Below are positions 1-64,000 of a stretch of 64,000 nucleotides of DNA, piece after piece. Made by a program: the position numbers and the translations under genes. The DNA is from Catalinimonas alkaloidigena (GTDB lineage: Bacteria > Bacteroidota > Bacteroidia > Cytophagales > Cyclobacteriaceae): contig NZ_JAQFIL010000001.1 in assembly GCF_029504655.1 (NCBI RefSeq), forward strand, positions 3,105,001 to 3,169,000, given 5' to 3'. The notes beneath the pieces were generated by a model. That model had not been told where the DNA came from. It was given only the letters and a program-made list of their open reading frames with translations, and ran no database searches. Every line of letters starts with the position of its first letter. The first letter of the stretch is position 1.

Positions 1-1119
1 TCACCTGTTTATGGAGAATATGAAGTAGCTGTAGGTAGTAATGAAGCTACTATCTTCCTGAAGCTTACCCAAAGAACTAATACCATCAATATCAATCGTA
101 TGCATTACGAAGTAAGAGAAAATTACGAGGCTGATGATGTAATTCGTAGTGCCGACCTTAACGAAAGCCATTTTATCAAACAGAAAGAAAATTCTTCTTA
201 CTATCGTTTTGAAATACCTGTAAGCGATGAAAGCCATTATGTATTTGTATTCATAGAAGGAGTTTCAGCGGGTGCAAATTTTAACTACCGCTATGACATT
301 TCGCTCAATAATGATCAAAACTTTCCCTTAACGGATTTGATAGTGATGGAAGCGGAAGAGGAAATTCCTGTTTTTACCAGCTCTATCCCTAACAATGCCT
401 CTTTTCGTGTAGTATCAGTTTATGGAGAAGATAGTCTTAACGCATACCTGTACTACTATTCTCATGAATTTCCTCCTAACCTTCCTCCAATGGCTGAGAC
501 GGGAGCTGATATTCAGAAAAGCCTTAAAATTGATACCATTTTGTCAGTACAACTTAACCAATCGCTCTCGTTTGAAAATGAGGGATTATACTTTTGTCAG
601 TTAGACACCACTTCATTATCAGGCATTTCTTTTAGAATATCCAGTAAATATTATCCTCGTTTCGTAACTCCAGAAGCTCTGATTGCCCCCCTTCGCTATA
701 TCAGTACTTCTGAAGAGATGGAAAATTTGACAGAAAGTGATGAGGCGAAAGCAGCTTTAGATCGCTATTGGATAAAAGTGACCCGTTCACAAGAAAGGGC
801 AAAAGATGTAATTAGAAATTACTTTCGCCAGGTGACCAATGCCAATATTCTTTTCACTACTTATAAAGAAGGTTGGAAGACTGGTCAGGGAATGGTGTAC
901 GTGCTTTTCGGCCCACCTGATGAAGTTTACAGCACTGGAGCAGAAGAAAGATGGATATATAATTCCGAAAATGATTTGATGGAAAATCTGGCTTTTACTT
1001 TTGTAAAGGTTCGTAACATTTTCACTACCCGTCATTACAACCTGTTAAGAGACGAGGAATACCGGAAATTCTGGTACAGAAATATTGACCTCTGGAGGAA
1101 AGGCAGAAAACAAATATGA
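1..1119 (+). CDS. GWxTD domain-containing protein, 5' end missing
   Basis: The frame is open from the first base, so this is the C-terminal part of a longer gene; the Met at base 100 is internal. The C-terminal ~120 residues carry the signature of the GWxTD family of Bacteroidota: G-W-K-T-G-Q-G, then MVYVLFGPPDEVY and a W-Y-rich end (FWYRNIDLWRKGR). The Asp that names the motif is Gly here. The preceding part is beta-rich and looks like the extracytoplasmic domain seen in this family. Function is unknown; members are usually exported. Its stop overlaps the rlmB start by four bases (ATGA), so the two are probably translationally coupled. Confidence 0.8.
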   Translation, partial: SPVYGEYEVAVGSNEATIFLKLTQRTNTININRMHYEVRENYEADDVIRSADLNESHFIKQKENSSYYRFEIPVSDESHYVFVFIEGVSAGANFNYRYDISLNNDQNFPLTDLIVMEAEEEIPVFTSSIPNNASFRVVSVYGEDSLNAYLYYYSHEFPPNLPPMAETGADIQKSLKIDTILSVQLNQSLSFENEGLYFCQLDTTSLSGISFRISSKYYPRFVTPEALIAPLRYISTSEEMENLTESDEAKAALDRYWIKVTRSQERAKDVIRNYFRQVTNANILFTTYKEGWKTGQGMVYVLFGPPDEVYSTGAEERWIYNSENDLMENLAFTFVKVRNIFTTRHYNLLRDEEYRKFWYRNIDLWRKGRKQI

Positions 1120-1868
1120 GTATATCTAAAGCAGAAGTAATTTTTGGCACTCGTGCCATCATAGAAGCAATACAAGCCGGTAAAGAGCTTGAAAAGGTGT
1201 TATTACAGAAAGGGGTACGCAATGAACTATCCGGAGAACTCCTCTCTTTGTTAAAAGAAAGGCAAGTTCCTTTTTCAACTGTTCCTATTGAGAAACTCAA
1301 TAAAATCACCCGTAAAAACCATCAGGGAAGCATTGCCTTTTTATCAGCCGTCATTTATGCTTCACTGGACAATATCATTAACGAAGCATATTCAAAAGGG
1401 CAGGAACCGCTATTGATTCTTTTGGACAGGGTAACCGATGTGCGAAATTTTGGTGCTATCGCACGTTCCGCTGAATGTTTAGGTGCCCATGCCCTGCTGA
1501 TACCTTCAAAAGGAAGTGCCCGAATTAGTGGAGACGCGGTAAAAGCTTCTGCTGGTGCTTTGCATCATATTCCCGTATGCAGAGAAGATAATCTTAAATC
1601 AACCATAGAGTATCTTCAATCTAGCGGCATCAGGGTAGTTGCCTGTAGTGAAAAAGCTGAAACGCTTACTAATGAAGCAGATATGACGGGCCCTTTGGCG
1701 CTTCTGATTGGGTCTGAAGAAGATGGTGTTTCACCAGCTTACTTAAAAATGACCGATGCTCAGGTTAGCATCCCGATGCGAGGCAAGATCGCTTCACTGA
1801 ACGTATCCGTAGCAACTTCCATATGTTTGTACGAAGTGGTCAGGCAACGTAATTCGGTAAAAAACTGA
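1116..1868 (+). CDS. rlmB: TrmH/SpoU-family 23S rRNA 2'-O-ribose methyltransferase, RlmB type
   Basis: 250 residues, the normal size for RlmB, which methylates the 2'-O of a conserved guanosine (G2251 in E. coli) in the peptidyl-transferase loop of 23S rRNA using SAM. An N-terminal substrate-binding domain (about 1-80, beginning VIFGTRAIIEAI) precedes the knotted SPOUT domain. The three SpoU motifs are visible: LDRVTDVRNFGAIARSAE (motif 1), LLIGSEEDGVS (motif 2) and IPMRGKIASLNVSVATSI (motif 3). It overlaps the GWxTD gene by four bases and converges on the ManC-like gene with only one base between the stops. Confidence 0.93.
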   Translation: MSISKAEVIFGTRAIIEAIQAGKELEKVLLQKGVRNELSGELLSLLKERQVPFSTVPIEKLNKITRKNHQGSIAFLSAVIYASLDNIINEAYSKGQEPLLILLDRVTDVRNFGAIARSAECLGAHALLIPSKGSARISGDAVKASAGALHHIPVCREDNLKSTIEYLQSSGIRVVACSEKAETLTNEADMTGPLALLIGSEEDGVSPAYLKMTDAQVSIPMRGKIASLNVSVATSICLYEVVRQRNSVKN

Positions 1869-1869
1869 C

Positions 1870-2955
1870 TTACAAATACTTGTCTCCTTTGTTGTTCTTC
1901 ACATCGTTCATTACGCTTTTCAAAGAGATATCTTTGTCTTTGGGATAAATTAACAATACGTCTTCACTATCAGCCACAAGGTAGTTTCTTAGACCATGCA
2001 CAACGATTAATTTTTTAGAATCACTCTTTACATAACAATTTTTGCTTTCCATCATCAGGGCATTGGCCTCTACCACATTTTTTTCCTCTTTGGGATCTTT
2101 CAAGTCGTATAATGACTGCCAGGAACTCACACTTGACCAATCAAAATTTCCCATGATTAAAAAAACATTATCTGCTTTCTCTAAGATAGCGGTACTTATT
2201 GATACATTTTTACATACCGAATAGGCTTTGATAATACTCTGGTCTTCATCTTCTGTAAAAAAGTAAGGCATACATTCTCGGTATACCTCTGCTACATCAG
2301 GTAAATAGAATTCAAAAGCTTCTAATATAGCATCTACATGCCAAACAAAGATTTTGGTATTCCAGGCAAAATCACCGCTTTCCAGAAAAAGTTTTGCGAG
2401 CTCTGATTGGGGTTTTTCCATAAATGATTTTACCTTCTTTACCAGCCCCACATGATCAAAATGGTATTGAATATAAGCGTATGAAGTCTCTGCCTTATGG
2501 GGTTTTATACCCATGATGAGCAATGCATTTTTATCAATTTGGGCAACCTCCACTGCTTTTCTCACATCCCGGACATAGGCTATCTCTCCAAACACGGCAT
2601 GAGAAGCAGGACAGACTACAATCACTGCATTTTTGTTAAGCTTTTTTATTTTATAAGAAGCATAAGCAATACAAGGCGCTGAATTTCGCCTTACCGGCTC
2701 AGTAAGTATATTCTCCTCGGGAAAGTCCGGCAACTGATTTTTGAAAGTAGAATGGTATTCTTTAGGTACAGAGATAAAAATATTCTTTTCAGGACAAATT
2801 CCCTTACTTCTTTCATAAGTTAATTGAAGAAGTGATCGCCCATTACCAAATAAATCCAAAAATTGTTTAGGAAGATGCTTACGGCTAAAAGGCCAAAAGT
2901 TTGTACTATTACTGCTGAATAAAGTAATTAATACATAGGTATCTTCTTGCGTCAT
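1870..2955 (-). CDS. Mannose-1-phosphate guanylyltransferase homologue with degenerate active site
   Basis: 361 residues, the usual length for Bacteroidota ManC-type enzymes, which make GDP-mannose from GTP and mannose-1-phosphate. The fold is recognisable throughout: FWPFSRKHLPKQFLDLFG, NSAPCIAYASYKI, FMEKP, LESGDFAW. Yet the catalytic motifs are altered. The glycine-rich nucleotide loop (normally GGxGSR) reads S-S-N-S-T-N at residues 14-19. The metal-binding PSDH reads P-A-S-H (Ser118). ETGYGY reads ETSYAY (156-161), NSGIF reads NTKIF (199-203), SID reads SIS, and GWSDLGSW reads DWSSVSSW (272-279). The frame is intact over the whole length, so this is a maintained protein, probably non-catalytic or with changed chemistry. 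Family membership is clear; enzymatic activity is doubtful. Confidence 0.85.
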   Translation of the reverse strand: MTQEDTYVLITLFSSNSTNFWPFSRKHLPKQFLDLFGNGRSLLQLTYERSKGICPEKNIFISVPKEYHSTFKNQLPDFPEENILTEPVRRNSAPCIAYASYKIKKLNKNAVIVVCPASHAVFGEIAYVRDVRKAVEVAQIDKNALLIMGIKPHKAETSYAYIQYHFDHVGLVKKVKSFMEKPQSELAKLFLESGDFAWNTKIFVWHVDAILEAFEFYLPDVAEVYRECMPYFFTEDEDQSIIKAYSVCKNVSISTAILEKADNVFLIMGNFDWSSVSSWQSLYDLKDPKEEKNVVEANALMMESKNCYVKSDSKKLIVVHGLRNYLVADSEDVLLIYPKDKDISLKSVMNDVKNNKGDKYL

Positions 2956-3212
2956 ATGTCCAAATTAAAACCAAGCATAAAACTTAGCACAACAACTATT
3001 CGTAGTATTTGAATTACACAATCAAATTCGTGCATTGCAAAGCAATAATTTTATTTTTTATAATTTAATAATATAAGAACGTTTCTAAAGAATAATTTGT
3101 AGTGATTTGTGGAATTATTTTAATCCAATTTTTTTCGCTAACTTCATTAACATTTTTCACGAGATTCAATATGTTGTATTTGTGGAAGAAAAAAAATAAC
3201 ATTGATTAGATA

Positions 3213-5411
3213 ATGGTGGAACAGCAAACTAACCTCAAAGTATATCTAAAAAAGTATTTTGGATATAGCCAGTTCAGAGGGAATCAAGAGCTAATTATAA
3301 GAAATATACTAAACAGAAAAAACACATTTGTAATAATGCCTACTGGAGCTGGTAAATCGCTCTGCTATCAATTACCAGCTATTATACAGGATGGAACTGC
3401 TATCGTAATTTCTCCTCTCATTGCCCTGATGAAAAATCAGGTAGATCAATTGAATGCGCTGAACATCAACGCTCAATTTTTAAATTCTACGCTTAATAAA
3501 ACTGAGATCAACAGAGTAAAAAAGGAAACACTCAGTGGAGAGGTTAAGCTCTTGTATGTGGCCCCCGAATCTCTTACCAAAGAGGAAAATATTAAATTTC
3601 TACAGGAAGCCAATATTACTTTTGTGGCAGTAGATGAAGCTCATTGTATTTCTGAATGGGGCCATGATTTTCGTCCTGAATATAGACGAATAAAAACCAT
3701 CATCGGACAATTAGGTGAAAACGTACCCGTAATCGCTTTAACGGCTACCGCAACGCCTAAAGTACAGCTTGATATCCAGAAAAACCTTCAGATGGAGGAT
3801 GCTGATTTGTTTAAATCATCATTCAACCGGGAGAATCTGTATTATGAAGTTCGGCCAAAAAAGCAAGCCAAAAAGCAGCTTGTTCAGTTCATTAAAAAGC
3901 ATAAAGGTAAGTCCGGAATCATCTACTGCCTCAGCAGAAAAAAAGTTGAAGAAATAGCTGAGTTTTTGCGAGTAAACGATATTAATGCCGCTCCCTATCA
4001 TGCGGGTCTGGATCCTTCGGTCCGTATGCGTAATCAGGATGCTTTTCTGAATGAGGATCTAGATGTTATCGTAGCTACTATCGCGTTTGGAATGGGCATA
4101 GATAAGCCAGATGTACGCTTTGTTATTCATTATAATGTTCCTAAATCCTTGGAAGGATATTATCAGGAAACAGGCCGGGCAGGTCGTGACGGACTGGAAG
4201 GAAATTGCCTCATGTTCTATAGCTATAATGATATTCTAAAGCTTGAGAAATTCAATAAGGATAAGCCGGTTACTGAACGTGACAATGCCCGCATGCTACT
4301 GCATGAGATGATTGCCTATTCTGAATCTTCAGTATGTAGAAAAAGGCAGCTTCTTCACTATTTTGGTGAAATCCTGGAGAAAGATTGTGGATACTGCGAT
4401 AACTGTATCAAGCCCAAAGAACAATACGAAGCGCAGTCTTATGTTGAAACAGTGCTTCAAACCGTTCAGCTTACCGATGAGCGTTTTGGCATACAGCATC
4501 TAGTAGATGTAATCAGAGGTTCAGAGAACCAGTATGTGATGAGTTATGATCACAATACACTTTCAGTATATGGTAAGGGTAAAGAGCAGGATAATTTCTT
4601 TTGGAACTCGGTAGTTCGTCAAACCTTACTCTTCGAGTATCTGGAAAAAGATATTGAAAACATTGGTTCTCTTAAGTTGACTGATAAAGGCAAAGAGTTT
4701 ATCCTGAATCCACATCCGATCAAACTATCAAAAGATCATGTTTACGAAGATCTGGGTGAGGAAGAAGAGTTTGAAACCTCCGCACAAGGCGGGAACGGAG
4801 CTCAGCATAATGCTAAATCTTACGATCAGAATTTATATGATATTCTTAAGAAGCTTCGCAAAGACGTCAGCAAGAAAAAAAACGTACCTCCCTATGTAGT
4901 GTTTCAAGAGCCTTCACTGGAAGAAATGGCCACTACCTACCCTACTACCAAAGACGAACTTGCTGCCATCAATGGAGTAGGTATGGGCAAAGTCATGAAA
5001 TTTGGAGGGCCTTTTATTGAAGTGATCAGTAAATATGTTGAAGAAAACGACATAGTAACCGCTGCTGATGTTGTCATTAAATCTGCTGTTAACAAATCAA
5101 AGAACAAGATTTTTATCATTCAGCAAATAGATAAAAAAGTAGATCTGGAAGAAATAGCAGATTCACGTTCAATAACAATGGATGAACTCATGGAAGAAAT
5201 TGAGCTCATCTGTAACTCCGGTACAAAGCTGAATCTGGACTATTATATTGATCAGATATTAGATGAAGATCAACAGGATGAGCTTTATGACTATTTTCTA
5301 AGCGCGGATTCTGACAGTATAGATTTAGCATTAGAAGAGTTTGGTAGTGATTTTTCAGAAGAAGAATTAAGACTCATGCGCGTTAAGTTTATGTCTGAAT
5401 ACGCCAATTAA
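3213..5411 (+). CDS. recQ: ATP-dependent DNA helicase RecQ
   Basis: 732 residues. A superfamily 2 3'-5' DNA helicase acting in recombination and repair of stalled forks. In order: Walker A MPTGAGKS (around residue 43), the DEAH box in AVDEAHCISEWGHDFR (around 140), motif III ALTATAT, motif V IATIAFGMGIDKPDVR, motif VI YYQETGRAGRDG, then the RecQ zinc site (Cys-x3-Arg followed by CGYCDNC near 392-398), a winged-helix RQC domain, and an HRDC domain near 540-620 (EPSLEEMATTYP, INGVGMGKVMKFG). A further acidic C-terminal region of about 110 residues is usual in Bacteroidota RecQ. It stands alone with its own upstream region of about 250 bases. Confidence 0.96.
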   Translation: MVEQQTNLKVYLKKYFGYSQFRGNQELIIRNILNRKNTFVIMPTGAGKSLCYQLPAIIQDGTAIVISPLIALMKNQVDQLNALNINAQFLNSTLNKTEINRVKKETLSGEVKLLYVAPESLTKEENIKFLQEANITFVAVDEAHCISEWGHDFRPEYRRIKTIIGQLGENVPVIALTATATPKVQLDIQKNLQMEDADLFKSSFNRENLYYEVRPKKQAKKQLVQFIKKHKGKSGIIYCLSRKKVEEIAEFLRVNDINAAPYHAGLDPSVRMRNQDAFLNEDLDVIVATIAFGMGIDKPDVRFVIHYNVPKSLEGYYQETGRAGRDGLEGNCLMFYSYNDILKLEKFNKDKPVTERDNARMLLHEMIAYSESSVCRKRQLLHYFGEILEKDCGYCDNCIKPKEQYEAQSYVETVLQTVQLTDERFGIQHLVDVIRGSENQYVMSYDHNTLSVYGKGKEQDNFFWNSVVRQTLLFEYLEKDIENIGSLKLTDKGKEFILNPHPIKLSKDHVYEDLGEEEEFETSAQGGNGAQHNAKSYDQNLYDILKKLRKDVSKKKNVPPYVVFQEPSLEEMATTYPTTKDELAAINGVGMGKVMKFGGPFIEVISKYVEENDIVTAADVVIKSAVNKSKNKIFIIQQIDKKVDLEEIADSRSITMDELMEEIELICNSGTKLNLDYYIDQILDEDQQDELYDYFLSADSDSIDLALEEFGSDFSEEELRLMRVKFMSEYAN

Positions 5412-5433
5412 TAATTTCACCTTACTTTCAGGA

Positions 5434-5504
5434 GATGGTTGCGGGTTGCAGTGCTTTTTTATTAGCTTTACGGGCTATATGCAACTCCTAACCATCTTTT
5501 TTTT
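5434..5504 (+). terminator. Inverted repeat with T-tract between recQ and purD
   Basis: An outer stem GATGGTT (5434-5440) pairs with AACCATC (5490-5496), and an inner stem GTTGCA (5445-5450) with TGCAAC (5480-5485). Eight T residues follow (5497-5504). The T-tract touches the purD start codon, so this is either the recQ terminator with purD transcribed from inside or at its own start, or a leader attenuator for purD. Confidence 0.65.
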
Positions 5505-6800
5505 ATGAATGTACTCATTCTTGGCTCCGGAGGCCGTGAGCATGCGCTAGCTTGGAAAATCAGCCAAAGTCCCGAATGTGATCAATTATTCGTTGCCCCC
5601 GGCAATGCGGGTACTTTACAGGTAGCCACTAACATACCTGAGCTTGGAAAATCCTTTGATAGTCAAGGGAAACACCAGATTGGAGAGTTTATTACTAAGC
5701 ATGATATTCAGTTGCTTGTAGTTGGCCCTGAAGCACCATTGGTTGCTGGAATCACTGATTATTTAAAGGAACATGAAGCTTTTAAAGAATTAGCGATTGT
5801 GGGTCCTGATATGAGAGGCGCTACCCTGGAAGGGAGTAAGGACTTTGCAAAGGAATTTATGCTCAAAAATAAAATTCCAACTGCCGCCTCCCGAACTTTT
5901 ACCATAGATAATATAGAGGAAGGGCTGAAGTTCATTCAAAGCAAATCCCTTCCTATTGTACTTAAAGCAGATGGACTTGCTGCTGGCAAAGGAGTGATTA
6001 TCAGCCAAACCTATGAAGATGCTCAGGCCAATTTGAAAGATATGCTTCTGAACGACAAGTTTGGAAGCGCAAGTAATAAGGTCGTTATAGAGGATTATTT
6101 AAAGGGCATTGAGCTTTCAGTCTTTGTACTTACTGATGGTAAAGACTACCTGATTCTTCCTGAAGCAAAGGATTATAAAAGAATAGGAGAAAACGATACT
6201 GGACCGAATACCGGAGGTATGGGCGCAGTAAGCCCAGTACCTTTTGCTGATGAAAATTTTCTTAAAAAAGTAGAAGAACGTATAGTTAAACCTACAATAA
6301 AAGGATTACAAGCAGCGCATATTGACTATCGGGGATTTCTCTTTATAGGTCTGATGAACGTCAATGGAGATCCTTTCGTGATAGAATATAATGTGCGTAT
6401 GGGTGACCCTGAGACTCAGGTAGTTGTACCTCGTATTGAAAATGACATTCTCCCCATACTTTTCGCCACTGCAAACCAACGTCTAGCATCTGAGCGTCTC
6501 AAAATATCTAAAGAGATTGCTTCTACCGTGGTTATGGTAGCAGAGGGTTATCCTGATGCTTATCAAAAAGGAAAAGAAATCACCGGTATTACTGACGTAT
6601 CTGAGGCACTAGTCTTCCATGCCGGTACTCGTGATGAAAATGAAAAAGTATTGACCAATGGGGGGAGAGTATTGGCAGTAACTGGTACTGGTAAGAACAT
6701 ACAAGAAGCTTTAGATAAAAGCTATAGTTCCGTTCAAAAAATTGTGTGGGATGGCTATTACTACCGAAAAGATATAGGTCAGGACTTGCTGACACTTTAA
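5505..6800 (+). CDS. purD: Phosphoribosylamine-glycine ligase (GAR synthetase)
   Basis: 431 residues, full length for PurD, which joins 5-phosphoribosylamine and glycine with ATP in the second step of purine synthesis. It starts with the family N-terminus MNVLILGSGGREHALAWKI, which fixes the start at 5505. The ATP-grasp region shows LKADGLAAGKGV, EDYLKGIELSVF, and FNTGGMGA-like NTGGMGAVSPVP. The catalytic Glu/Asn region reads EYNVRMGDPETQVV. No ribosome-binding sequence can be present, because eight T residues directly precede the ATG. No other pur gene lies nearby. Confidence 0.96.
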   Translation: MNVLILGSGGREHALAWKISQSPECDQLFVAPGNAGTLQVATNIPELGKSFDSQGKHQIGEFITKHDIQLLVVGPEAPLVAGITDYLKEHEAFKELAIVGPDMRGATLEGSKDFAKEFMLKNKIPTAASRTFTIDNIEEGLKFIQSKSLPIVLKADGLAAGKGVIISQTYEDAQANLKDMLLNDKFGSASNKVVIEDYLKGIELSVFVLTDGKDYLILPEAKDYKRIGENDTGPNTGGMGAVSPVPFADENFLKKVEERIVKPTIKGLQAAHIDYRGFLFIGLMNVNGDPFVIEYNVRMGDPETQVVVPRIENDILPILFATANQRLASERLKISKEIASTVVMVAEGYPDAYQKGKEITGITDVSEALVFHAGTRDENEKVLTNGGRVLAVTGTGKNIQEALDKSYSSVQKIVWDGYYYRKDIGQDLLTL

Positions 6801-6827
6801 ATGAAACCTTACCTTCTGCTACCTTAC

Positions 6828-6868
6828 GCCTGACTTGCATGAAGAATGACAACGTTCAGGCTTTTTTT
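6828..6868 (+). terminator. Rho-independent terminator after purD
   Basis: GCCTGA (6828-6833) pairs with TCAGGC (6856-6861) across a 22-base loop that can pair further, followed by seven T residues. Confidence 0.7.
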
Positions 6869-6903
6869 ATTTTTTATTGCTAATCCGGTTAGACTTAATT
6901 TGA

Positions 6904-6933
6904 TTGTAAAGTAATTTTTACTTAATATCTTCG
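6904..6933 (+). promoter_or_regulatory. Candidate Bacteroidota promoter for ricT-gldH, with inverted repeat in the spacer
   Basis: TTG (6904-6906), a 19-base spacer and TATCTTCG (6926-6933) resemble the Bacteroidota -33/-7 elements (TTTG / TAnnTTTG) with one mismatch in the -7. The spacer contains AAGTAA-N3-TTACTT (6909-6923), a possible operator. The implied 5' leader would be about 135 bases. Confidence 0.4.
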
Positions 6934-7075
6934 CTATTCTATTTAAGCTCAAAGTTCTAATTATACTTTTTTATTAAGTAAGAATACATTGAGCTTGAAT
7001 CATTTTTTTACAAGCGAAGAAGTGGTTAGTATCATAAGGATGCCTACTACTTCTGATAAATATATAGATTAAATT

Positions 7076-8215
7076 ATGGGATGCAGCACTTGTAGCTCAG
7101 GTAATGGCGCAAGCGTCGGCGGTTGTCAAAACAACGGTGGATGTGGAACCGGAGCCTGCAATAAAATGAATGTGTTTGACTGGTTGTCAAATATGGACCT
7201 ACCCGGTAATAACACATTTGATATAGTTGAGGTTAAATTTAAAGGCGGAAGAAAAGAGTTTTTTAGAAATACAGATGATTTAGAATTAGTCACAGGTGAT
7301 CCGGTAGTGGTTGATGTACCTAATGGGCATCACATTGGCTATGTATCTTTGCAGGGAGAACTTGTGAGACTGCAAATGCAGAAAAAAAAGATCGCCAATA
7401 ATGATGATATCCGAAAAGTTTACAGAGTAGCCAATGAAAAAGACATGGAAGCCTTCCACAAAGTGCTTAACCGTGAGATGCCTACTCTGTATCGTACACG
7501 CAAAATAATTGAGGAGTTAAAACTAACAATGAAACTCTCTGATGTAGAGTACCAGGCTGATAACAATAAAGCTACTTTCTATTATTCCGCTGACAGCCGT
7601 GTTGACTTTCGTGAACTAATCAAGATTCTGGCTGGTGAGTTTAAGATACGTGTTGAAATGAGGCAGATCAGCCTGAGACAAGAAGCGGGAAGACTTGGAG
7701 GTATAGGCTCGTGCGGAAGAGAACTTTGCTGTTCTACCTGGTTAAGTGATTTTAAGAGCGTCTCTACATCTGCCGCTCGTTATCAAAATTTATCGCTCAA
7801 TCCCAGCAAACTTTCAGGCCAGTGTGGAAGGTTAAAATGCTGCCTGAATTATGAGCTTGAGACATATATGACAGCCCTAGAGGATATTCCTGAATTAGAT
7901 GCTCCGCTTCAAACTAAAGCCGGTCCTGCTACACTTCAGAAGACTGATATCTTCAGAAAAATCATGTGGTTCAGTTATGAAAAAGAAAATTCCTGGATAC
8001 CACTCAAAGTAAACAGAGTAAAAGAGATATTGGAGTTAAACAGGAAGAAAATTTCCCCAGATACACTTCAGGATAATGCGGTTTCTACCCAAAGCGAGCA
8101 AGATGTATTGAATAATGATCTGGTTAAAATGGATAAAAAATACCAGAACCAGAAGAAGAAGCGGAAAAAGAAGAAGTCAGGCAAGAGAAAGAACAGAAAC
8201 AGAAAAAATGATTAA
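7076..8215 (+). CDS. ricT: RicT/YaaT-like PSP1-domain protein
   Basis: 379 residues. The PSP1 domain (about 45-285) carries the family signature GGIGSCGRELCCSTWL followed by LSGQCGRLKCCLNYE; these cysteines match the Fe-S-binding set of the Bacillus RicT (YaaT) protein. RicT is part of the RicAFT complex affecting RNA processing; RicA and RicF are not seen here, so the Bacteroidota role may differ. The N-terminus is cysteine- and glycine-rich (Cys 3, 6, 17, 23, 28), and the last ~35 residues are almost all Lys, Arg and Asn, as expected for a nucleic-acid contact. gldH follows at 88 bases, a pairing seen in other Bacteroidota, but a strong terminator separates them. Confidence 0.88.
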   Translation: MGCSTCSSGNGASVGGCQNNGGCGTGACNKMNVFDWLSNMDLPGNNTFDIVEVKFKGGRKEFFRNTDDLELVTGDPVVVDVPNGHHIGYVSLQGELVRLQMQKKKIANNDDIRKVYRVANEKDMEAFHKVLNREMPTLYRTRKIIEELKLTMKLSDVEYQADNNKATFYYSADSRVDFRELIKILAGEFKIRVEMRQISLRQEAGRLGGIGSCGRELCCSTWLSDFKSVSTSAARYQNLSLNPSKLSGQCGRLKCCLNYELETYMTALEDIPELDAPLQTKAGPATLQKTDIFRKIMWFSYEKENSWIPLKVNRVKEILELNRKKISPDTLQDNAVSTQSEQDVLNNDLVKMDKKYQNQKKKRKKKKSGKRKNRNRKND

Positions 8216-8225
8216 AAAAACTTAC

Positions 8226-8265
8226 GCATCCTGGGAGATTGTCTGTCAGGATGCATTTTTTTTTT
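8226..8265 (+). terminator. Strong rho-independent terminator after ricT
   Basis: GCATCCTG (8226-8233) pairs perfectly with CAGGATGC (8247-8254), loop of 13, followed by A and ten T residues. Confidence 0.85.
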
Positions 8266-8303
8266 AGTTTTGAATCATCATTTGTCCCTAAGAAATTTTC
8301 CTA

Positions 8304-8786
8304 TTGAAAGCGCTTAAACCACAAGTTCAAATACTCCCGATCGTAATTCTATTACTTTTTTCTGCTTGTGATAGCAATCGGCTATTTGAAGAAAACTACA
8401 ACTTTGCAAATAAACAGTGGAATGTAGACACAGTACCATCATTTCGCTTTGAAATTAGCAATCCGGATGAAGAGTATAATATCTACTGGAATGTTAGAAA
8501 TACGATAAGTTATCCCTACCGCAACTTATATCTTACGTATTACCTTGAAGATACTTTGGGCAGAACTATTTCAACTGATCTTCATAATATGTTACTTTTT
8601 GATCCCAAAACGGGGAAACCCTATGGTAGCGGAAGCGGAGACATATTTTCTCATCAAATCATGGCAATGCCAGAATATGAATTTGATAGCGCTGGCGTTT
8701 ACCAAATAAGACTTGAGCAATACATGCGTACCGATACTATAAAAGACTTACTATCAATAGGAGTCAGAGTAGAAAAAGTGGAATAA
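8304..8786 (+). CDS. gldH: Gliding motility lipoprotein GldH
   Basis: 160 residues. A lipoprotein signal (hydrophobic stretch then LLFSAC, lipidated Cys22) is followed by the GldH-type beta domain, with the pattern FRFEISNPDEEYNIYWNVRN, then a YPYRNLYL segment and GIRVEKV-like GVRVEKVE at the end. GldH is required for gliding in Flavobacterium and is found widely in Bacteroidota, including non-gliders. The start is unusual: an in-frame stop lies at 8289-8291 and no ATG follows before the signal peptide, so TTG at 8304 is the best initiator. A strong terminator sits between ricT and this gene. Confidence 0.85.
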   Translation: MKALKPQVQILPIVILLLFSACDSNRLFEENYNFANKQWNVDTVPSFRFEISNPDEEYNIYWNVRNTISYPYRNLYLTYYLEDTLGRTISTDLHNMLLFDPKTGKPYGSGSGDIFSHQIMAMPEYEFDSAGVYQIRLEQYMRTDTIKDLLSIGVRVEKVE

Positions 8787-8839
8787 ACCAAAATATCTTT
8801 TCCCAAATTATACTTGATAAATTATCGCTTTAGCTCAAA

Positions 8840-9469
8840 CTATTGTGAAACAGACTTTCTGAAACCCAGCTCTTCTAGCAGCTGCTCATTATCCTTTAAG
8901 GCGAGGAAGGCGGCATCACGATAATGATGCATCCATTGCTCCAATTCGTTAAAAGCCAGGTTCTTTTGGTCCAAATTATTAAGCGTATTATCCTTGACAG
9001 ACATTTCTTTATTTCTGTTTTCCAATAAGGCTTGAACTTCCGTTTTCATTTGGAGAACTTCTTCTTTTGTAAGTCCATACACATCAACCTCTCTTTCAAA
9101 TAATATAGTATAAAATTTATTAGCTCTATCTAACCAATGTTCGCTCAGCCCACTGATTTCTGAAAGCATAAGCGACTGATTCATCTCTGGATTTCCATGA
9201 AAGGTTAGGCGAGCAAGTTGTAAGTGTTTGGTATAAGCTTGTTGCGTTACTTCATAATGTTTGCTGGGTTTTTGAGAGATACTCTCATCCCATTTATCGT
9301 TTGAAAGCATCTGCATGATTGTAGCTTTCTCATTTAAAGCTTTTCCTTCCTTTAATTTTGACAAATCATACCCTACTTTTTTCAACTTTTCAAGAATTGC
9401 TTTTTTCTTCATTGCGGTTTCTATCGCTAATCGTGATGAAGAAAGAAAGTATACAATGGGGTGCTTCAT
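8840..9469 (-). CDS. Unknown cytoplasmic helical protein
   Basis: 209 residues, no signal peptide and no membrane segment. The composition suggests an all-helical protein rich in Lys, Glu and Leu; there is no catalytic motif I recognise. It stands alone between gldH (convergent) and katE (divergent, 399 bases away). The Met at 9469 is the first in the frame and gives MKHPIVYFLSS; a later Met at residue 20 is also possible. It reads as an intact gene by length, codon use and lack of overlap, but its function cannot be inferred. Confidence 0.6.
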   Translation of the reverse strand: MKHPIVYFLSSSRLAIETAMKKKAILEKLKKVGYDLSKLKEGKALNEKATIMQMLSNDKWDESISQKPSKHYEVTQQAYTKHLQLARLTFHGNPEMNQSLMLSEISGLSEHWLDRANKFYTILFEREVDVYGLTKEEVLQMKTEVQALLENRNKEMSVKDNTLNNLDQKNLAFNELEQWMHHYRDAAFLALKDNEQLLEELGFRKSVSQ

Positions 9470-9868
9470 AGAATATATTTTTTCAATTGCAGCAAATGTA
9501 CTTTCAATCTTTCAGGCGGGTTTATATAAAGCAGTAACAAAGGCACATATGTGTGAAATTTTAAAAATGCATCAATAGCTAAAAAACGATATGATATAGA
9601 GATACAGATTGATAAATTTAATGTCTGATTAAGCTTGATTTCTTTACTTTACTGCTGCTACCATTTGAAGTAGATATACCGATAATTAAAGAAAAAATAA
9701 CTAATATAACACAGAAAAATACCTACCTGAATAAGTAATAATAATCATAAAAAAATCGTAATTAGCCCTTTTAATAGCACTTTATTTACCTTAATTTTAA
9801 GAGTGATTTACACATAATCACATCTATTTTTTTAACAATAATTATATTACTTTTTAATTTTAAAGCAC
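9470..9868. other. AT-rich divergent intergenic region upstream of katE
   Basis: About 400 bases, strongly AT-rich, between two divergent genes. It must hold the promoters of both. I see no convincing small ORF, no hairpin terminator and no clear -7 element. Confidence 0.5.
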
Positions 9869-11944
9869 ATGTCTGAAAACCAAAATGTCGGGAAAGGTGG
9901 AGAAATTCATCAAACCACAAATGATAAAAACCGCATATTAACTACACAACAGGGTATCCCGGTATCTGATGATCAAAATTCCTTAAAAGTAGGAAGCAGA
10001 GGCCCAACTGCACTGGAAGACTTCCACTTTCGTGAAAAAATATTCCACTTTGACCACGAACGTATTCCTGAAAGAGTAGTACATGCCCGTGGTTTTGGAG
10101 CTCATGGTTTTTTTGAGCTTTATGATTCATTGGCCGAATATTCTAAAGCAGATATTTTCCAGCGTAAAGGAGAGAAAACTCCCGCATTTGTTCGCTTTTC
10201 TACTGTTGCAGGGAACAAAGGATCATTTGACCTGGCCAGAGATGTACGAGGGTTCGCAGTAAAACTATACACCCAGGAAGGCAACTGGGACATTGTGGGT
10301 AACAACATTCCTGTTTTCTTTATTCAGGATGCTATAAAATTTCCCGACCTGATTCATTCAGCCAAACCTGAGCCGGACCGTGGCTTTCCTCAGGCGCAAA
10401 CTGCCCATGACAACTTCTGGGACTTTGTCTCATTAATGCCTGAGAGTATGCACATGATCATGTGGATCATGTCGGATCGTGCCATCCCCCGTTCCTTTAG
10501 ATTTATGGAAGGCTTCGGCGTTCATACTTTCCGATTGGTAAATGCTGAAGGGAAATCTACATATGTGAAATTTCATTGGAAACCAAAACAGGGTTTACAA
10601 TCCGTAGTATGGAATGAAGCTGTTAAAATTAATGGTGCCGACCCTGATTTCCACCGTCGTGACCTATGGGATGCTATTCAGAGCGGAGATTATCCTGAAT
10701 GGGAATTAGGTATGCAGCTATTTGATGATGACTACGCTGATAAGTTTGATTTTGATATATTGGATGCCACTAAAATCATTCCTGAAGAAGAAGTACCGGT
10801 TCGTCCTGTAGGAAGGCTGGTCCTTGATCGTGTGGTGGATAATTTCTTCGCGGAAACCGAGCAGGTTGCGTTTTGCACGCAAAATATTGTGCCTGGCGTA
10901 GACTTCACCAATGATCCATTGCTACAGGGACGTAATTTCTCTTACCTGGATACTCAACTAAAGCGTTTAGGAGGCCCTAACTTTACACATATCCCTATCA
11001 ATGCTCCTAAATGTCCTTTTATGAACTTCCAGCAAGATGGTCATATGGCAATGACAAATCCTAAAGGCAGGGCAAATTATGAACCGAATTCCTGGGGCAG
11101 TGAAGGAGGGCCTCGTGAATCTTCTGAAATGGGGTACCATTCTTATCCCAGTAAAGAAAATGGTGTCAAAGAAAGGGTAAGATCAGAAAGTTTTGCTGAC
11201 CATTATAGTCAGGCAAGACAATTCTACATTAGTCAAACCCCTGTTGAGCAGAATCATATGGCTGATGCTCTGGTTTTTGAGCTGAGTAAAGTAGATAAAA
11301 TAGAAGTAAGGGAAAGAGTTGTATCTCATTTGTTAAATATTGACAATAGCCTTGCTGAAAAAGTAGCTAAAGGTTTGCGCATCAAAGAGATGCCAAAACC
11401 TGTTGAAGCTGCCAGACCTACTAAAATGGATTTAAAAGAATCACCAGCACTAAGCATTTTAAAGAATACACCCAAGAGCTTTAAAGGCCGCAAGATTGGG
11501 GTATTCCTTTCTGATGGTGCAGATATTAATATTTATAAAGCCCTGAAAGATGAAGTTGAAAAAGAAGGGGCTATGCTAGAAGTAGTAGCGCCAATGGTCG
11601 GAGGAGTTGAAGCCAGCGATGGCAGTTGGATTAAGGCTAAGCAAAAAATAGATGGAGGGCCCTCTGTACTTTATGACGCAGTTGTCATTTTACTTTCTGA
11701 TGAAGAAGTAAAAACTCTACAACAAGAATCTACTGCCAGAGATTTTGTTGCTGATGCTTTTGCGCATATGAAATTCATTGGCTACACTTCCTCAGCGATG
11801 CCATTACTAGAAAAAGCCGGGATAGCTGAAAACCTGGATGAAGGTTGTATAAGCCTGGATAATCCGAATGTTGCTTCAGATTTCATTTTGGCCTGTCGTA
11901 AAATAAGATTCTGGGATAGAGAAAGTAAGGTAAATGCTGTATAA
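9869..11944 (+). CDS. katE: Large-subunit (clade 2) catalase with C-terminal flavodoxin-like domain
   Basis: 691 residues, typical of HPII-type monofunctional haem catalases, which dismutate hydrogen peroxide in the cytoplasm. The distal His lies in [12 protein letters not shown] (about residue 71), the distal Asn in [12 protein letters not shown] (about 144), and the proximal haem Tyr in RNFSYLDTQ (about 358). From about residue 530 an extra Rossmann/flavodoxin-like domain follows ([17 protein letters not shown]), as in E. coli KatE. Stands alone, with a long AT-rich upstream region and a terminator directly downstream. The HPII-like size distinguishes it from the short clade 3 catalases. 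Confidence 0.95.
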
Positions 11945-11954
11945 ATAATAAAAA

Positions 11955-11991
11955 AAGCATGGGTTGATTTAATGCCCATGCTTATCTTTTT
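11955..11991. terminator. Bidirectional terminator between katE and a DUF1080 gene
   Basis: AAGCATGGG (11955-11963) pairs perfectly with CCCATGCTT (11975-11983). It is preceded by a run of A and followed by a T-rich tract, so it can serve both convergent genes. Confidence 0.8.
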
Positions 11992-12009
11992 AGATACTCT
12001 TATCTCAGT

Positions 12010-12603
12010 TTACAATTCAGCAACCATAATATTACGGAATTCAATATCCATGTCTCTGTTGGGATGTAGTTGTAAACCAATCTGACCTTTTTCAGGTACA
12101 TTTTCTGAAGTGTAGTTCATCACTTCCTCTCCATTGAGCCAAACTGTATACTTATTCCCTACTGCTTTTACCTTCATCGTATTCCAGTCATCCATTTTTA
12201 GTAAACTTTTCACACCTTCAGCTTCCACAGGGTAGCCTTTTCCGGGTATATATGGAGAAGCAGTCATATCTCTTTTTAATGAGCCCGATTCCCCTATTTG
12301 GATTTGCTGATCTTCTGAGCGGATAAAAATTCCCGAATCTACTGTACCTTCACCCATTTTAAAATCGGCCTGAACGATAAAGTCTCCATATTCCTTCTTG
12401 GTCCATAGAATTGATCCTTTCTTGTCCGGGCCACTTTTAGCAGTAAGTATACCATCAACTGCGCTCCACCAAATGTTATTTTCAGGAATTACCCAGCCTT
12501 TGAGATTTTTCCCGTTAAATATTTTTTTCATCTTCGGTTCCTTGGCAGGTACCATCGCCAAGATCATACTGAGTACAAATACCCCTAGCAATTTAGTTCT
12601 CAT
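12010..12603 (-). CDS. Secreted DUF1080 (3-keto-disaccharide hydrolase-like) protein
   Basis: 197 residues with a signal peptide (MRTKLLGVFVLSMILAMVPA). The mature part is a concanavalin-like jelly roll with the DUF1080 pattern: KKIFNGKNLKGW at the start, DFIVQADFKM, DSGIFIRS, WNTMKVKAVGNKYTVWLNG and GQIGLQLH near the end. Some DUF1080 members hydrolyse 3-keto-glycosides; others have no known activity. A second DUF1080 gene lies at 17634-18323, and the large DUF6807/dehydrogenase gene is just upstream on the same strand (101 bases), which suggests a joint role in extracytoplasmic carbohydrate use. Confidence 0.88.
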   Translation of the reverse strand: MRTKLLGVFVLSMILAMVPAKEPKMKKIFNGKNLKGWVIPENNIWWSAVDGILTAKSGPDKKGSILWTKKEYGDFIVQADFKMGEGTVDSGIFIRSEDQQIQIGESGSLKRDMTASPYIPGKGYPVEAEGVKSLLKMDDWNTMKVKAVGNKYTVWLNGEEVMNYTSENVPEKGQIGLQLHPNRDMDIEFRNIMVAEL

Positions 12604-12704
12604 GTTGTTGTGTTTAGTTTTATTATTGGTTCACTTTTAGAATAAGCAGTTTACTGAAAATTATTCTTTATTACATCACAGTATCAAGGTATTTGTAAGG
12701 ATAA

Positions 12705-15700
12705 CTATGGTATATTCACCTGTTCACTGCTTTGTAAATAGGCTATCAGATCTATTACCTCCTTATCGGTTAAGGTCTCAAACAGACCAGATGGCATCAT
12801 AGAATTTGGAGTAGTTTCTCTGGACTGAATTTCTGACTTATTGATTTGAACTGCCTCCTGTCCTACTACCCTTAGTGTAAGCTGTCGCTCATTTTCAGCA
12901 GCTATATTTCCGGTGTACGTTCTCCCATCGCGGGTGGTCACCACTACCATTTTGTAATCATCCTGAATTTCCCCGCTGGGATTCAAAACATTGCTGAGTA
13001 GGTAATCAAGGTTAGTCCGATTTGAACCCGTAATGTCCGGACCTAAGTTACCACCCTCATCGTACATTTTGTGGCAAGGAGCGCAAGTACGCTGAAATAA
13101 TACTCTCCCATTTGCCAGATTGGCATTGGTCAATGCTTGATTAGAAAGTAGAGCCTGATACTTATCATATGATTCACTCAGATTAGCATTTAACGCATCA
13201 ATAGGCCCCCAAACTTCTACAAATCCGCTCCCTACCACCCGGCGTAGTTGCCGGACGACATAAGCAGGTATATCTGACTTTGGAATATTATTTTCTTTTA
13301 TGGCCTGAGTCAACATCCATCCGTATGCGGGGCGAGATGCTAATGCCTGCACAACTTCTAACTGTTGCACTTTGCTATAATCATCATACTGCTTTAGCAG
13401 TAATTTTCCCAAAGGTACATGGTCATACTCAGCTATAGCCCGGATCGCATCTGCTCTAAGGTTTTCATCATTCAGTAGTGAGGGTAGTTCAATGATTAAT
13501 TCTTCCCTTTGCTGACGGGCGAGATTGTTTAGTGCACTTCGCTTTTGCTCAATCGGGGCATTACTGTTTTTTAGGGTGGCCAGATATTGTTGAGCAGCTT
13601 CAGTATCTCCAAACTGCTGGGCAATTTCCAAAGCCAATTGCTTTACCTCCTGTTTAGGAGATGCTTGCAGTTCAGCGTAGACCGACTTCCAGTTCACGGG
13701 GGCTGACAAGTCTACTCTTCCTTCCAATCCATCACGCATCCCTGCCAGTAAATCAAGCCTTGATTCCGGAGCCTCACCAATTTTCACGATAAGCGGCTCA
13801 ATGACATCGGCATCTACTGCTCTTCGGGCTATAAATTGTGACAGCATTGGAATATTACTTTTACTGGCCATATCCAGTGCAAGTTCAGGATTTAGTTCAA
13901 CCAGTGGCTCAATACCATACCAGATCATTTTGGGTAAATTATGGTCTTCGGCATCCTCTGCATGTAGTGTCAATGCTTCAGCAATTTCCCATCGCCCTTC
14001 AAATTTTATTCTTTGCAGTGCTGAGGCCAGATAAAGCCTTACCACAGGAGATGGATCCTTAATCGCCATTTGTTTAAACTTATCTAAAGCTTTTAAAGAA
14101 GGAGATTTATCTTCACAAAGCAGTTGTATAGCCCAGCCCCGTATATATTCGTCATTATCATTCAATGCTTCAATGAGTTGTTCACCGGTAAATCCTCCTG
14201 TGACATGCAATCCCCACATGCTCCGGAGGCGATGGTCAGGGTTTGCGTTTTGTAGAAAAAGCTGGCGAAGTTGTCCATGGGTTTGTTCATCCAGCGCATC
14301 TTTACTAGCTCTGTTTTGTAAAATTACCCTTGCTCTTCTCGCATGCCAATTGCTTTTGCTGGTCTGAAGCTTGACTAATTCAGCATCCGTCATTTTTGTT
14401 AAATCATCATATCTTCCCTTCCATTGTTCTGCCTGTGAGTTTTCAGGAGAAATCTTAAAAATCCTACCTGTCTTACTATTGAGCACCTCCTGTCCGCAAA
14501 TATCCGCATCGTGCCAGTCTAGCACGTATAATGCGCCTTCGGGTCCTACTTCCATGCTGAAACCCACCCACTGCGCATTATTAGCCATCAGAAAATCATC
14601 TCCATGATGAGCAGTGAAGCCTGAACCTTTACGCTCCAGCACATCTGAAAGAACAGCATGCTCATGAATATTAGCCATAAAAATTCTGCCCTGGTGTTCA
14701 TCCGGAAAAGCATCTGACTGATATATTCTAGCCCCGCCATGGGCTGAGCGGTGACGATGATCGGCAATTGTCTTGATGTCATTATAAACGAAGGGATTAA
14801 AATGTTGTCCTCCCTGACGATGATAAATCCCTCCCGGAATAACATGCCACATATGCGGAATCACACAAGCACTGATGAATAATTGTCCTTTAGCATCATA
14901 GTCTATGCCCCAGGGATTGCTGAACCCATGCGCCACTACTTCAAAGCGATCTTTGGTAGGATGGTATCTCCAAACGCCTCCGTTGATATCAGTTCCTATT
15001 CCTTCCAGCAAATCCTCAGGGAAGGGGTCATTGTGTTTATATAATTTCCCTTTTCCTACAGGCTTTCTGACTTTGGAAGGTGTAGCAAAGCCCTGTAAAC
15101 CATACAGCCAGCCATCCGGTCCCCAGTGCAGACTGTTTAAGGTTTCATGCCGGTCGCGGATTCCCCAGCCGGTAAGACGCACTTCTATGTCCTCCATATC
15201 AGCTTTGTCGTCACCATCCCGATCGGGCACGAAGAGTAAATTGGGTGGTGCTCCAAGAAAAAGACCGTCAAAACCAACTGCCAGCGCAGCGGGGAAAGCA
15301 ATTCCCTCCAGAAATACTTTGCGTGTATCTGCCTTACCATCCTGATCGGTATCTTCCAGAATCAGAATACGGCTGTCACCGGAATTGGAGAATCCGCTTC
15401 CCCTGGATTCATAATCCAGGTTTTCAGCAACCCAGAGCCTCCCTTTGTCATCCCAGCAGAAAGCCATCGGTTGCGACATCATAGGCTCAGAAGCCCATAC
15501 ATTGGCCTTAAAACCATCTTGTACTGTCATGCTCTTGACTGCCTCATCCGGTGTGAGAAATTTAGCTTCTCTTCCCTCCTTCTGAGCAATTTTCCAAAGC
15601 GAAGCTGTTGAATACATGGATTGCCCGCCCTGGTATTCTTCCCACAGATTGGTAAGTTCCACATCATTGAGATCACCAGTGTAGACCACTATTTGGTGAT

Positions 15701-16541
15701 GAATCACTTCGGTTTCACCTTCCTCAATGGTCCAATCTCCCATACGAGCACGTGCTGGCCCCACGCCAAATTGTCCGTCTACCCGCCAGGTCTGGGGAAA
15801 ACCTTCATTCTCAGGATGATCAAAAATGGCAATGTGGGCAAAATCTTCACGCCCTTCTACCTGCATTCCTACATCCAGCCACATGGCCCTTTGCCCTTCT
15901 GCTTTTTCATCCCGCTGACGTGCGGCGTTTATTACCTCAGCCGGCATACCTTCTTCCCAGGGCATGCGAAGAAATAACCCGCCATAATCATATTCACCAA
16001 TTGTAATAGCCTTGAGAGCTTTTCCTTTCCATTCCAGCTCCAGCAGATACTTATCATCTTTTGCTCGCATGCTCCAGTTTTGCGTCTCTTCCATAACAGC
16101 CTCCCCTTTTTCATCCAACAGATGATATATCGTTTGCCACTCCACTTCTTCTCCTTCAGATGTCATAACTTCAGCAGACACTCTCTGCCAGTATTCACTT
16201 TCAGGATGATGAAAATAATCTCTACCATTTACCCTGGTAAATCCCCAATATAAGCCTGTTTGGTGTTTATGATGGCCCGGGCTGTATTCAGTCAAAATAC
16301 TTTTTCCATCAGGAGATTTGATGGGATGCAGGTAGGGGCGAAAATCTTCTTTAGCGTTCTGTACTAAAATAGGTTCTGAACCCTTCTTAGGAAATACGGA
16401 AATTGATGCTTCATTTTGCTCAATCCTAAGCTCACCAAGCTGCTGAATCATTGTTTGGTTTTCCCTGGAATTTGAGGATTGCTTACTACAGCTAAGGCAA
16501 ACTATTGCCAGTAAAAAGGTTGTTGTGATAGTTTTGATCAT
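12705..16541 (-). CDS. DUF6807 + membrane-bound dehydrogenase + HEAT + cytochrome c fusion lipoprotein
   Basis: 1278 residues. The N-terminus is a lipoprotein signal with Cys18 (IVCLSCSK). Residues about 40-315 match the PmoA-like DUF6807 domain (SPGHHKHQTGLYWGF, YDYGGLFLRMPW, VDGQFGVGPARAR). Residues about 330-720 form the beta-propeller-like dehydrogenase domain common in Planctomycetes and Bacteroidota (FKANVWASEP, DDKGRLWVAENLDYE, acidic calcium-type loops DTDQDGKADTRK and DRDGDDKADMED). HEAT-like helical repeats fill about 720-1130. A C-type haem site, CAPCH, lies near 1150-1154, followed by NLGPDITG and MMPSGLFETLTDKEV, supplying a Met ligand. Likely periplasmic oxidation of a sugar or alcohol, with electrons passed to the haem. 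Substrate unknown. Confidence 0.85.
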   Translation of the reverse strand: MIKTITTTFLLAIVCLSCSKQSSNSRENQTMIQQLGELRIEQNEASISVFPKKGSEPILVQNAKEDFRPYLHPIKSPDGKSILTEYSPGHHKHQTGLYWGFTRVNGRDYFHHPESEYWQRVSAEVMTSEGEEVEWQTIYHLLDEKGEAVMEETQNWSMRAKDDKYLLELEWKGKALKAITIGEYDYGGLFLRMPWEEGMPAEVINAARQRDEKAEGQRAMWLDVGMQVEGREDFAHIAIFDHPENEGFPQTWRVDGQFGVGPARARMGDWTIEEGETEVIHHQIVVYTGDLNDVELTNLWEEYQGGQSMYSTASLWKIAQKEGREAKFLTPDEAVKSMTVQDGFKANVWASEPMMSQPMAFCWDDKGRLWVAENLDYESRGSGFSNSGDSRILILEDTDQDGKADTRKVFLEGIAFPAALAVGFDGLFLGAPPNLLFVPDRDGDDKADMEDIEVRLTGWGIRDRHETLNSLHWGPDGWLYGLQGFATPSKVRKPVGKGKLYKHNDPFPEDLLEGIGTDINGGVWRYHPTKDRFEVVAHGFSNPWGIDYDAKGQLFISACVIPHMWHVIPGGIYHRQGGQHFNPFVYNDIKTIADHRHRSAHGGARIYQSDAFPDEHQGRIFMANIHEHAVLSDVLERKGSGFTAHHGDDFLMANNAQWVGFSMEVGPEGALYVLDWHDADICGQEVLNSKTGRIFKISPENSQAEQWKGRYDDLTKMTDAELVKLQTSKSNWHARRARVILQNRASKDALDEQTHGQLRQLFLQNANPDHRLRSMWGLHVTGGFTGEQLIEALNDNDEYIRGWAIQLLCEDKSPSLKALDKFKQMAIKDPSPVVRLYLASALQRIKFEGRWEIAEALTLHAEDAEDHNLPKMIWYGIEPLVELNPELALDMASKSNIPMLSQFIARRAVDADVIEPLIVKIGEAPESRLDLLAGMRDGLEGRVDLSAPVNWKSVYAELQASPKQEVKQLALEIAQQFGDTEAAQQYLATLKNSNAPIEQKRSALNNLARQQREELIIELPSLLNDENLRADAIRAIAEYDHVPLGKLLLKQYDDYSKVQQLEVVQALASRPAYGWMLTQAIKENNIPKSDIPAYVVRQLRRVVGSGFVEVWGPIDALNANLSESYDKYQALLSNQALTNANLANGRVLFQRTCAPCHKMYDEGGNLGPDITGSNRTNLDYLLSNVLNPSGEIQDDYKMVVVTTRDGRTYTGNIAAENERQLTLRVVGQEAVQINKSEIQSRETTPNSMMPSGLFETLTDKEVIDLIAYLQSSEQVNIP

Positions 16542-16669
16542 GGTGATTGTCTGGTAAATCAGTAGGCTAACAACTAAGATAATTTTTTACTGCTGATTTG
16601 AAAAAGTTTAACCTGTGAATGGCTTAGCACCAGTATATTATTTTATTATTTAAGATTTTGTAAATAACA

Positions 16670-16707
16670 TAAAGCGAAAATTTACGTATATTAAAGCGAC
16701 AAATTTA
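16670..16707 (+). repeat. Direct repeat, candidate operator of the Xre-RES module
   Basis: TAAAGCGAAAATTTA (16670-16684) and TAAAGCGACAAATTTA (16692-16707) are near-identical direct repeats spaced 22 bases start to start, about two helical turns. The second ends eight bases before the antitoxin ATG. This is the position expected for an autoregulatory operator. Confidence 0.55.
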
Positions 16708-16714
16708 ATGACCT

Positions 16715-17119
16715 ATGCAAGTAGCCCAAATACTAGGAGAAGAATATCACGAACCGCTGGACCTGATTCATCTGGCAAGAGAAGGCGTGTCCAAAACCGC
16801 TATGCTGCAAGTGCAAAGACTTATGGAGCTTTCACAAAAGGAAATGGCTAAGCTGTTGCACCTCACCCCTCGTACCCTTCAGAGAATGAAAGATGAAGAT
16901 AAACTTCCTCCGTCAGCTTCCGGGCAGCTTTTAGAGCTGGCAAGAGTATACAGCAGTGCAGTTGAGGCCCTGGGAGATACTTCCTTGGTAAGACAATGGC
17001 TTCGCACTCCCATTCGTGCTTTGAATGATGAAATTCCTATCCACCTTTTAGATACTCCGGTGGGAATACAATGGGTAAACACTATACTCGGCAGGGCAAC
17101 TTATGGTGTCTATTCCTGA
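16715..17119 (+). CDS. Xre/ParS-type antitoxin (DUF2384) of a RES toxin pair
   Basis: 134 residues. An Xre-like helix-turn-helix lies in the first half (LMELSQKEMAKLLHLTPRTL); the C-terminal half has the DUF2384/MbcA-ParS-Xre pattern (ALGDTSLVRQWLRTPIRALN, HLLDTPVGIQWVNTILGRATYGVYS) that binds and blocks the RES toxin. The stop overlaps the toxin start as TGATG. Direct repeats just before the start codon are a likely autoregulatory site. Confidence 0.9.
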   Translation: MQVAQILGEEYHEPLDLIHLAREGVSKTAMLQVQRLMELSQKEMAKLLHLTPRTLQRMKDEDKLPPSASGQLLELARVYSSAVEALGDTSLVRQWLRTPIRALNDEIPIHLLDTPVGIQWVNTILGRATYGVYS

Positions 17120-17571
17120 TGCTGGTGTTTAGACTTGTGCGACAGGCCTATGCGCGGCAATTGGATGGAAAAGGTGCGGCTTTGTTTGGTGGAAGGTGGA
17201 ACTCGGTCGGCAGACCATTACTCTATACAGCGGAGCATAGGTCGCTGGCAGTACTTGAGTATAGAGTTAACAACCCTTTACCGCTCAAAGACCTGATCAT
17301 GGTTACACTGGAAGCTCCTGAACATGCTATCAAAACTGTTAATACGCAAGATCTAAATTCACATTGGCGAGCATATGCCCCTGAAAATGAGTGTGCGGCA
17401 ATTGGAGATCAGTGGTTGGAAAGTCAGGAATCATTGATGCTAAGAGTACCGTCAGCGATAGTACCTCAGGAAAATAATGTGTTGATCAATCCCCTGCACA
17501 ACAGTATGAGAGAAGTTAAAATTTTAGATGCTACACCTTTTCTTATTGATCACAGATTGTATGGGCGGTAA
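17119..17571 (+). CDS. RES-domain toxin
   Basis: 150 residues from the ATG that overlaps the antitoxin stop (TGATG); an in-frame upstream Met at 17071 would add 16 residues not seen in RES proteins. The three defining residues are present: Arg in MLVFRLVRQAYA (Arg5), Glu in SLAVLEYRVN (Glu47), and Ser in RVPSAIVPQENNVLINP. GGRWNSVGRPLLYTAEH is the family core. Characterised RES toxins (MbcT, ParT, RES-Xre) consume NAD+ or ADP-ribosylate a target. All key residues are intact, so it is probably active and held by the antitoxin. Confidence 0.9.
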   Translation: MLVFRLVRQAYARQLDGKGAALFGGRWNSVGRPLLYTAEHRSLAVLEYRVNNPLPLKDLIMVTLEAPEHAIKTVNTQDLNSHWRAYAPENECAAIGDQWLESQESLMLRVPSAIVPQENNVLINPLHNSMREVKILDATPFLIDHRLYGR

Positions 17572-17633
17572 ACAGCGCTTATATTCAGGTCATAATTTGA
17601 AATACTTTACCAACAACAAGCTAAATTTACTCC

Positions 17634-18323
17634 ATGAAAAAAGGCCCTTTCCTATTAATTTGCTTCATTCTCATTGCATTTGAAACCTCACAGGCACAGA
17701 CCAAAAGTCTTTTTAACGGTGAAAATTTAGATGGATGGCATGTAGATGTTCCTGAAATGGATAAAAACCCTGATGCCATAAACCCATTTATTGTAAGGAA
17801 TGGTATGCTTGTCAGCTTAGGTACTCCTGCTGGACACCTGATTACAGATGAAGAACATAAGGATTACAGGCTGGAGGTAGAATACCGTTTTGCAGACGAG
17901 CCGGGTAATTGTGGGGTATTGGTTCACGCTTCTACGCCAAGAGCTTTGTACGAAATGTTTCCCAAATCCATTGAAGTACAGATGATGCACGAAAACGCTG
18001 GTGATTTCTGGTGCATCGTAGAAGACATCAAAGTCCCTGACATGGTGAAACGTAGAGGACCAAAGAAAGACTGGGGCATTACCGAAGGAAAAGGCAGAAG
18101 AATATTGAACCTAACTGATGGAACCGAAAAGCCACTGGGAAATTGGAATAGCATGCGGATTGAGTGTTTCAACGATGAGGTGAAAGTCTGGCTCAATGGT
18201 GAGCTGGTCAATCATGGCTACGACTGTACTGCCAGTTCAGGACAAATCGCATTACAGGCAGAAGGCGCGGAAGTAGAATTCAGGAAAGTAGCAATAACAC
18301 CTATCTCGGGATTAAGCGAATGA
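17634..18323 (+). CDS. Secreted DUF1080 protein, second copy
   Basis: 229 residues with a cleavable signal peptide (MKKGPFLLICFILIAFETSQAQ). The mature protein shows the DUF1080 layout: KSLFNGENLDGWHVD, DYRLEVEYRFAD, NCGVLVHAS, KSIEVQMMHENAGDFW, WNSMRIECFNDEVKVWLNGE and SGQIALQAEGAEVEFR. It is longer than and divergent from the copy at 12010-12603, so it probably acts on another substrate. It lies 62 bases after the RES toxin on the same strand, but the relation is probably accidental. Confidence 0.88.
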   Translation: MKKGPFLLICFILIAFETSQAQTKSLFNGENLDGWHVDVPEMDKNPDAINPFIVRNGMLVSLGTPAGHLITDEEHKDYRLEVEYRFADEPGNCGVLVHASTPRALYEMFPKSIEVQMMHENAGDFWCIVEDIKVPDMVKRRGPKKDWGITEGKGRRILNLTDGTEKPLGNWNSMRIECFNDEVKVWLNGELVNHGYDCTASSGQIALQAEGAEVEFRKVAITPISGLSE

Positions 18324-18370
18324 TTTTTATATTCTCATAAGGATATGTTAAAAAACTGTGCTTCCATCAC

Positions 18371-19150
18371 TCAGCTTTGATTTTGTGCTATCATCTGAAA
18401 ACCAAAATACGCTTCAAGTTTCTGTTGAAAATCCTGTTCATCTTTCACCTCTATTTCAGTTCGCTTATTATCTTCGGTAATGATCAAGTGATTGGGTGTA
18501 AGAGTTATTCTTCCGTTTGACTTGGCGATGGAACATAGTTTCTTCTGATACAAAGGAGATTGTTCTGATGTCTGATGAAATGTGCACATTTCCTGAAAAT
18601 CTGAAAGTTTTCTAGGCTTCATGGTAAATTTATACATGGGAGTAAATGTCTCACCATCGTCAAAAGAGCGATTAAGTGAAATTTCCGTATCATTGATCCT
18701 TTGCATGCAGTAAATAACCCCATCCAGCTTTTGGGGCTTCTCAAATTCTAACTTTAGCGGCTCAGGAAAGCTGCTTCCAAAGCCCACATCTACCAACCAT
18801 TGCTCATGCTTATATTCTACAACAAGCGCCACATGAGCAAAGTATGGCCCAAAATTCTGCAACGGCTGAATGTAAACGCTACAAGCGATAAAGTAAGTCT
18901 CAAAGCCTAATGTTTGTAAGACTTCGTAAAACAGACCGTTTAATTCATAGCAGAATCCACCACGTTTACGATCCACGATTTTAGCATAAAACTTATCATG
19001 ATCCAGTGAAATCCACTGCTTGTAGTGTATATCCAGATTTTCAAAAGGTATGTGAGAAACATGCGCCCTGTGCAGCTTACTGAGCGTAGCAAGCGTAGCG
19101 TCTAAAGCTCCGTCATATTTAATACGATGCAGATATTTTTGTAAGTCCAT
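18371..19150 (-). CDS. nat: Arylamine N-acetyltransferase
   Basis: 259 residues, normal for NAT enzymes, which transfer an acetyl group from acetyl-CoA to arylamines or hydrazines. The catalytic Cys-His-Asp triad is intact: Cys in RKRGGFCYELN, His in FAHVALVVEY, Asp in WLVDVGFG. The N-terminal motif HVSHIPFENLDIHY is also typical. Cytoplasmic, monocistronic, with no clear pathway partner; it may also act in secondary-metabolite acyl transfer, as some bacterial NATs do. Confidence 0.92.
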   Translation of the reverse strand: MDLQKYLHRIKYDGALDATLATLSKLHRAHVSHIPFENLDIHYKQWISLDHDKFYAKIVDRKRGGFCYELNGLFYEVLQTLGFETYFIACSVYIQPLQNFGPYFAHVALVVEYKHEQWLVDVGFGSSFPEPLKLEFEKPQKLDGVIYCMQRINDTEISLNRSFDDGETFTPMYKFTMKPRKLSDFQEMCTFHQTSEQSPLYQKKLCSIAKSNGRITLTPNHLIITEDNKRTEIEVKDEQDFQQKLEAYFGFQMIAQNQS

Positions 19151-19254
19151 GCTTGTTAAACTTTAGTATTGAAGACGATGGTTGAAAGAAAAAAAAATTT
19201 ACAAAACACAAAATTCAAGATTTTTGAATTACAGCTTAAGCTTATGTTTTCTAA

Positions 19255-20712
19255 TCAATTCATTTTGTCAGCTGGCTCTTCTCCGTTTTTCATTTCATAA
19301 GGTAGCCGCCAGTAGTTGCCCTGACTGTCGCCATAATACATTCTTGATATACTCAAGCTATCCGGATTTCCATCTGCCCAGAAATAGAGAAATGGATCTT
19401 TTCCATTAACAACCCTACGCACATAATTATGATTCCGCTCACTTAACCGGGTCACCTGCTTGACCTTATTCCAGCTGTTCCCTTCATCATTACTTTTCCA
19501 GATTACTACTTCTCCACCCCCACCATAGGGTTGCGGACTATTTTCTGTAGGAGCAACGACGATCCATTCACCCTTATCAATGAAAAGACTTCCCATATCA
19601 TAGTTATGATCAGAAGTGCCCACCACATGATCTTCCCACGCACTGCCATTCCATCGGATCACGTGCCATTCACGAGGATCGTTGGAAGGTCCGGGTTCAT
19701 GTCCACCACTGGTGATATAGAGGCCAATGGGATTGCCATCCGTATCAAAATTTACATCTTTCAGATACACATTTTTTTCCTGGCTGTAATAATCTCTAAC
19801 TCGTGCCGCATTATTCAGTTGCGTTAATGGAAGTTGCATCATATTGCCTTCAATATCAGTCCAGGTTTCGCCTAAATCTGTGGTTTGTAAATAGTACAGA
19901 TTGGTTCGCCGGTCTACATTTCCATTGGGATGCCAGTTAAAAAAGGTAACTATTTTATCTCCCAGCCTATTGCTCATCTGGTAGTGTCCTCCTTTTTCAT
20001 CCTCTCCTTCTTTGATGCCGGATAGCTTACGATCTCCTGTCCATTTGATACCATCAGGACTACTTTCGTAGTACAGTTCTCTTACACCACTATATTTGGT
20101 GAATAGGTGTAAAAATCCTTTACCGGCTACATACCAGGGCTGGGGATAAGTCATCTCTTCCTCTGAAACCTGTTCAAAGCTCTCAATACTATAAGGAGAT
20201 GCACTTCTATACTTAAAACCCGGACGACTGGTCCCCCTACCACTTACGAATACCCATAGATAACCTTCTTCATCAATGGAAAGGCTGGAGTTATCATGGG
20301 GATCATCAACCCCCTCTTTATCGTGCACTACAGCAGGCCTGGAAACTGTGTTATTCTCATGATCATAACTACCAATCATACAAAGAAGGTAGCGATCTTT
20401 TTCTCCAGTAGTTCCGCCATACACAAAGAATGTCTTATTGACTTCAGGAGCATAGATAGAAAGCGGAACATGCTTGGCTGTGTAGGTTCCTAAGCCTCCT
20501 GAATATTTGTCGCCGTACTCATAAAACTGATTTAGTGTAAACCATATGCCCTTATAACCATCAATTTTAACTACTTCTGAACTGTCGGCCGGTGCATTTA
20601 CTACCTCATTGTTTTGAAGCGAAGCAGAGCAACCGTATAAAAAAATGATCCATAAGAATAGCAGACCAAAAGAGTGTAAATTCAAGTACATGAGGGGATT
20701 TGTAACTTTCAT
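19255..20712 (-). CDS. BNR-repeat (BNR_4-type) lipoprotein
   Basis: 485 residues. Lipoprotein signal ending in LYGCS (Cys28). The mature part begins DGYKGIWFTLNQFYEYGDKYSGGLGTY-like (VKIDGYKGIWF), typical for the BNR_4 family, followed by five-bladed-propeller style segments with the DEEGYLWVFVSGRG, SPDGIKW and TTDLGETWTD Asp-box motifs. Such proteins are found in polysaccharide-use loci as putative glycosidases or binding proteins. No SusC/SusD pair is in the window, so this is not part of a standard polysaccharide-use locus. Exact substrate unknown. Confidence 0.78.
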   Translation of the reverse strand: MKVTNPLMYLNLHSFGLLFLWIIFLYGCSASLQNNEVVNAPADSSEVVKIDGYKGIWFTLNQFYEYGDKYSGGLGTYTAKHVPLSIYAPEVNKTFFVYGGTTGEKDRYLLCMIGSYDHENNTVSRPAVVHDKEGVDDPHDNSSLSIDEEGYLWVFVSGRGTSRPGFKYRSASPYSIESFEQVSEEEMTYPQPWYVAGKGFLHLFTKYSGVRELYYESSPDGIKWTGDRKLSGIKEGEDEKGGHYQMSNRLGDKIVTFFNWHPNGNVDRRTNLYYLQTTDLGETWTDIEGNMMQLPLTQLNNAARVRDYYSQEKNVYLKDVNFDTDGNPIGLYITSGGHEPGPSNDPREWHVIRWNGSAWEDHVVGTSDHNYDMGSLFIDKGEWIVVAPTENSPQPYGGGGEVVIWKSNDEGNSWNKVKQVTRLSERNHNYVRRVVNGKDPFLYFWADGNPDSLSISRMYYGDSQGNYWRLPYEMKNGEEPADKMN

Positions 20713-20930
20713 ACCTAAAAAAAAGGACAGTTGTATTAATTAACCTACTAAGCTTAAGCATTTTTTCTGAAACAAACTTCACTACTTCCCATTGATCTTG
20801 GAAAAGAAGTTCATAATTTGATGACTAATAAGCAGGCTGTAAATATTCAAATATTTTTACTTGTATTTTTCAATGCAGTCAACAACAAAGATTTATCACG
20901 TATTTTTTCACTTTATAATTATTTGATTTT

Positions 20931-21332
20931 ATGAACATTTCACTAGAACAAGCACAAGCACTCGTAGCTGCTGCAAAAAAGAAATCTGAAGATATGAATC
21001 TAAAGATGAACATTGCGATAGTGGACGGGGGAGCTAACCTGGTAGCCTTTGCGCGTATGGACGGTGCATGGCTGGGATCCGTTGACATTGCCATAAAAAA
21101 AGCGAAAACTGCCCGTTTCTTTGACATGCCTACCGGAGATATAGGAGGATTATCTCAACCAGGGGGTGCGCTTTACAATATTGAACACTCCAATGGAGGC
21201 CTGATTACTTTTCCTGGCGGATTACCTATAAAAAATGCTCAGGGTGAGATTATAGGTGGCATCGGCGTTTCGGGAAGTACAGTTGAGAATGATCATACTG
21301 TGGCTGAAGCGGGACTTTCAGGATTGAACTAA
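20931..21332 (+). CDS. GlcG/HbpS-family haem-binding-like protein
   Basis: 133 residues, the usual size. The family pattern is clear: [70 protein letters not shown]. Members include GlcG of the glycolate locus and the haem-degradation/sensor protein HbpS; many have no proven role. No signal peptide is visible, so it is likely cytoplasmic. It stands alone with its own terminator. Confidence 0.88.
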
Positions 21333-21349
21333 AGATAAAATCATGTTCT

Positions 21350-21384
21350 AGCCTTTGCTATTTTTCCAAGTAAAGGCTTTTTTT
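21350..21384 (+). terminator. Terminator after the GlcG-like gene
   Basis: AGCCTTT (21350-21356) pairs with AAAGGCT (21372-21378), followed directly by more T residues. Confidence 0.75.
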
Positions 21385-21457
21385 ATGTACAAGCATACTA
21401 CTTCTCCTCTGGATTAAGTTATAAATTGCAGCAAGTAAATAAACTCCGAGTATACAT

Positions 21458-22696
21458 ATGGCAATAAGATTCAGAGGTCTTTTTTTTATAATTTCTCTCT
21501 TATTCACAATACCTACAAATGGTCAAGCGATTGTACAACCTACCTTATCCCCTCAAGCAGAAATCAGTCTGATCACCTGCGCTCCCGGCTCTGCTCTCTT
21601 TGAAGCTTTTGGACATTCCGCCATTAGGGTCAATGATCCGGTTTCCGGTTTTGATATGGCATATAATTATGGCGTTTTTGATTTTGACCAACCCAACTTC
21701 TACCTAAATTTTGCCAAAGGATATCTGCTTTACAAACTTGGCACTGCTGAATTTGATCGTTTCCTTTATCAATATATGTACTTTGACCGAACGGTTGAAG
21801 AACAAATTCTTGACCTGACTCACGATCAAAAAAATGCTGTCTTCAAATTTCTACAATTAAATAGTCTTCCTGAAAACCGGGAATATTATTACGATTACTT
21901 CTTTGACAATTGTGCTACACGTCCCCGCGATGTATTTATAGAAATTTTGGGAGATTCTTTGCGATTTGACTATGGATATGCAGATACTCTGGACTATACG
22001 ATTAGAGGTCTGATTGATCGCTACATTGAAGACAAAGACCAGTTCGCTTGGGGTGATCTGGGGATAGATTTAGGCCTGGGGGCTAACATAGATCGCCTTG
22101 CCACTCCTTTTGAGTATATGTACCAGCCTGAATTTCTGTATCTTGCCTTTGAAGGCGCTACGCTTGCTCAGGCTGACGGCAGCATAAGTCCGTTGGTAAA
22201 TCAAACAAAAACGCTTTATCAGGGTGCCCCCCAATCAGATCAAATCTCTACTACCTTTACCCCCAGCTTTGTGTTCTGGACATTACTGGTACTTCTTGCA
22301 ATAGCTTCAGCTTTTGAGCTCTGGAAACAAAAATATCAACTGTTGGCCTTTGATTTTCTTTTTTTTGCGTTTTTAGGCTTATATGGTTTATTGCTTGTTT
22401 TCCTTTGGTTCTTTACCAACCACACGGCAGCAACTCATAACTGGAACATGCTATGGGGATGGCCTACCCATGTGATTGCCGCGTTTTTAGTTTTGATCCG
22501 GAAGCCTCCTAAACTATTAAAATTCTATTTCATACTGACTGCCTTGCTTACCAGCTTTTTGCTGTTTTTCTGGGCATGGTTACCTCAGGATTTGCACGAC
22601 TCTTTAATTCCATTTCTAATCCTTATAGTCATGAGGTCTTTGGTGGTTATCAAGCTCAAACTTATGCCGAATAAAGCAACTCCTGTACAGGCTTGA
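21458..22696 (+). CDS. Lnb_N (DUF4105) membrane protein
   Basis: 412 residues. Signal peptide (IISLLFTIPTNGQA) then the DUF4105 domain: LITCAPGSALFEAFGHSAIR, MAYNYGVFDFDQPNFY, FFDNCATRPRDVF. The His and Cys in these segments resemble the papain-like arrangement proposed for the fold. From about residue 265 five hydrophobic segments follow (TFTPSFVFWTLLVLLAIAS onward), so the domain is periplasmic and anchored in the inner membrane. Common in Bacteroidota; precise function unknown. No operon partner is evident. Confidence 0.85.
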   Translation: MAIRFRGLFFIISLLFTIPTNGQAIVQPTLSPQAEISLITCAPGSALFEAFGHSAIRVNDPVSGFDMAYNYGVFDFDQPNFYLNFAKGYLLYKLGTAEFDRFLYQYMYFDRTVEEQILDLTHDQKNAVFKFLQLNSLPENREYYYDYFFDNCATRPRDVFIEILGDSLRFDYGYADTLDYTIRGLIDRYIEDKDQFAWGDLGIDLGLGANIDRLATPFEYMYQPEFLYLAFEGATLAQADGSISPLVNQTKTLYQGAPQSDQISTTFTPSFVFWTLLVLLAIASAFELWKQKYQLLAFDFLFFAFLGLYGLLLVFLWFFTNHTAATHNWNMLWGWPTHVIAAFLVLIRKPPKLLKFYFILTALLTSFLLFFWAWLPQDLHDSLIPFLILIVMRSLVVIKLKLMPNKATPVQA

Positions 22697-22878
22697 TTTT
22701 TAATTTATTGCGAAGCTCTATATCCAGTCAGGCTCAGCAATTGTAAAACGAGGAATAAAAACTCAAAAAAACCCGTTGTAGTTAAGAATGAGCAATTGAA
22801 AATCTTAATTGCTATAAGTTTTGCAAAATGTGTTATAAATTAAACGCTAATTCTTTGAATCAAGTAAGTAAGTAAAGC

Positions 22879-25800
22879 ATGAAAATTCTTATTCATATTA
22901 AGCTCAGCAGTCTGTTTCTGGTATGCCTGCTTCTAACCAAATGTCAGGAGGCAACTGTAGACAGAAGGATCAAAGCGCTGGCACCCGAAAAAACCGCCCA
23001 GATGTCAAAAGATATTGAGGCCAGCGTTAATCCTGAGCTTGCTGAAGGTATTACTTTAAACATTTGGGGTGTTGACTCACTCGTTGCCGATCCCATAGCG
23101 ATTGATATCAATGATCAGGGGCATCTATACTATACAAGAACCACCCGTCGCAAAAGTACAGAGCTGGATATTCGGGCCCACCCTAGCTGGGAGACAGCTT
23201 CAATTAAAATGCAATCGGTTGAAGACCGAAGAGAATTTTTGCGCAATACGCTTTCAGCTGAAAATAGCGACCAACATGAATGGCTTGATGATCTGAACGG
23301 CGATGGTTTAAATGACTGGCGGGACATGACAGTAGAAAGTGAGCAGATATATCGTCTTGAGGATGTCAATGGAGATGGCGTGGCAGACCTTTCACAATTA
23401 GTGGTGGAAGGATTTAGAGATGAACTCACAGACATAGCCGGAGCGGTATTGACCCATAACGATGACCTTTATGTTGGGGTTGCTCCTGATATGTGGAAAA
23501 TTAAAGATAGTGATGGAGATGGTGTTGCCGATGAAAAAACTTCTATTGCGCAGGGATTTGGGGTACATATAGGATTTGGTGGCCATAATCTTTCCGGCCT
23601 GGAAATGGGCCCTGATGGAAGGATTTACTGGGGTATCGGTGATATCGGATTTAATGGAGTGGGTCCTGACGGCAAAGAATGGAAGTATCCTAACCGGGGC
23701 GTGATTGTGAGAGCCAATCCTGATGGCTCTGACTTTGAAGTCTTTGCCATGGGCTTGCGCAATACCCATGAATTTGTATTTGATGAATATGGTAATCTTA
23801 TTAGTGTAGATAATGATGGTGACCATCCGGGTGAAAGCGAAAGACTGGTTTACATTGTGAACGGTTCAGATACCGGATGGCGCATTAACTGGCAGTTTGG
23901 TAAATATCGTGATCCGGATAATAATGAATACAAAGTCTGGATGGATGAGGAATTATATAAACCTCGTTTTGAAGGTCAGGCAGCCTACATCACCCCTTGT
24001 ATTCAAAACTATGTCAACGGCCCTACCGGCATGCTATACAATCCTGGTACAGCATTAAGCTCCAAATGGAAAAACACTTTTTTTGTAGCAGAATTTGCCG
24101 GCACTCCTACTAGATCGGGCATTCATGCTTTCAAATTGCAAGCCGAAGGAGCCACATTTAAGTTAGGCAATACTGAAAAGATTCTGGGCAATGTGCTGGC
24201 TACCGGGCTGGACTTCGGTCCTGATGGCAGCATGTATGTGGCCGACTGGATTGACGGCTGGAATACCAAAGACTATGGCAGAGTCTGGAAGCTGGATGCT
24301 CCCGGGGGTGACAACTGGGAGGAGCGTAAACAAACCGCTGAGATCCTCCCTCAGGACTTTTCCCAGTTTCCTCTGGGTCAACTCAGCCAGCTCCTGAAAA
24401 ACCCTGACCAGCGTGTTCGCCAGAAAGCCCAGTTTGAGCTGGCCAGGCGGGGTGAGCAGGGCGCTGCCACCTTTGAGGAAAACATCGCTCAAACCGATAA
24501 CCAACTCGCCCGCGTGCATGCCATCTGGGGGCTGGCACAAATCGCGCGCATGCAGGACCTCAGCTTTGCGCAACCCCTTGTTCCGCTGCTGCAGGACAAG
24601 GACCCCGAGATCAGAGCTCAGGCCGCCCGCTGGCTGGGGGATATCCGTTACCAGGAAGCCGGGGATGAGCTTATCGCTCTGCTGGATGATGATTTTGCCC
24701 GTGCCCGTTTCTTCGCTGCCGAAGCCCTGGGAAGAATCGCCTACACTGAGGCGGTACAGCCGCTGATCAGCTTGCTGGAAGCCAATGCCGATGAAGATGC
24801 CTACATCCGCCATGCCGCCAGTTTAGCACTCGCCAGAATCAATAATGTAGAAGCAATCGTTGAGCTACATGATTACCCTTCCCGTGCTGTCAGAATGGGC
24901 GCTGTGCTGGCACTCAGAAGAATGGGTGATGCGGGGATCACCAACTTCTTAGAGGATGAAGATGAACTCATCGTCACCGAAGCGGCCCGCGCTATCAATG
25001 ATGACTTTTCTATTGAAGCAGCCCTGCCCGCATTGGGCGATGTGCTGCAAAAAGATAGGTTTACCCATGAGGCGCTGATCAGAAGAGCCATCAACGCCAA
25101 CCTCAGGGTAGGTACTGATGAGGCCATGCAGAACCTGATTGACTATGCTTTGAGCGCCTCTGCCCCTGCTGAGATGAGGGCAGAAGCCATAGCCACCCTG
25201 AGTACCTGGGCCAGGCCCTCGGTGCTGGACAGGGTGACTGGCCGATACAGAGGAGAGATGCAAAGAGATGCTTCTGAGCTAAAAATGAAAGCCGGGGATG
25301 CCCTGATCAGTCTGACAGCAAATCAGAAAAACTCTATCCGATTAAGTGCTACCCAGGCCATAGGTAAGCTCAAGGTTGAAACAGGGACTACCCGCCTGAT
25401 GGCAGTCCTGCAAAATGATGCTGACCCTGAGGTCAGAGTAGCAGCCCTCAGGGCGCTGGCCAACATGAACACTGAGCAGATGGATCAGGCCATAGAAGAG
25501 GCCCTTACCGACAATGAAAAAATGGTCAGAATTGCAGGCCTGGACCTGATGAAGCAGATGGACATTTCGAATAATTTAAAAGTAGTATTGCTTTCCGAAG
25601 TCATTGATAAAAGGACAGTGGAAGAAAAACAGGCCGCGCTTTTAACTTTAGGAAGCTTACCTGTAAGTGAAACCCAGGCTACTTTTGAGCAATTACTTAA
25701 ACAATTAGAAAATGGAAACTTACACCCGGGAGTACAATTAGAATTGGCGGAAGCCATAGACAGTACTCATTCAGCGGGCTTACAAACCCGCTTAAATGAC

Positions 25801-26286
25801 ATACAGGCATCAATGTCTCCTGACGAGCTTTTGGCTTCCTATCAGGGTGCCCTATACGGTGGTGATCCCGAGCAGGGACAGAAGTTGCTATACAGACATC
25901 CTACAGCCCAATGCATGAAATGCCATGCGATTGAAGATTATGGGAGCAACGTTGCCCCTAAATTAGACGGGATTGGAAGTAAATTAAGCAGGGAGCAGAT
26001 ATTGGAAGCAATTATAAATCCTAGTGCGCGAATCTCTCCTGGTTATGGTTCAATCACCTTAGAAATGCAAAACGGCAATACGTTGAGCGGTATATATCAG
26101 GGAGAAACTGATGAAAGCATAACACTCAAAATCGGTAACAGACCTGATACGGTAATAGTAAAAGAACAAGTGATCAACCGTAATTTTGCTCCTTCCAGTA
26201 TGCCTGATATGAAGAATTTTTTAACAAAAAAAGAAATCAGAAATCTGGTCGCTTTTCTCTCTGCTCAGATCAAAGAAAATATTTGA
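22879..26286 (+). CDS. Dehydrogenase/HEAT/cytochrome c lipoprotein
   Basis: 1135 residues. Lipoprotein signal (LLLTKC, about Cys22). Residues about 40-475 form a beta-propeller-like domain with three acidic calcium-type loops (DLNGDGLNDW, DVNGDGVADLS, DSDGDGVADEKT) and GLRNTHEFVFDEYGNLISVDNDGDH-type signatures of sugar dehydrogenase-like proteins. HEAT repeats occupy about 495-900 (RVRQKAQFELARRG, DPEIRAQAARWLGDI). A C-type haem motif CMKCH lies near residue 1012, with a later SSMPDMKNFL supplying the Met ligand. Similar in layout to the gene at 12705-16541 but without DUF6807. The stretch coding for residues about 434-894 is far more GC-rich (near 60% in sampled lines) than its flanks (near 40%). 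Confidence 0.85.
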   Translation: MKILIHIKLSSLFLVCLLLTKCQEATVDRRIKALAPEKTAQMSKDIEASVNPELAEGITLNIWGVDSLVADPIAIDINDQGHLYYTRTTRRKSTELDIRAHPSWETASIKMQSVEDRREFLRNTLSAENSDQHEWLDDLNGDGLNDWRDMTVESEQIYRLEDVNGDGVADLSQLVVEGFRDELTDIAGAVLTHNDDLYVGVAPDMWKIKDSDGDGVADEKTSIAQGFGVHIGFGGHNLSGLEMGPDGRIYWGIGDIGFNGVGPDGKEWKYPNRGVIVRANPDGSDFEVFAMGLRNTHEFVFDEYGNLISVDNDGDHPGESERLVYIVNGSDTGWRINWQFGKYRDPDNNEYKVWMDEELYKPRFEGQAAYITPCIQNYVNGPTGMLYNPGTALSSKWKNTFFVAEFAGTPTRSGIHAFKLQAEGATFKLGNTEKILGNVLATGLDFGPDGSMYVADWIDGWNTKDYGRVWKLDAPGGDNWEERKQTAEILPQDFSQFPLGQLSQLLKNPDQRVRQKAQFELARRGEQGAATFEENIAQTDNQLARVHAIWGLAQIARMQDLSFAQPLVPLLQDKDPEIRAQAARWLGDIRYQEAGDELIALLDDDFARARFFAAEALGRIAYTEAVQPLISLLEANADEDAYIRHAASLALARINNVEAIVELHDYPSRAVRMGAVLALRRMGDAGITNFLEDEDELIVTEAARAINDDFSIEAALPALGDVLQKDRFTHEALIRRAINANLRVGTDEAMQNLIDYALSASAPAEMRAEAIATLSTWARPSVLDRVTGRYRGEMQRDASELKMKAGDALISLTANQKNSIRLSATQAIGKLKVETGTTRLMAVLQNDADPEVRVAALRALANMNTEQMDQAIEEALTDNEKMVRIAGLDLMKQMDISNNLKVVLLSEVIDKRTVEEKQAALLTLGSLPVSETQATFEQLLKQLENGNLHPGVQLELAEAIDSTHSAGLQTRLNDIQASMSPDELLASYQGALYGGDPEQGQKLLYRHPTAQCMKCHAIEDYGSNVAPKLDGIGSKLSREQILEAIINPSARISPGYGSITLEMQNGNTLSGIYQGETDESITLKIGNRPDTVIVKEQVINRNFAPSSMPDMKNFLTKKEIRNLVAFLSAQIKENI

Positions 26287-26310
26287 TTTTAAGCAAGCCA
26301 CTCATTTACA

Positions 26311-26341
26311 AGCGCTAACAGGTGAAAAACCTGTTGGCGCT
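26311..26341 (+). terminator. Long stem-loop after the dehydrogenase/cytochrome gene
   Basis: AGCGCTAACAGGT (26311-26323) and ACCTGTTGGCGCT (26329-26341) form a 13-pair stem with one G-U pair and a GAAAA loop; a modest T-rich tract (GTTATTTTA) follows. Confidence 0.75.
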
Positions 26342-26422
26342 GTTATTTTACTCCCTCTCCTTTTTGCCCTTCTTCTTGTTAATTCATTTTGATTTAATTG
26401 TGCTTTTACTAAACTTTTACAC

Positions 26423-29400
26423 ATGAATGGCAAAGAAAAAAAATGGAAAATCTGGGTTGATACAGGAGGCACCTTCACCGATTGTATCGCTACTGATCCT
26501 GAAGATCATGTAAAAAGAATTAAAGTTCTCAGCACCAGTGCTTTAAGAGGAAGAATCTCAGAGAAAACTGAAGCAAATACTATCAGAGTGACTGTACACT
26601 GGCCAGTATCCAAAGATATCTTTCATAGATATCAATTTCGTGTACTTGGAGAAGATCATCCCACCCTGTTTATAGATTCTTTTGATTTTAAAAACCAACA
26701 CTTAAAGCTAAGTAATACATTAGAACTTGAGCAGCTTGAAGGTAGAGATTTTGAGATCTTTTCTCAGGATGAAGCGCCAATACTTGCTGCAAGGCTAGCT
26801 ACTGAAACACCCCTGACACAGACACTTCCACCCATGGAAATGCGACTCGGGTCTACCAGGGGTACCAATGCTTTGTTAGAACATAAAGGAGCTAAAACAG
26901 CACTACTCATCACCCAGGGTTTTGCTGACCTTCTTGCCATTGATACTCAACAACGCCCTGATATTTTTATGCTTAATGTAATTAAACCCAAGCCTTACTA
27001 CCATGAGGTAATTGAAGTTAAAGAAAGGATTGATGCTAAAGGAAATGTACTGACAACACTTTCACAGACTGATATTGATGACGTTATTCTAAAACTGAAA
27101 AAAGGTAAATCTGAAACTGTTGCCGTTGCATTTATGCACAGTTATCTCAATAATACTCATGAAACTATGCTGGCGAAAGCTCTGAATGAAGCTGGCTTTA
27201 ACTATGTTTCTCTTTCTTCTGACTTAGCGCCATCCATCAAAATTCTCCCCCGGGCCAAGACCGCTTTAATAAATGCATACCTATCTCCACTGGTCGGTGA
27301 CTACCTGAAGTCTGTGAAAAGTAAGCTGGACAGTAGTTCACTGAAAGTGATGACCAGTGCCGGGGGCTTGGTGAGTTCGGAGCTTTATCATCCTAAAGAT
27401 AGTTTGTTAAGTGGGCCAGCAGGTGGTGTAGTGGGTGCATCTCATTTCTGCAAGCAGGCGGGAAAGACAGAGCCTGATATACAAAGAATACTTGCATTTG
27501 ACATGGGGGGGACCAGCACCGATGTATCCCGTTATGATGGAGAATTTGATTATCGCTACGAAACTTCAGTAGGAGATATCAATCTATATAGCCCAGCCCT
27601 TGCCATTGAAACCGTTGCGGCCGGAGGTGGCTCATGTTGCACATTTGATGGTCACAAGTTAAGTGTAGGACCTGAAAGTGCAGGCGCTCGTCCCGGACCT
27701 GCCTGTTACGGTTTTGGAGGTCCCCTGACGATTACCGATGTTAATTTATTATTGGGAAGAATAAACGAAGACCGCTTTGGAATTCCTATCAGCAAAGATA
27801 AAGCGAAAGAAGCCTTACATGCTTTGAAGCAGCAAATGGTAAATCATAGAAGTGATACCTACAGTGATGAGGATATACTTCTCGGTTTACTGACTATCGC
27901 AAATGAAAAAATGACTGATGCTATTCGCAAGGTTTCCGTTCGCAAAGGATATAATCCACAGGATCATGCCTTACTGGCTTGTGGTGGAGCAGGTGGTCAA
28001 CATGCTTGTAACATCTCACAAATATTAGGCATAAAAAAAGTAATAGTTCCTTACGAAGCGGGGTTATTAAGTGCTTACGGTATGGGACAGGCAGCGATAG
28101 AACGTTTTGTCAGTAAACAAATTCTTCTTCCTCTTGATGCGATATCTGATCTAAACAACATTTGTACTACGCAGAAACGTGAAGCACTTGATTTACTACA
28201 ATCCGAAGGCTATAATTTCCATGAGACAGAAATACGTTTCGTCAAATTATATTTACGCTTTGAAGGCCAGGAAAGCAAGCTGGAAATAGATTATAAGGAT
28301 AACATAAATGTATCTGAGGCTTTTCGGGAAAAATATACCAAGTTATTTGGGCATTGGCTGAATGATCAGATTATTGAACTTGAATCCATCAAAGTGGTAG
28401 CTTCTACTACATCTTTGAAAGAAGAGTCAACTGCTGAGTTCATAGATAAATATACACCTGATACTAATACTTTTCAGCAAAGTTGGGTGGTTGATCAATG
28501 GAAAGAAATTCCTGTTTATTATTGGGAGTCTCTACATGAGGGGGCAACAATAAATGGCCCTGCTCTACTGGTCAGTGATAATTGCACCCTGAGCGTTGAT
28601 CAGGGTTGGTCATTATTTATTGATCAGGAAAATACTGCCATTCTGAACCATCAGCCTTCTGAAAAAAACCATACATCCGATCAGCCGGAGGAAGTTCAGC
28701 TAGAACTTTTTACCAATCGCTTTGGAGCTATCGCTGAAGAGATGGGTGCCTTGCTGGAAAGAACTTCATTTTCTGTAAACGTAAAGGAAAGGCTAGATTT
28801 TTCATGCGCTCTTTTAGATTCGGATGGTGAATTGATCGTCAATGCCCCACATATTCCTGTGCACCTGGGAAGTATGGGAATCTGCGTTCGCAGTGTAAGG
28901 GATACTTTGAAACTTGAAGAAGGCGATGTTGCCATTACGAATCACCCACGCTATGGAGGCTCTCATCTTCCAGACATCACCTTGATCAGTCCTGTCTTTT
29001 ATGATCATAAACTGGTAGGCTATGTGGCCAACCGGGCACATCATGCAGAATTAGGAGGTAAAAGACCCGGCTCTATGCCTCCCGATGCCAAATCTCTGGC
29101 TGAAGAAGGTGTTGTAATTTCTCCTACCTATCTTGTCCGAAAAGGTGAAGTAAAATGGGAGGAAATACGAAAAATATTATCTTTTGCACGCTACCCTAGC
29201 AGAGCGTTAGAAGAAAATATTGCAGACCTCAATGGTGCCTTGGCATCTGTTAAATTTGGGGTTGAGGGACTTTCAAAACTCTGTCATGAATATGGTTTAG
29301 AAAAGATTCAATATTTTATGAATGCAATTAAAGAATACGCGCATTCTTGTTTACTAAGTAGTCTTAAAAATATTGAAGCAGGTTTTTTTGATGCCATAGA

Positions 29401-30220
29401 ATTTCTGGATGATGGCACTCCTATTCAGGTGAGCCTTCATATCAAAGACAGCAAGGTAAATATTGACTTTGCCGGAAGTGGCCCAGTCCATCCTGCTAAC
29501 CTAAATGCTACTTCAGCGATTATTACCAGTGCTGTTATCTATGTACTTCGTTTACTTATCAGGCAATCCATCCCCCTGAATGAAGGTCTGATGCAATCTG
29601 TAAATTTACAAATACCACCAAACTCATTTCTGAACCCCAACTTTAATGATGATCCTTTCCAATGTCCGGCTGTGGTAGGTGGCAATACTGAGACGAGTCA
29701 GCGTGTGGTTGATACATTACTAAAAGCATTGGGAATCGTGGCATGTAGTCAGGGCACTATGAACAACCTTTTGTTTGGCAATGATCAGTTCGGCTATTAT
29801 GAGACGATCGGTGGGGGTACCGGTGCTGGTAAAGGTTTTCATGGTACTGATGGTGTTCATCAGCACATGACCAACACCAGAATTACTGATCCTGAAATAT
29901 TTGAATTTCGTTACCCGGTGAGGTTAGAAACATTTGGTATCAGAAAACTTTCAGGAGGTAACGGAAAGTGGAAAGGTGGGAACGGAATTATCCGGCAGAT
30001 GACCTTTTTGGAAGCGGTATCTTTGACAATCCTCTCTCAACACCGTATTCAGGCACCTTATGGTATCAGAGGAGGTAAAAATGGATATATTGGCAAGCAA
30101 TATGTTACTCGTACAGACGGCAAAATTGAGCAACTTAAGGGTATTGATCAGACAGAAATCTTTGTTGGTGACCGGATTACTATTGAAACTCCGGGAGGCG
30201 GTGGCTATGAACCAAGGTAG
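26423..30220 (+). CDS. Hydantoinase/5-oxoprolinase-type protein, HyuA-HyuB fusion
   Basis: 1265 residues, near the length of single-chain 5-oxoprolinases, which open 5-oxoproline to glutamate using ATP. The HyuA half begins with the phosphate-binding motif WVDTGGTFTDC and includes LGSTRGTNALLEHKG, SGPAGGVVGA, FDMGGTSTDVSRYDG and ETVAAGGGSCC. The HyuB half, from about residue 755, shows LFTNRFGAIAEEMGALLERTS, ITNHPRYGGSHLPDIT and GGNTETSQRVVD, ending in ETPGGGGYEP. Cytoplasmic, monocistronic. The fused form favours 5-oxoprolinase over hydantoinase, where the subunits are usually separate, but substrate is inferred only. Confidence 0.85.
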   Translation: MNGKEKKWKIWVDTGGTFTDCIATDPEDHVKRIKVLSTSALRGRISEKTEANTIRVTVHWPVSKDIFHRYQFRVLGEDHPTLFIDSFDFKNQHLKLSNTLELEQLEGRDFEIFSQDEAPILAARLATETPLTQTLPPMEMRLGSTRGTNALLEHKGAKTALLITQGFADLLAIDTQQRPDIFMLNVIKPKPYYHEVIEVKERIDAKGNVLTTLSQTDIDDVILKLKKGKSETVAVAFMHSYLNNTHETMLAKALNEAGFNYVSLSSDLAPSIKILPRAKTALINAYLSPLVGDYLKSVKSKLDSSSLKVMTSAGGLVSSELYHPKDSLLSGPAGGVVGASHFCKQAGKTEPDIQRILAFDMGGTSTDVSRYDGEFDYRYETSVGDINLYSPALAIETVAAGGGSCCTFDGHKLSVGPESAGARPGPACYGFGGPLTITDVNLLLGRINEDRFGIPISKDKAKEALHALKQQMVNHRSDTYSDEDILLGLLTIANEKMTDAIRKVSVRKGYNPQDHALLACGGAGGQHACNISQILGIKKVIVPYEAGLLSAYGMGQAAIERFVSKQILLPLDAISDLNNICTTQKREALDLLQSEGYNFHETEIRFVKLYLRFEGQESKLEIDYKDNINVSEAFREKYTKLFGHWLNDQIIELESIKVVASTTSLKEESTAEFIDKYTPDTNTFQQSWVVDQWKEIPVYYWESLHEGATINGPALLVSDNCTLSVDQGWSLFIDQENTAILNHQPSEKNHTSDQPEEVQLELFTNRFGAIAEEMGALLERTSFSVNVKERLDFSCALLDSDGELIVNAPHIPVHLGSMGICVRSVRDTLKLEEGDVAITNHPRYGGSHLPDITLISPVFYDHKLVGYVANRAHHAELGGKRPGSMPPDAKSLAEEGVVISPTYLVRKGEVKWEEIRKILSFARYPSRALEENIADLNGALASVKFGVEGLSKLCHEYGLEKIQYFMNAIKEYAHSCLLSSLKNIEAGFFDAIEFLDDGTPIQVSLHIKDSKVNIDFAGSGPVHPANLNATSAIITSAVIYVLRLLIRQSIPLNEGLMQSVNLQIPPNSFLNPNFNDDPFQCPAVVGGNTETSQRVVDTLLKALGIVACSQGTMNNLLFGNDQFGYYETIGGGTGAGKGFHGTDGVHQHMTNTRITDPEIFEFRYPVRLETFGIRKLSGGNGKWKGGNGIIRQMTFLEAVSLTILSQHRIQAPYGIRGGKNGYIGKQYVTRTDGKIEQLKGIDQTEIFVGDRITIETPGGGGYEPR

Positions 30221-30227
30221 TTTTAGT

Positions 30228-30779
30228 TTACCTTTTTAATATGTAAGTATCACCTTGCTTAGTAATTATTGGAGAATCAAAATTATTAAATGGCGTAATA
30301 CCTAGTGCTTCAACTTGTTGAATTGCTCTGATGAGTTGCTCCACCGCTTCTCTTCTTTTATTTTCTAATGAAGCATATTCTCTTTCCTGATTGCTTTTTA
30401 AACAAAGCTTACCATTCTTGATGGTAAACAATTCCCATCTAATTCCTTGTGGTGGTTTTCTTTTCTCGTAAAATGACACCATACGCTCAAATGTCTCTAA
30501 TTCTTCACTTGAATTAATGACGGAAGCTAATCCCAGGCTTTCGGTATCTGATGGAAAGTTATTCTCCATAAATGATTTTCGTACAGATTCCACATCTTCC
30601 AGTGCACGACGTAAATCATCAATGCTGCCCAACTGACCTATGTCCAAAGCTTGATAGCTTTGATTGACCAGGGTAAGTAAATCATACTCTTCTTTTGTTT
30701 GATTTCTATGCCCTTGTGCTGACGCTGTGGGTTGCTGAAAAACCTGCTGACGATCTGAAAAAGTTTTTGTTGCACTCAT
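30228..30779 (-). CDS. Unknown cytoplasmic protein near umuDC
   Basis: 183 residues with no signal peptide, membrane segment or recognised motif. The N-terminal 35 residues are Gln/Ser/Thr-rich and likely disordered; the rest looks helical, with charged stretches (SNQEREYASLENKRREAVEQ) and a beta-like end (ITKQGDTYILKR). Its upstream region holds a palindrome, TATACACT-N6-AGTGTATA, that shares an 11-base word with the umuD upstream region, hinting at common control. Function not inferable. Confidence 0.6.
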   Translation of the reverse strand: MSATKTFSDRQQVFQQPTASAQGHRNQTKEEYDLLTLVNQSYQALDIGQLGSIDDLRRALEDVESVRKSFMENNFPSDTESLGLASVINSSEELETFERMVSFYEKRKPPQGIRWELFTIKNGKLCLKSNQEREYASLENKRREAVEQLIRAIQQVEALGITPFNNFDSPIITKQGDTYILKR

Positions 30780-30903
30780 CTTTGTACAGTAAAAATTTGC
30801 AATAAATAAATTTACTAATCTTTTCTGCCCAACTCATTAAATAATTGTTAAGAAAGTTTAGGAAATATTACTCTTTCATTAAGTAAGTATTAATCATTAA
30901 AAA

Positions 30904-30925
30904 TATACACTCAAACAAGTGTATA
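30904..30925. promoter_or_regulatory. Palindrome upstream of the unknown gene next to umuC
   Basis: TATACACT (30904-30911) and AGTGTATA (30918-30925) form a perfect 8-base inverted repeat with a six-base spacer, about 125 bases upstream of the 30779 start. The overlapping word TGTATACTCAA (30920-30930) recurs, inverted, upstream of umuD. Confidence 0.5.
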
Positions 30926-31014
30926 CTCAAGTAATATATTATTCATTAAACTTACAGTAAATTTATTTTAAAACAACCTTTTAATCCAAAAAAACACACC
31001 TTTTTCGCTCAATT

Positions 31015-32283
31015 TTAAGCATATACTTCCAAAATATCACTCCAATTTGAGGTGTATTTTTTAGAAAGTCTTCCCTGATTCGTCTCACCACAACTTTTAA
31101 ATCCCATAGAAGCAGAACGTAACTTAAAGCGTCCGTACTTACGGTTAATTTTATCCATTACCAACATAGCTTTATGGTGTTTTGTCCTATTTACTTCATC
31201 AAATAAATGTTGCTGACACCGGTAAGAAGGTACAAGTCCTTGTACTAAAACCCCTGCCTTCTTATAATTCAAGCCATCGCGATAAATTTTTTCCAATGCT
31301 TTGAAAGCATAACTAATGAGTTCCGGAGTACTATCAGTAGGTACAGGCAAATGCAGGGCTAAGGCATTTGCATATTGTTCAGCTTTACTGTTAAAACGAT
31401 TTGTTCTTATATATACAGTAACCATACTGGCACAGCTATGCTGGACTCTCAGTTTCTCTCCTACTCTGCTACAATAGGTCGCTACAGCTTCCTTTAGGTC
31501 CGATAACTTAGTAATCGGCTTGACAAAAGAGCGAGAAGAACCGATCATTTTCTTATTTTCAGTGCCACTAATTGTTTCAAGAGACAGACAACTGATTCCT
31601 CTGAGTTCATGGTGTAGCCTAAGTCCCACTACGCTCATATGTTTTTTTACCCAGCTTTCATCCAGTCTACTAAATTGAAGAGCATTCTTGATTCCGGATT
31701 GATAAAGAAAGGCTGCATATTGCCTACCAACGCCCCAAATATCTTCCACGGATGTCGACGCCAATGCCTGTTCAAGTTGTGCATCATTTTCAAGGATACA
31801 AATTCGCAAGCCGCTTTTTTTTGCAATTCGGTTCGCAATTTTCGCCAATGTTTTGGTAGGTGCAATTCCTACACAAGTAGGTATGCCTGTCCATTGGTAA
31901 ACGGTGTTCCTGAGGTAATTTCCCAACTGCTCCCAACTACGATATTGTAAGCTATTACCACTCAGCTGTAAAAAAGCCTCATCAATTGAATACACTTCAA
32001 TATCAGGCACAATCTCACGAAGTGTTTGCATCACCCTTCTGGACATGTCTCCGTACAGAGGGTAATTAGAGGAATAAACGGTGACACGATGTTTGTTTAG
32101 AAGGTGTTTTACCTCAAATACCGGAGCCCCCATTTTGATTCCTAAAGCTTTGGCTTCAGGAGAAATGGCGATAATGCAACCATCATTGTTGGACAATACA
32201 ACTACTGCCTTGTGATTAAGGTGAGGTTTGAAAACACGTTCACATGAAACATAAAAATGGTTACAATCTACAAGAGCAAACAT
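31015..32283 (-). CDS. umuC: Y-family DNA polymerase V catalytic subunit UmuC
   Basis: 422 residues, full length. Error-prone translesion polymerase. The N-terminal palm carries MFALVDCNHFYVSCERVF with the first metal Asp, and VYSIDEAFLQL with the Asp-Glu pair. VLSNNDGCIIAIS and KIANRIAKKSG are also typical. The little-finger region and C-terminal UmuC tail are present (IYRDGLNYKKAGVLVQGLVP). It begins directly after the umuD stop (TAGATG, no gap), so the two are co-translated. The polymerase looks intact although its UmuD partner has lost the cleavage nucleophile. Confidence 0.95.
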   Translation of the reverse strand: MFALVDCNHFYVSCERVFKPHLNHKAVVVLSNNDGCIIAISPEAKALGIKMGAPVFEVKHLLNKHRVTVYSSNYPLYGDMSRRVMQTLREIVPDIEVYSIDEAFLQLSGNSLQYRSWEQLGNYLRNTVYQWTGIPTCVGIAPTKTLAKIANRIAKKSGLRICILENDAQLEQALASTSVEDIWGVGRQYAAFLYQSGIKNALQFSRLDESWVKKHMSVVGLRLHHELRGISCLSLETISGTENKKMIGSSRSFVKPITKLSDLKEAVATYCSRVGEKLRVQHSCASMVTVYIRTNRFNSKAEQYANALALHLPVPTDSTPELISYAFKALEKIYRDGLNYKKAGVLVQGLVPSYRCQQHLFDEVNRTKHHKAMLVMDKINRKYGRFKLRSASMGFKSCGETNQGRLSKKYTSNWSDILEVYA

Positions 32284-32757
32284 CTAAGGTTTATGTATAA
32301 TGTAGGTCACTACGCCACAGATATTCAAAGTTTCATCTTCGATAGTGTACAACATGTACAAAGCTTCATCTTCAACACATAAGTTTTCCCTCTTTTCTAA
32401 CAAATGAATTCTTTTTACTGTAAAATACTCATCAACCTTACAGACTACTATATCATTTTCTCTAGGTGTCAGGGCACGGTCAACAACCAGAATATCACCA
32501 TCATCTAAATCAAGTTCTTCCATTTTTTCTCCTCTCACACGGGCATAAAAGGTAGCGGCCGGATGTTTGATCAGATGTTGATTAAGATCTAACTTTAACA
32601 CCACACGATTGTCTGCAGGAGCAGGATGACCTGCAGGAATATCAGATTCAAAAAATGGTAGTGTAAGTATTTCAGAAATATCAGCTGAAAATAGCTCCAG
32701 CGTTAGCATATGATTATTACTATCATTTCTATTCATAGTATAATTATTTTCAAACAT
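32284..32757 (-). CDS. umuD: UmuD-like S24 peptidase without catalytic serine
   Basis: 157 residues. The S24/LexA fold of UmuD is clear: AGHPAPADN with the Ala42-Gly43 cleavage-type bond, LDLNQHLIKHPAATFYARV, DLDDGDILVVDRALTP and DEYFTVKRIHLL with Lys115. But the nucleophile motif GDSM reads GEKM, so Ser is Lys78. Spacing equals E. coli UmuD exactly: cleavage residue to nucleophile 36, nucleophile to Lys 37. Self-cleavage to UmuD' by this chain is therefore not expected. The N-terminus may begin at Met1, Met8 or Met17; Met17 would give a length close to E. coli UmuD. Operon with umuC; a palindrome 53-72 bases upstream may control it. Confidence 0.88.
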   Translation of the reverse strand: MFENNYTMNRNDSNNHMLTLELFSADISEILTLPFFESDIPAGHPAPADNRVVLKLDLNQHLIKHPAATFYARVRGEKMEELDLDDGDILVVDRALTPRENDIVVCKVDEYFTVKRIHLLEKRENLCVEDEALYMLYTIEDETLNICGVVTYIIHKP

Positions 32758-33153
32758 CTTGAAAGTAGAGACATAAAAATACTTAATAAAAGCATAATCA
32801 CAAAGCTTATATACTTTTATTGAGTATACAATTATTTCCCACAGTTAGCGTGAACGTTATCGAAAACACTCAAGTAAATTTTTGACTTATCATATGTGAA
32901 CTGGACATTTTGAACTATTTCTAAGAAAAAAAGGGTTGAATAAGAATGCTTGAAAAGTGCCAAGACTAGCGAATCCACACAAAATGTGAGTTACTCATAT
33001 TTTTCACATTGTATCTATGTTGGAGTAATAAAAATGTTAAAATAAGTCGTGCACAGCAATAAATCTGTAAGAAATATTACATAAACACTATAAGATATTG
33101 AACGCTATTAGAATTGACCCTACTTTTAATCAAATCAAAAAGTGTCAAGAACT
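32758..33153. other. AT-rich intergenic region between divergent umuD and the small ORF
   Basis: About 400 bases containing the umuD-side palindrome (32810-32828) and a second inverted repeat, AATGTGA (32983-32989) with TCACATT (33004-33010), enclosing GAGTTACTC. No further gene is visible. Confidence 0.5.
32810..32828. promoter_or_regulatory. Palindrome upstream of umuD, candidate damage-response operator
   Basis: TATACT (32810-32815) and AGTATA (32823-32828) with a seven-base spacer. The adjoining word, read on the umuD strand, is TGTATACTCAA, identical to 30920-30930. Confidence 0.45.
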
Positions 33154-33393
33154 ATGATCAATATCTTGTGCCAAAAGTATAATTTAAGAGAAGGGGAAGA
33201 TTTCTTTATCCAAGAAAAAGGACTACTCACTTTCTTGTATTTTAACAAACTATCAGACGCTGAGACCTTACGTAAAGATATCTCTCAACATGCAATTTTA
33301 AGAAATTTCTCACTCTCAGTGATATCTGATATCATCCACAAAAAAGACCCATTTAGTTATTATTTCTTTGTATCACAAGAAAGAGTAATTTAA
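33154..33393 (+). CDS. Small unknown protein upstream of the oxoamine synthase fusion
   Basis: 79 residues from ATG at 33154 (a GTG at 33142 would add four). No signal, membrane segment or known motif. Mixed charged and aromatic composition with a YYFFV segment near the end; it may be a small alpha-beta domain. It ends 29 bases before the large fusion gene on the same strand, so the two are probably co-transcribed and functionally linked. The gene call itself is moderate, because it is short and has no recognisable relatives. Confidence 0.5.
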   Translation: MINILCQKYNLREGEDFFIQEKGLLTFLYFNKLSDAETLRKDISQHAILRNFSLSVISDIIHKKDPFSYYFFVSQERVI

Positions 33394-33422
33394 GTATAAA
33401 CCCACTAAAATACCAGATAAGA

Positions 33423-35843
33423 ATGGCAAAGTCTAAACACAATAATATACTTGACACAATTGGTGATTTAATTCTTAATGCAAAAAAGGAAGGTCTAGCA
33501 CATCTATATACTGAAGGAGAATATTTTGACGGAAGACATATACATATCAATGGCAAGCAATTATATCATTTTGGTACAACAGGTTATTTGGGGCTAGAGC
33601 AAGACATGAGATTAAAGGAAGCTGCTTGTGATGCAATTATGCGCTATGGTACGCAATTTCCTTTATCTAAAACGTATGTGTCTTTTGTAATCTATAAAGA
33701 ACTGGAAGGAGCATTAAAACAGATTTACCGCAAGCCTATCGTAATCACGAAAAACAGTACGCTAGCGCATATTGGAATAATACCAAGTATTGTAAGAGAT
33801 GAAGATACTCTGGTGTTGGACCAGCAAGTACATGCCAGTGTTCAAAACGCTGCACAGTTGCTAAAACCCAGAGGTATTCCGGTGCAGCTGATCAAGCATA
33901 ATAATATGAATATGCTGGAAGACATACTAAAAAAAGCACGTGGAAAATTCAATAATGTATGGTACGCTGCAGATGGTGTGTATTCCATGTATGGTGACAC
34001 TGTTCCCATCCAGGAGCTACAATATTTACAGGAACTTTACCCCCAGCTGCATTTATACATTGACGATGTACATGGTATGAGTTGGGCAGGTAAGCATGGT
34101 GCTGGCTATGTGATGAGTCAGGTGGGTGACCTTTCAGAAAAAATGGTACTGGTAGGTACGCTCAGTAAAACTTTCGGCGCCAGCGGGAGTGTAGTCGCCT
34201 TCGGCGATGAGAAATTATATGAAACATGTAAAATCTTCGGTGGTCCACAGACATTTTCCGCTCAACTGGAGCCCTCTAGTGTGGCAGCAGCACTAGCATC
34301 TGCAAAAATCCACCTTTCAGAAGAGATATACCAATTACAAGATGAGTTAAGGGAAAAAGTAGATTACTGCAATAGTCTGATTAATCAGACGAATCTGCCT
34401 CTGATACAAGAAAACAAATGCCCGGTTCACTTTATAGGTACAGGCCTACCGGAATTGGCATACAATTTTGCTAAAAGGCTTATGAATGAAGGCTTCTATA
34501 TTAATGTGGCAACATTCCCAGTAGTACCAGTAAGAAATACCGGGATAAGATTTACAATATCAAGGCATAACCAGAAAGAAGAAATCAAAGCTCTGGTTGA
34601 TGCGATGGTGTACCACTATCCTAAAAGTTTGAGTGATGTAGGAACCAGCCTGAATAACATTAGAGCCACTTTCAAACTACCGTTAGTTGATGAAAACGAA
34701 GGTATACAACATCAAGCTCAAAAGTTGAGTATTCAACTAGAACGCTCAATAAATAAGGTAGATCAGCCAAGCTGGGACAGATGTTTTGATGATAAAGGAA
34801 TATTTGATTACGCCGGCCTGAAAGCTTTAGAAAAAGCATTTCAATCGAATGAAAGAGAGGATCAAAACTGGGAATTCATCTACCTGATGGTCAGGGATGA
34901 AGTAGGAGAAATTGTGTTGGCTACATTTTTTACAGTGGGTTTATGGAAGGACGATGCATTATCAAAATCCAGTGTTTCAGAAGAACTTGAGTTAATCAGA
35001 GACAACAATCCATACTACATGATGAGCAAAGTGTTGTCAATGGGTTCATTGATCACAGATGGTGAGCACCTTTTTTTGGATCGCCAGCATAGAAGCTATC
35101 AGGAGGCACTCAAGGTGCTCTGTAATCAGATTGAAAAACTTAAATTACAGTATGAGACCAAAATGGTGATGATCAGGGATATTCAAACAGAAGATGAAGA
35201 ACTAAAGGAGTTTTTCTATAAACAGGGATACCTGAAGATAGACTTACCAGAAGGTTCAGAACTGACTGCACTTGATTTCAATGATCCTGAAGATTATATA
35301 TCCAGACTATCTCCTAAGTCAAGAAGTCATGTTAGAAAGGATATTCTTAAAAATTCAGATAAAATTAGGATTGAGATAAAAGACAGCTTGACAGAAGAAG
35401 AAATACGTATTGCATATAATTTGTATTGGCAAGTACACAAAGCTAATCATGCATTCAATAATATTGCCTATCCCCAAAAGCTGTTCAGCGTATTGAATGA
35501 AGATGTAAACTGGGAAAGTATTTGCTATTATCACAAAGCAGAAAACAAACTAATAGGTGTGGCCTTTAATCACAAGGGAAAGGATAGCTATCAGGGTGTT
35601 ATTCTAGGCCTTGACTATACATACTCTGAGCTTAAAGTATACAAACAGGCACTTTTTCAAGCCATAATGAGGGCAAAAGCTTTGGGAAAAAGTAAAGTGC
35701 AACTGGGGCTTACTGCCAATACTGAAAAGAAAAAACTTGGCGCAGCATTAATTTCACGAATAGGATTTCTACAGGCAGATAGTAATTATAAACTGGAACT
35801 CTTAGAAAGCCTGGAAGGGAACAATATACTCACAGTAGAATAA
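33423..35843 (+). CDS. Alpha-oxoamine synthase fused to a GNAT/FemAB-like acyltransferase
   Basis: 806 residues. Residues about 1-400 are a fold-type I PLP enzyme of the alpha-oxoamine synthase group (relatives: BioF, KBL, serine palmitoyltransferase, CqsA), which condense an amino acid with an acyl thioester. Visible: FGTTGYLGL, VLDQQVHASVQNAAQL, the PLP-ring Asp in DDVH (214-217) and the Schiff-base Lys249 in GTLSKTFGASGS. Residues about 430-800 look like a tandem GNAT (FemAB/BioF2-type) region: NWEFIYLMVRDEVGEIVL, then SPKSRSHVRKDI, LIGVAFNHKGKDSYQGVI and KALGKSKVQLGL. The acyl-condensing and amino- or acyl-transferring halves on one chain suggest one biosynthetic route, perhaps an aminolipid or amino-ketone signal. 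Product unknown. No operon partner except the small upstream ORF. Confidence 0.8.
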   Translation: MAKSKHNNILDTIGDLILNAKKEGLAHLYTEGEYFDGRHIHINGKQLYHFGTTGYLGLEQDMRLKEAACDAIMRYGTQFPLSKTYVSFVIYKELEGALKQIYRKPIVITKNSTLAHIGIIPSIVRDEDTLVLDQQVHASVQNAAQLLKPRGIPVQLIKHNNMNMLEDILKKARGKFNNVWYAADGVYSMYGDTVPIQELQYLQELYPQLHLYIDDVHGMSWAGKHGAGYVMSQVGDLSEKMVLVGTLSKTFGASGSVVAFGDEKLYETCKIFGGPQTFSAQLEPSSVAAALASAKIHLSEEIYQLQDELREKVDYCNSLINQTNLPLIQENKCPVHFIGTGLPELAYNFAKRLMNEGFYINVATFPVVPVRNTGIRFTISRHNQKEEIKALVDAMVYHYPKSLSDVGTSLNNIRATFKLPLVDENEGIQHQAQKLSIQLERSINKVDQPSWDRCFDDKGIFDYAGLKALEKAFQSNEREDQNWEFIYLMVRDEVGEIVLATFFTVGLWKDDALSKSSVSEELELIRDNNPYYMMSKVLSMGSLITDGEHLFLDRQHRSYQEALKVLCNQIEKLKLQYETKMVMIRDIQTEDEELKEFFYKQGYLKIDLPEGSELTALDFNDPEDYISRLSPKSRSHVRKDILKNSDKIRIEIKDSLTEEEIRIAYNLYWQVHKANHAFNNIAYPQKLFSVLNEDVNWESICYYHKAENKLIGVAFNHKGKDSYQGVILGLDYTYSELKVYKQALFQAIMRAKALGKSKVQLGLTANTEKKKLGAALISRIGFLQADSNYKLELLESLEGNNILTVE

Positions 35844-35851
35844 AGCTGAAG

Positions 35852-36025
35852 CTAGTCTTCTTTAGACTTTTTGACACAGATGAAGCCGGCAAGAACAGCA
35901 GCGACACCAAGTGCATAGGGTTCAATAATTAACTGATGGTTATTTACAGAAACATAACTTGCTACCAGCAATACGGCACATCCCAGAACTAAAGCAAAGA
36001 TGCCTACACTTTTTATCAGATTCAT
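35852..36025 (-). CDS. 57-residue two-helix membrane protein
   Basis: A short ORF begins ATG at 36025 and stops at 35852. It encodes two hydrophobic segments: IFALVLGCAVLLVASYV (about 9-25) and YALGVAAVLAGFICV (about 37-51), joined by a short polar loop, with a basic tail KKSKED. The good hydrophobic pattern, ATG start and placement in an otherwise empty space between convergent and same-strand neighbours support a real gene. It lies 52 bases downstream of the 36078-36437 gene, with a stem-loop between. Confidence 0.6.
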   Translation of the reverse strand: MNLIKSVGIFALVLGCAVLLVASYVSVNNHQLIIEPYALGVAAVLAGFICVKKSKED

Positions 36026-36044
36026 GAATTAGGATATTTCAGAG

Positions 36045-36067
36045 CCCAACCCATATTTAGGGTTGGG
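36045..36067 (-). terminator. Stem-loop between two small minus-strand genes
   Basis: CCCAACCC (36045-36052) pairs perfectly with GGGTTGGG (36060-36067), loop of seven. There is no long T-run on the minus-strand side, so it may attenuate or protect the transcript rather than fully terminate. Confidence 0.5.
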
Positions 36068-36077
36068 TAATCTTTCC

Positions 36078-36437
36078 TCAATTGATACGGGTTTTTTCAT
36101 TTTTAAAAAACAGCCTTTGGTGCACCTTTACCATGGCAGTCGTCTCAAGCAATAATTGATGCAGTTCTTTCAGATCATCACGAGACATCAGATAATCGGC
36201 ACAAAGTGGCGTAAAATAAATGAAAGCCAACTCCTCATGTGGAGTAGCAAACCAGGTTTCCGGATTTAATTTTTCCAGATAATTTTTTAGGGCGTGGAGT
36301 TGCTGAGAAGTAAGAATCAGCACTATTCCTTTGAAATGAAGTTTGTAAGCAATTCCACTGTTCAAAATACTTACTAGTCCGTTCTCAGATTCACACAAAA
36401 TAGTATTCTCTTGTTGTGACATGATTAAGCTATTCAA
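36078..36437 (-). CDS. Small conserved-looking cytoplasmic protein of unknown function
   Basis: 119 residues; Met6 (MSQQEN) may be the true start. Contains a beta-rich middle (GIAYKLHFKGIVLILT) followed by a helix and a final helical part (RDDLKELHQLLLETTAM). No signal peptide and no metal or catalytic motif. Similar small proteins of this pattern occur in Bacteroidota as DUF6686-like proteins, but I am not certain of that match. It is divergent from ftsK. Confidence 0.6.
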   Translation of the reverse strand: MNSLIMSQQENTILCESENGLVSILNSGIAYKLHFKGIVLILTSQQLHALKNYLEKLNPETWFATPHEELAFIYFTPLCADYLMSRDDLKELHQLLLETTAMVKVHQRLFFKNEKTRIN

Positions 36438-36660
36438 AAATTGTTAAAAACTGCTGCATAGAAATCCTTTCAGTTGTGATATAGGGAGTAACAGTATTTC
36501 TTCAAAAAACATTGATTTCAACACTATATTTTTTTCTTTTTTTCTTTCCTTAGCACACTTATATCATTAAGAAAGAAGTAATTCGTTTTGGGTACGCTTT
36601 ATGTATATTAAAAGCTATTTTATAATTTTAATACTTGATTGGGAGATCTAATTTAAAGGT

Positions 36661-39111
36661 ATGGCAGAGAAAACATACAAGTCAAATACATACAAAAAGG
36701 CAAAGAAAAATAAGCAGCAGAAGAAGAAAAGGGTGATTTTTTACCAGGATAAGAGATTTCACATTGCTGGGGGATTCTTCCTGATTGTACTCGCATTGTT
36801 TCTTACCATAGCTTTCATTTCTTTTATATTTACAGGCAAAGCTGATCAAAGTGTGGCAGAAGCAGTATTTGATACCGAGCTGAAAGCTTCAGGCCTGGAA
36901 GTAGAGAACTGGTTAGGCTTAATAGGTGCAATTTCCGGCTATCTGTTTATCTATCGCTGGTTCGGAATTGCTTCTATGCTCATTCCTCCCCTCCTCTTTA
37001 TCATTGGCGTAAAAATCGTATTCAAAAGAGAGATCGCGTCTCCTTATAATGCATTTAAATTTGTTGCTTTTTTTCTTATTTGGACAAGTATTCTGCTGGG
37101 TTATATAGTTTTTCGACAGGAAGGACCATCACCCTGGGGTTTTCTGGGAGGGGGTGTAGGATATGAGTTAGCTTTTCTTTCAAACAGCTTGATGGGTTGG
37201 GGAACCATATTGTTACTCATCTTTTCATTACTGGTATTTATCATCTATTTCTTTGATGCCACTACATTCTTTCACCTCAAACCTAAAACAAAAAATGAAA
37301 CACAGAACAACAGTGTAGAAAGCTACACCCAAGAAAGCCTTCCTGAAAATCCCCCTATACAGAATAGGGAAGAGCCCAAAGAATTGGATGATACCTATTC
37401 ATTTGATTTGGACAGCTCATCAGATCAAAAGTCATCCAAAGAAAAGAAAACAACGAATGAAACACCTGAATTGGAGGTAAACCTGCCAGAAGAGGAAATC
37501 TCTAAAGACAGTTTTCCTAACACTCCAGACACGCATGCCGATTATGAATTGGAAGTAGAAGAACAAAAGGAAGAGAAGTTTTCCAGTCAAATGGAAAATT
37601 ATGATCCCACTTTAGATTTATCAGGGTATCGTTACCCAACCCCTGATATGCTTGAGAAATATGATATGCAGAAAGTTAAAGTCACTAAAGAGGAACTTGA
37701 AAACAATAAAGACAATATTGTAGAGACGCTAATTAACTTCAAGATTGGGATTTCCTCCATTAAAGCTACGATCGGTCCTACTGTAACCCTTTACGAAATC
37801 GTACCAGAAGCAGGAGTAAAAATATCAAAAATCAAAAACCTTGAAGATGATATTGCACTCAGCCTTGCAGCCTTAGGGATCAGGATTATTGCTCCTATAC
37901 CCGGAAAGGGCACAATCGGTATAGAAGTTCCTAATAAAAACCGGGAAATTGTCAGTATGAATTCTGTGGTTACGACTGACAGATTCATGAAGAGTAATAA
38001 GGAGCTACCCATTATTCTTGGTAAAACTGTTAGCAACGAGTTATACATTGCTGATCTTGCCAAGATGCCTCATATCCTCATCGCCGGGGCTACCGGACAA
38101 GGTAAGTCAGTGGGGTTAAATGTATTGATAACTTCCTTAATTTTTAAGCGGCATCCTTCTCAGCTTAAATTTGTACTGATTGACCCGAAGAAAGTTGAGC
38201 TTACCCTTTATAATAAAATTGAGAGGCATTTCCTGGCCAAACTACCTGATAGTGAAGACGCCATTATCACTGAGACCAAGAAAGTGATATATACGCTCAA
38301 TTCACTTTGTATTGAAATGGATAACCGCTATGACTTACTAAAAGACGCAGGATGTAGAAATATTAAAGAGTACAACCATAAATTCGTTCACCGGAAGCTT
38401 AATCCCCAACAAGGCCACCGTTTCCTACCTTACATAGTGCTCATCATAGATGAGTTGGCTGATTTAATGATGACTGCCGGTAAAGAAGTAGAGACTCCTA
38501 TCGCTCGTCTTGCGCAGCTGGCCAGGGCCATTGGAATTCATTTGGTAGTAGCAACGCAAAGACCTTCAGTGAATGTTATTACAGGTATTATCAAAGCTAA
38601 TTTTCCGGTAAGGCTTTCTTTTAGAGTTACGTCTAAAGTTGACTCCAGAACGATTTTAGATACCGGAGGGGCAGAACAGCTTGTAGGACAAGGCGATACT
38701 CTTTTATCGCTAAACTCCGAACTGATTCGTCTTCAATGCCCTTTTATTGATACACCTGAGGTGGACGAGATATGTGACTTTATAGGCTCTCAACGTGGTT
38801 ATGACTCTGCCTATAACCTTCCTGAATTTGTAGGCGAAGATGGTGATAGTAATGATATTACTGAAGTAGACTTAAAAAACAGAGATACAATGTTTGAAGA
38901 TGCCGCACGCCTCATTGTACATCATCAACAGGGTAGCACTTCACTCATTCAACGTAAACTTAAACTTGGGTACAATCGGGCCGGAAGGATCATTGATCAA
39001 CTTGAGGCTGCTGGGGTCGTAGGTCCTTTTGAGGGAAGTAAAGCCCGTGAAGTACTGGTTCAGGATGAATATAGTTTGGAACAGTTATTGAATAATATTG
39101 ATAATAAATAA
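36661..39111 (+). CDS. ftsK: DNA translocase FtsK/SpoIIIE
   Basis: 816 residues, the shorter Bacteroidota form. Four hydrophobic segments lie in the first ~200 residues (IAGGFFLIVLALFLTIAFIS and others), anchoring it at the septum. An acidic linker (about 210-310) follows, then the alpha/beta motor with Walker A AGATGQGKSVGLN (about 473-485) and Walker B YIVLIIDELADLMM. The C-terminal gamma winged helix (LIQRKLKLGYNRAGRII) recognises orienting DNA sequences. It moves chromosome termini during division. The next gene, lolA-like, follows after 24 bases, so both are probably one transcript ending at the terminator 39824-39850. Confidence 0.95.
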   Translation: MAEKTYKSNTYKKAKKNKQQKKKRVIFYQDKRFHIAGGFFLIVLALFLTIAFISFIFTGKADQSVAEAVFDTELKASGLEVENWLGLIGAISGYLFIYRWFGIASMLIPPLLFIIGVKIVFKREIASPYNAFKFVAFFLIWTSILLGYIVFRQEGPSPWGFLGGGVGYELAFLSNSLMGWGTILLLIFSLLVFIIYFFDATTFFHLKPKTKNETQNNSVESYTQESLPENPPIQNREEPKELDDTYSFDLDSSSDQKSSKEKKTTNETPELEVNLPEEEISKDSFPNTPDTHADYELEVEEQKEEKFSSQMENYDPTLDLSGYRYPTPDMLEKYDMQKVKVTKEELENNKDNIVETLINFKIGISSIKATIGPTVTLYEIVPEAGVKISKIKNLEDDIALSLAALGIRIIAPIPGKGTIGIEVPNKNREIVSMNSVVTTDRFMKSNKELPIILGKTVSNELYIADLAKMPHILIAGATGQGKSVGLNVLITSLIFKRHPSQLKFVLIDPKKVELTLYNKIERHFLAKLPDSEDAIITETKKVIYTLNSLCIEMDNRYDLLKDAGCRNIKEYNHKFVHRKLNPQQGHRFLPYIVLIIDELADLMMTAGKEVETPIARLAQLARAIGIHLVVATQRPSVNVITGIIKANFPVRLSFRVTSKVDSRTILDTGGAEQLVGQGDTLLSLNSELIRLQCPFIDTPEVDEICDFIGSQRGYDSAYNLPEFVGEDGDSNDITEVDLKNRDTMFEDAARLIVHHQQGSTSLIQRKLKLGYNRAGRIIDQLEAAGVVGPFEGSKAREVLVQDEYSLEQLLNNIDNK

Positions 39112-39135
39112 TCAATCTAATTACGAATCTAACGA

Positions 39136-39798
39136 ATGAAAAAAATAGCTATAAATAAAGGATTGGGGAGCCTGTTGCTGTTAATGGTGCTTTTGGTACA
39201 ATCCACTTATGCACAGTATGACCCTAAGGCCAAAGAGGTATTGGATGCCATGAGCGAAAAATATCAGAAAATCGGCTCTTTTGAGTCAGATTTTGCCTAT
39301 TCCATGGAGAACACTACACAGTCAATCAGTGAAGACTTTGAAGGCAAAATTATCGTCAATGGTGACAAATACCGCTTAAAAATGGGTGGGCAGGAAATTA
39401 TCAATGATGGTAGCACGGTTTGGACATATCTTGAGGAGGTAAATGAAGTTAATATTGATAATTACGATCCTTCCGAAGGTGATATTTCTCCTACACAGAT
39501 TTACAATGCTTACCAAAGAGGATTTAAGTATGTGTACGTTGAGGAAGAAACTATGAATGGTCAGACTTATGATGTAATTGACCTGCTTCCTGAAAATACC
39601 AACAATCAGTTTTTCAAAATTCGTCTGCACATCAGTCAGGATGACAAAACATTAAAACAATGGCAGATTTTTGATAAAAATGGTACCATGTATACCTACG
39701 AGATCAGCAATTTTAATCCTGACGCAGAGATATCTGATGCGGTTTTTTCATTTGATACCAGCAACTATGAAGGAGTAGAAGTGGTAGATCTTCGTTAA
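39136..39798 (+). CDS. lolA: LolA-like outer-membrane lipoprotein carrier protein
   Basis: 220 residues with a signal peptide (LLLLMVLLVQSTYA). The mature protein has the LolA half-barrel pattern: LDAMSEKYQKIGSFESDF, FEGKIIVNGDKYRLKM, DGSTVWTYL, and later NQFFKIRLHIS with ISNFNPDAEISDAVFSF. LolA carries lipoproteins across the periplasm. Located 24 bases after ftsK, an arrangement common in Bacteroidota. A terminator follows directly. Confidence 0.88.
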   Translation: MKKIAINKGLGSLLLLMVLLVQSTYAQYDPKAKEVLDAMSEKYQKIGSFESDFAYSMENTTQSISEDFEGKIIVNGDKYRLKMGGQEIINDGSTVWTYLEEVNEVNIDNYDPSEGDISPTQIYNAYQRGFKYVYVEEETMNGQTYDVIDLLPENTNNQFFKIRLHISQDDKTLKQWQIFDKNGTMYTYEISNFNPDAEISDAVFSFDTSNYEGVEVVDLR

Positions 39799-39823
39799 AA
39801 AAATAATAAGTTCTAAATTGCGG

Positions 39824-39850
39824 CCGGTAGCATATGCTACCGGTTTTTTT
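39824..39850 (+). terminator. Perfect palindromic terminator after the lolA-like gene
   Basis: CCGGTAGCAT (39824-39833) is followed at once by its complement ATGCTACCGG (39834-39843) and seven T residues. It can fold with an ATAT loop. It shows that the ATG at 39834 is not the pyrF start. Confidence 0.9.
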
Positions 39851-39860
39851 ATTGCCTGAT

Positions 39861-40667
39861 ATGACACGACAAACACTTATAGACCAGATCAGAAAGAAGA
39901 AATCCTTCCTCTGTATTGGCTTGGATACTGATATTCAAAAAATCCCTACTTATTTACTTAAAGAAAAAGACCCTGTGTTTGCATTTAACAAGCAGATCAT
40001 TGATGCAACCTCAGAGCTTTGCGTAGCATATAAACCTAATCTCGCGTTTTATGAGAGTCAGGGCATAAAAGGTTGGGAAAGTCTACAAAAAACGATGGAT
40101 TACATCCCCAAAGAAATCTTTACCATTGCTGATGCTAAGAGGGGAGATATCGGAAACACCTCGGGTATGTACGCCAGAGCCTTTTTTGATGAGATGAACT
40201 TTGACGCTGTAACCGTAGCACCTTACATGGGAGAAGATAGTGTCGCCCCTTTTTTACATTTTGAAGGAAAGTGGGTCATATTGTTAGCGTTAACTTCTAA
40301 TAAGAGCAGCAATGATTTTCAGCAGTTAACCCTTCAACCTCATGGAGAAAAGCTTTATGAAAGGGTACTAAAACAAAGTAAGCAGTGGGGTTCTGATCAA
40401 AATCTTATGTATGTGGTAGGTGCTACACAAGCGAGTGCGCTTGCTGAGATACGTAAAATTGTACCTTCACATTTTCTCTTGGTACCAGGCATCGGAGCAC
40501 AGGGAGGAAACTTAGCTGAAGTAGCAAAATTTGGTTTGAATGATGATGTTGGCTTGCTGGTAAACTCTTCCAGGAGTATCATTTACGCTTCTCCAGGTGA
40601 TGACTTTGCACAGCGGGCACAAGAAGAAGCAGAAAAATTACAAAAAGAAATGTCAGAATATTTATAG
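39861..40667 (+). CDS. pyrF: Orotidine 5'-phosphate decarboxylase, PyrF type 2
   Basis: 268 residues from ATG at 39861; the in-frame ATG at 39834 lies in the terminator hairpin and is rejected. The enzyme makes UMP from OMP. Motifs of the type 2 group: [31 protein letters not shown], and the catalytic Asp-Lys-Asp stretch [21 protein letters not shown] and [11 protein letters not shown] form the phosphate-binding end. Converges on the DUF2520 gene with four bases between the stops. Confidence 0.95.
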
Positions 40668-40671
40668 CATC

Positions 40672-41478
40672 CTAGTTGTGCATATTCAGTATACTTTGAG
40701 AAAGCAGCTTGTAAATTTTTGCGAGCTGTTTATCTGATTTTTTCAAGAATTTTTCCTGTAGCTTAAGTATATCAAAGTCTTCCCGTATCGCGGGTCCGGT
40801 CTGAGCGGCTTTAGGCCCGGCAGATAAGCTTTTATTCATTGTTTCAACAATCAAAGGTTTGAGTAATTCAAAGTTGATATGATGGGTATCAGTTAAGTCT
40901 TCTGCAATACTGATCATATGATTTGTGAAATTACAGGCAAATACGGCTGAAATATGTAACACTGCCCTTTGCCCAGAAGTCATCGGTTCCACATGTTTAC
41001 TGATGCTTTTACTGAGTCTAACGATCAAATCCTCAACATCGCTGCTGCTACCTTCCACTAAGCATGGCACTTCTTTAAAATTTACTGGCATACTTTTACT
41101 AAAGGTTTGAAGTGGGTACATAACACCATAACCCTTTATTCTTTTATTCTTAAGTACTTCCATAGGTTTACTGCCTGAAGTATGTAAAAGAATAGCGTTT
41201 ATTGGTAATAATAGTTTATCGGTGACTTCCTGAATACTATCATCTGGTACCGCGATCACAAAAATATCAGCGTCACTCTCAGAAAAATCAAAATCATACT
41301 TAACCTCTGCTTCGTATAGCTGATCGCACAACGCTTGCGCATTATTTAAATGTCTGCTGTAAACTTCACTTATCGCATGTCCTGCGCTTTCTAAGGCAGG
41401 GGCAAGCTGAGACGCAAGCTTGCCAGCCCCTATCATTGATACTTTAAAGTGAGATTTCTTTTTCTTTAAAATTGACAT
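40672..41478 (-). CDS. Rossmann-fold DUF2520 oxidoreductase-like protein
   Basis: 268 residues. The N-terminal NAD(P)-binding Rossmann domain has VSMIGAGKLASQLAPAL and later DIFVIAVPDDSI; the C-terminal helical DUF2520 domain has HISAVFACNFTNHMI and the TGPAIREDF end. The layout resembles pyrroline-5-carboxylate reductase and ketopantoate reductase relatives. Function not known. It diverges from pheS with about 140 bases between them. Confidence 0.88.
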   Translation of the reverse strand: MSILKKKKSHFKVSMIGAGKLASQLAPALESAGHAISEVYSRHLNNAQALCDQLYEAEVKYDFDFSESDADIFVIAVPDDSIQEVTDKLLLPINAILLHTSGSKPMEVLKNKRIKGYGVMYPLQTFSKSMPVNFKEVPCLVEGSSSDVEDLIVRLSKSISKHVEPMTSGQRAVLHISAVFACNFTNHMISIAEDLTDTHHINFELLKPLIVETMNKSLSAGPKAAQTGPAIREDFDILKLQEKFLKKSDKQLAKIYKLLSQSILNMHN

Positions 41479-41516
41479 ACAACTATTTAAATAAACATGC
41501 TAAAAATACCTACTAA

Positions 41517-41549
41517 ATTGCCATCAAAAGCAAAGGTCTTTTAACTTTG
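41517..41549 (+). promoter_or_regulatory. Candidate Bacteroidota promoter for pheS
   Basis: ATTG (41517-41520), a 21-base spacer and TAACTTTG (41542-41549), a full match to TAnnTTTG. The implied leader is about 60 bases. Confidence 0.5.
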
Positions 41550-41617
41550 CGAATTATCAGCAAACATTTTCTGTGTATAGTTTAGCAGGAAGAAAATTCA
41601 GAATGGATTCATAAGCA

Positions 41618-42646
41618 ATGGAAGATAAAATAAACGCATTACAGGAAGAAATTAATCAATATTCCGTTCAAAGCGAAGAAGAGCTTGAGGCCTACCGTAT
41701 GCGCTTCATCAGCCGTAAGAGTGTAATTGGTGACCTTTTGGGAGCCATCAAAGATGTAGCGCCGGAGAAACGGAAAGAAGCTGGGATGATGCTCAACCAG
41801 CTTAAAAACGATGCTCAGGCTAAGTTCAAAGCATTAATTACAGAACTGGAATCCCAAAAAGCGAGTGCACAAGCAATAGATGTTCCTGACCTTACTTTAC
41901 CACCCATTCCTGATGAATTGGGAGCAATTCATCCCCTAACCCAGGTACGGAACCGAATAGTAGAGATATTTGAGAGGATTGGCTTTCAGGTTGTTGATGG
42001 CCCTGAGATTGAGGATGATCGTCACAACTTTACTGCGCTTAATTTCCCACCCAACCATCCGGCCAGAGAAATGCAGGATACGTTCTTTATTGAAAAGAAT
42101 CCTGATATGGTGCTACGGACACATACCTCTTCTGTGCAGATTCGTATGATGGAGGACGGTAACCCACCTTTCCGAGCCATAATGCCTGGCCGTGTATTTA
42201 GAAATGAAGCTATTTCTGCCCGTGCTCACTGTGTCTTTCATCAGGTTGAAGGTTTGTATGTTGATAAAAATGTGAGCTTTGCCGACCTTAAACAAACTTT
42301 GCTTCACTTCGCTAAAGAGCTTTTCGGTCCTGAAACAGGTATACGCCTGAGGCCCTCTTATTTCCCTTTTACAGAACCCAGTGCAGAACTAGATATTTGG
42401 TGGGGGAACAAGACTGAAGCCGATAAAAGAATTACCAAAGGTACCGGATGGCTTGAAATTGGAGGTTGCGGTATGGTAGATCCGTTTGTGCTGGAGAGTT
42501 GCGGCATTGATCCTGAAGAGTATACCGGCTTTGCCTTTGGTATGGGCATAGAGCGTATTGCAATGATCAAATACCAAATTAAAGATCTACGCTTATTTAC
42601 TGAAAATGACATTCGCTTTCTAAAACAATTTTCTCAATTCAACTGA
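41618..42646 (+). CDS. pheS: Phenylalanine-tRNA ligase alpha subunit
   Basis: 342 residues, standard. An N-terminal coiled-coil tRNA-binding arm (about 1-90) is followed by the class II catalytic core: GFQVVDGPEIEDDRHNF, DTFFIEKNPDMVLRTHTSS (motif region), HQVEGLYVD (motif 2) and the C-terminal motif 3 FAFGMGIERIAM. It charges tRNA-Phe together with PheT, which is not in this window, as is usual in Bacteroidota where the two are unlinked. Confidence 0.96.
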   Translation: MEDKINALQEEINQYSVQSEEELEAYRMRFISRKSVIGDLLGAIKDVAPEKRKEAGMMLNQLKNDAQAKFKALITELESQKASAQAIDVPDLTLPPIPDELGAIHPLTQVRNRIVEIFERIGFQVVDGPEIEDDRHNFTALNFPPNHPAREMQDTFFIEKNPDMVLRTHTSSVQIRMMEDGNPPFRAIMPGRVFRNEAISARAHCVFHQVEGLYVDKNVSFADLKQTLLHFAKELFGPETGIRLRPSYFPFTEPSAELDIWWGNKTEADKRITKGTGWLEIGGCGMVDPFVLESCGIDPEEYTGFAFGMGIERIAMIKYQIKDLRLFTENDIRFLKQFSQFN

Positions 42647-42702
42647 TACAATTCCGGCATTATTTGCGTTTGCTGATTAAAGCACTTGCAAATTCATAGA
42701 AT

Positions 42703-43155
42703 ATGTTTATCGATAGCCTAAAGGCACCCTTATTTTTGATTTTAGTATTGTCTGTAATACTATCGTTCAGTAGCTGCGAACAAGATAACTGGATTTCTCC
42801 TATTCCATATGTGTTAGTTGATACGACTATCAATTTAAGTAATCAACAATATTTACCGCTTAGAATTGACGGGGGCTATGTAGAAATTTTGGGAGGTTAC
42901 AAAGGAATAATCATATACAGAGAAAATGCCAGCACGTATCGCGCATTTGAAAAAGCCAGCCCTTACCGAACTGATGAAGCCTGTGCGTATATGTATGTTG
43001 ATCCCTCTGGGCTATTTTTAAGAGAAGGTTGTGCTAACTCGGTTTATGATTTTAAAGGAAATCCAAGTGGAGGCTTATCACAGTATCCTTTACGGCAATA
43101 CCAGACTTATTTAGAGGGTAACTATCTCAATATATACAACGAAGGTGGATTATAA
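42703..43155 (+). CDS. Rieske-fold-like lipoprotein without visible cluster ligands
   Basis: 150 residues. Lipoprotein signal with Cys25 (ILSFSSCEQ). The mature part follows the layout of small Bacteroidota Rieske-like lipoproteins: GGYKGIIIYRENASTYRAF, then a DEACAYMYVD turn, REGCANSVYDFKGNPSGG and LRQYQTYLEGNYLNIYN at the end. The Cys-x-His and Cys-x2-His pairs that hold a 2Fe-2S cluster are not present, so it is probably a structural relative without a cluster. The family match is by pattern and only moderate. Confidence 0.55.
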   Translation: MFIDSLKAPLFLILVLSVILSFSSCEQDNWISPIPYVLVDTTINLSNQQYLPLRIDGGYVEILGGYKGIIIYRENASTYRAFEKASPYRTDEACAYMYVDPSGLFLREGCANSVYDFKGNPSGGLSQYPLRQYQTYLEGNYLNIYNEGGL

Positions 43156-43162
43156 GAAAAAA

Positions 43163-43188
43163 AACCGGAATATTCTCCGGTTTTTTGT
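43163..43188. terminator. Bidirectional terminator between the lipoprotein and moxR
   Basis: AACCGGA (43163-43169) pairs with TCCGGTT (43176-43182), with A-rich sequence before and TTTTT after. Confidence 0.85.
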
Positions 43189-43207
43189 TTCTCAATAATG
43201 GGTAAGA

Positions 43208-44173
43208 TTATAATATTTTTTCTATGATACTATCAATCGTAACACCCTCGGCATCTGCTTTGAAGTTACGTACGATTCTATGCCTTAGTATGGGTTTCGC
43301 CACTGCCTGTACATCTTCAATATCAGGAGAATATTTACCGCTTAACAAAGCATTACATTTTGAGGCCAGCACCAGATATTGAGAAGCTCTTGGCCCTGCT
43401 CCCCATTCCAAAAACTCATTCGCGACTTCACTTGCACTTGATGTTTGAGGGCGTGTTTTGTGAACCAATGAAACTGCATATTCTACCACATTATCGGCAA
43501 TAGGAACTCTTCTGATCAGTCTTTGATACGCTACTATCTGCTCACCGGTCAATACTTCCTGTATCAGATAATTTTTATCAGAAGTTGTATTTTTTACAAT
43601 ATCTACCTCGGATTGATAAGCTGGATAATCCAAGAGAATATTAAACATAAAACGGTCAAGCTGTGCTTCCGGCAAAGGGTAGGTCCCCTCCTGCTCTATC
43701 GGGTTTTGCGTAGCCAACACATAAAACGGCCTTTCTAATGGATAATGAACGCCAGCAACCGTTACTGAGTATTCCTGCATGGCTTCAAGCAAAGCAGCCT
43801 GCGTCTTAGGAGGAGTACGGTTGATCTCATCAGCCAAAATGATATTGGCAAAAATGGGCCCTTTGATGAACCTGAAATTTCTTTCTTTGTCAATAGTTTC
43901 AGCTCCCAGGATGTCAGAGGGCATCAGATCAGGTGTAAACTGAATACGATTAAAGCTAAGATTTACTGCAGAAGCAATCGTATGAATCAGCAAAGTTTTG
44001 GCCAGCCCTGGTACACCTACTAGTAAACTATGGCCTTGGCAAAAAATTGAAGTGAGTAAAAGCTTTACCACCTCATCTTGTCCTATTACTACTTTTCCGA
44101 TTTCATTTTTAAGATTATGATAGTCTTCGTGTAGCTTGTCAGCTAGTTTAATTTCTGTATTCTGCTGATCCAT
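43208..44173 (-). CDS. MoxR-family AAA+ ATPase
   Basis: 321 residues, standard. Walker A variant GVPGLAKT, Walker B ILADEINRTPPKTQAALLE, sensor 1 VLATQNPIEQEGTYPLPEAQ, arginine finger region LDRFMF. MoxR ATPases act as chaperones that activate or insert metal in partner proteins, often with a von Willebrand factor A partner. No such partner is in the window. It follows the PpiC-type trio on the same strand at 63 bases, so it may be the last gene of that envelope operon. Confidence 0.94.
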   Translation of the reverse strand: MDQQNTEIKLADKLHEDYHNLKNEIGKVVIGQDEVVKLLLTSIFCQGHSLLVGVPGLAKTLLIHTIASAVNLSFNRIQFTPDLMPSDILGAETIDKERNFRFIKGPIFANIILADEINRTPPKTQAALLEAMQEYSVTVAGVHYPLERPFYVLATQNPIEQEGTYPLPEAQLDRFMFNILLDYPAYQSEVDIVKNTTSDKNYLIQEVLTGEQIVAYQRLIRRVPIADNVVEYAVSLVHKTRPQTSSASEVANEFLEWGAGPRASQYLVLASKCNALLSGKYSPDIEDVQAVAKPILRHRIVRNFKADAEGVTIDSIIEKIL

Positions 44174-44236
44174 TGTTTAGGTTTGGTTTAGAAAAAATTT
44201 AAGGAATCAAGGTACATGTTATGAATTAGACCAGCG

Positions 44237-45598
44237 TCAAATACTGCCCGTAATATCACAGCGGCCATATTCAGGATCAATTTCTATAAAAACTTCATCT
44301 CTGGCATCGTTGAACCACCTTCGAAGTGCGTCAGTCTTGCGCTCCTGCAATGCAGCATCATAAATTTTTTGATAGTCGTCCTTAAGATTCGCCTGATGGG
44401 GACGTGTTCTGTCTTTATAGTAAAGCATACGAACTGCCTTTCTACCATCCGGCATACGATACTCCAGCGGCTGTGTGATGTCGCCTACCTGCATGGTATC
44501 TATTACAAAAAAAACAACCGGATCTATCTGATCCGTTGAGACACGATTGGAACCATCCTGACTCATAAAAAAGCCTCCGCTACCCGCTGTTTCTTTATCG
44601 TCGGAATGCTCTTTTGCTGCTTTGGCAAAGTCGAGCGTATCGTTGATAATTTTTTCGCGAAGACTATCCAGAAAGACTTCAGCATTTTTAATGTCTAAAT
44701 CCGACGAATTAGGCTTTAAGAGAATATGGCGGCTGTTATAGCGATTTCCTCTCCTTTCAATTAGCTGTATCAGGTGAAAACCAAATTCTGATTCCACCGG
44801 TTGAGAAAGCTCTCCCGGCTGCATCTGCAGGGCCGTTGCCTCATACTCAGGTACCAATTGCCCTCTTTCCATAAATCCAAGTTCACCTCCCTGTACCGCT
44901 GAACCCGGATCTTCTGAATATTCTTCAGCGAGCTCCGCAAAACTTTCACCGGATAAAATCCTTTCTCTGATATCCAGAAGTTTTTTACGGGTGATGTCTT
45001 TTTGATTTTTGCTAACCGTGGGTAATTTCACAATCTGCCCTACGGTAACTTCAGTGGAATAAAAAGGAAGGCTATCCTGAGGGATATTATTGAAAAATTG
45101 TCTGACCTCAGAAGGGGTAACTTTGACATCCTGTGTAATGGTCTGTTGCATCTGTTGTGCAGTGAGTTGATCACGGATGTCACCCCGAAGCTCATCCCGA
45201 AATTCTTCAACAGACTTACCAAACTGCTCTTCAATATTTTCTCTTCCGTAGCGGCTGATGAATGCCTGAAGACGACGGTCTAGGTTTGCATTCACCTCAT
45301 CGTCAGATACTACCACTGAATCTATTTCAGCCTTGGCGAGAAGTACTTTTTCAATGACTAACTGACGAAGGACGTCGCAGCGGTCTATTTTGATGTTAGG
45401 ATCTCGCTGTGACTCAAGGTAGGCGGCTTCAAGATCAGAGCGGAGTACAATGTAGTTGTCAACTTTCGCGACAATTTTATCAATTGTTGTACCTCCACTA
45501 TACTGAGCCTTGAGCTCCTGAGTAAAGGAAAAAGATATGATTAATGCTAAAAACGCAATGGCACTAAGGTTCCCCTTGTGCAAGATTTCTTTTATCAT
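44237..45598 (-). CDS. surA: SurA-like periplasmic peptidyl-prolyl isomerase
   Basis: 453 residues from ATG at 45598; a Met 13 residues upstream would put a non-signal segment before the signal peptide. Signal peptide IAFLALIISFSFTQELKAQ, then a SurA-type N-terminal helical domain (DKIVAKVDNYIVLRSDLEAAY) and two parvulin domains: the first about 180-280 (FAELAEEYSEDPGSAVQGGELGF) and the second about 290-390 (SRHILLKPN, KEHSDDKETAGSGGFF). Outer-membrane protein folding factor. Overlaps the preceding gene by 35 bases. Confidence 0.9.
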   Translation of the reverse strand: MIKEILHKGNLSAIAFLALIISFSFTQELKAQYSGGTTIDKIVAKVDNYIVLRSDLEAAYLESQRDPNIKIDRCDVLRQLVIEKVLLAKAEIDSVVVSDDEVNANLDRRLQAFISRYGRENIEEQFGKSVEEFRDELRGDIRDQLTAQQMQQTITQDVKVTPSEVRQFFNNIPQDSLPFYSTEVTVGQIVKLPTVSKNQKDITRKKLLDIRERILSGESFAELAEEYSEDPGSAVQGGELGFMERGQLVPEYEATALQMQPGELSQPVESEFGFHLIQLIERRGNRYNSRHILLKPNSSDLDIKNAEVFLDSLREKIINDTLDFAKAAKEHSDDKETAGSGGFFMSQDGSNRVSTDQIDPVVFFVIDTMQVGDITQPLEYRMPDGRKAVRMLYYKDRTRPHQANLKDDYQKIYDAALQERKTDALRRWFNDARDEVFIEIDPEYGRCDITGSI

Positions 45599-46499
45599 GG
45601 GTTGTGGGTGTGTATATCTCAAACTCATTATTTTCACTAGCTTCCTGGAATATCTCTTCTTCCAGTTTTTGGGTCAACGCTACCTTACGTTTATTGGTGA
45701 TGATTTTAACAATATCATCCCTTACAAACTCTAAGGGCGAAATCTGGTCAGTAATTTTGTAATCAGTAACTTTAACAAAATACACATAAATGTCGTCGGA
45801 GGTTTCAATAAACTCATTTTCTCTTAAAAACTGAACTTTATTGGGTATACTCACGAGAGGAGTGTTTTTTATGACATCCTCAAAATCATACCATATTGAA
45901 TCATCCAGAGAATATGAAGCAGCAAAACTAAGACAATATGACTTGATTTCCTCTCTCACAGCTTCATCCATCGTACTTTGAAAGAGCTTTTTCAAGCGGC
46001 CGGTTCTGGGAGCTTCCAATGGTACTTTGGCAAATATACCCTTGATGATATTCTGCTTCAGCTCAAAGTTATCTTTATTTTCCTGATAATACGCTTTTAT
46101 TTCCTCTTCTGAAACTTCGGTATCTACTCTTTGATTAACGTAATTTTTTTCAAACTCATATACCATCAAGGCATATCGGTAATCTAAAATTTTTCTTTCC
46201 AGCTCAGCTTCATCAAATTTTATCTGCGTGGCAGCCTCCGCAATTAGCAGTTGTTTACGCACCCAGGAGTCAATATAGCGACTGATTATGCTGGCACTGT
46301 CTACTGAATTAACATTATTGTCTAAGATTCCTTCTAAATCCTGCTGGTACAAATAATTATCATAAACTCTAGCAACCGGTACCAATACCACACCCTCCTC
46401 AGCCTCTTGATTTTTAAAACGTAAAAAAGACGGCAGATTTCGTTCTTTACAAGCACTCATGATCAGAAAGAACCCTAAAAACAAAGCTAATTTATTCAT
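45564..46499 (-). CDS. SurA-like chaperone lipoprotein without a parvulin domain
   Basis: 311 residues. Lipoprotein signal with Cys17 (LIMSACKE). It resembles the N-terminal peptide-binding domain of SurA/PrsA (VARVYDNYLYQQDLEGIL, ISRYIDSWVRKQLLIAEAA), followed by a long helical part and a central region with a broken parvulin-like layout; the parvulin signature seen in both neighbours is missing. It sits between two PpiC-type genes, overlapping the upstream one by eight bases and the downstream one by 35. Likely a chaperone-only partner. Confidence 0.75.
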   Translation of the reverse strand: MNKLALFLGFFLIMSACKERNLPSFLRFKNQEAEEGVVLVPVARVYDNYLYQQDLEGILDNNVNSVDSASIISRYIDSWVRKQLLIAEAATQIKFDEAELERKILDYRYALMVYEFEKNYVNQRVDTEVSEEEIKAYYQENKDNFELKQNIIKGIFAKVPLEAPRTGRLKKLFQSTMDEAVREEIKSYCLSFAASYSLDDSIWYDFEDVIKNTPLVSIPNKVQFLRENEFIETSDDIYVYFVKVTDYKITDQISPLEFVRDDIVKIITNKRKVALTQKLEEEIFQEASENNEFEIYTPTTHDKRNLAQGEP

Positions 46500-48540
46500 T
46501 TTCGGCTATTAATTGTTGTATCAATTTTGTTAATACTTCTTTATCAACGGAAACTGGGTAGGTACTTCTGAGCGTCACGATCCATTCCCTATCTAATGCT
46601 TGCTGCAAATCAGAGATCACTCTCCCTTTAACTTCTTCAAATTCTTTCTGTGATGGAGGTATCACTTCATGCACCACAACTTTGTAAACGCGATCGTTAG
46701 CTTCCGTCACATAGCTGCCGACTTTCCAGTTGATTTGATCAATAACTTCTTCAGCACCGCTTCTACTTTCTCCTTCTTCGTATATGTCCTTAAAAATTTG
46801 AAGATTCAATGCGGATTCCTGGTTTACTTTCTCTTCTACTTCCTCAATCAGCCTTTTATTTATCTTTTGTGTTCCAATGATTTGATCAGCTCTTTGGATT
46901 GTTTTTTCGTCTATTGCTTCAAAAATAGTTGCATCAAGCCTTTCTTTCCAACGATAGTTCTCTTGATGATGTTGGTAATACTCCAGTAATTTACTTTCAT
47001 TTTCACTGGCTTCTCCCCAAACTTTATCTTCCATGATATCAAATAACAGAATTCCTTCTTTATATTCCTGAGCCAGACGACGATAGTCAGGATACTTGTC
47101 GGCCAAGTGAGATTCTTCGTATGACAAGATTTTATCTTCTTCAAAGGCTGCATACAGCTGCTTCGCACGGCTACTATCCACCGGCAATGTGATCTGCTTT
47201 TCTTCTAAATAACCTTCCAAGGCTGAAAAGGCAAACACTGTATCACTGATTGAAAATAAGACACCTAAGCGATGAGGCTTTGCAATTTCAGGCGTGGCAC
47301 TCAGGTAATCAATAGATTGCCTGATGATTGCATTATTAGGCTCGTATTGATTTTCTTCCTTCAAAAGAGCTACTGTCTTATCCTCAACTTTCATCTGTTG
47401 TAAATTACTTTCTATCTTCCGCTCAATCAGCGGACGGAGCATTTCAAAGGGCTCTAACCCCTTTCTGTCCACCAGTTTGATAATATGCCAACCGTATCTG
47501 GTCTTTACTGGCTTGGAAATATCTCCCACCTGACTTAATCTAAAAGCTGTCTCTTCAAAGCTATTCAGGGTGCCACCGGCAGAAAAATAGGGAAACTCAC
47601 CTCCACTAGAACGGGTAGATTGATCCTCTGAATAACGCTCGGTCATTTCATTCCAATCCGCTCCCGCCTGTAATTTATTATAAATTTCTAACGCCTTCTG
47701 ATAAGATTTTGAACCTTCATTTTCCCCCTCATCATTCTGAAACCTGATCATGATATGTGCCACTTTCACTTTTCCCTGATAGGGTCTGCGGTCATGAACT
47801 TTGATCACATGATAGCCAAAATTGGTTCTTACCGGCTTAGAAATTGACCCCGGAGGGGTTTGATAGGCGACGCTTTCAAATGGATATACCATTTGTAATC
47901 CTGAAAAATAGCCAAGGTTTCCTCCATTCTGTTCTGCCGAGGGGTCATCAGAATACTTTTCGGCAAGCATAGAAAATGACCTTCCCTCTAAGGCAAGCTT
48001 CCTCAGGCTATCTGCTTTCTGAAAATATGCTATGGTATCTGCACCGCTAGTTTTTTCGGGTACATTGATCAGGATATGCGAGGCATGGATTTCTTCCTTC
48101 AGCCTATCATAGGCTTCCTTGACCAGCATTTCCTTAAAGCGATTCTCCACCATAAAAGGTTTTGCCAGCTGTTTTCGGTATTTTTCAAACTCCTGCTGAA
48201 ATGCTGGTTGCTGATGAAATCCAGCAGCATAGGCTGCCTTTACCTTTAACTTAAAATTGATATACAGATCTAGATAGTCTTGTACAGATTTCTCTATCTC
48301 CTCTTCATCCCATTTATCCAGAGAGTCTTTATGGTTCTTCAGGTAGATGTACTGGAAGTCATCCGCGATCACAGAATCCTGACCATAAGTAAAAATAGCC
48401 TGTTCGGATAAATTCAGGGGAGTTGGGGCATGAATTTCAGTAACTTTCTTCTTGCTGGCACATGCGTGCAGAAAGAAAATAACGAAACTGAAAAAAATAA
48501 GCCTGGCAGAGAGAAACTTTGTGGTTTTAATGGGCCTCAT
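46492..48540 (-). CDS. Two-parvulin-domain chaperone lipoprotein
   Basis: 682 residues. Lipoprotein signal with Cys27 (FFLHACASKK). N-terminal helical region, then two parvulin domains: about 145-250 (ASHILINVPE, KYSDDPSAEQNGGNLGYFSG) and about 255-360 (AHIMIRFQND, RYSEDQSTRSSGGEFPYFSAG). A second large helical region (about 370-650) resembles PpiD tail domains. First gene of the three-gene chaperone operon. Its upstream region is shared with the divergent lysS. Confidence 0.88.
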   Translation of the reverse strand: MRPIKTTKFLSARLIFFSFVIFFLHACASKKKVTEIHAPTPLNLSEQAIFTYGQDSVIADDFQYIYLKNHKDSLDKWDEEEIEKSVQDYLDLYINFKLKVKAAYAAGFHQQPAFQQEFEKYRKQLAKPFMVENRFKEMLVKEAYDRLKEEIHASHILINVPEKTSGADTIAYFQKADSLRKLALEGRSFSMLAEKYSDDPSAEQNGGNLGYFSGLQMVYPFESVAYQTPPGSISKPVRTNFGYHVIKVHDRRPYQGKVKVAHIMIRFQNDEGENEGSKSYQKALEIYNKLQAGADWNEMTERYSEDQSTRSSGGEFPYFSAGGTLNSFEETAFRLSQVGDISKPVKTRYGWHIIKLVDRKGLEPFEMLRPLIERKIESNLQQMKVEDKTVALLKEENQYEPNNAIIRQSIDYLSATPEIAKPHRLGVLFSISDTVFAFSALEGYLEEKQITLPVDSSRAKQLYAAFEEDKILSYEESHLADKYPDYRRLAQEYKEGILLFDIMEDKVWGEASENESKLLEYYQHHQENYRWKERLDATIFEAIDEKTIQRADQIIGTQKINKRLIEEVEEKVNQESALNLQIFKDIYEEGESRSGAEEVIDQINWKVGSYVTEANDRVYKVVVHEVIPPSQKEFEEVKGRVISDLQQALDREWIVTLRSTYPVSVDKEVLTKLIQQLIAENE

Positions 48541-48882
48541 TTTTTAATCCTCAGTATTCTATTATACAGAATTAGTGCAATGTTAACGAATTTTTATTAG
48601 CCTATGTGCCAATATCCTTTGTACGTACCAGAATCGGTTAAATTGCAAAAATTTGTCAAGTCAAAACATCAATAATACTTTTATAATTCTCTCATGTCCG
48701 TACAAAAAGTTTATAACAAACCTCCTCTCTGATCTCTTTTAGAGTTAATTATCTTACAAATAATTGGAGTACCGTAAGGATAAGGCTAAGGATACCTTAA
48801 TTCAACAGTATTTATCCTATCACTTAGGTTTATAGATTGAGGATTAATCTTTATTTTTGCGCCTCTTAACAAAATAACCATT
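48541..48882. other. Divergent promoter region between the chaperone operon and lysS
   Basis: About 340 bases. On the lysS side a good promoter is visible (separate entry). I see no small ORF or RNA gene in it. Confidence 0.5.
48829..48859 (+). promoter_or_regulatory. Candidate Bacteroidota promoter for lysS
   Basis: TTTA (48829-48832), a 19-base spacer and TATTTTTG (48852-48859), a full match to TAnnTTTG. The start of transcription would fall near 48866, giving a leader of about 17 bases. Confidence 0.6.
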
Positions 48883-50610
48883 ATGCCTTTAAGCGATCAA
48901 GAAATAAGAAGAAGAGAAGAGCGTGAAGAGCTCATGAAAATGGGAATCAATCCCTACCCTGCCGAGCCTTTTGAAGTGAATGTAAGTATCAATAATATTC
49001 TGCGATATTACGAACAAAGAAAAACTGATTACAAAGATGTAAGTCTGTCCGGAAGACTGATGAGCCGAAGGGTAATGGGCTCAGCCTCTTTTGCTGAGAT
49101 CCAGGATGCGACCGGCCGCATGCAGATTTATGTCCGCAGAGACGATATTTGTGAAGGAGAAGACAAAAGTCTTTACAATACTGTATTTAAAAAACTTCTT
49201 GACATCGGCGATATTGTTGGGGTAAGAGGCTATGTTTTTACCACACAGGCTGGTGAGATAACACTACATGTGACAGAGCTCAAGCTACTCACTAAATCAT
49301 TGCGACCTCTTCCTATTGTAAAAGAAGTGAAAGGTGAAGGAGGCAATAAAACTTACGATGCATTCAAAGACCCTGAACAAAGGTACCGTCAACGTTATGT
49401 AGACCTGATTGTTAATCCTGAAGTAAAAGAAGTGTTTAGAAAACGAAGCATGCTGGTAAATTCTATGCGCTCTTTTCTTAGCAACCGAGGTTATATGGAA
49501 GTAGAAACTCCTATTCTACAACCTTTATACGGTGGTGCTGCTGCTCGCCCCTTCAAAACGCATCACAATACCCTTGATACTACGCTTTATCTGCGTATTG
49601 CCAATGAACTGTACCTGAAGCGACTGATCGTGGGTGGTTATGACGGTGTTTACGAATTTGCCAAAGACTTTAGAAATGAAGGTATGTCCCGCTTCCATAA
49701 TCCTGAGTTTACGCAAATGGAGCTTTATGTGGCCTACCGTGACTATGAGTGGATGATGGATTTGGTAGAAGAAATGGTAGAGAAGATCGCTATGGATATT
49801 CATGGTACTACCGAAGTACAGGTGGGAGAACATGTGATCAATTTTCAGCGCCCATGGAAGCGCTTCACAATGTTTGAAGCTATCAAGCATTTCACTGACA
49901 TTGACATCAGTGAGATGGAAGAAGAAGAAATAAGGCAAACAGCCCATGATTTAAAAGTGCCGGTGAACGAAACTATGGGTAAGGGCAAGCTAATTGACGA
50001 AATCTTCGGCGAAAAATGTGAGCCCTTTTTAATCCAGCCTACATTTATTACCGATTACCCAGTTGAAATGTCGCCATTAGCCAAAAAGCACAGAAGTAAG
50101 CCCGGCTTGGTAGAACGTTTTGAGGCCATCTGCAATGGAAAAGAAATTTGCAATGCTTTCTCTGAGCTCAATGATCCTATTGATCAGCGCGAACGTTTTG
50201 AAGATCAGATCAAGCTGGGCAAACGGGGAGATGAAGAAGCCATGGTCCTGGATGAGGATTTTCTGAGAGCCCTGGAATATGGCATGCCCCCCACTGCCGG
50301 TTTAGGTATTGGTATTGACCGCCTGAGCATGATCATGACCAATCAGCCTTCCATACAGGAAGTACTCTTTTTTCCGCAGATGAAGCCGGAAGTAAAAGCA
50401 AAAACTGCTTCAGACGAAGATTTCATCAACAAAGGAGTAAGGGAGGAGCTGATCCCTATTCTACAAAAGCTAGGCATCCTTACGATAGAACAGTTACAGG
50501 AATCTTCTCCTAATAAGCTTTTCAACGATGTATGCGGAATGCGGAAAAAAATGAAGCTTAAGGAAGTGAAAAACCCTACCAAAGAAGAAGTAGAAAGCTG
50601 GATAAAATAG
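48883..50610 (+). CDS. lysS: Lysyl-tRNA synthetase, class II
   Basis: 575 residues. N-terminal OB-fold anticodon-binding domain (about 50-160, [19 protein letters not shown]) and class II core: motif 1 [19 protein letters not shown], motif 2 [20 protein letters not shown], and motif 3 [13 protein letters not shown]. The last ~70 residues ([20 protein letters not shown]) are an extension also present in other Bacteroidota LysS. Own promoter; the region after it holds a structured repeat-like element. Confidence 0.96.
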
Positions 50611-50623
50611 TTTTGAGTGCTAA

Positions 50624-50872
50624 AGTGTTATAGTTCATATTGTTTTAGTTAAAGACTTTTTAAAAACTATTGCACTTAGGAACATAACACTTAAACTATA
50701 CTATGGTACACCTCATGAAAGTGGGCTGTGGGACCGGGCCACGGCGGCACGGGGTGCCCCGCACAAGCCCACGGCGTGTATGCCCTGGTTTGTGTCTTAC
50801 AAACCGGAAATGCATCGTAGTATACACTAAAACTAAAACTCTGAAGCATCATAACACCAAAACTATAACACT
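50624..50872. repeat. Structured GC-rich repeat-like element with terminal inverted repeats
   Basis: AGTGTTATAGTT (50624-50635) and its exact complement AACTATAACACT (50861-50872) bound the element; the arms continue imperfectly (both reach TTTTAGTT in the same orientation). The core 50721-50785 is about 77% GC by hand count, against near 40% around it. It folds into hairpins: GTGGGC (50721-50726) with GCCCAC (50767-50772), enclosing GGCAC (50746-50750) with GTGCC (50754-50758), then GGTTTGT (50787-50793) with ACAAACC (50799-50805). It may be a REP-, BIME- or MITE-like mobile element, or an RNA. No coding sequence is credible inside. Confidence 0.6.
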
Positions 50873-50883
50873 ATCAAAACATT

Positions 50884-51363
50884 ATGAAAATAAGAATCGG
50901 TTATGGCTATGATGTACACCAATTAGAAGAAGGTCGTGAATTTTGGCTGGGTGGAATTAAATTAGAGCACTCTCACGGAGCTAAAGGGCATTCGGATGCT
51001 GATGTGTTGATCCATGCCATTTGCGATGCCTTGCTTGGTGCCGCGAATTTGAGGGACATCGGTTATCATTTTCCGGATACTGATCCGCAATACAAAGGGA
51101 TTGACAGCAAGAAATTACTGGCAAATGTCATGTCATTGATCCGAGATCATGGCTATAAATTAGGCAATGTTGATGCTACGGTTTGTCTTGAAGCCCCAAA
51201 AGTTAATCCACATATTTCTCAAATGATCAGTGTAATGGCAGATGTAATGAAGGTAGATGAAAATGACATCTCAATCAAAGCGACTACTTCGGAAAAGATG
51301 GGGTTTGTGGGAAGAAAAGAAGGCATAGCAGCCCATGCGGTAGCATTAATTCAGCAGATATAA
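50884..51363 (+). CDS. ispF: 2-C-methyl-D-erythritol 2,4-cyclodiphosphate synthase
   Basis: 159 residues, standard. Fifth step of the non-mevalonate isoprenoid pathway. Zinc-site residues in GYGYDVHQLEEG (Asp, His) and the substrate loop HSDADVLIHAICDALLGAANLRDIG are intact (written here in two parts: HSDADVLIHAICDAL and LGAANLRDIG). The end GFVGRKEGIAAHAVALI is typical. It begins 12 bases past the right inverted repeat of the structured element, so that element's right arm may form its leader. mnmD follows at 12 bases. Confidence 0.95.
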   Translation: MKIRIGYGYDVHQLEEGREFWLGGIKLEHSHGAKGHSDADVLIHAICDALLGAANLRDIGYHFPDTDPQYKGIDSKKLLANVMSLIRDHGYKLGNVDATVCLEAPKVNPHISQMISVMADVMKVDENDISIKATTSEKMGFVGRKEGIAAHAVALIQQI

Positions 51364-51375
51364 AATCATAATCAG

Positions 51376-52062
51376 ATGGCAGAGGAAATCAGGCTCATGG
51401 GTACAGGGGATGGCTCTCATACTTTACTTAATGTAATGCTCAATGAAACCTACCACTCACGTCATGGTGCCCTTCGTGAATCTCAACATGTTTTTATTAA
51501 GGCTGGTCTAAGCCATTGGCTAAATTTACACGCTGATGTACAAAACATCAAAATATTTGAAATGGGTATGGGTACTGGCTTGAACCTTATACTGACACTT
51601 CAGCAGGCTCTACAGCTTCCTAAGCTTAAATTTGACTATCTCAGCCTGGAAGCTTACCCTCTTAAAAGCAAAATTATAGCTCAGCTCAACTATGTGGAAT
51701 TACTTCAGGATCCATCATTGATAGCTCTATTTAAGAAAATACATGAAGCGGAATGGAATAGCTGGCAAGAAATACTGCCTAATTTTCAGCTAAATAAAGT
51801 GCATCAAAAACTGGAAGACTTTCAGATTTCAGAAAAGAGTGCGGACCTGATTTACTATGATGCATTTGCACCCAACAAGCAAGCTGAACTTTGGTCTTTA
51901 GATACGATTAAAAAAGTTTGCAGCATGTTAAAAGAAAATGGCGTGTTTGTAACTTACTGTGCAAAAGGGCAGCTTAAACGAGACCTTAAATCGTTGGGAT
52001 TAAAATTAGAAACTCTTGCCGGACCACCTGGAAAAGCGGAAATGGTAAGAGCAACAAAGTAA
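51376..52062 (+). CDS. mnmD: tRNA 5-methylaminomethyl-2-thiouridine methyltransferase MnmD
   Basis: 228 residues. Single-domain form of the MnmC methyltransferase, which completes the wobble uridine modification mnm5s2U34 using SAM. SAM motif IFEMGMGTGLNLILT, the acidic YYDAFAPNKQAELW catalytic segment and VFVTYCAKGQLKRDLK are visible; the C-terminal GPPGKAEMVRA is a family signature. The oxidase half of MnmC is absent, as is usual in bacteria with stand-alone MnmD. Probably co-transcribed with ispF. Confidence 0.9.
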   Translation: MAEEIRLMGTGDGSHTLLNVMLNETYHSRHGALRESQHVFIKAGLSHWLNLHADVQNIKIFEMGMGTGLNLILTLQQALQLPKLKFDYLSLEAYPLKSKIIAQLNYVELLQDPSLIALFKKIHEAEWNSWQEILPNFQLNKVHQKLEDFQISEKSADLIYYDAFAPNKQAELWSLDTIKKVCSMLKENGVFVTYCAKGQLKRDLKSLGLKLETLAGPPGKAEMVRATK

Positions 52063-52164
52063 ACGCTTTATTCCTGATACTATTTCTTCCCCCTCCTTTT
52101 ACTGGCAGGATAATATTTATAAATTATCATCTTTATATAGATTAATCTTGAACAACCTAAATCT

Positions 52165-53454
52165 ATGGATCGCAGAAATTTTATTAAAACTTCAGCTGCC
52201 AGTAGCATGGCTCTTTCAGCCTGGTCTTTTCAACCTTCTTTTCAGCAAAAAAAATACACCACAGCGCTTATAGGAAGTGGCTGGTGGGGCATGAATATCC
52301 TCAGAGAAGCTATTGCCTCTGGTTCATCTAAGGTGATCGCTCTCTGTGATGTAGACCAGAATCAACTGGACACTGCTATGGAAGAAACTTCCAAGCTAAC
52401 CAGTGATCAACCCAAACGCTACAGCGATTTTCGTGAGCTGATCGCCCAGGAAAAACCTGATATTGTGATTGTCGCCACTCCCGATCACTGGCATCCTTTG
52501 ATTACGATAGAAGCCGTTAACAACGGAGCACACGTCTATGTTGAAAAACCTATCGGGCATACTGTAAATGAAGGGGTTGCGATGATCAAAGCTGCCCGGG
52601 CCAACAACCGTAAAGTACAAGTAGGTACGCATCGCCGGGTTTCTCCCCATAATATTTCCGGTATAGAGTTTCTCAAGTCAGGCAAAGCAGGTAAGATCGG
52701 TATGGTGAGAGCATTTGTTCACTACGGAGGCGGGCCTGGAGAACCTACGCCTGATGCTGAGCCGCCAGCAGGCTTGGACTGGGATATGTGGTGCGGTCCT
52801 GCGCCATTGGTTGATTACAATCCTCGCATTCATCCCAAAGGCTTCAGGCAGTTTCTTAACTTCGCGAATGGGCAGATCGGTGACTGGGGCATTCACTGGC
52901 TGGATCAGATATTATGGTGGACTGAAGAGAAAGCCCCCAAGTCCATACATTCTTTTTCTGCCAGGCATATTAAGGAAGACAACACTACGGCACCCGATAC
53001 TCAGGTGGTCAATTATGAGTTTGAAGACTTTACTGCTGTTTGGGAACACCGCCAATATGCCGCTAATAATGCTGAAAAACATAATATTGGCTGCTATTTT
53101 TATGGTACAGAAGGTACTTTTCACATGGGTTGGCTTGATGGGTGGAACTTCTACCCTGCTGATAGTAAAAAGCAGATAATCCACCAGGAACCAACACTTC
53201 ATGACCCAGACAAGCAAAATATCAAAGAGCTATGGGCTGATTTCCTGCATTCTATTGAGAATGACAGGCTACCTGTCTGTGATATTGAGATAGGGCATCA
53301 CTCTACAAACATGAGCTTGCTGGGCATGCTTTCCAGTAAATTAGGCAGAAGCATTAATTGGGATGTTGCTACGCAAACTATTCCTAATGACCCTGAAGCT
53401 AACAAATTACTTTCTCGTGAATACAGAGATCCATGGAACTATCCTTCAGTTTGA
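52165..53454 (+). CDS. Tat-exported Gfo/Idh/MocA-family oxidoreductase
   Basis: 429 residues. A twin-arginine signal (MDRRNFIKTSAASSMAL) sends the folded enzyme out of the cytoplasm. The NAD(P)-binding domain (TTALIGSGWWGMN, KPDIVIVATPDHWHP) and EKPIGHTVNEG, containing the conserved Lys of the EKP motif, are followed by the C-terminal domain with GDWGIHWLDQILWW. Exported members occur in glycoside-processing bacteria; some act as glycosidases through redox chemistry. The two DUF1080 proteins and DUF6807 fusion elsewhere in the window fit the same substrate class. Substrate not known. Confidence 0.88.
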   Translation: MDRRNFIKTSAASSMALSAWSFQPSFQQKKYTTALIGSGWWGMNILREAIASGSSKVIALCDVDQNQLDTAMEETSKLTSDQPKRYSDFRELIAQEKPDIVIVATPDHWHPLITIEAVNNGAHVYVEKPIGHTVNEGVAMIKAARANNRKVQVGTHRRVSPHNISGIEFLKSGKAGKIGMVRAFVHYGGGPGEPTPDAEPPAGLDWDMWCGPAPLVDYNPRIHPKGFRQFLNFANGQIGDWGIHWLDQILWWTEEKAPKSIHSFSARHIKEDNTTAPDTQVVNYEFEDFTAVWEHRQYAANNAEKHNIGCYFYGTEGTFHMGWLDGWNFYPADSKKQIIHQEPTLHDPDKQNIKELWADFLHSIENDRLPVCDIEIGHHSTNMSLLGMLSSKLGRSINWDVATQTIPNDPEANKLLSREYRDPWNYPSV

Positions 53455-53471
53455 TTTTCCATTTTTCTTTC

Positions 53472-53500
53472 AGGGGAGCAGTATGAGTTCCCCTATTTTT
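53472..53500. terminator. Terminator between the oxidoreductase and YihY genes
   Basis: AGGGGA (53472-53477) pairs with TCCCCT (53489-53494), followed by A and five T residues. The stem overlaps the last base of the minus-strand YihY gene. Confidence 0.65.
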
Positions 53501-54398
53501 CTACTTCTCTAGTTTCTACTTTTACAGAATGCTTTTTGGGTACTATCTCTCTTCCAATATTGGCAGCGTAAACTTTGGTAAACATCGCTCCAATCAATAC
53601 AATAATGGATGAGTAAAAAACCCAAATTAATATACCAGCCAATGAGCCAGCAGCACCATAGGTAGAAGTAATATTAGTATTGGAAAGCATTAAGCCAATC
53701 AGCAATTTACCAATTGTAAAAAGTAAACCGGTGACCAGGGCTCCTACCCCTACATCTCTCCACCTTACTTTAGCATCTGGCAGAAATTTGAAGATAAGCC
53801 CAAAGATGACAGATATGACGATAAGAGAAATAAAGTAATTGGCTACTTCCATTACATATACGGTGTAGTCAGAAAGTATTCTTTCCATATAACTACGTGC
53901 AAAGGATAAGATAGCATCTAATGCCAGTGAGACCAGCATTAAAAAACCTAAAATGATGATCATGGAAAATGAAAGCAACCTGTCACGTGCAAACTTCAGT
54001 GCTCCGGTCTTTGGCTTTGGCTTAACATTCCATATAGCATTCAATGCTTTCTGGAGAAAAGCAAAAATTACAGTCGCACTAAAAACCAAAAAAACAATAC
54101 TGATTATCCCAAACAGGAGTCCTGACTCGGAAACTGATCTGCTTTCAATGATACTAATGATCTCTTCAGCGCTAGCAGGACCTATCAATTCTTCAATCTG
54201 ATTGGCCAGGTTCTGCTGTATTTCTTTTACTGAAAGAAAATCCCCTATTACCCTGACAATGATAATTAGTACAGAGGGTAATGAAAAAACAGTAAAGAAA
54301 GCAATCGCCGCAGCATAAACTACCGGATCGTTTTTTTGGAAGGTTTTTACTGTCTCACGTATCAGGAAATAAGTTTTGCTGAAAAAGTTAGAGAGCAT
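53493..54398 (-). CDS. YihY/BrkB-family inner-membrane protein
   Basis: 301 residues with about six transmembrane segments (AAIAFFTVFSLPSVLIIIV, LLFGIISIVFLVFSATVIF, SFSMIIILGFLMLVSLAL and three more). The start is a typical YihY/UPF0761 N-terminus, with NDPVVYAAAIAFF; the GAAGSLAGILIWVFYSSIIV segment near the end is also typical. Function is unresolved; earlier links to ribonuclease BN were incorrect. It lies 49 bases past the LRR gene end, same strand, so it could be read through from that cluster. Confidence 0.9.
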   Translation of the reverse strand: MLSNFFSKTYFLIRETVKTFQKNDPVVYAAAIAFFTVFSLPSVLIIIVRVIGDFLSVKEIQQNLANQIEELIGPASAEEIISIIESRSVSESGLLFGIISIVFLVFSATVIFAFLQKALNAIWNVKPKPKTGALKFARDRLLSFSMIIILGFLMLVSLALDAILSFARSYMERILSDYTVYVMEVANYFISLIVISVIFGLIFKFLPDAKVRWRDVGVGALVTGLLFTIGKLLIGLMLSNTNITSTYGAAGSLAGILIWVFYSSIIVLIGAMFTKVYAANIGREIVPKKHSVKVETREVEK

Positions 54399-54446
54399 AC
54401 TCTAGGTTTAATTTAGACTAACTAATATAACCTAAAGAATGTTTAT

Positions 54447-56900
54447 TTAGTAAAAAACCACTTCACAATCAGGGTGCTCTTCAGTAAATTTTTCTACGTC
54501 CTTGCTGGACACCCGGGTATTGTAGCAGGCAAGTCTTTCAAGCTGATAAAGGCCTTTGAGTGATTTAAGCTTCTTTACATTAGTGTTGAAACATTCCAGT
54601 ACCCTGAGATTTATCAGGGATGAAATATGTTTCAGTTTACTAACTTGTGTGCCAGAGCAATTTAGTACTTCAAGTTCTATCAAGTTTCTGAGAGGCTTCA
54701 AATCCTCAATCGGAGTATTTTGGCAGTCCAAATACTTGAGGTTTGTCAATTTACTTATAGGCTCCAAAGACCTGATAGGGTTACGAGAACAAGTCAGTTT
54801 TTCCAGAGAATACACCTGGCTCAAAGGAGATAGGTCTTTAACTGCGGTATTCGTAATTTCAAGCTCTCTCAGGTTTACAAATTCCCTGATCGGTGAGAGA
54901 TCCCATATTTCATTATTGTTACTTATTACCAGCTTTTCAGTAAAAGCGATTTCGTGCAATTGATCCTTACTGGGTATACCTGAAATTGCCATCTGATTTC
55001 TCATGGCTTCTTTCCAGGCAGGAGACAAAGCTTCATTCCACCACAAGCTTAATTCATCTGATTTGTAAATAACCAGACAGCCAGGATGACTGCGGATAAA
55101 CTCTAATATTTCAGGTTCCTGGAGTGATGTATGCTCACAACTAAGATGCTCAATATTATTTAAATCACTTAGGGGCGATAAACTGCTTACAGCAGTCTTA
55201 TCAATGTTCAAAATACTCAAATTTGATGCTTCGCTCAATGCGCCCACACTATCCACCAAAGTACCTGAACAGTCCAGATATTGCAGGTCCAACAGTTCAC
55301 TAAGCGGTTGCAGGCTTTGTACACTTGTATTCGCACAATTAAGTTTTCTGAGGTTACGCAGACGGCTTAAGGGATCTAAAGAAGTGATTTCCTTTTTGTT
55401 GCTAATATCAATACTTGTCAGGTTCGCGATTTCCGCAAGTTTTTCTTTACTCAGCGAATCAAAAGATACATACTGCGTAAAAATTTCTTTCCAATAGTTA
55501 TCCAGATCATCCCACCAACTCTGTAAAGCTTCTGATTCATAAATGACCAAAACACTGTTATTTACCATCATAAACCTGGTGGCATCCTGCTGTGTGATGG
55601 GCGTCTCATCGCAGTAAACCTTTTGCAAAGCGGGCAAACCCGCCAATGGATCAAGCGATTTGATAGGGGTATTATTACAATATAATATCTCTAAATTGAT
55701 GAGTTCAGACAATGCACTTAAATCATCTACAGGAGTGTACTCAATATTCAGTGTCTGTAAACTAACTGCACCTTTGATTGGCGCTAAGTTTTTAACATTT
55801 GTGCTGGAACAGTCAAGGTGCACAAGTCCGCTAAGACTGGTAATGTCATCTAGCGTAGTAACCGCAGTATTGGCAAATCTTAGGTCCTTAATGCCGGTTA
55901 AGGGTACTAACTCATATACTGATGTACTGTTGATGTATAGTTTTTCCAGTCGGGAAAAATTTGTGAGAATGCTCAGATCACTAATTTTTGTGCTGTTAGC
56001 GATGAGTTCTCTCAAATCCGTTGAATATTTTAATGGCTCCAGGCTATTTACAGCAGTACGACTGCAAATTAGTGTCTCCAGTTTAGTAAGGTTACGCAAA
56101 GGGACGATATCAGTGATACTGGTGCCGGAGATATCAAGGTAAGTAAGATTATTCATCCTGCTCAGCGGTTCCAATGTCTGTATATAGCGATTACCTGATA
56201 CATCTAACCTTTCAAGCGCGGCAATCTCCCTGAGCATTCTGTAATTGACGGAGTCTATACTTACATCTATTTCTTCTTTAAAAATTTGCTGCCAATCGTA
56301 AGGCACTTCGTTCCACCAGTTAGCAAGCTCTTCCCTTTCACTGAGCTTGGTCGTATAAATGCTGGCTATTTTAAGCTGTTTCTCAGCTTCATTTAAATTT
56401 ACCTCTATATACCTCAGTTGATTGGCATTGATGGTATCTTTACTGACGGTTACCCCTTGTAAATTACGGTTGGCAGTTAGCCTGAAAAATATTTTTCCTT
56501 CATCTGAGACGTAGTAGCTAACATCGTCCACATTAAATTCAAATGTGACGTTTTTGAAAAAGAAGTCAATATCCTTGAGATACGCCTGAACATTTTTATT
56601 AGTAACAACCACTCTCTCTTCATCAAGGTCATCCTCTATTTGTACTTCTTCATCTACAAACAGTTTTTTATAGCTTTCATTAATAATGGTCTCTTTCTGC
56701 TGGGTAGTAGCCTTCTCACTTCCCAGTATATTCATCATAGATTGCAGGAAAGAGACCATCTGGCTTGCCTGTTCTTTGTATTCATCAACCTGTTCAGAAG
56801 ATAGTTCTTTTACTTGTGACTGGGCGTAAGCAGTTGAAGAAAAAAGGATAAATACCAGGCTAAAGCAGGAGAATGTGTAGTAAAGCTTATGCTTTTTCAT
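54447..56900 (-). CDS. Three-module leucine-rich-repeat exported protein
   Basis: 817 residues. Signal peptide (SCFSLVFILFSSTAYA). Residues about 30-190 are a beta-rich domain of unknown name (IEDDLDEERVVVTNKNVQAY, then FFFKNVTFEFNVDDVSYYV). Then come three LRR modules, each opening with a Trp-Trp pair: W195 (NWWNEVPYDWQQIF), W462 (SWWDDLDNYWKEIF) and W620 (LWWNEALSPAWKEAM). Each holds many ~22-residue LRRs of the LxxLxxLxCxxTxV type (NLRKLNCANTSVQSLQPLS). Modules close with a cap of pattern F-x-P-x-C-x-VIY (FIRSHPGCLVIYKS, FTEEHPDCEVVFY). Overlaps the upstream gene by four bases. Likely an exported binding or adhesion protein. Confidence 0.8.
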   Translation of the reverse strand: MKKHKLYYTFSCFSLVFILFSSTAYAQSQVKELSSEQVDEYKEQASQMVSFLQSMMNILGSEKATTQQKETIINESYKKLFVDEEVQIEDDLDEERVVVTNKNVQAYLKDIDFFFKNVTFEFNVDDVSYYVSDEGKIFFRLTANRNLQGVTVSKDTINANQLRYIEVNLNEAEKQLKIASIYTTKLSEREELANWWNEVPYDWQQIFKEEIDVSIDSVNYRMLREIAALERLDVSGNRYIQTLEPLSRMNNLTYLDISGTSITDIVPLRNLTKLETLICSRTAVNSLEPLKYSTDLRELIANSTKISDLSILTNFSRLEKLYINSTSVYELVPLTGIKDLRFANTAVTTLDDITSLSGLVHLDCSSTNVKNLAPIKGAVSLQTLNIEYTPVDDLSALSELINLEILYCNNTPIKSLDPLAGLPALQKVYCDETPITQQDATRFMMVNNSVLVIYESEALQSWWDDLDNYWKEIFTQYVSFDSLSKEKLAEIANLTSIDISNKKEITSLDPLSRLRNLRKLNCANTSVQSLQPLSELLDLQYLDCSGTLVDSVGALSEASNLSILNIDKTAVSSLSPLSDLNNIEHLSCEHTSLQEPEILEFIRSHPGCLVIYKSDELSLWWNEALSPAWKEAMRNQMAISGIPSKDQLHEIAFTEKLVISNNNEIWDLSPIREFVNLRELEITNTAVKDLSPLSQVYSLEKLTCSRNPIRSLEPISKLTNLKYLDCQNTPIEDLKPLRNLIELEVLNCSGTQVSKLKHISSLINLRVLECFNTNVKKLKSLKGLYQLERLACYNTRVSSKDVEKFTEEHPDCEVVFY

Positions 56901-57727
56901 TTTTCGTAATAGATGTACTTGGTCAATATCCCTCTTTCTTTAGGGCTAACTTTGACAAGGTCTGAGATCAGCCAACCCCGGTTATAGCCAGGACGATTAA
57001 ATTTAGATAACTGGAAATACCAGCCATCTACCTGAAAGAAGTGAAACTTCACGTTTGATACCGTTTTAAACCTTAGATTAGAATTTTTAATTTCATAAAG
57101 CATAATAGACAGATAATCAGGCTGGTAGCCCCGAGCAGTGAACTGGTCTACCTTTTCTTTATTGTCCTGAAAAACTTTGCGAAGGTTCATGAAGTCTAAT
57201 TCATGGCTCATAGGGTGTAGAAACTCAACTCCCCCGGTGGTATCGCTACTGAATAATTTTGCAAAAGGGGCAAAGTAGGCTCTTGTGATAATCCATTTTG
57301 AACCTACTTTTTCTTCCTGTAACCTCAGAAAAAGAATGGCATTTTCCTCACGGCCATTGTAAGTAAAGCGAGCGTTCACTTCCGCGAACCATTCTCCCCC
57401 GTGAAAATCCAATATTACCGGATCTGATTTACTGTTAACTTTATCAATAAATTCGCTTTTCAGGGTATTTGACAAACTTGGATTCTGGTTGTCAAATAAC
57501 ATCTTGAGATATTTATCTCTTAATTTAGGCTCTTGGAAGTTTTTGTCGCCAGTATAATAGCGATTCCCCTCCTGGTCTTCCTCACCATTGAATCTGCGAA
57601 AAAACTGATTTATCTGCTTCGTTTCTGCGTATAATACACTTTCATCTCCTAAGTATTCTCCGATGCCCTGAGCCTGAGCAGCCCATGACAAGAGTATCAA
57701 TCCCAGCAATAAAGAAATTCTCGTCAT
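56897..57727 (-). CDS. Exported protein of unknown function in the LRR cluster
   Basis: 276 residues from ATG at 57727, which shares its A with the upstream stop (TAATG); an earlier in-frame Met would give a non-signal N-terminus. Signal peptide MTRISLLLGLILLSWAAQA. The mature protein is mixed alpha-beta with a WFAEVNARFTYNGREENAI segment and a final FHFFQVDGWYFQLSKF. No family recognised. The gene overlaps the LRR gene start by four bases. Confidence 0.65.
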   Translation of the reverse strand: MTRISLLLGLILLSWAAQAQGIGEYLGDESVLYAETKQINQFFRRFNGEEDQEGNRYYTGDKNFQEPKLRDKYLKMLFDNQNPSLSNTLKSEFIDKVNSKSDPVILDFHGGEWFAEVNARFTYNGREENAILFLRLQEEKVGSKWIITRAYFAPFAKLFSSDTTGGVEFLHPMSHELDFMNLRKVFQDNKEKVDQFTARGYQPDYLSIMLYEIKNSNLRFKTVSNVKFHFFQVDGWYFQLSKFNRPGYNRGWLISDLVKVSPKERGILTKYIYYEK

Positions 57728-58308
57728 TATGTTGTGGTTTCTGACACGCGAATGTCTCCTAAGAGCACATCCCAAAAATCAATTACTCGCCCACCTATTT
57801 GGGTTTCTTTCTTTTGAACAAATACAGTAATATCCTTCTTAGTAGTATCCTTGTATTCAAGACCATCATCTGACCTGCCTTCAAAACGCTGATAGATGGT
57901 AATTACCCCAACATAGGTACCATCAGGTTGCCTTTCCAGGTCACTGATATACTGAATATCATACCAACGAATAGTCACCTCATCATAGTTCAAAGCCATG
58001 AGATGTTCAAAGTAAGGTCTGATACCATAATATTCTATTTCAGAGCGATTTAAAGAACTTACTCCAATTTCCGCACCGGTTGCAAAAAGCTCTTCAGCAC
58101 GATCAATAACCCTGTTAGCTTCTGAAAAAGGGGTATCTTTATTACCCACTATGCTGATATATTTACTCAGATCGCGTACTTTTTCCAGCGCTAATGAGTC
58201 AATAGCTTGTTTCCTTTGTGGGCTGATGGATTCACTCTGGGCCTGGGCGGCAAAAACGAATACATTTAGCATCAGTAATGATGCTAGTATAGATTTAAGG
58301 TTAAGCAT
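57727..58308 (-). CDS. Exported protein sharing a domain pattern with the LRR protein N-terminus
   Basis: 193 residues, signal peptide (LLMLNVFVFAAQA). The C-terminal half (YFEHLMALNYDEVTIRWYDI, then GTYVGVITIYQRFEG and KKDITVFVQKKET) runs in parallel to the LRR protein's residues about 90-190 (DIDFFFKNVTFEFNVDDVSY, GKIFFRLTANRNLQG), suggesting one shared fold, perhaps NTF2-like. It starts one base inside the stop of the upstream gene and ends one base into the next start (both TAATG). Function unknown. Confidence 0.6.
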   Translation of the reverse strand: MLNLKSILASLLMLNVFVFAAQAQSESISPQRKQAIDSLALEKVRDLSKYISIVGNKDTPFSEANRVIDRAEELFATGAEIGVSSLNRSEIEYYGIRPYFEHLMALNYDEVTIRWYDIQYISDLERQPDGTYVGVITIYQRFEGRSDDGLEYKDTTKKDITVFVQKKETQIGGRVIDFWDVLLGDIRVSETTT

Positions 58309-59006
58309 TATCGGTAGTTTTTAATAAGTTCAACTTCTTTGATTTTACCATTTGCATCAACTTCTAAGTTGTGTATGGCAGCAGGCTGGCTTTTGGTATC
58401 TTTCAGATACTCAAGGTATTTTTTGATGGTGGTCGGTTCATCATAGTCAGTAGTACCTCCGCTCTGGCTGATAATAATCAGTACAGGCGTGTCAGGCGAG
58501 GAAAACATACTTAGGGCCTCACGAATACGATAGTTGGCATCAGAAGTACTTCTAGATGAAGAAAGTTCATTGAAAATATTTGTCAGTTGGGTATTGGCAT
58601 CTTCAGCTATCGCCTCTTTTCTGCCTCCTGTGGCTTCTCTTACCCTGTCTGCAGCATTACGTTCACGAGTGATGATAGCCTCAGCTCTGGCTATGAGATC
58701 CTGAATTTCAGCATCATCAATGTTCATATCTTTGATACGATTCAACTCACTTTCTTTTTCCTCAAGAGTCATTGAACCATTGTCATTAATAATCGCAAGC
58801 AGTGTAGCCCTTGCCTCAGCAATGCGCTCAGCTTTGGCAGCAGCAGCAGCTCTTGCTTCTTTTTTAGCTTTACAACCAGAGGTTCCTACCGCGGCCCCGC
58901 CGATTAGCAATATCATTATGATATGGACAATACTTATTGACTTGAGAAATCTGACCGGAAGCATAGATTTATCCGGTTGTTTTTTTTGTACAGTGCTGAT
59001 CTTCAT
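58308..59006 (-). CDS. Helical lipoprotein at the head of the LRR cluster
   Basis: 232 residues; the lipobox is GTSGC with Cys45 if Met1 is the start, or Cys31 if Met15 (58964) is used. After the lipid anchor comes a long Ala/Glu/Arg-rich helix (KEARAAAAAKAERIAEARAT), typical of a coiled coil, then SPDTPVLIIISQSGG and TTIKKYLEYLKDT, a C-terminal small alpha-beta region. No family recognised. First of four overlapping genes. Confidence 0.65.
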   Translation of the reverse strand: MKISTVQKKQPDKSMLPVRFLKSISIVHIIMILLIGGAAVGTSGCKAKKEARAAAAAKAERIAEARATLLAIINDNGSMTLEEKESELNRIKDMNIDDAEIQDLIARAEAIITRERNAADRVREATGGRKEAIAEDANTQLTNIFNELSSSRSTSDANYRIREALSMFSSPDTPVLIIISQSGGTTDYDEPTTIKKYLEYLKDTKSQPAAIHNLEVDANGKIKEVELIKNYR

Positions 59007-59370
59007 AGTTTGATCAATTAATAATTATTAGGTTATGCGAATGTAATATGAGCCTGTAATTGAATTTATTTTAACAGAAAGACAATAGATTTGACTTAAA
59101 AAGCAGACTAAAACACAAAAGTACTGCATGATGATAATACAATTATACAAACATATTTTCGTGCAATTGCCAAAAGAAGATACGTTTTTTCGGGCAGTTC
59201 TTGAGTTTCACCCTTCTTATAGGCTGATTATCAATATTTTTAGCGCCTAAAAATAAGAAAAATCTAACACCTATGCTTATTGCCTTTAAACAACACAAAT
59301 TCAGGTAAAGATAGTTATACAAAATGCTTGCCGAAAACTCAGAGAAGGGAAAAGTGCGTTTGAGATTTTT
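59007..59370. other. Intergenic region between the LRR cluster and the ABC permeases
   Basis: About 360 AT-rich bases upstream of the LRR cluster and downstream of the permease gene. It must hold the cluster promoter. I see no clear -7 element, terminator or small ORF. Confidence 0.4.
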
Positions 59371-61728
59371 TTATTCGTCTTTTAAAGACAAAACGGGATT
59401 AGTTTGTGTAATATGCAAACTATGATAGCAGGAGGTGAACATTGCCAGCAAAAATACTATGCTACCCGCAATGAAAAGTTGCATCCAGTCAAAAGTCACA
59501 TGGTACTCAAATAAGCTCAGCCAGCGGAACATGATCATTCCTGCCAGTGGCAGTGAAATTACGATTGCGAAGCCTACATTGGTCAGTGTATCTTTACTCA
59601 ACAGATAAAATATTTGCAAACGCCTGGCTCCCATCACCTTGTGTATACCCATAGCTTTGGTTCTAAGCTGTGCGTTCATGGCACTCATCCCAAAAAGGCC
59701 CATGCAGGAAATAACAATGGTAAGAATTGAGAAAAAAATAAACAGATCTATCATATGCTTTTCAGTTCTGTACTGCGCGGCAAGCTCCTGTTCTAAAAAA
59801 CTGTAGCTGATAGGAATATCCGGAAGAAAAGTCTGCCATGCAGATTCTATTTCTCCTACTTTATCGCCTTGAAGTTTTACCAACGCATGAGTTCCACCTT
59901 CAGGATTGAGGATAATGATCAAAGGTTCAATCGCATAATGGAGCGATTGGTAATGAAAATCTTTTACCACCCCAATAATTTCTCCCTCACCATCAAAACT
60001 GAGGCTTTCTCCTACTGCCCTATCCCATTGAAGTCGTTTACTTAAAGCTTCATTAATAATATACTGATGTTCACAGTCGCAAGCATCCCTGTAAAAATTA
60101 TTACCCTCCACCAGTGAAATTCCTAGTACTTCCAGATAATCTGCATCTGCATAGATTGCATTAACAGTTACCTCAATATTGTTCCCATCCATCTCCTGAA
60201 TAACTGTCCCCTTTAAGTATAGATTACCGGGCTTAGCACCCAATGTGACGCTTTCAGCATAATTCTTATCCAGTAGATACTGTTTAAAGCTGCTCATTAC
60301 TTCACTTTTTTCAGGTACCTCAGGTATAGATAGTACCATTAGCCGTTCTTCGTCATAGCCTAATTGCTTGTTCAGCATAAAGTCTAACTGCTGATATAGA
60401 ATCAAAGTACAAAGGACCATCCCTGTAGCGATAGAAAACTGGATCAGCTGTAGTACTTTATGAAAGCTCTTAGGTGAACTGTTGCTAAAATGATTCTTTA
60501 GAGCTTTTACAGGATCTGAAGAAGCCAGAAAAAACGCAGCATAACTACCAGCAAAAATGCCAATCAATAACAAGGTCATAACAAGGTACAAAAAGATGTT
60601 TTCGTACAACAGACTGTTGATATTCAGACTTATGTTTGTCGAAGCATACCAGAAGGGTTCCACTGCCTGTATCAGGAGAATAGCTATTACAGTAGAAATT
60701 AGCGTAAAAAGCAAAGACTCACTTAAATATTGAAACACAAGTTGGGATTTACGAGCTCCTATTACTTTGCGAATACCTACTTCAACATTTCTTTTGATGG
60801 ACTGGGCTATAAACAGATTGATGAAATTGATCGCTGCAATCGTTACCAGAAATATGGCGATAATACTGAGCACAACGATAAGACTCATATTCCCTTTTTC
60901 TTCAGTATCTCCGATCAAATCATTTGTAAAATGCAGATCAGCTATCGCAATAGCTTTATGATAAACATAAGATTCTTCTGTACCCCACTCTTCCTGCAAT
61001 ACAGGTGTAAACCAATGTTGATCAAAATTTTGCAAACTCAACTGTAAATCTGATAGTGCTGTATTTTTCTTTAGTAGAATGTACGTATATGCCTGAAAGT
61101 CTAGCCATTCATACTGACTATCATTCAATGATACCAAGGCTTCAAAGCGCAAGTCTGAATTTTGTGGTATGTCTTTGATCACCCCTCCTACTGAGTAGAT
61201 TTTACGATTCAGCATCAAGGGTCTTCCCAGCATATCATCATACCACACATCTTCAAAAAATTTGTCCGCCAGACTTTGGGTTAAAATTACGGTGTTTGGC
61301 TTTTTTAAAGGATTATTATTTTCTTGTGCCAGCCATTCTACCTCAAGTATATCAAAAATCTCAGGGTCCGCCTGGTAAAATTTGTGTTTACTATTTACCT
61401 GATAGCTGCCCAGTTTCACAACGGCTTCCATTGGTACAGCGCGGGCAGCAACTTCTATTTCATCTATTAACTTTTGTACCTGTTTAGCTACCGACATCGC
61501 AGTTGGAGCCAAATACTCACTTTTAGCACCAGCGGAAAGTATACTGCTAAGCCTGTATATCCTTTCGTGCCTAGGATGATAATTGTCAAAACTAAGTTCA
61601 AACTGTATGTAACGGAACATTAAAAACGCAGCGCTGATCCCTATTGCCAATCCAAAAATACTTATCCCGGAGGAAAGCTTATTCCTGCTGATGTTTCTGA
61701 TAGCGGAGAGCAGATAGTTTTTTAGCAT
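59371..61728 (-). CDS. FtsX/MacB-type ABC transporter permease
   Basis: 785 residues, the Bacteroidota double-FtsX form. N-terminal membrane segment (SGISIFGLAIGISAAFLMF), a periplasmic MacB-type domain, an FtsX core with three helices (about 285-420, preceded by NVEVGIRKVIGARKSQLVFQ), a second periplasmic domain, and a second FtsX core (MGIHKVMGARRLQIFYLL). Such permeases pair with a separate LolD/MacB-type ATPase, not found in this window, and move peptides, lipids or toxic compounds. Same operon as the next permease (39-base gap). Confidence 0.9.
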   Translation of the reverse strand: MLKNYLLSAIRNISRNKLSSGISIFGLAIGISAAFLMFRYIQFELSFDNYHPRHERIYRLSSILSAGAKSEYLAPTAMSVAKQVQKLIDEIEVAARAVPMEAVVKLGSYQVNSKHKFYQADPEIFDILEVEWLAQENNNPLKKPNTVILTQSLADKFFEDVWYDDMLGRPLMLNRKIYSVGGVIKDIPQNSDLRFEALVSLNDSQYEWLDFQAYTYILLKKNTALSDLQLSLQNFDQHWFTPVLQEEWGTEESYVYHKAIAIADLHFTNDLIGDTEEKGNMSLIVVLSIIAIFLVTIAAINFINLFIAQSIKRNVEVGIRKVIGARKSQLVFQYLSESLLFTLISTVIAILLIQAVEPFWYASTNISLNINSLLYENIFLYLVMTLLLIGIFAGSYAAFFLASSDPVKALKNHFSNSSPKSFHKVLQLIQFSIATGMVLCTLILYQQLDFMLNKQLGYDEERLMVLSIPEVPEKSEVMSSFKQYLLDKNYAESVTLGAKPGNLYLKGTVIQEMDGNNIEVTVNAIYADADYLEVLGISLVEGNNFYRDACDCEHQYIINEALSKRLQWDRAVGESLSFDGEGEIIGVVKDFHYQSLHYAIEPLIIILNPEGGTHALVKLQGDKVGEIESAWQTFLPDIPISYSFLEQELAAQYRTEKHMIDLFIFFSILTIVISCMGLFGMSAMNAQLRTKAMGIHKVMGARRLQIFYLLSKDTLTNVGFAIVISLPLAGMIMFRWLSLFEYHVTFDWMQLFIAGSIVFLLAMFTSCYHSLHITQTNPVLSLKDE

Positions 61729-61767
61729 GAAAAGAAGTATTTAAACTATTTCACTTTAAAGACTGCA

Positions 61768-64000
61768 TTAGTTATCTCTCAATGACTTAACCGGATTTGC
61801 AGTAGCTGCTTTCAATGTATGAAAACCTACTGCCAGGATGGTTATTAAAGCAGTAAGTAAAACTGAGACGATGAATGTAAATACTTTGATATCCGTCTGA
61901 TAAGCAAAGTCACTTAGCCAATCTCGCATCAAAAAGAATGCGAGTGGAAAAGCAATGATTACCGCAATCCCTATTAATATCGCGAAATCTTTGTATATGA
62001 GCAGGATAATATGTTGTACGGTGGCTCCAATCACCTTCCGAATTCCAATTTCCTTATCTCTTTGTTGTGTAGTGTAAGCAGCAAGCCCTAACAAACCTAA
62101 ACAGGCAATAATGACGGTCAATGCTGAAAATAAAGTAAAGATCTGCCCTCTTTTGATATCAGCCTGGTATTGCTCATCAAAATCTTCCTCAAGAAAAGAA
62201 TACTGAAGAGGTTTGCCAGGATTTAACTCAGCCCAGTTTTCTTCTAAAGCTTCTATGCCCGCACTCAGGTTATCTCCTTTTAGCTTTACATGAAGTTGAA
62301 AGTTACTTTCTCTGAAAAATATTGCAAGAGGCTCAATTGTGTTATAAAAGGATTGTTGATGATAATCTTTTACCACACCCACTACGGTATATACCGGATC
62401 AGGAAGAGAATCGCTACTGTTTGGCAGCGTAAATGTTTTTCCGAGAGGCTTTTCCCATGCCATGCGAGCCACCATTGCCTCATTCACCAGGGCTGCAGCA
62501 GTATCTGTTGCGAATTTCCTGTCAAAATTTCTACCATCTACAATTTCAAACCCCAGGACATTCACAAAATCGTAATCTGCAAAAAAGACATCTATGCCCT
62601 TTTCTTCATCACCCTGCTTCTCAGTCTCAACATTCATGATATTTTTTGAAATCCCTTCACCGGGTTTACTATTGGATGATGCTACATCGATCACCTGTGG
62701 ATTGTCCAGCAATCTGTTTCTCAATACTTCATAATTGTTTCTGAGTTCTTCTTCCGGCATCTTTACAGATACGACATGCTCTTTATCAAACCCCAGGTCT
62801 TTACTTCTGATAAATTGAAGTTGATCATAAACTACCAGCGTACTGATCACCATTGTGATAGAAATAGCGAACTGGGCAACTACCAGCACTTTTCTGAGAC
62901 CGGCATTACTTCTTCCGCTGCTTTTCTGGCCTTTTAATACTTCAGCAGGTTCAAAACCTGAAAGATAAAAGGCTGGGTAGCTTCCGCCTGCTGCCCCAAC
63001 TATAAGGATAATGGCTAAGAGGCTGAGCATGACTTTGGGTTGGAGTAAATAAGAAAATAAAATTTCCTTGCCCGATATATAATTAAAGCTGGGCAATAAG
63101 ATAGCAATCAGTACCAGGCTAATAATCAGTGCGATGACAGTTATAACAATGGACTCAGTAAGAAATTGTCTTATGAGTTGCCAGCGAGATGAGCCCGAGG
63201 TTTTTCTGATACCTACTTCTTTGGCACGACGGGCAGCTCTGGCAGTGGCCAGATTCATGTAATTGATGCTGGCGATAAGAATCATAAAAAAGGCAACCGA
63301 GGCGAAGATATATATGTAGGAGATATCTCCTCCTCCTGACTCCCCTGCCAGATTGGAGTATAAATGTATACTTTCCAGAGGTTGAAGTTCGTACTCCATC
63401 GTCACCCCAAAATCTTCAAATATAGGCCTCAGATGCGTTGTATAAATCTGCTCACTAAAATTTACTTCAAAAGACTTATCATCAGCATTTTTGTTGAGCA
63501 GCACATAGGTAGGTACGCCCCAACTCCCCCAGGAACCTATTTCATTGGGTAGTGTGGTACGTGAAATTAAAGCATCAAATTCAAGATGGGAGTTATAGGG
63601 TAAATCTTCTATAACCCCCGTAATTTCATATGTCTTGTCTCTGTTTTGTAAGCTTTGACCGATAGGGTCTTCATCGTCAAAGTATTTTTCAGCAGCAGAG
63701 GCGGTTAATACCAATGCATTGGGTTGCACTAATGCCGTAGATGCATTTCCGCTGATAAAATCAAATGTAAATACGTCAAACACTGACGAATCCGTATAAT
63801 AGAAACTTTCCTCATAAAACCTTCTGTCTTTTTCAGGATTAACAAAAAGCTCACGGCCTGTCCTGATAAATCTAACCGCCCTGCTCACCTCACTGTATTT
63901 TTCTTCTAGTTCCTGAGCGAGAGGTATTTGGGCATTCGGCCAGCTAAAAGCATTGTCAGGTTCCTGGAAATGGGTTACTACACGATAGATTCGCCCCTTT
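61768..64000 (-). CDS. FtsX/MacB-type ABC transporter permease, 5' end beyond window
   Basis: The reading frame is open to the window edge; the GTG at 63888 is internal, since the upstream codons continue the MacB_PCD domain (RIYRVVTHFQEPDNAF, PLAQELEEKYSEVSRAVRF). At least 743 residues. It has two FtsX cores (preceded by AKEVGIRKTSGSSRWQLI and DKEIGIRKVIGATVQHIILL) with a periplasmic domain between, so it is a paralogue of the neighbouring permease. The N-terminal anchor lies outside the window. The two permeases are tandem, same strand. Confidence 0.88.
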   Translation of the reverse strand, partial: KGRIYRVVTHFQEPDNAFSWPNAQIPLAQELEEKYSEVSRAVRFIRTGRELFVNPEKDRRFYEESFYYTDSSVFDVFTFDFISGNASTALVQPNALVLTASAAEKYFDDEDPIGQSLQNRDKTYEITGVIEDLPYNSHLEFDALISRTTLPNEIGSWGSWGVPTYVLLNKNADDKSFEVNFSEQIYTTHLRPIFEDFGVTMEYELQPLESIHLYSNLAGESGGGDISYIYIFASVAFFMILIASINYMNLATARAARRAKEVGIRKTSGSSRWQLIRQFLTESIVITVIALIISLVLIAILLPSFNYISGKEILFSYLLQPKVMLSLLAIILIVGAAGGSYPAFYLSGFEPAEVLKGQKSSGRSNAGLRKVLVVAQFAISITMVISTLVVYDQLQFIRSKDLGFDKEHVVSVKMPEEELRNNYEVLRNRLLDNPQVIDVASSNSKPGEGISKNIMNVETEKQGDEEKGIDVFFADYDFVNVLGFEIVDGRNFDRKFATDTAAALVNEAMVARMAWEKPLGKTFTLPNSSDSLPDPVYTVVGVVKDYHQQSFYNTIEPLAIFFRESNFQLHVKLKGDNLSAGIEALEENWAELNPGKPLQYSFLEEDFDEQYQADIKRGQIFTLFSALTVIIACLGLLGLAAYTTQQRDKEIGIRKVIGATVQHIILLIYKDFAILIGIAVIIAFPLAFFLMRDWLSDFAYQTDIKVFTFIVSVLLTALITILAVGFHTLKAATANPVKSLRDN

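Follow-up and report, generated by a model that had tools for sequence, protein, structure and literature searches.

The window, a 64,000-nucleotide stretch of the Catalinimonas alkaloidigena genome, contains a umuDC operon in which umuC directly follows umuD (Table 1). UmuC carries the SIDEA and QQHLF motifs and matches the expected polymerase domains, in agreement with the original prediction of an intact UmuC encoded without a gap after umuD. We refer to this umuD as linked, to distinguish it from copies that stand alone. The true start of linked umuD is likely the inner ATG at position 32736, which would give a protein of 150 aa, the length of its relatives. Elsewhere in the window, a gene at 33423-35843 (+) encodes an 806-aa fusion protein, with an aminotransferase domain like that of BioF/serine palmitoyltransferase and an acyltransferase domain like FemAB/GNAT.

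Table 1. Features of the umuDC locus and related genes elsewhere in the same genome.
Feature	Position	Strand	Details
umuD, first gene of umuDC operon	32284-32757	-	ORF of 157 aa
Nucleophile position, Lys78 in GEKM	32524-32526	-	codon AAA
Scissile bond, Ala42-Gly43	32629-32634	-	kept; followed by HPAP instead of FPSP
General base of Ser-Lys pair, Lys115 in FTVKR	32413-32415	-	kept
umuC, Y-family polymerase	31015-32283	-	422 aa; Pfam IMS, IMS_C, DUF4113
SOS-type box 1	32779-32795	.	ATACTTAATAAAAGCAT; one mismatch; 22 bp before first ATG of linked umuD
SOS-type box 2	32811-32827	.	ATACTTTTATTGAGTAT; one mismatch; 32 bp from box 1
Solo umuD	C1:189484-189945		150 aa; LPAGFPSPADD, GHSM, FTVKR (A-G site, Ser and Lys intact)
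L003, S24 repressor-like gene	L003:1123-1959 (G000:C1:1497772-1498605)		278 aa

The translated ORF of linked UmuD reads ...IPAGHPAPADN...YARVRGEKMEELDLDDGD...FTVKR..., and the serine of the GxSM nucleophile motif is absent from it (GEKM), while the lysine 37 residues further on and the Ala-Gly bond are present. The distance from A42-G43 to K78 is 36 residues and that from K78 to K115 is 37; the counterparts in E. coli UmuD, which we take to be C24, S60 and K97, have the same spacings of 36 and 37. An alignment of linked UmuD to the solved UmuD in PDB 8gmt is gap-free over query residues 23-124. The claim that lysine replaces serine at exact family spacing therefore holds, as does the accompanying claim that the Ala-Gly bond and Lys115 are still there. 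Linked UmuD scores 65.1 bits against the Peptidase_S24 profile and 117.2 bits against NF007621, the model of the autoproteolytic Pol V subunit, which is above the cut-off of 110; its nearest relative among the matches listed (P0003) scores 101.1, under that cut-off. Since the nucleophile is absent, we classify linked UmuD as a UmuD homologue only and not as an autoproteolytic UmuD, and its RecA-dependent self-cleavage is expected to be absent.

Loss of the serine is a trait of the lineage. Serine occupies the nucleophile column in 434 of 439 aligned UmuDs, the rows (231 database proteins including the query, 204 further linked ORFs and 4 solo ORFs) having been picked for likeness and not at random. 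Both Ser and Lys are present in 117 of 121 rows, made up of the window protein as query and the best 120 of 794 matches in a protein search, one of which is the query's own database record. Of the remaining four rows, two (the query and that record) have Lys at the nucleophile position and two (P0003 and P0004) have Asn. These last two are the nearest and second nearest relatives among the matches listed, with local identities to linked UmuD of 70% (P0003, GGNR) and 67% (P0004, from Catalinimonas sp. 4WD22, GGNM) and whole-length identities of 66% and 63%. The orthologues of linked UmuD in Catalinimonas niigatensis (G091) and Porifericola rhodea (G012) read GYSM and GGSS, respectively. The original prediction was to be refuted if close orthologues all carried serine, and the outcome is mixed: C. 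niigatensis and P. rhodea carry it (the latter in the form GGSS), and the two closest sequences among the matches listed have Asn.

In a phylogenetic tree the window UmuD, P0003 and P0004 form a clade (support 100/98), which is joined first by P. rhodea (99/96) and then by C. niigatensis (99/73, a node not starred). A third protein search (best 120 of 7147 matches) contributed two new rows, P0234 (GGSS) and P0233 (intact, C. niigatensis-type), and in the enlarged tree the three Ser-lost UmuDs (98/96) adjoin a GGSS pair formed by P. rhodea and P0234 (98/95), while five C. niigatensis-type sequences, including the one from G091 itself, are all GxSM. This pattern of GxSM, GGSS and Ser-lost forms indicates that the nucleophile loop is changing within one sub-lineage, part of which has no serine. 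The P. rhodea gene (L057:7724-8161, -) and one metagenome relative, P0234, keep the serine of GGSS, lack a near-invariant Met and are of uncertain activity. A search of genome contigs yielded no close relative, its 17 loci reaching at best 47% identity over the longer matches.

A search of the window genome (7.9 Mb in three contigs, 99.71% complete) for the S24 family identified five places: the window gene, a second UmuD of 150 aa and three larger S24 proteins. The second UmuD, which retains all the catalytic features (Table 1), lies 2.9 Mb from linked umuDC, and no umuC was found within the 16.4 kb around it. Such a solo UmuD is present in all three genus genomes examined, in each case without umuC in the surrounding 16 kb. 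Identities among the three genomes are 79-83% for solo UmuD, 67-69% for UmuC and 47-55% for linked UmuD. Two IMS proteins are encoded in the window genome, linked UmuC and another of 361 aa, and C. niigatensis has an additional intact umuC-linked UmuD (L060). No row from Catalinimonas sp. 4WD22 appeared among the 120 matches listed for the solo gene. The original prediction had suggested looking for a second UmuD in the genome, and this check is positive, with an intact stand-alone copy that also has a like predicted SOS box.

The two boxes upstream of linked umuD follow the palindrome ATACTT-N5-AAGTAT. At two mismatches the whole window contains 7 such sites against 5.3 expected, which is no more than chance, so the case for the boxes rests on where they are placed. 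At up to one mismatch, for which about 0.001 sites are expected per 100 bp, the three genus genomes contain 81, 69 and 71 sites, compared with 47, 34 and 40 for the reversed pattern. At this threshold linked umuD has two boxes upstream in each of the three genomes, as does L003, an HTH-S24 gene, where the boxes are 32 bp apart; solo umuD has one exact box, 29 bp before its ATG, in each. We looked at recA and recN in two genomes, the window genome (G000) and G091. Two boxes precede recA in both, in the region that separates it from a divergently oriented gene: those of G000 (both exact) are at 96 and 120 bp and those of G091 (one exact) at 102 and 126 bp. Upstream of recN there are two boxes in G000 (162 and 222 bp, one exact) and one exact box in G091 (183 bp). 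NCBIfam models confirmed RecA (561.1 bits) and RecN (434.6 bits) of G000, and their G091 counterparts were assigned by likeness only. Exact sites elsewhere than at recA, recN and solo umuD make up 2 of the 6 listed in G000 and 8 of the 11 listed in G091.

L003 is 83-88% identical within the genus and matches S24 with 56.6 bits, while its HTH matches fall under the Pfam cut-off (16.7 vs 30.2); the HTH matches of the other two larger S24 proteins of the window genome are over it. By its domains and boxes, L003 is a candidate non-canonical LexA of the Bacteroidetes type. ATACTT-N5-AAGTAT is a candidate further SOS box in this genus, where it accompanies a conserved S24 repressor-like gene; the loci concerned are L003, L134, L133, L146, L143 and L151-L153. 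An exact box is likewise found 30-31 bp upstream of a gene for a small protein of about 131 aa, both in G000 (L135:1957-2349, -) and in G091 (L147:2229-2624, +); the G000 protein matched no NCBIfam model. Because the same type of box precedes linked umuD, solo umuD, recA, recN and the HTH-S24 gene, we predict that the dead linked UmuD and the intact solo UmuD are induced together. umuD is usually under SOS control, so the like boxes suggest co-expression of the two proteins and not their pairing.

How often linked UmuDs lose their catalytic residues was assessed in a survey of related genomes. UmuD matches occur in 19 of the 148 genomes in the family and in 164 of the 390 in the order sample. 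The survey covered 259 stretches including the window, a part of the order-sample matches, with 262 UmuD-like ORFs, from which 20 were dropped (15 gapped at key columns, 2 not UmuD-like, 2 longer than 230 aa and 1 shorter than 120 aa), leaving 242 UmuDs in 143 genomes for the counts. Across family and order, Ser is present in 202, Lys in 200 and both in 199 of 205 umuC-linked UmuDs. UmuDs were called solo when no UmuC-like ORF adjoined on the same strand although at least 1300 bases were available for one; 28 of these 37 have Ser and 25 have Ser and Lys, some of the solo calls perhaps being mistakes caused by broken assemblies. Among linked copies, Ser is lost in three, namely the window gene and those of G010 and G232, and Lys is replaced by Arg in three more, those of G433, G449 and G480, each of which has other intact copies in its genome. 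A UmuD clade (L303, L305, L306 and L246) has Lys replaced by Arg with Ser kept; three of its four members are beside umuC and their genomes hold other intact UmuDs. Several stand-alone UmuD-like proteins, with no umuC beside them, have lost both a catalytic residue and the usual A-G cleavage segment (L077 in G071, L078 in G125, L079 in G027, L080 in G099, and L349-L352).

A linked copy that has lost Ser occurs in 2 of the 17 genomes that have an intact solo UmuD, compared with 1 of the 114 that lack one (Fisher p = 0.044, in a test that ignores kinship and is one of several), and 15 of the 17 genomes with an intact solo copy still have Ser in linked UmuD. When any other intact UmuD is counted as a potential partner, dead linked copies amount to 5 of 139 with and 1 of 66 without (p = 0.67, kinship ignored). 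These tests are weak and blind to kinship, and they no more than suggest a connection of linked Ser loss with a solo partner. The exception is G232, whose linked UmuD has GDAM (Ser to Ala), FIVRR (Lys to Arg) and an altered cleavage segment, with Phe44 kept, and in whose genome no other UmuD match was found, which indicates that the loss does not need a partner everywhere. We therefore rejected the rule that every dead UmuD has a partner, given this case and the non-significant per-copy test. In G180 (L252), from the same group as G232 (L353), there is a like umuC-linked copy with Ser to Ala and Lys to Arg changes, which has a broken frame and was dropped from the counts.

The arrangement seen in the window genome recurs in G010, which is on another branch of the tree. 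Its linked UmuD is dead (GEAM, Ser to Ala; FMVDR, Lys to Asp) with the AG pair kept, and its genome also has an intact solo UmuD. The sequences upstream were compared with CTAA-N5-TTAG, the motif bound by a non-canonical Bacteroidetes LexA (the Pontibacter repressor) according to PMC8565304. The dead linked gene has two exact boxes, the nearer one 13 bp before the assumed start, and the solo gene has two one-mismatch boxes, the nearest also 13 bp from the assumed start, with both pairs spaced 44 bp apart. Sites with one mismatch occur often (15 kb of L063 contain 9 and 15 kb of L076 contain 11), and the spacing of the boxes before the solo gene therefore weighs more than their match.

In addition to the catalytic site, the dead copies differ in the arm that follows the scissile bond. 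The mature N-terminus is GFPSPA in 411 of the 439 aligned rows, while the window clade has GHPAPA, GYPAPA and GYPAQA in its place and the dead copy of G010 has GIPSAV. Phe44 (residue 2 of mature UmuD') is missing from 4 of 5 Ser-lost rows and from 4 of 434 Ser-kept rows. Two of these four Ser-kept rows (L245 and L248) have no recognisable cleavage segment, and three of the four Ser-lost rows belong to one clade, so that they represent two events and not four. The four solo copies in the alignment keep GFPSPA, including those of the window genome and G010. In the published model of Pol V (PMC11791011 and PMC12926913), one UmuD' arm is free while the other enters UmuC near the active site, and a single UmuD' is bound by the C-terminus of UmuC. 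The GFPSPA motif would be dispensable for a subunit that no longer enters UmuC. PMC11791011 describes a parallel in PolB2 mutasomes with duplicated PPB2 genes, where the arm motif is found in only one copy.

The likeliest reading of these observations, though one that we consider about equally likely to prove right or wrong, is a model in which linked UmuD no longer acts as a catalyst and serves as a partner in a Pol V with its manager divided between two genes that are induced together. The observed basis of the model consists of the residue states, the second gene, the boxes and the recurrence in a second lineage; from these we infer induction, formation of the heterodimer, cleavage in trans and division of the two Pol V positions. 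Upon DNA damage, a non-canonical LexA-type repressor would release both umuDC and the distant solo umuD. The intact solo UmuD would then respond to the RecA filament, cut itself and pair with the umuC-linked UmuD as a mixed dimer, in which protease activity and the processed GFPSPA arm reaching into UmuC would both come from the solo subunit. Linked UmuD would be the passive half, its kept Ala-Gly bond perhaps being cut in trans by the partner. McDonald 1998 is reportedly a study of intermolecular cleavage. According to PMC5342242, the arms of uncut E. coli UmuD S60A undergo trans-cleavage when this subunit is dimerised with one that bears the active site and RecA-ssDNA is present, and UmuD and UmuD' preferentially form heterodimers. 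An intact UmuD in the same cell could do the same for the dead linked UmuD. On the other hand, the altered residues that follow its scissile bond might leave linked UmuD hard to cut, which would argue against efficient trans-cleavage. The original prediction had proposed trans-cleavage, constitutive activity or a role as inhibitor, and of these the intact solo UmuD with its like box makes trans-cleavage, or a mixed dimer, the likeliest.

Other readings of the same data need to be considered. One that we regard as unlikely, though by no means negligible, is that solo UmuD' has fully replaced linked UmuD as the partner of UmuC, leaving linked UmuD either as an uncut brake that pairs with UmuD' and lowers Pol V activity or as a protein on its way out. 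The greater variation of linked UmuD among the three genomes than of UmuC, and far greater than of solo UmuD, is consistent with such a replacement, as are the long branches in the clade of P. rhodea and the window and the loss of near-invariant residues from the mature N-terminus. However, all five linked UmuDs of that clade keep the A-G bond and the Lys, which argues against a pure brake, since a brake would not need them. It is improbable that linked umuD is losing its function without acquiring a new role, its frame being kept only because it precedes umuC. The differing nucleophile residues in the clade (K, N, N) and the high divergence of linked UmuD would fit such decay, but the window UmuD and its two nearest listed relatives have full, indel-free frames of 150 aa each, their whole-length identities to the window protein are accompanied by conserved blocks around the dead site, and the two SOS-type boxes are kept. 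A role-less pseudogene was thus rejected as first choice on account of the full frame and conserved blocks.

Equally improbable is that full-length dead UmuD supports UmuC constitutively, without any cleavage. The G232 lineage, with its dead umuC-linked UmuD, altered cleavage segment and no partner found, suggests that in some members of the order Pol V may work without cleavage. No sign in support of constitutive activity was found in the window genome, which instead has an intact UmuD with a like box and a linked UmuD that keeps its A-G bond, and activation in E. coli requires cleavage (PMC4552617). Finally, a read-level or assembly error at the Lys codon, which the original prediction had named as a possible undoing, has a negligible probability and was rejected, because the codon, AAA in the window gene, has no base in common with the TCT of both same-genus orthologues and the two nearest listed relatives, in a supported clade with the window UmuD, have Asn at the site.

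The split-manager model can be taken further, to a proposal that is possible but that we hold only tentatively: Pol V in these bacteria may be an obligate heterodimer whose two UmuD' positions are fixed by the genome, with the solo protein as the only protease and the only entering arm and the linked protein as the scaffold half, and this split may have arisen at least twice in this Bacteroidota family, in the window lineage and in G010. The published Pol V model places two identical UmuD' in two different places on UmuC, and if natural paralogues filled these places, one of them lacking protease and usual arm motif, each place could be altered independently of the other. If this is true, RecA control of a mutagenic polymerase can pass to a subunit encoded elsewhere. 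In the open-licence literature we found no published report of a naturally inactive umuC-linked UmuD.

Compared with E. coli UmuD/UmuD', the system described here is alike in sequence family, operon with umuC, scissile X-Gly bond, catalytic Lys and predicted SOS control, and differs in that linked UmuD is without the nucleophile Ser and a second, stand-alone UmuD gene has a like operator. HumD of phage P1 is a UmuD relative that is not known to depend on self-cleavage and is a pre-shortened, UmuD'-like protein; in contrast, linked UmuD is full length and scores 60.4 bits against the HumD model (NF051876), under the cut-off of 120. The regulatory features resemble the Bacteroidetes non-canonical LexA regulon, as set out in PMC8565304, in having an S24 repressor-like gene with its own boxes, boxes before recA, recN and umuDC, and a palindrome with a 5-base spacer. 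The main published motifs are CTAA-N5-TTAG and GGA-N5-TCC, with single divergent palindromes also reported, whereas the box here, ATACTT-N5-AAGTAT, is neither of the two main ones. The laboratory pairing of UmuD S60A with an active-site-bearing UmuD, described in PMC5342242, likewise combines a dead subunit with an active heterodimer partner able to cut its arm; there the dead subunit is a made mutant, while here it is natural, occurs in three related sequences with Lys or Asn, and may be cut by analogy. Lastly, in the PPB2 duplications of PolB2 mutasomes (PMC11791011) an error-prone polymerase also has two copies of a small subunit, only one of which keeps the entering arm motif, but the protein and polymerase family are unrelated and there is no protease step.
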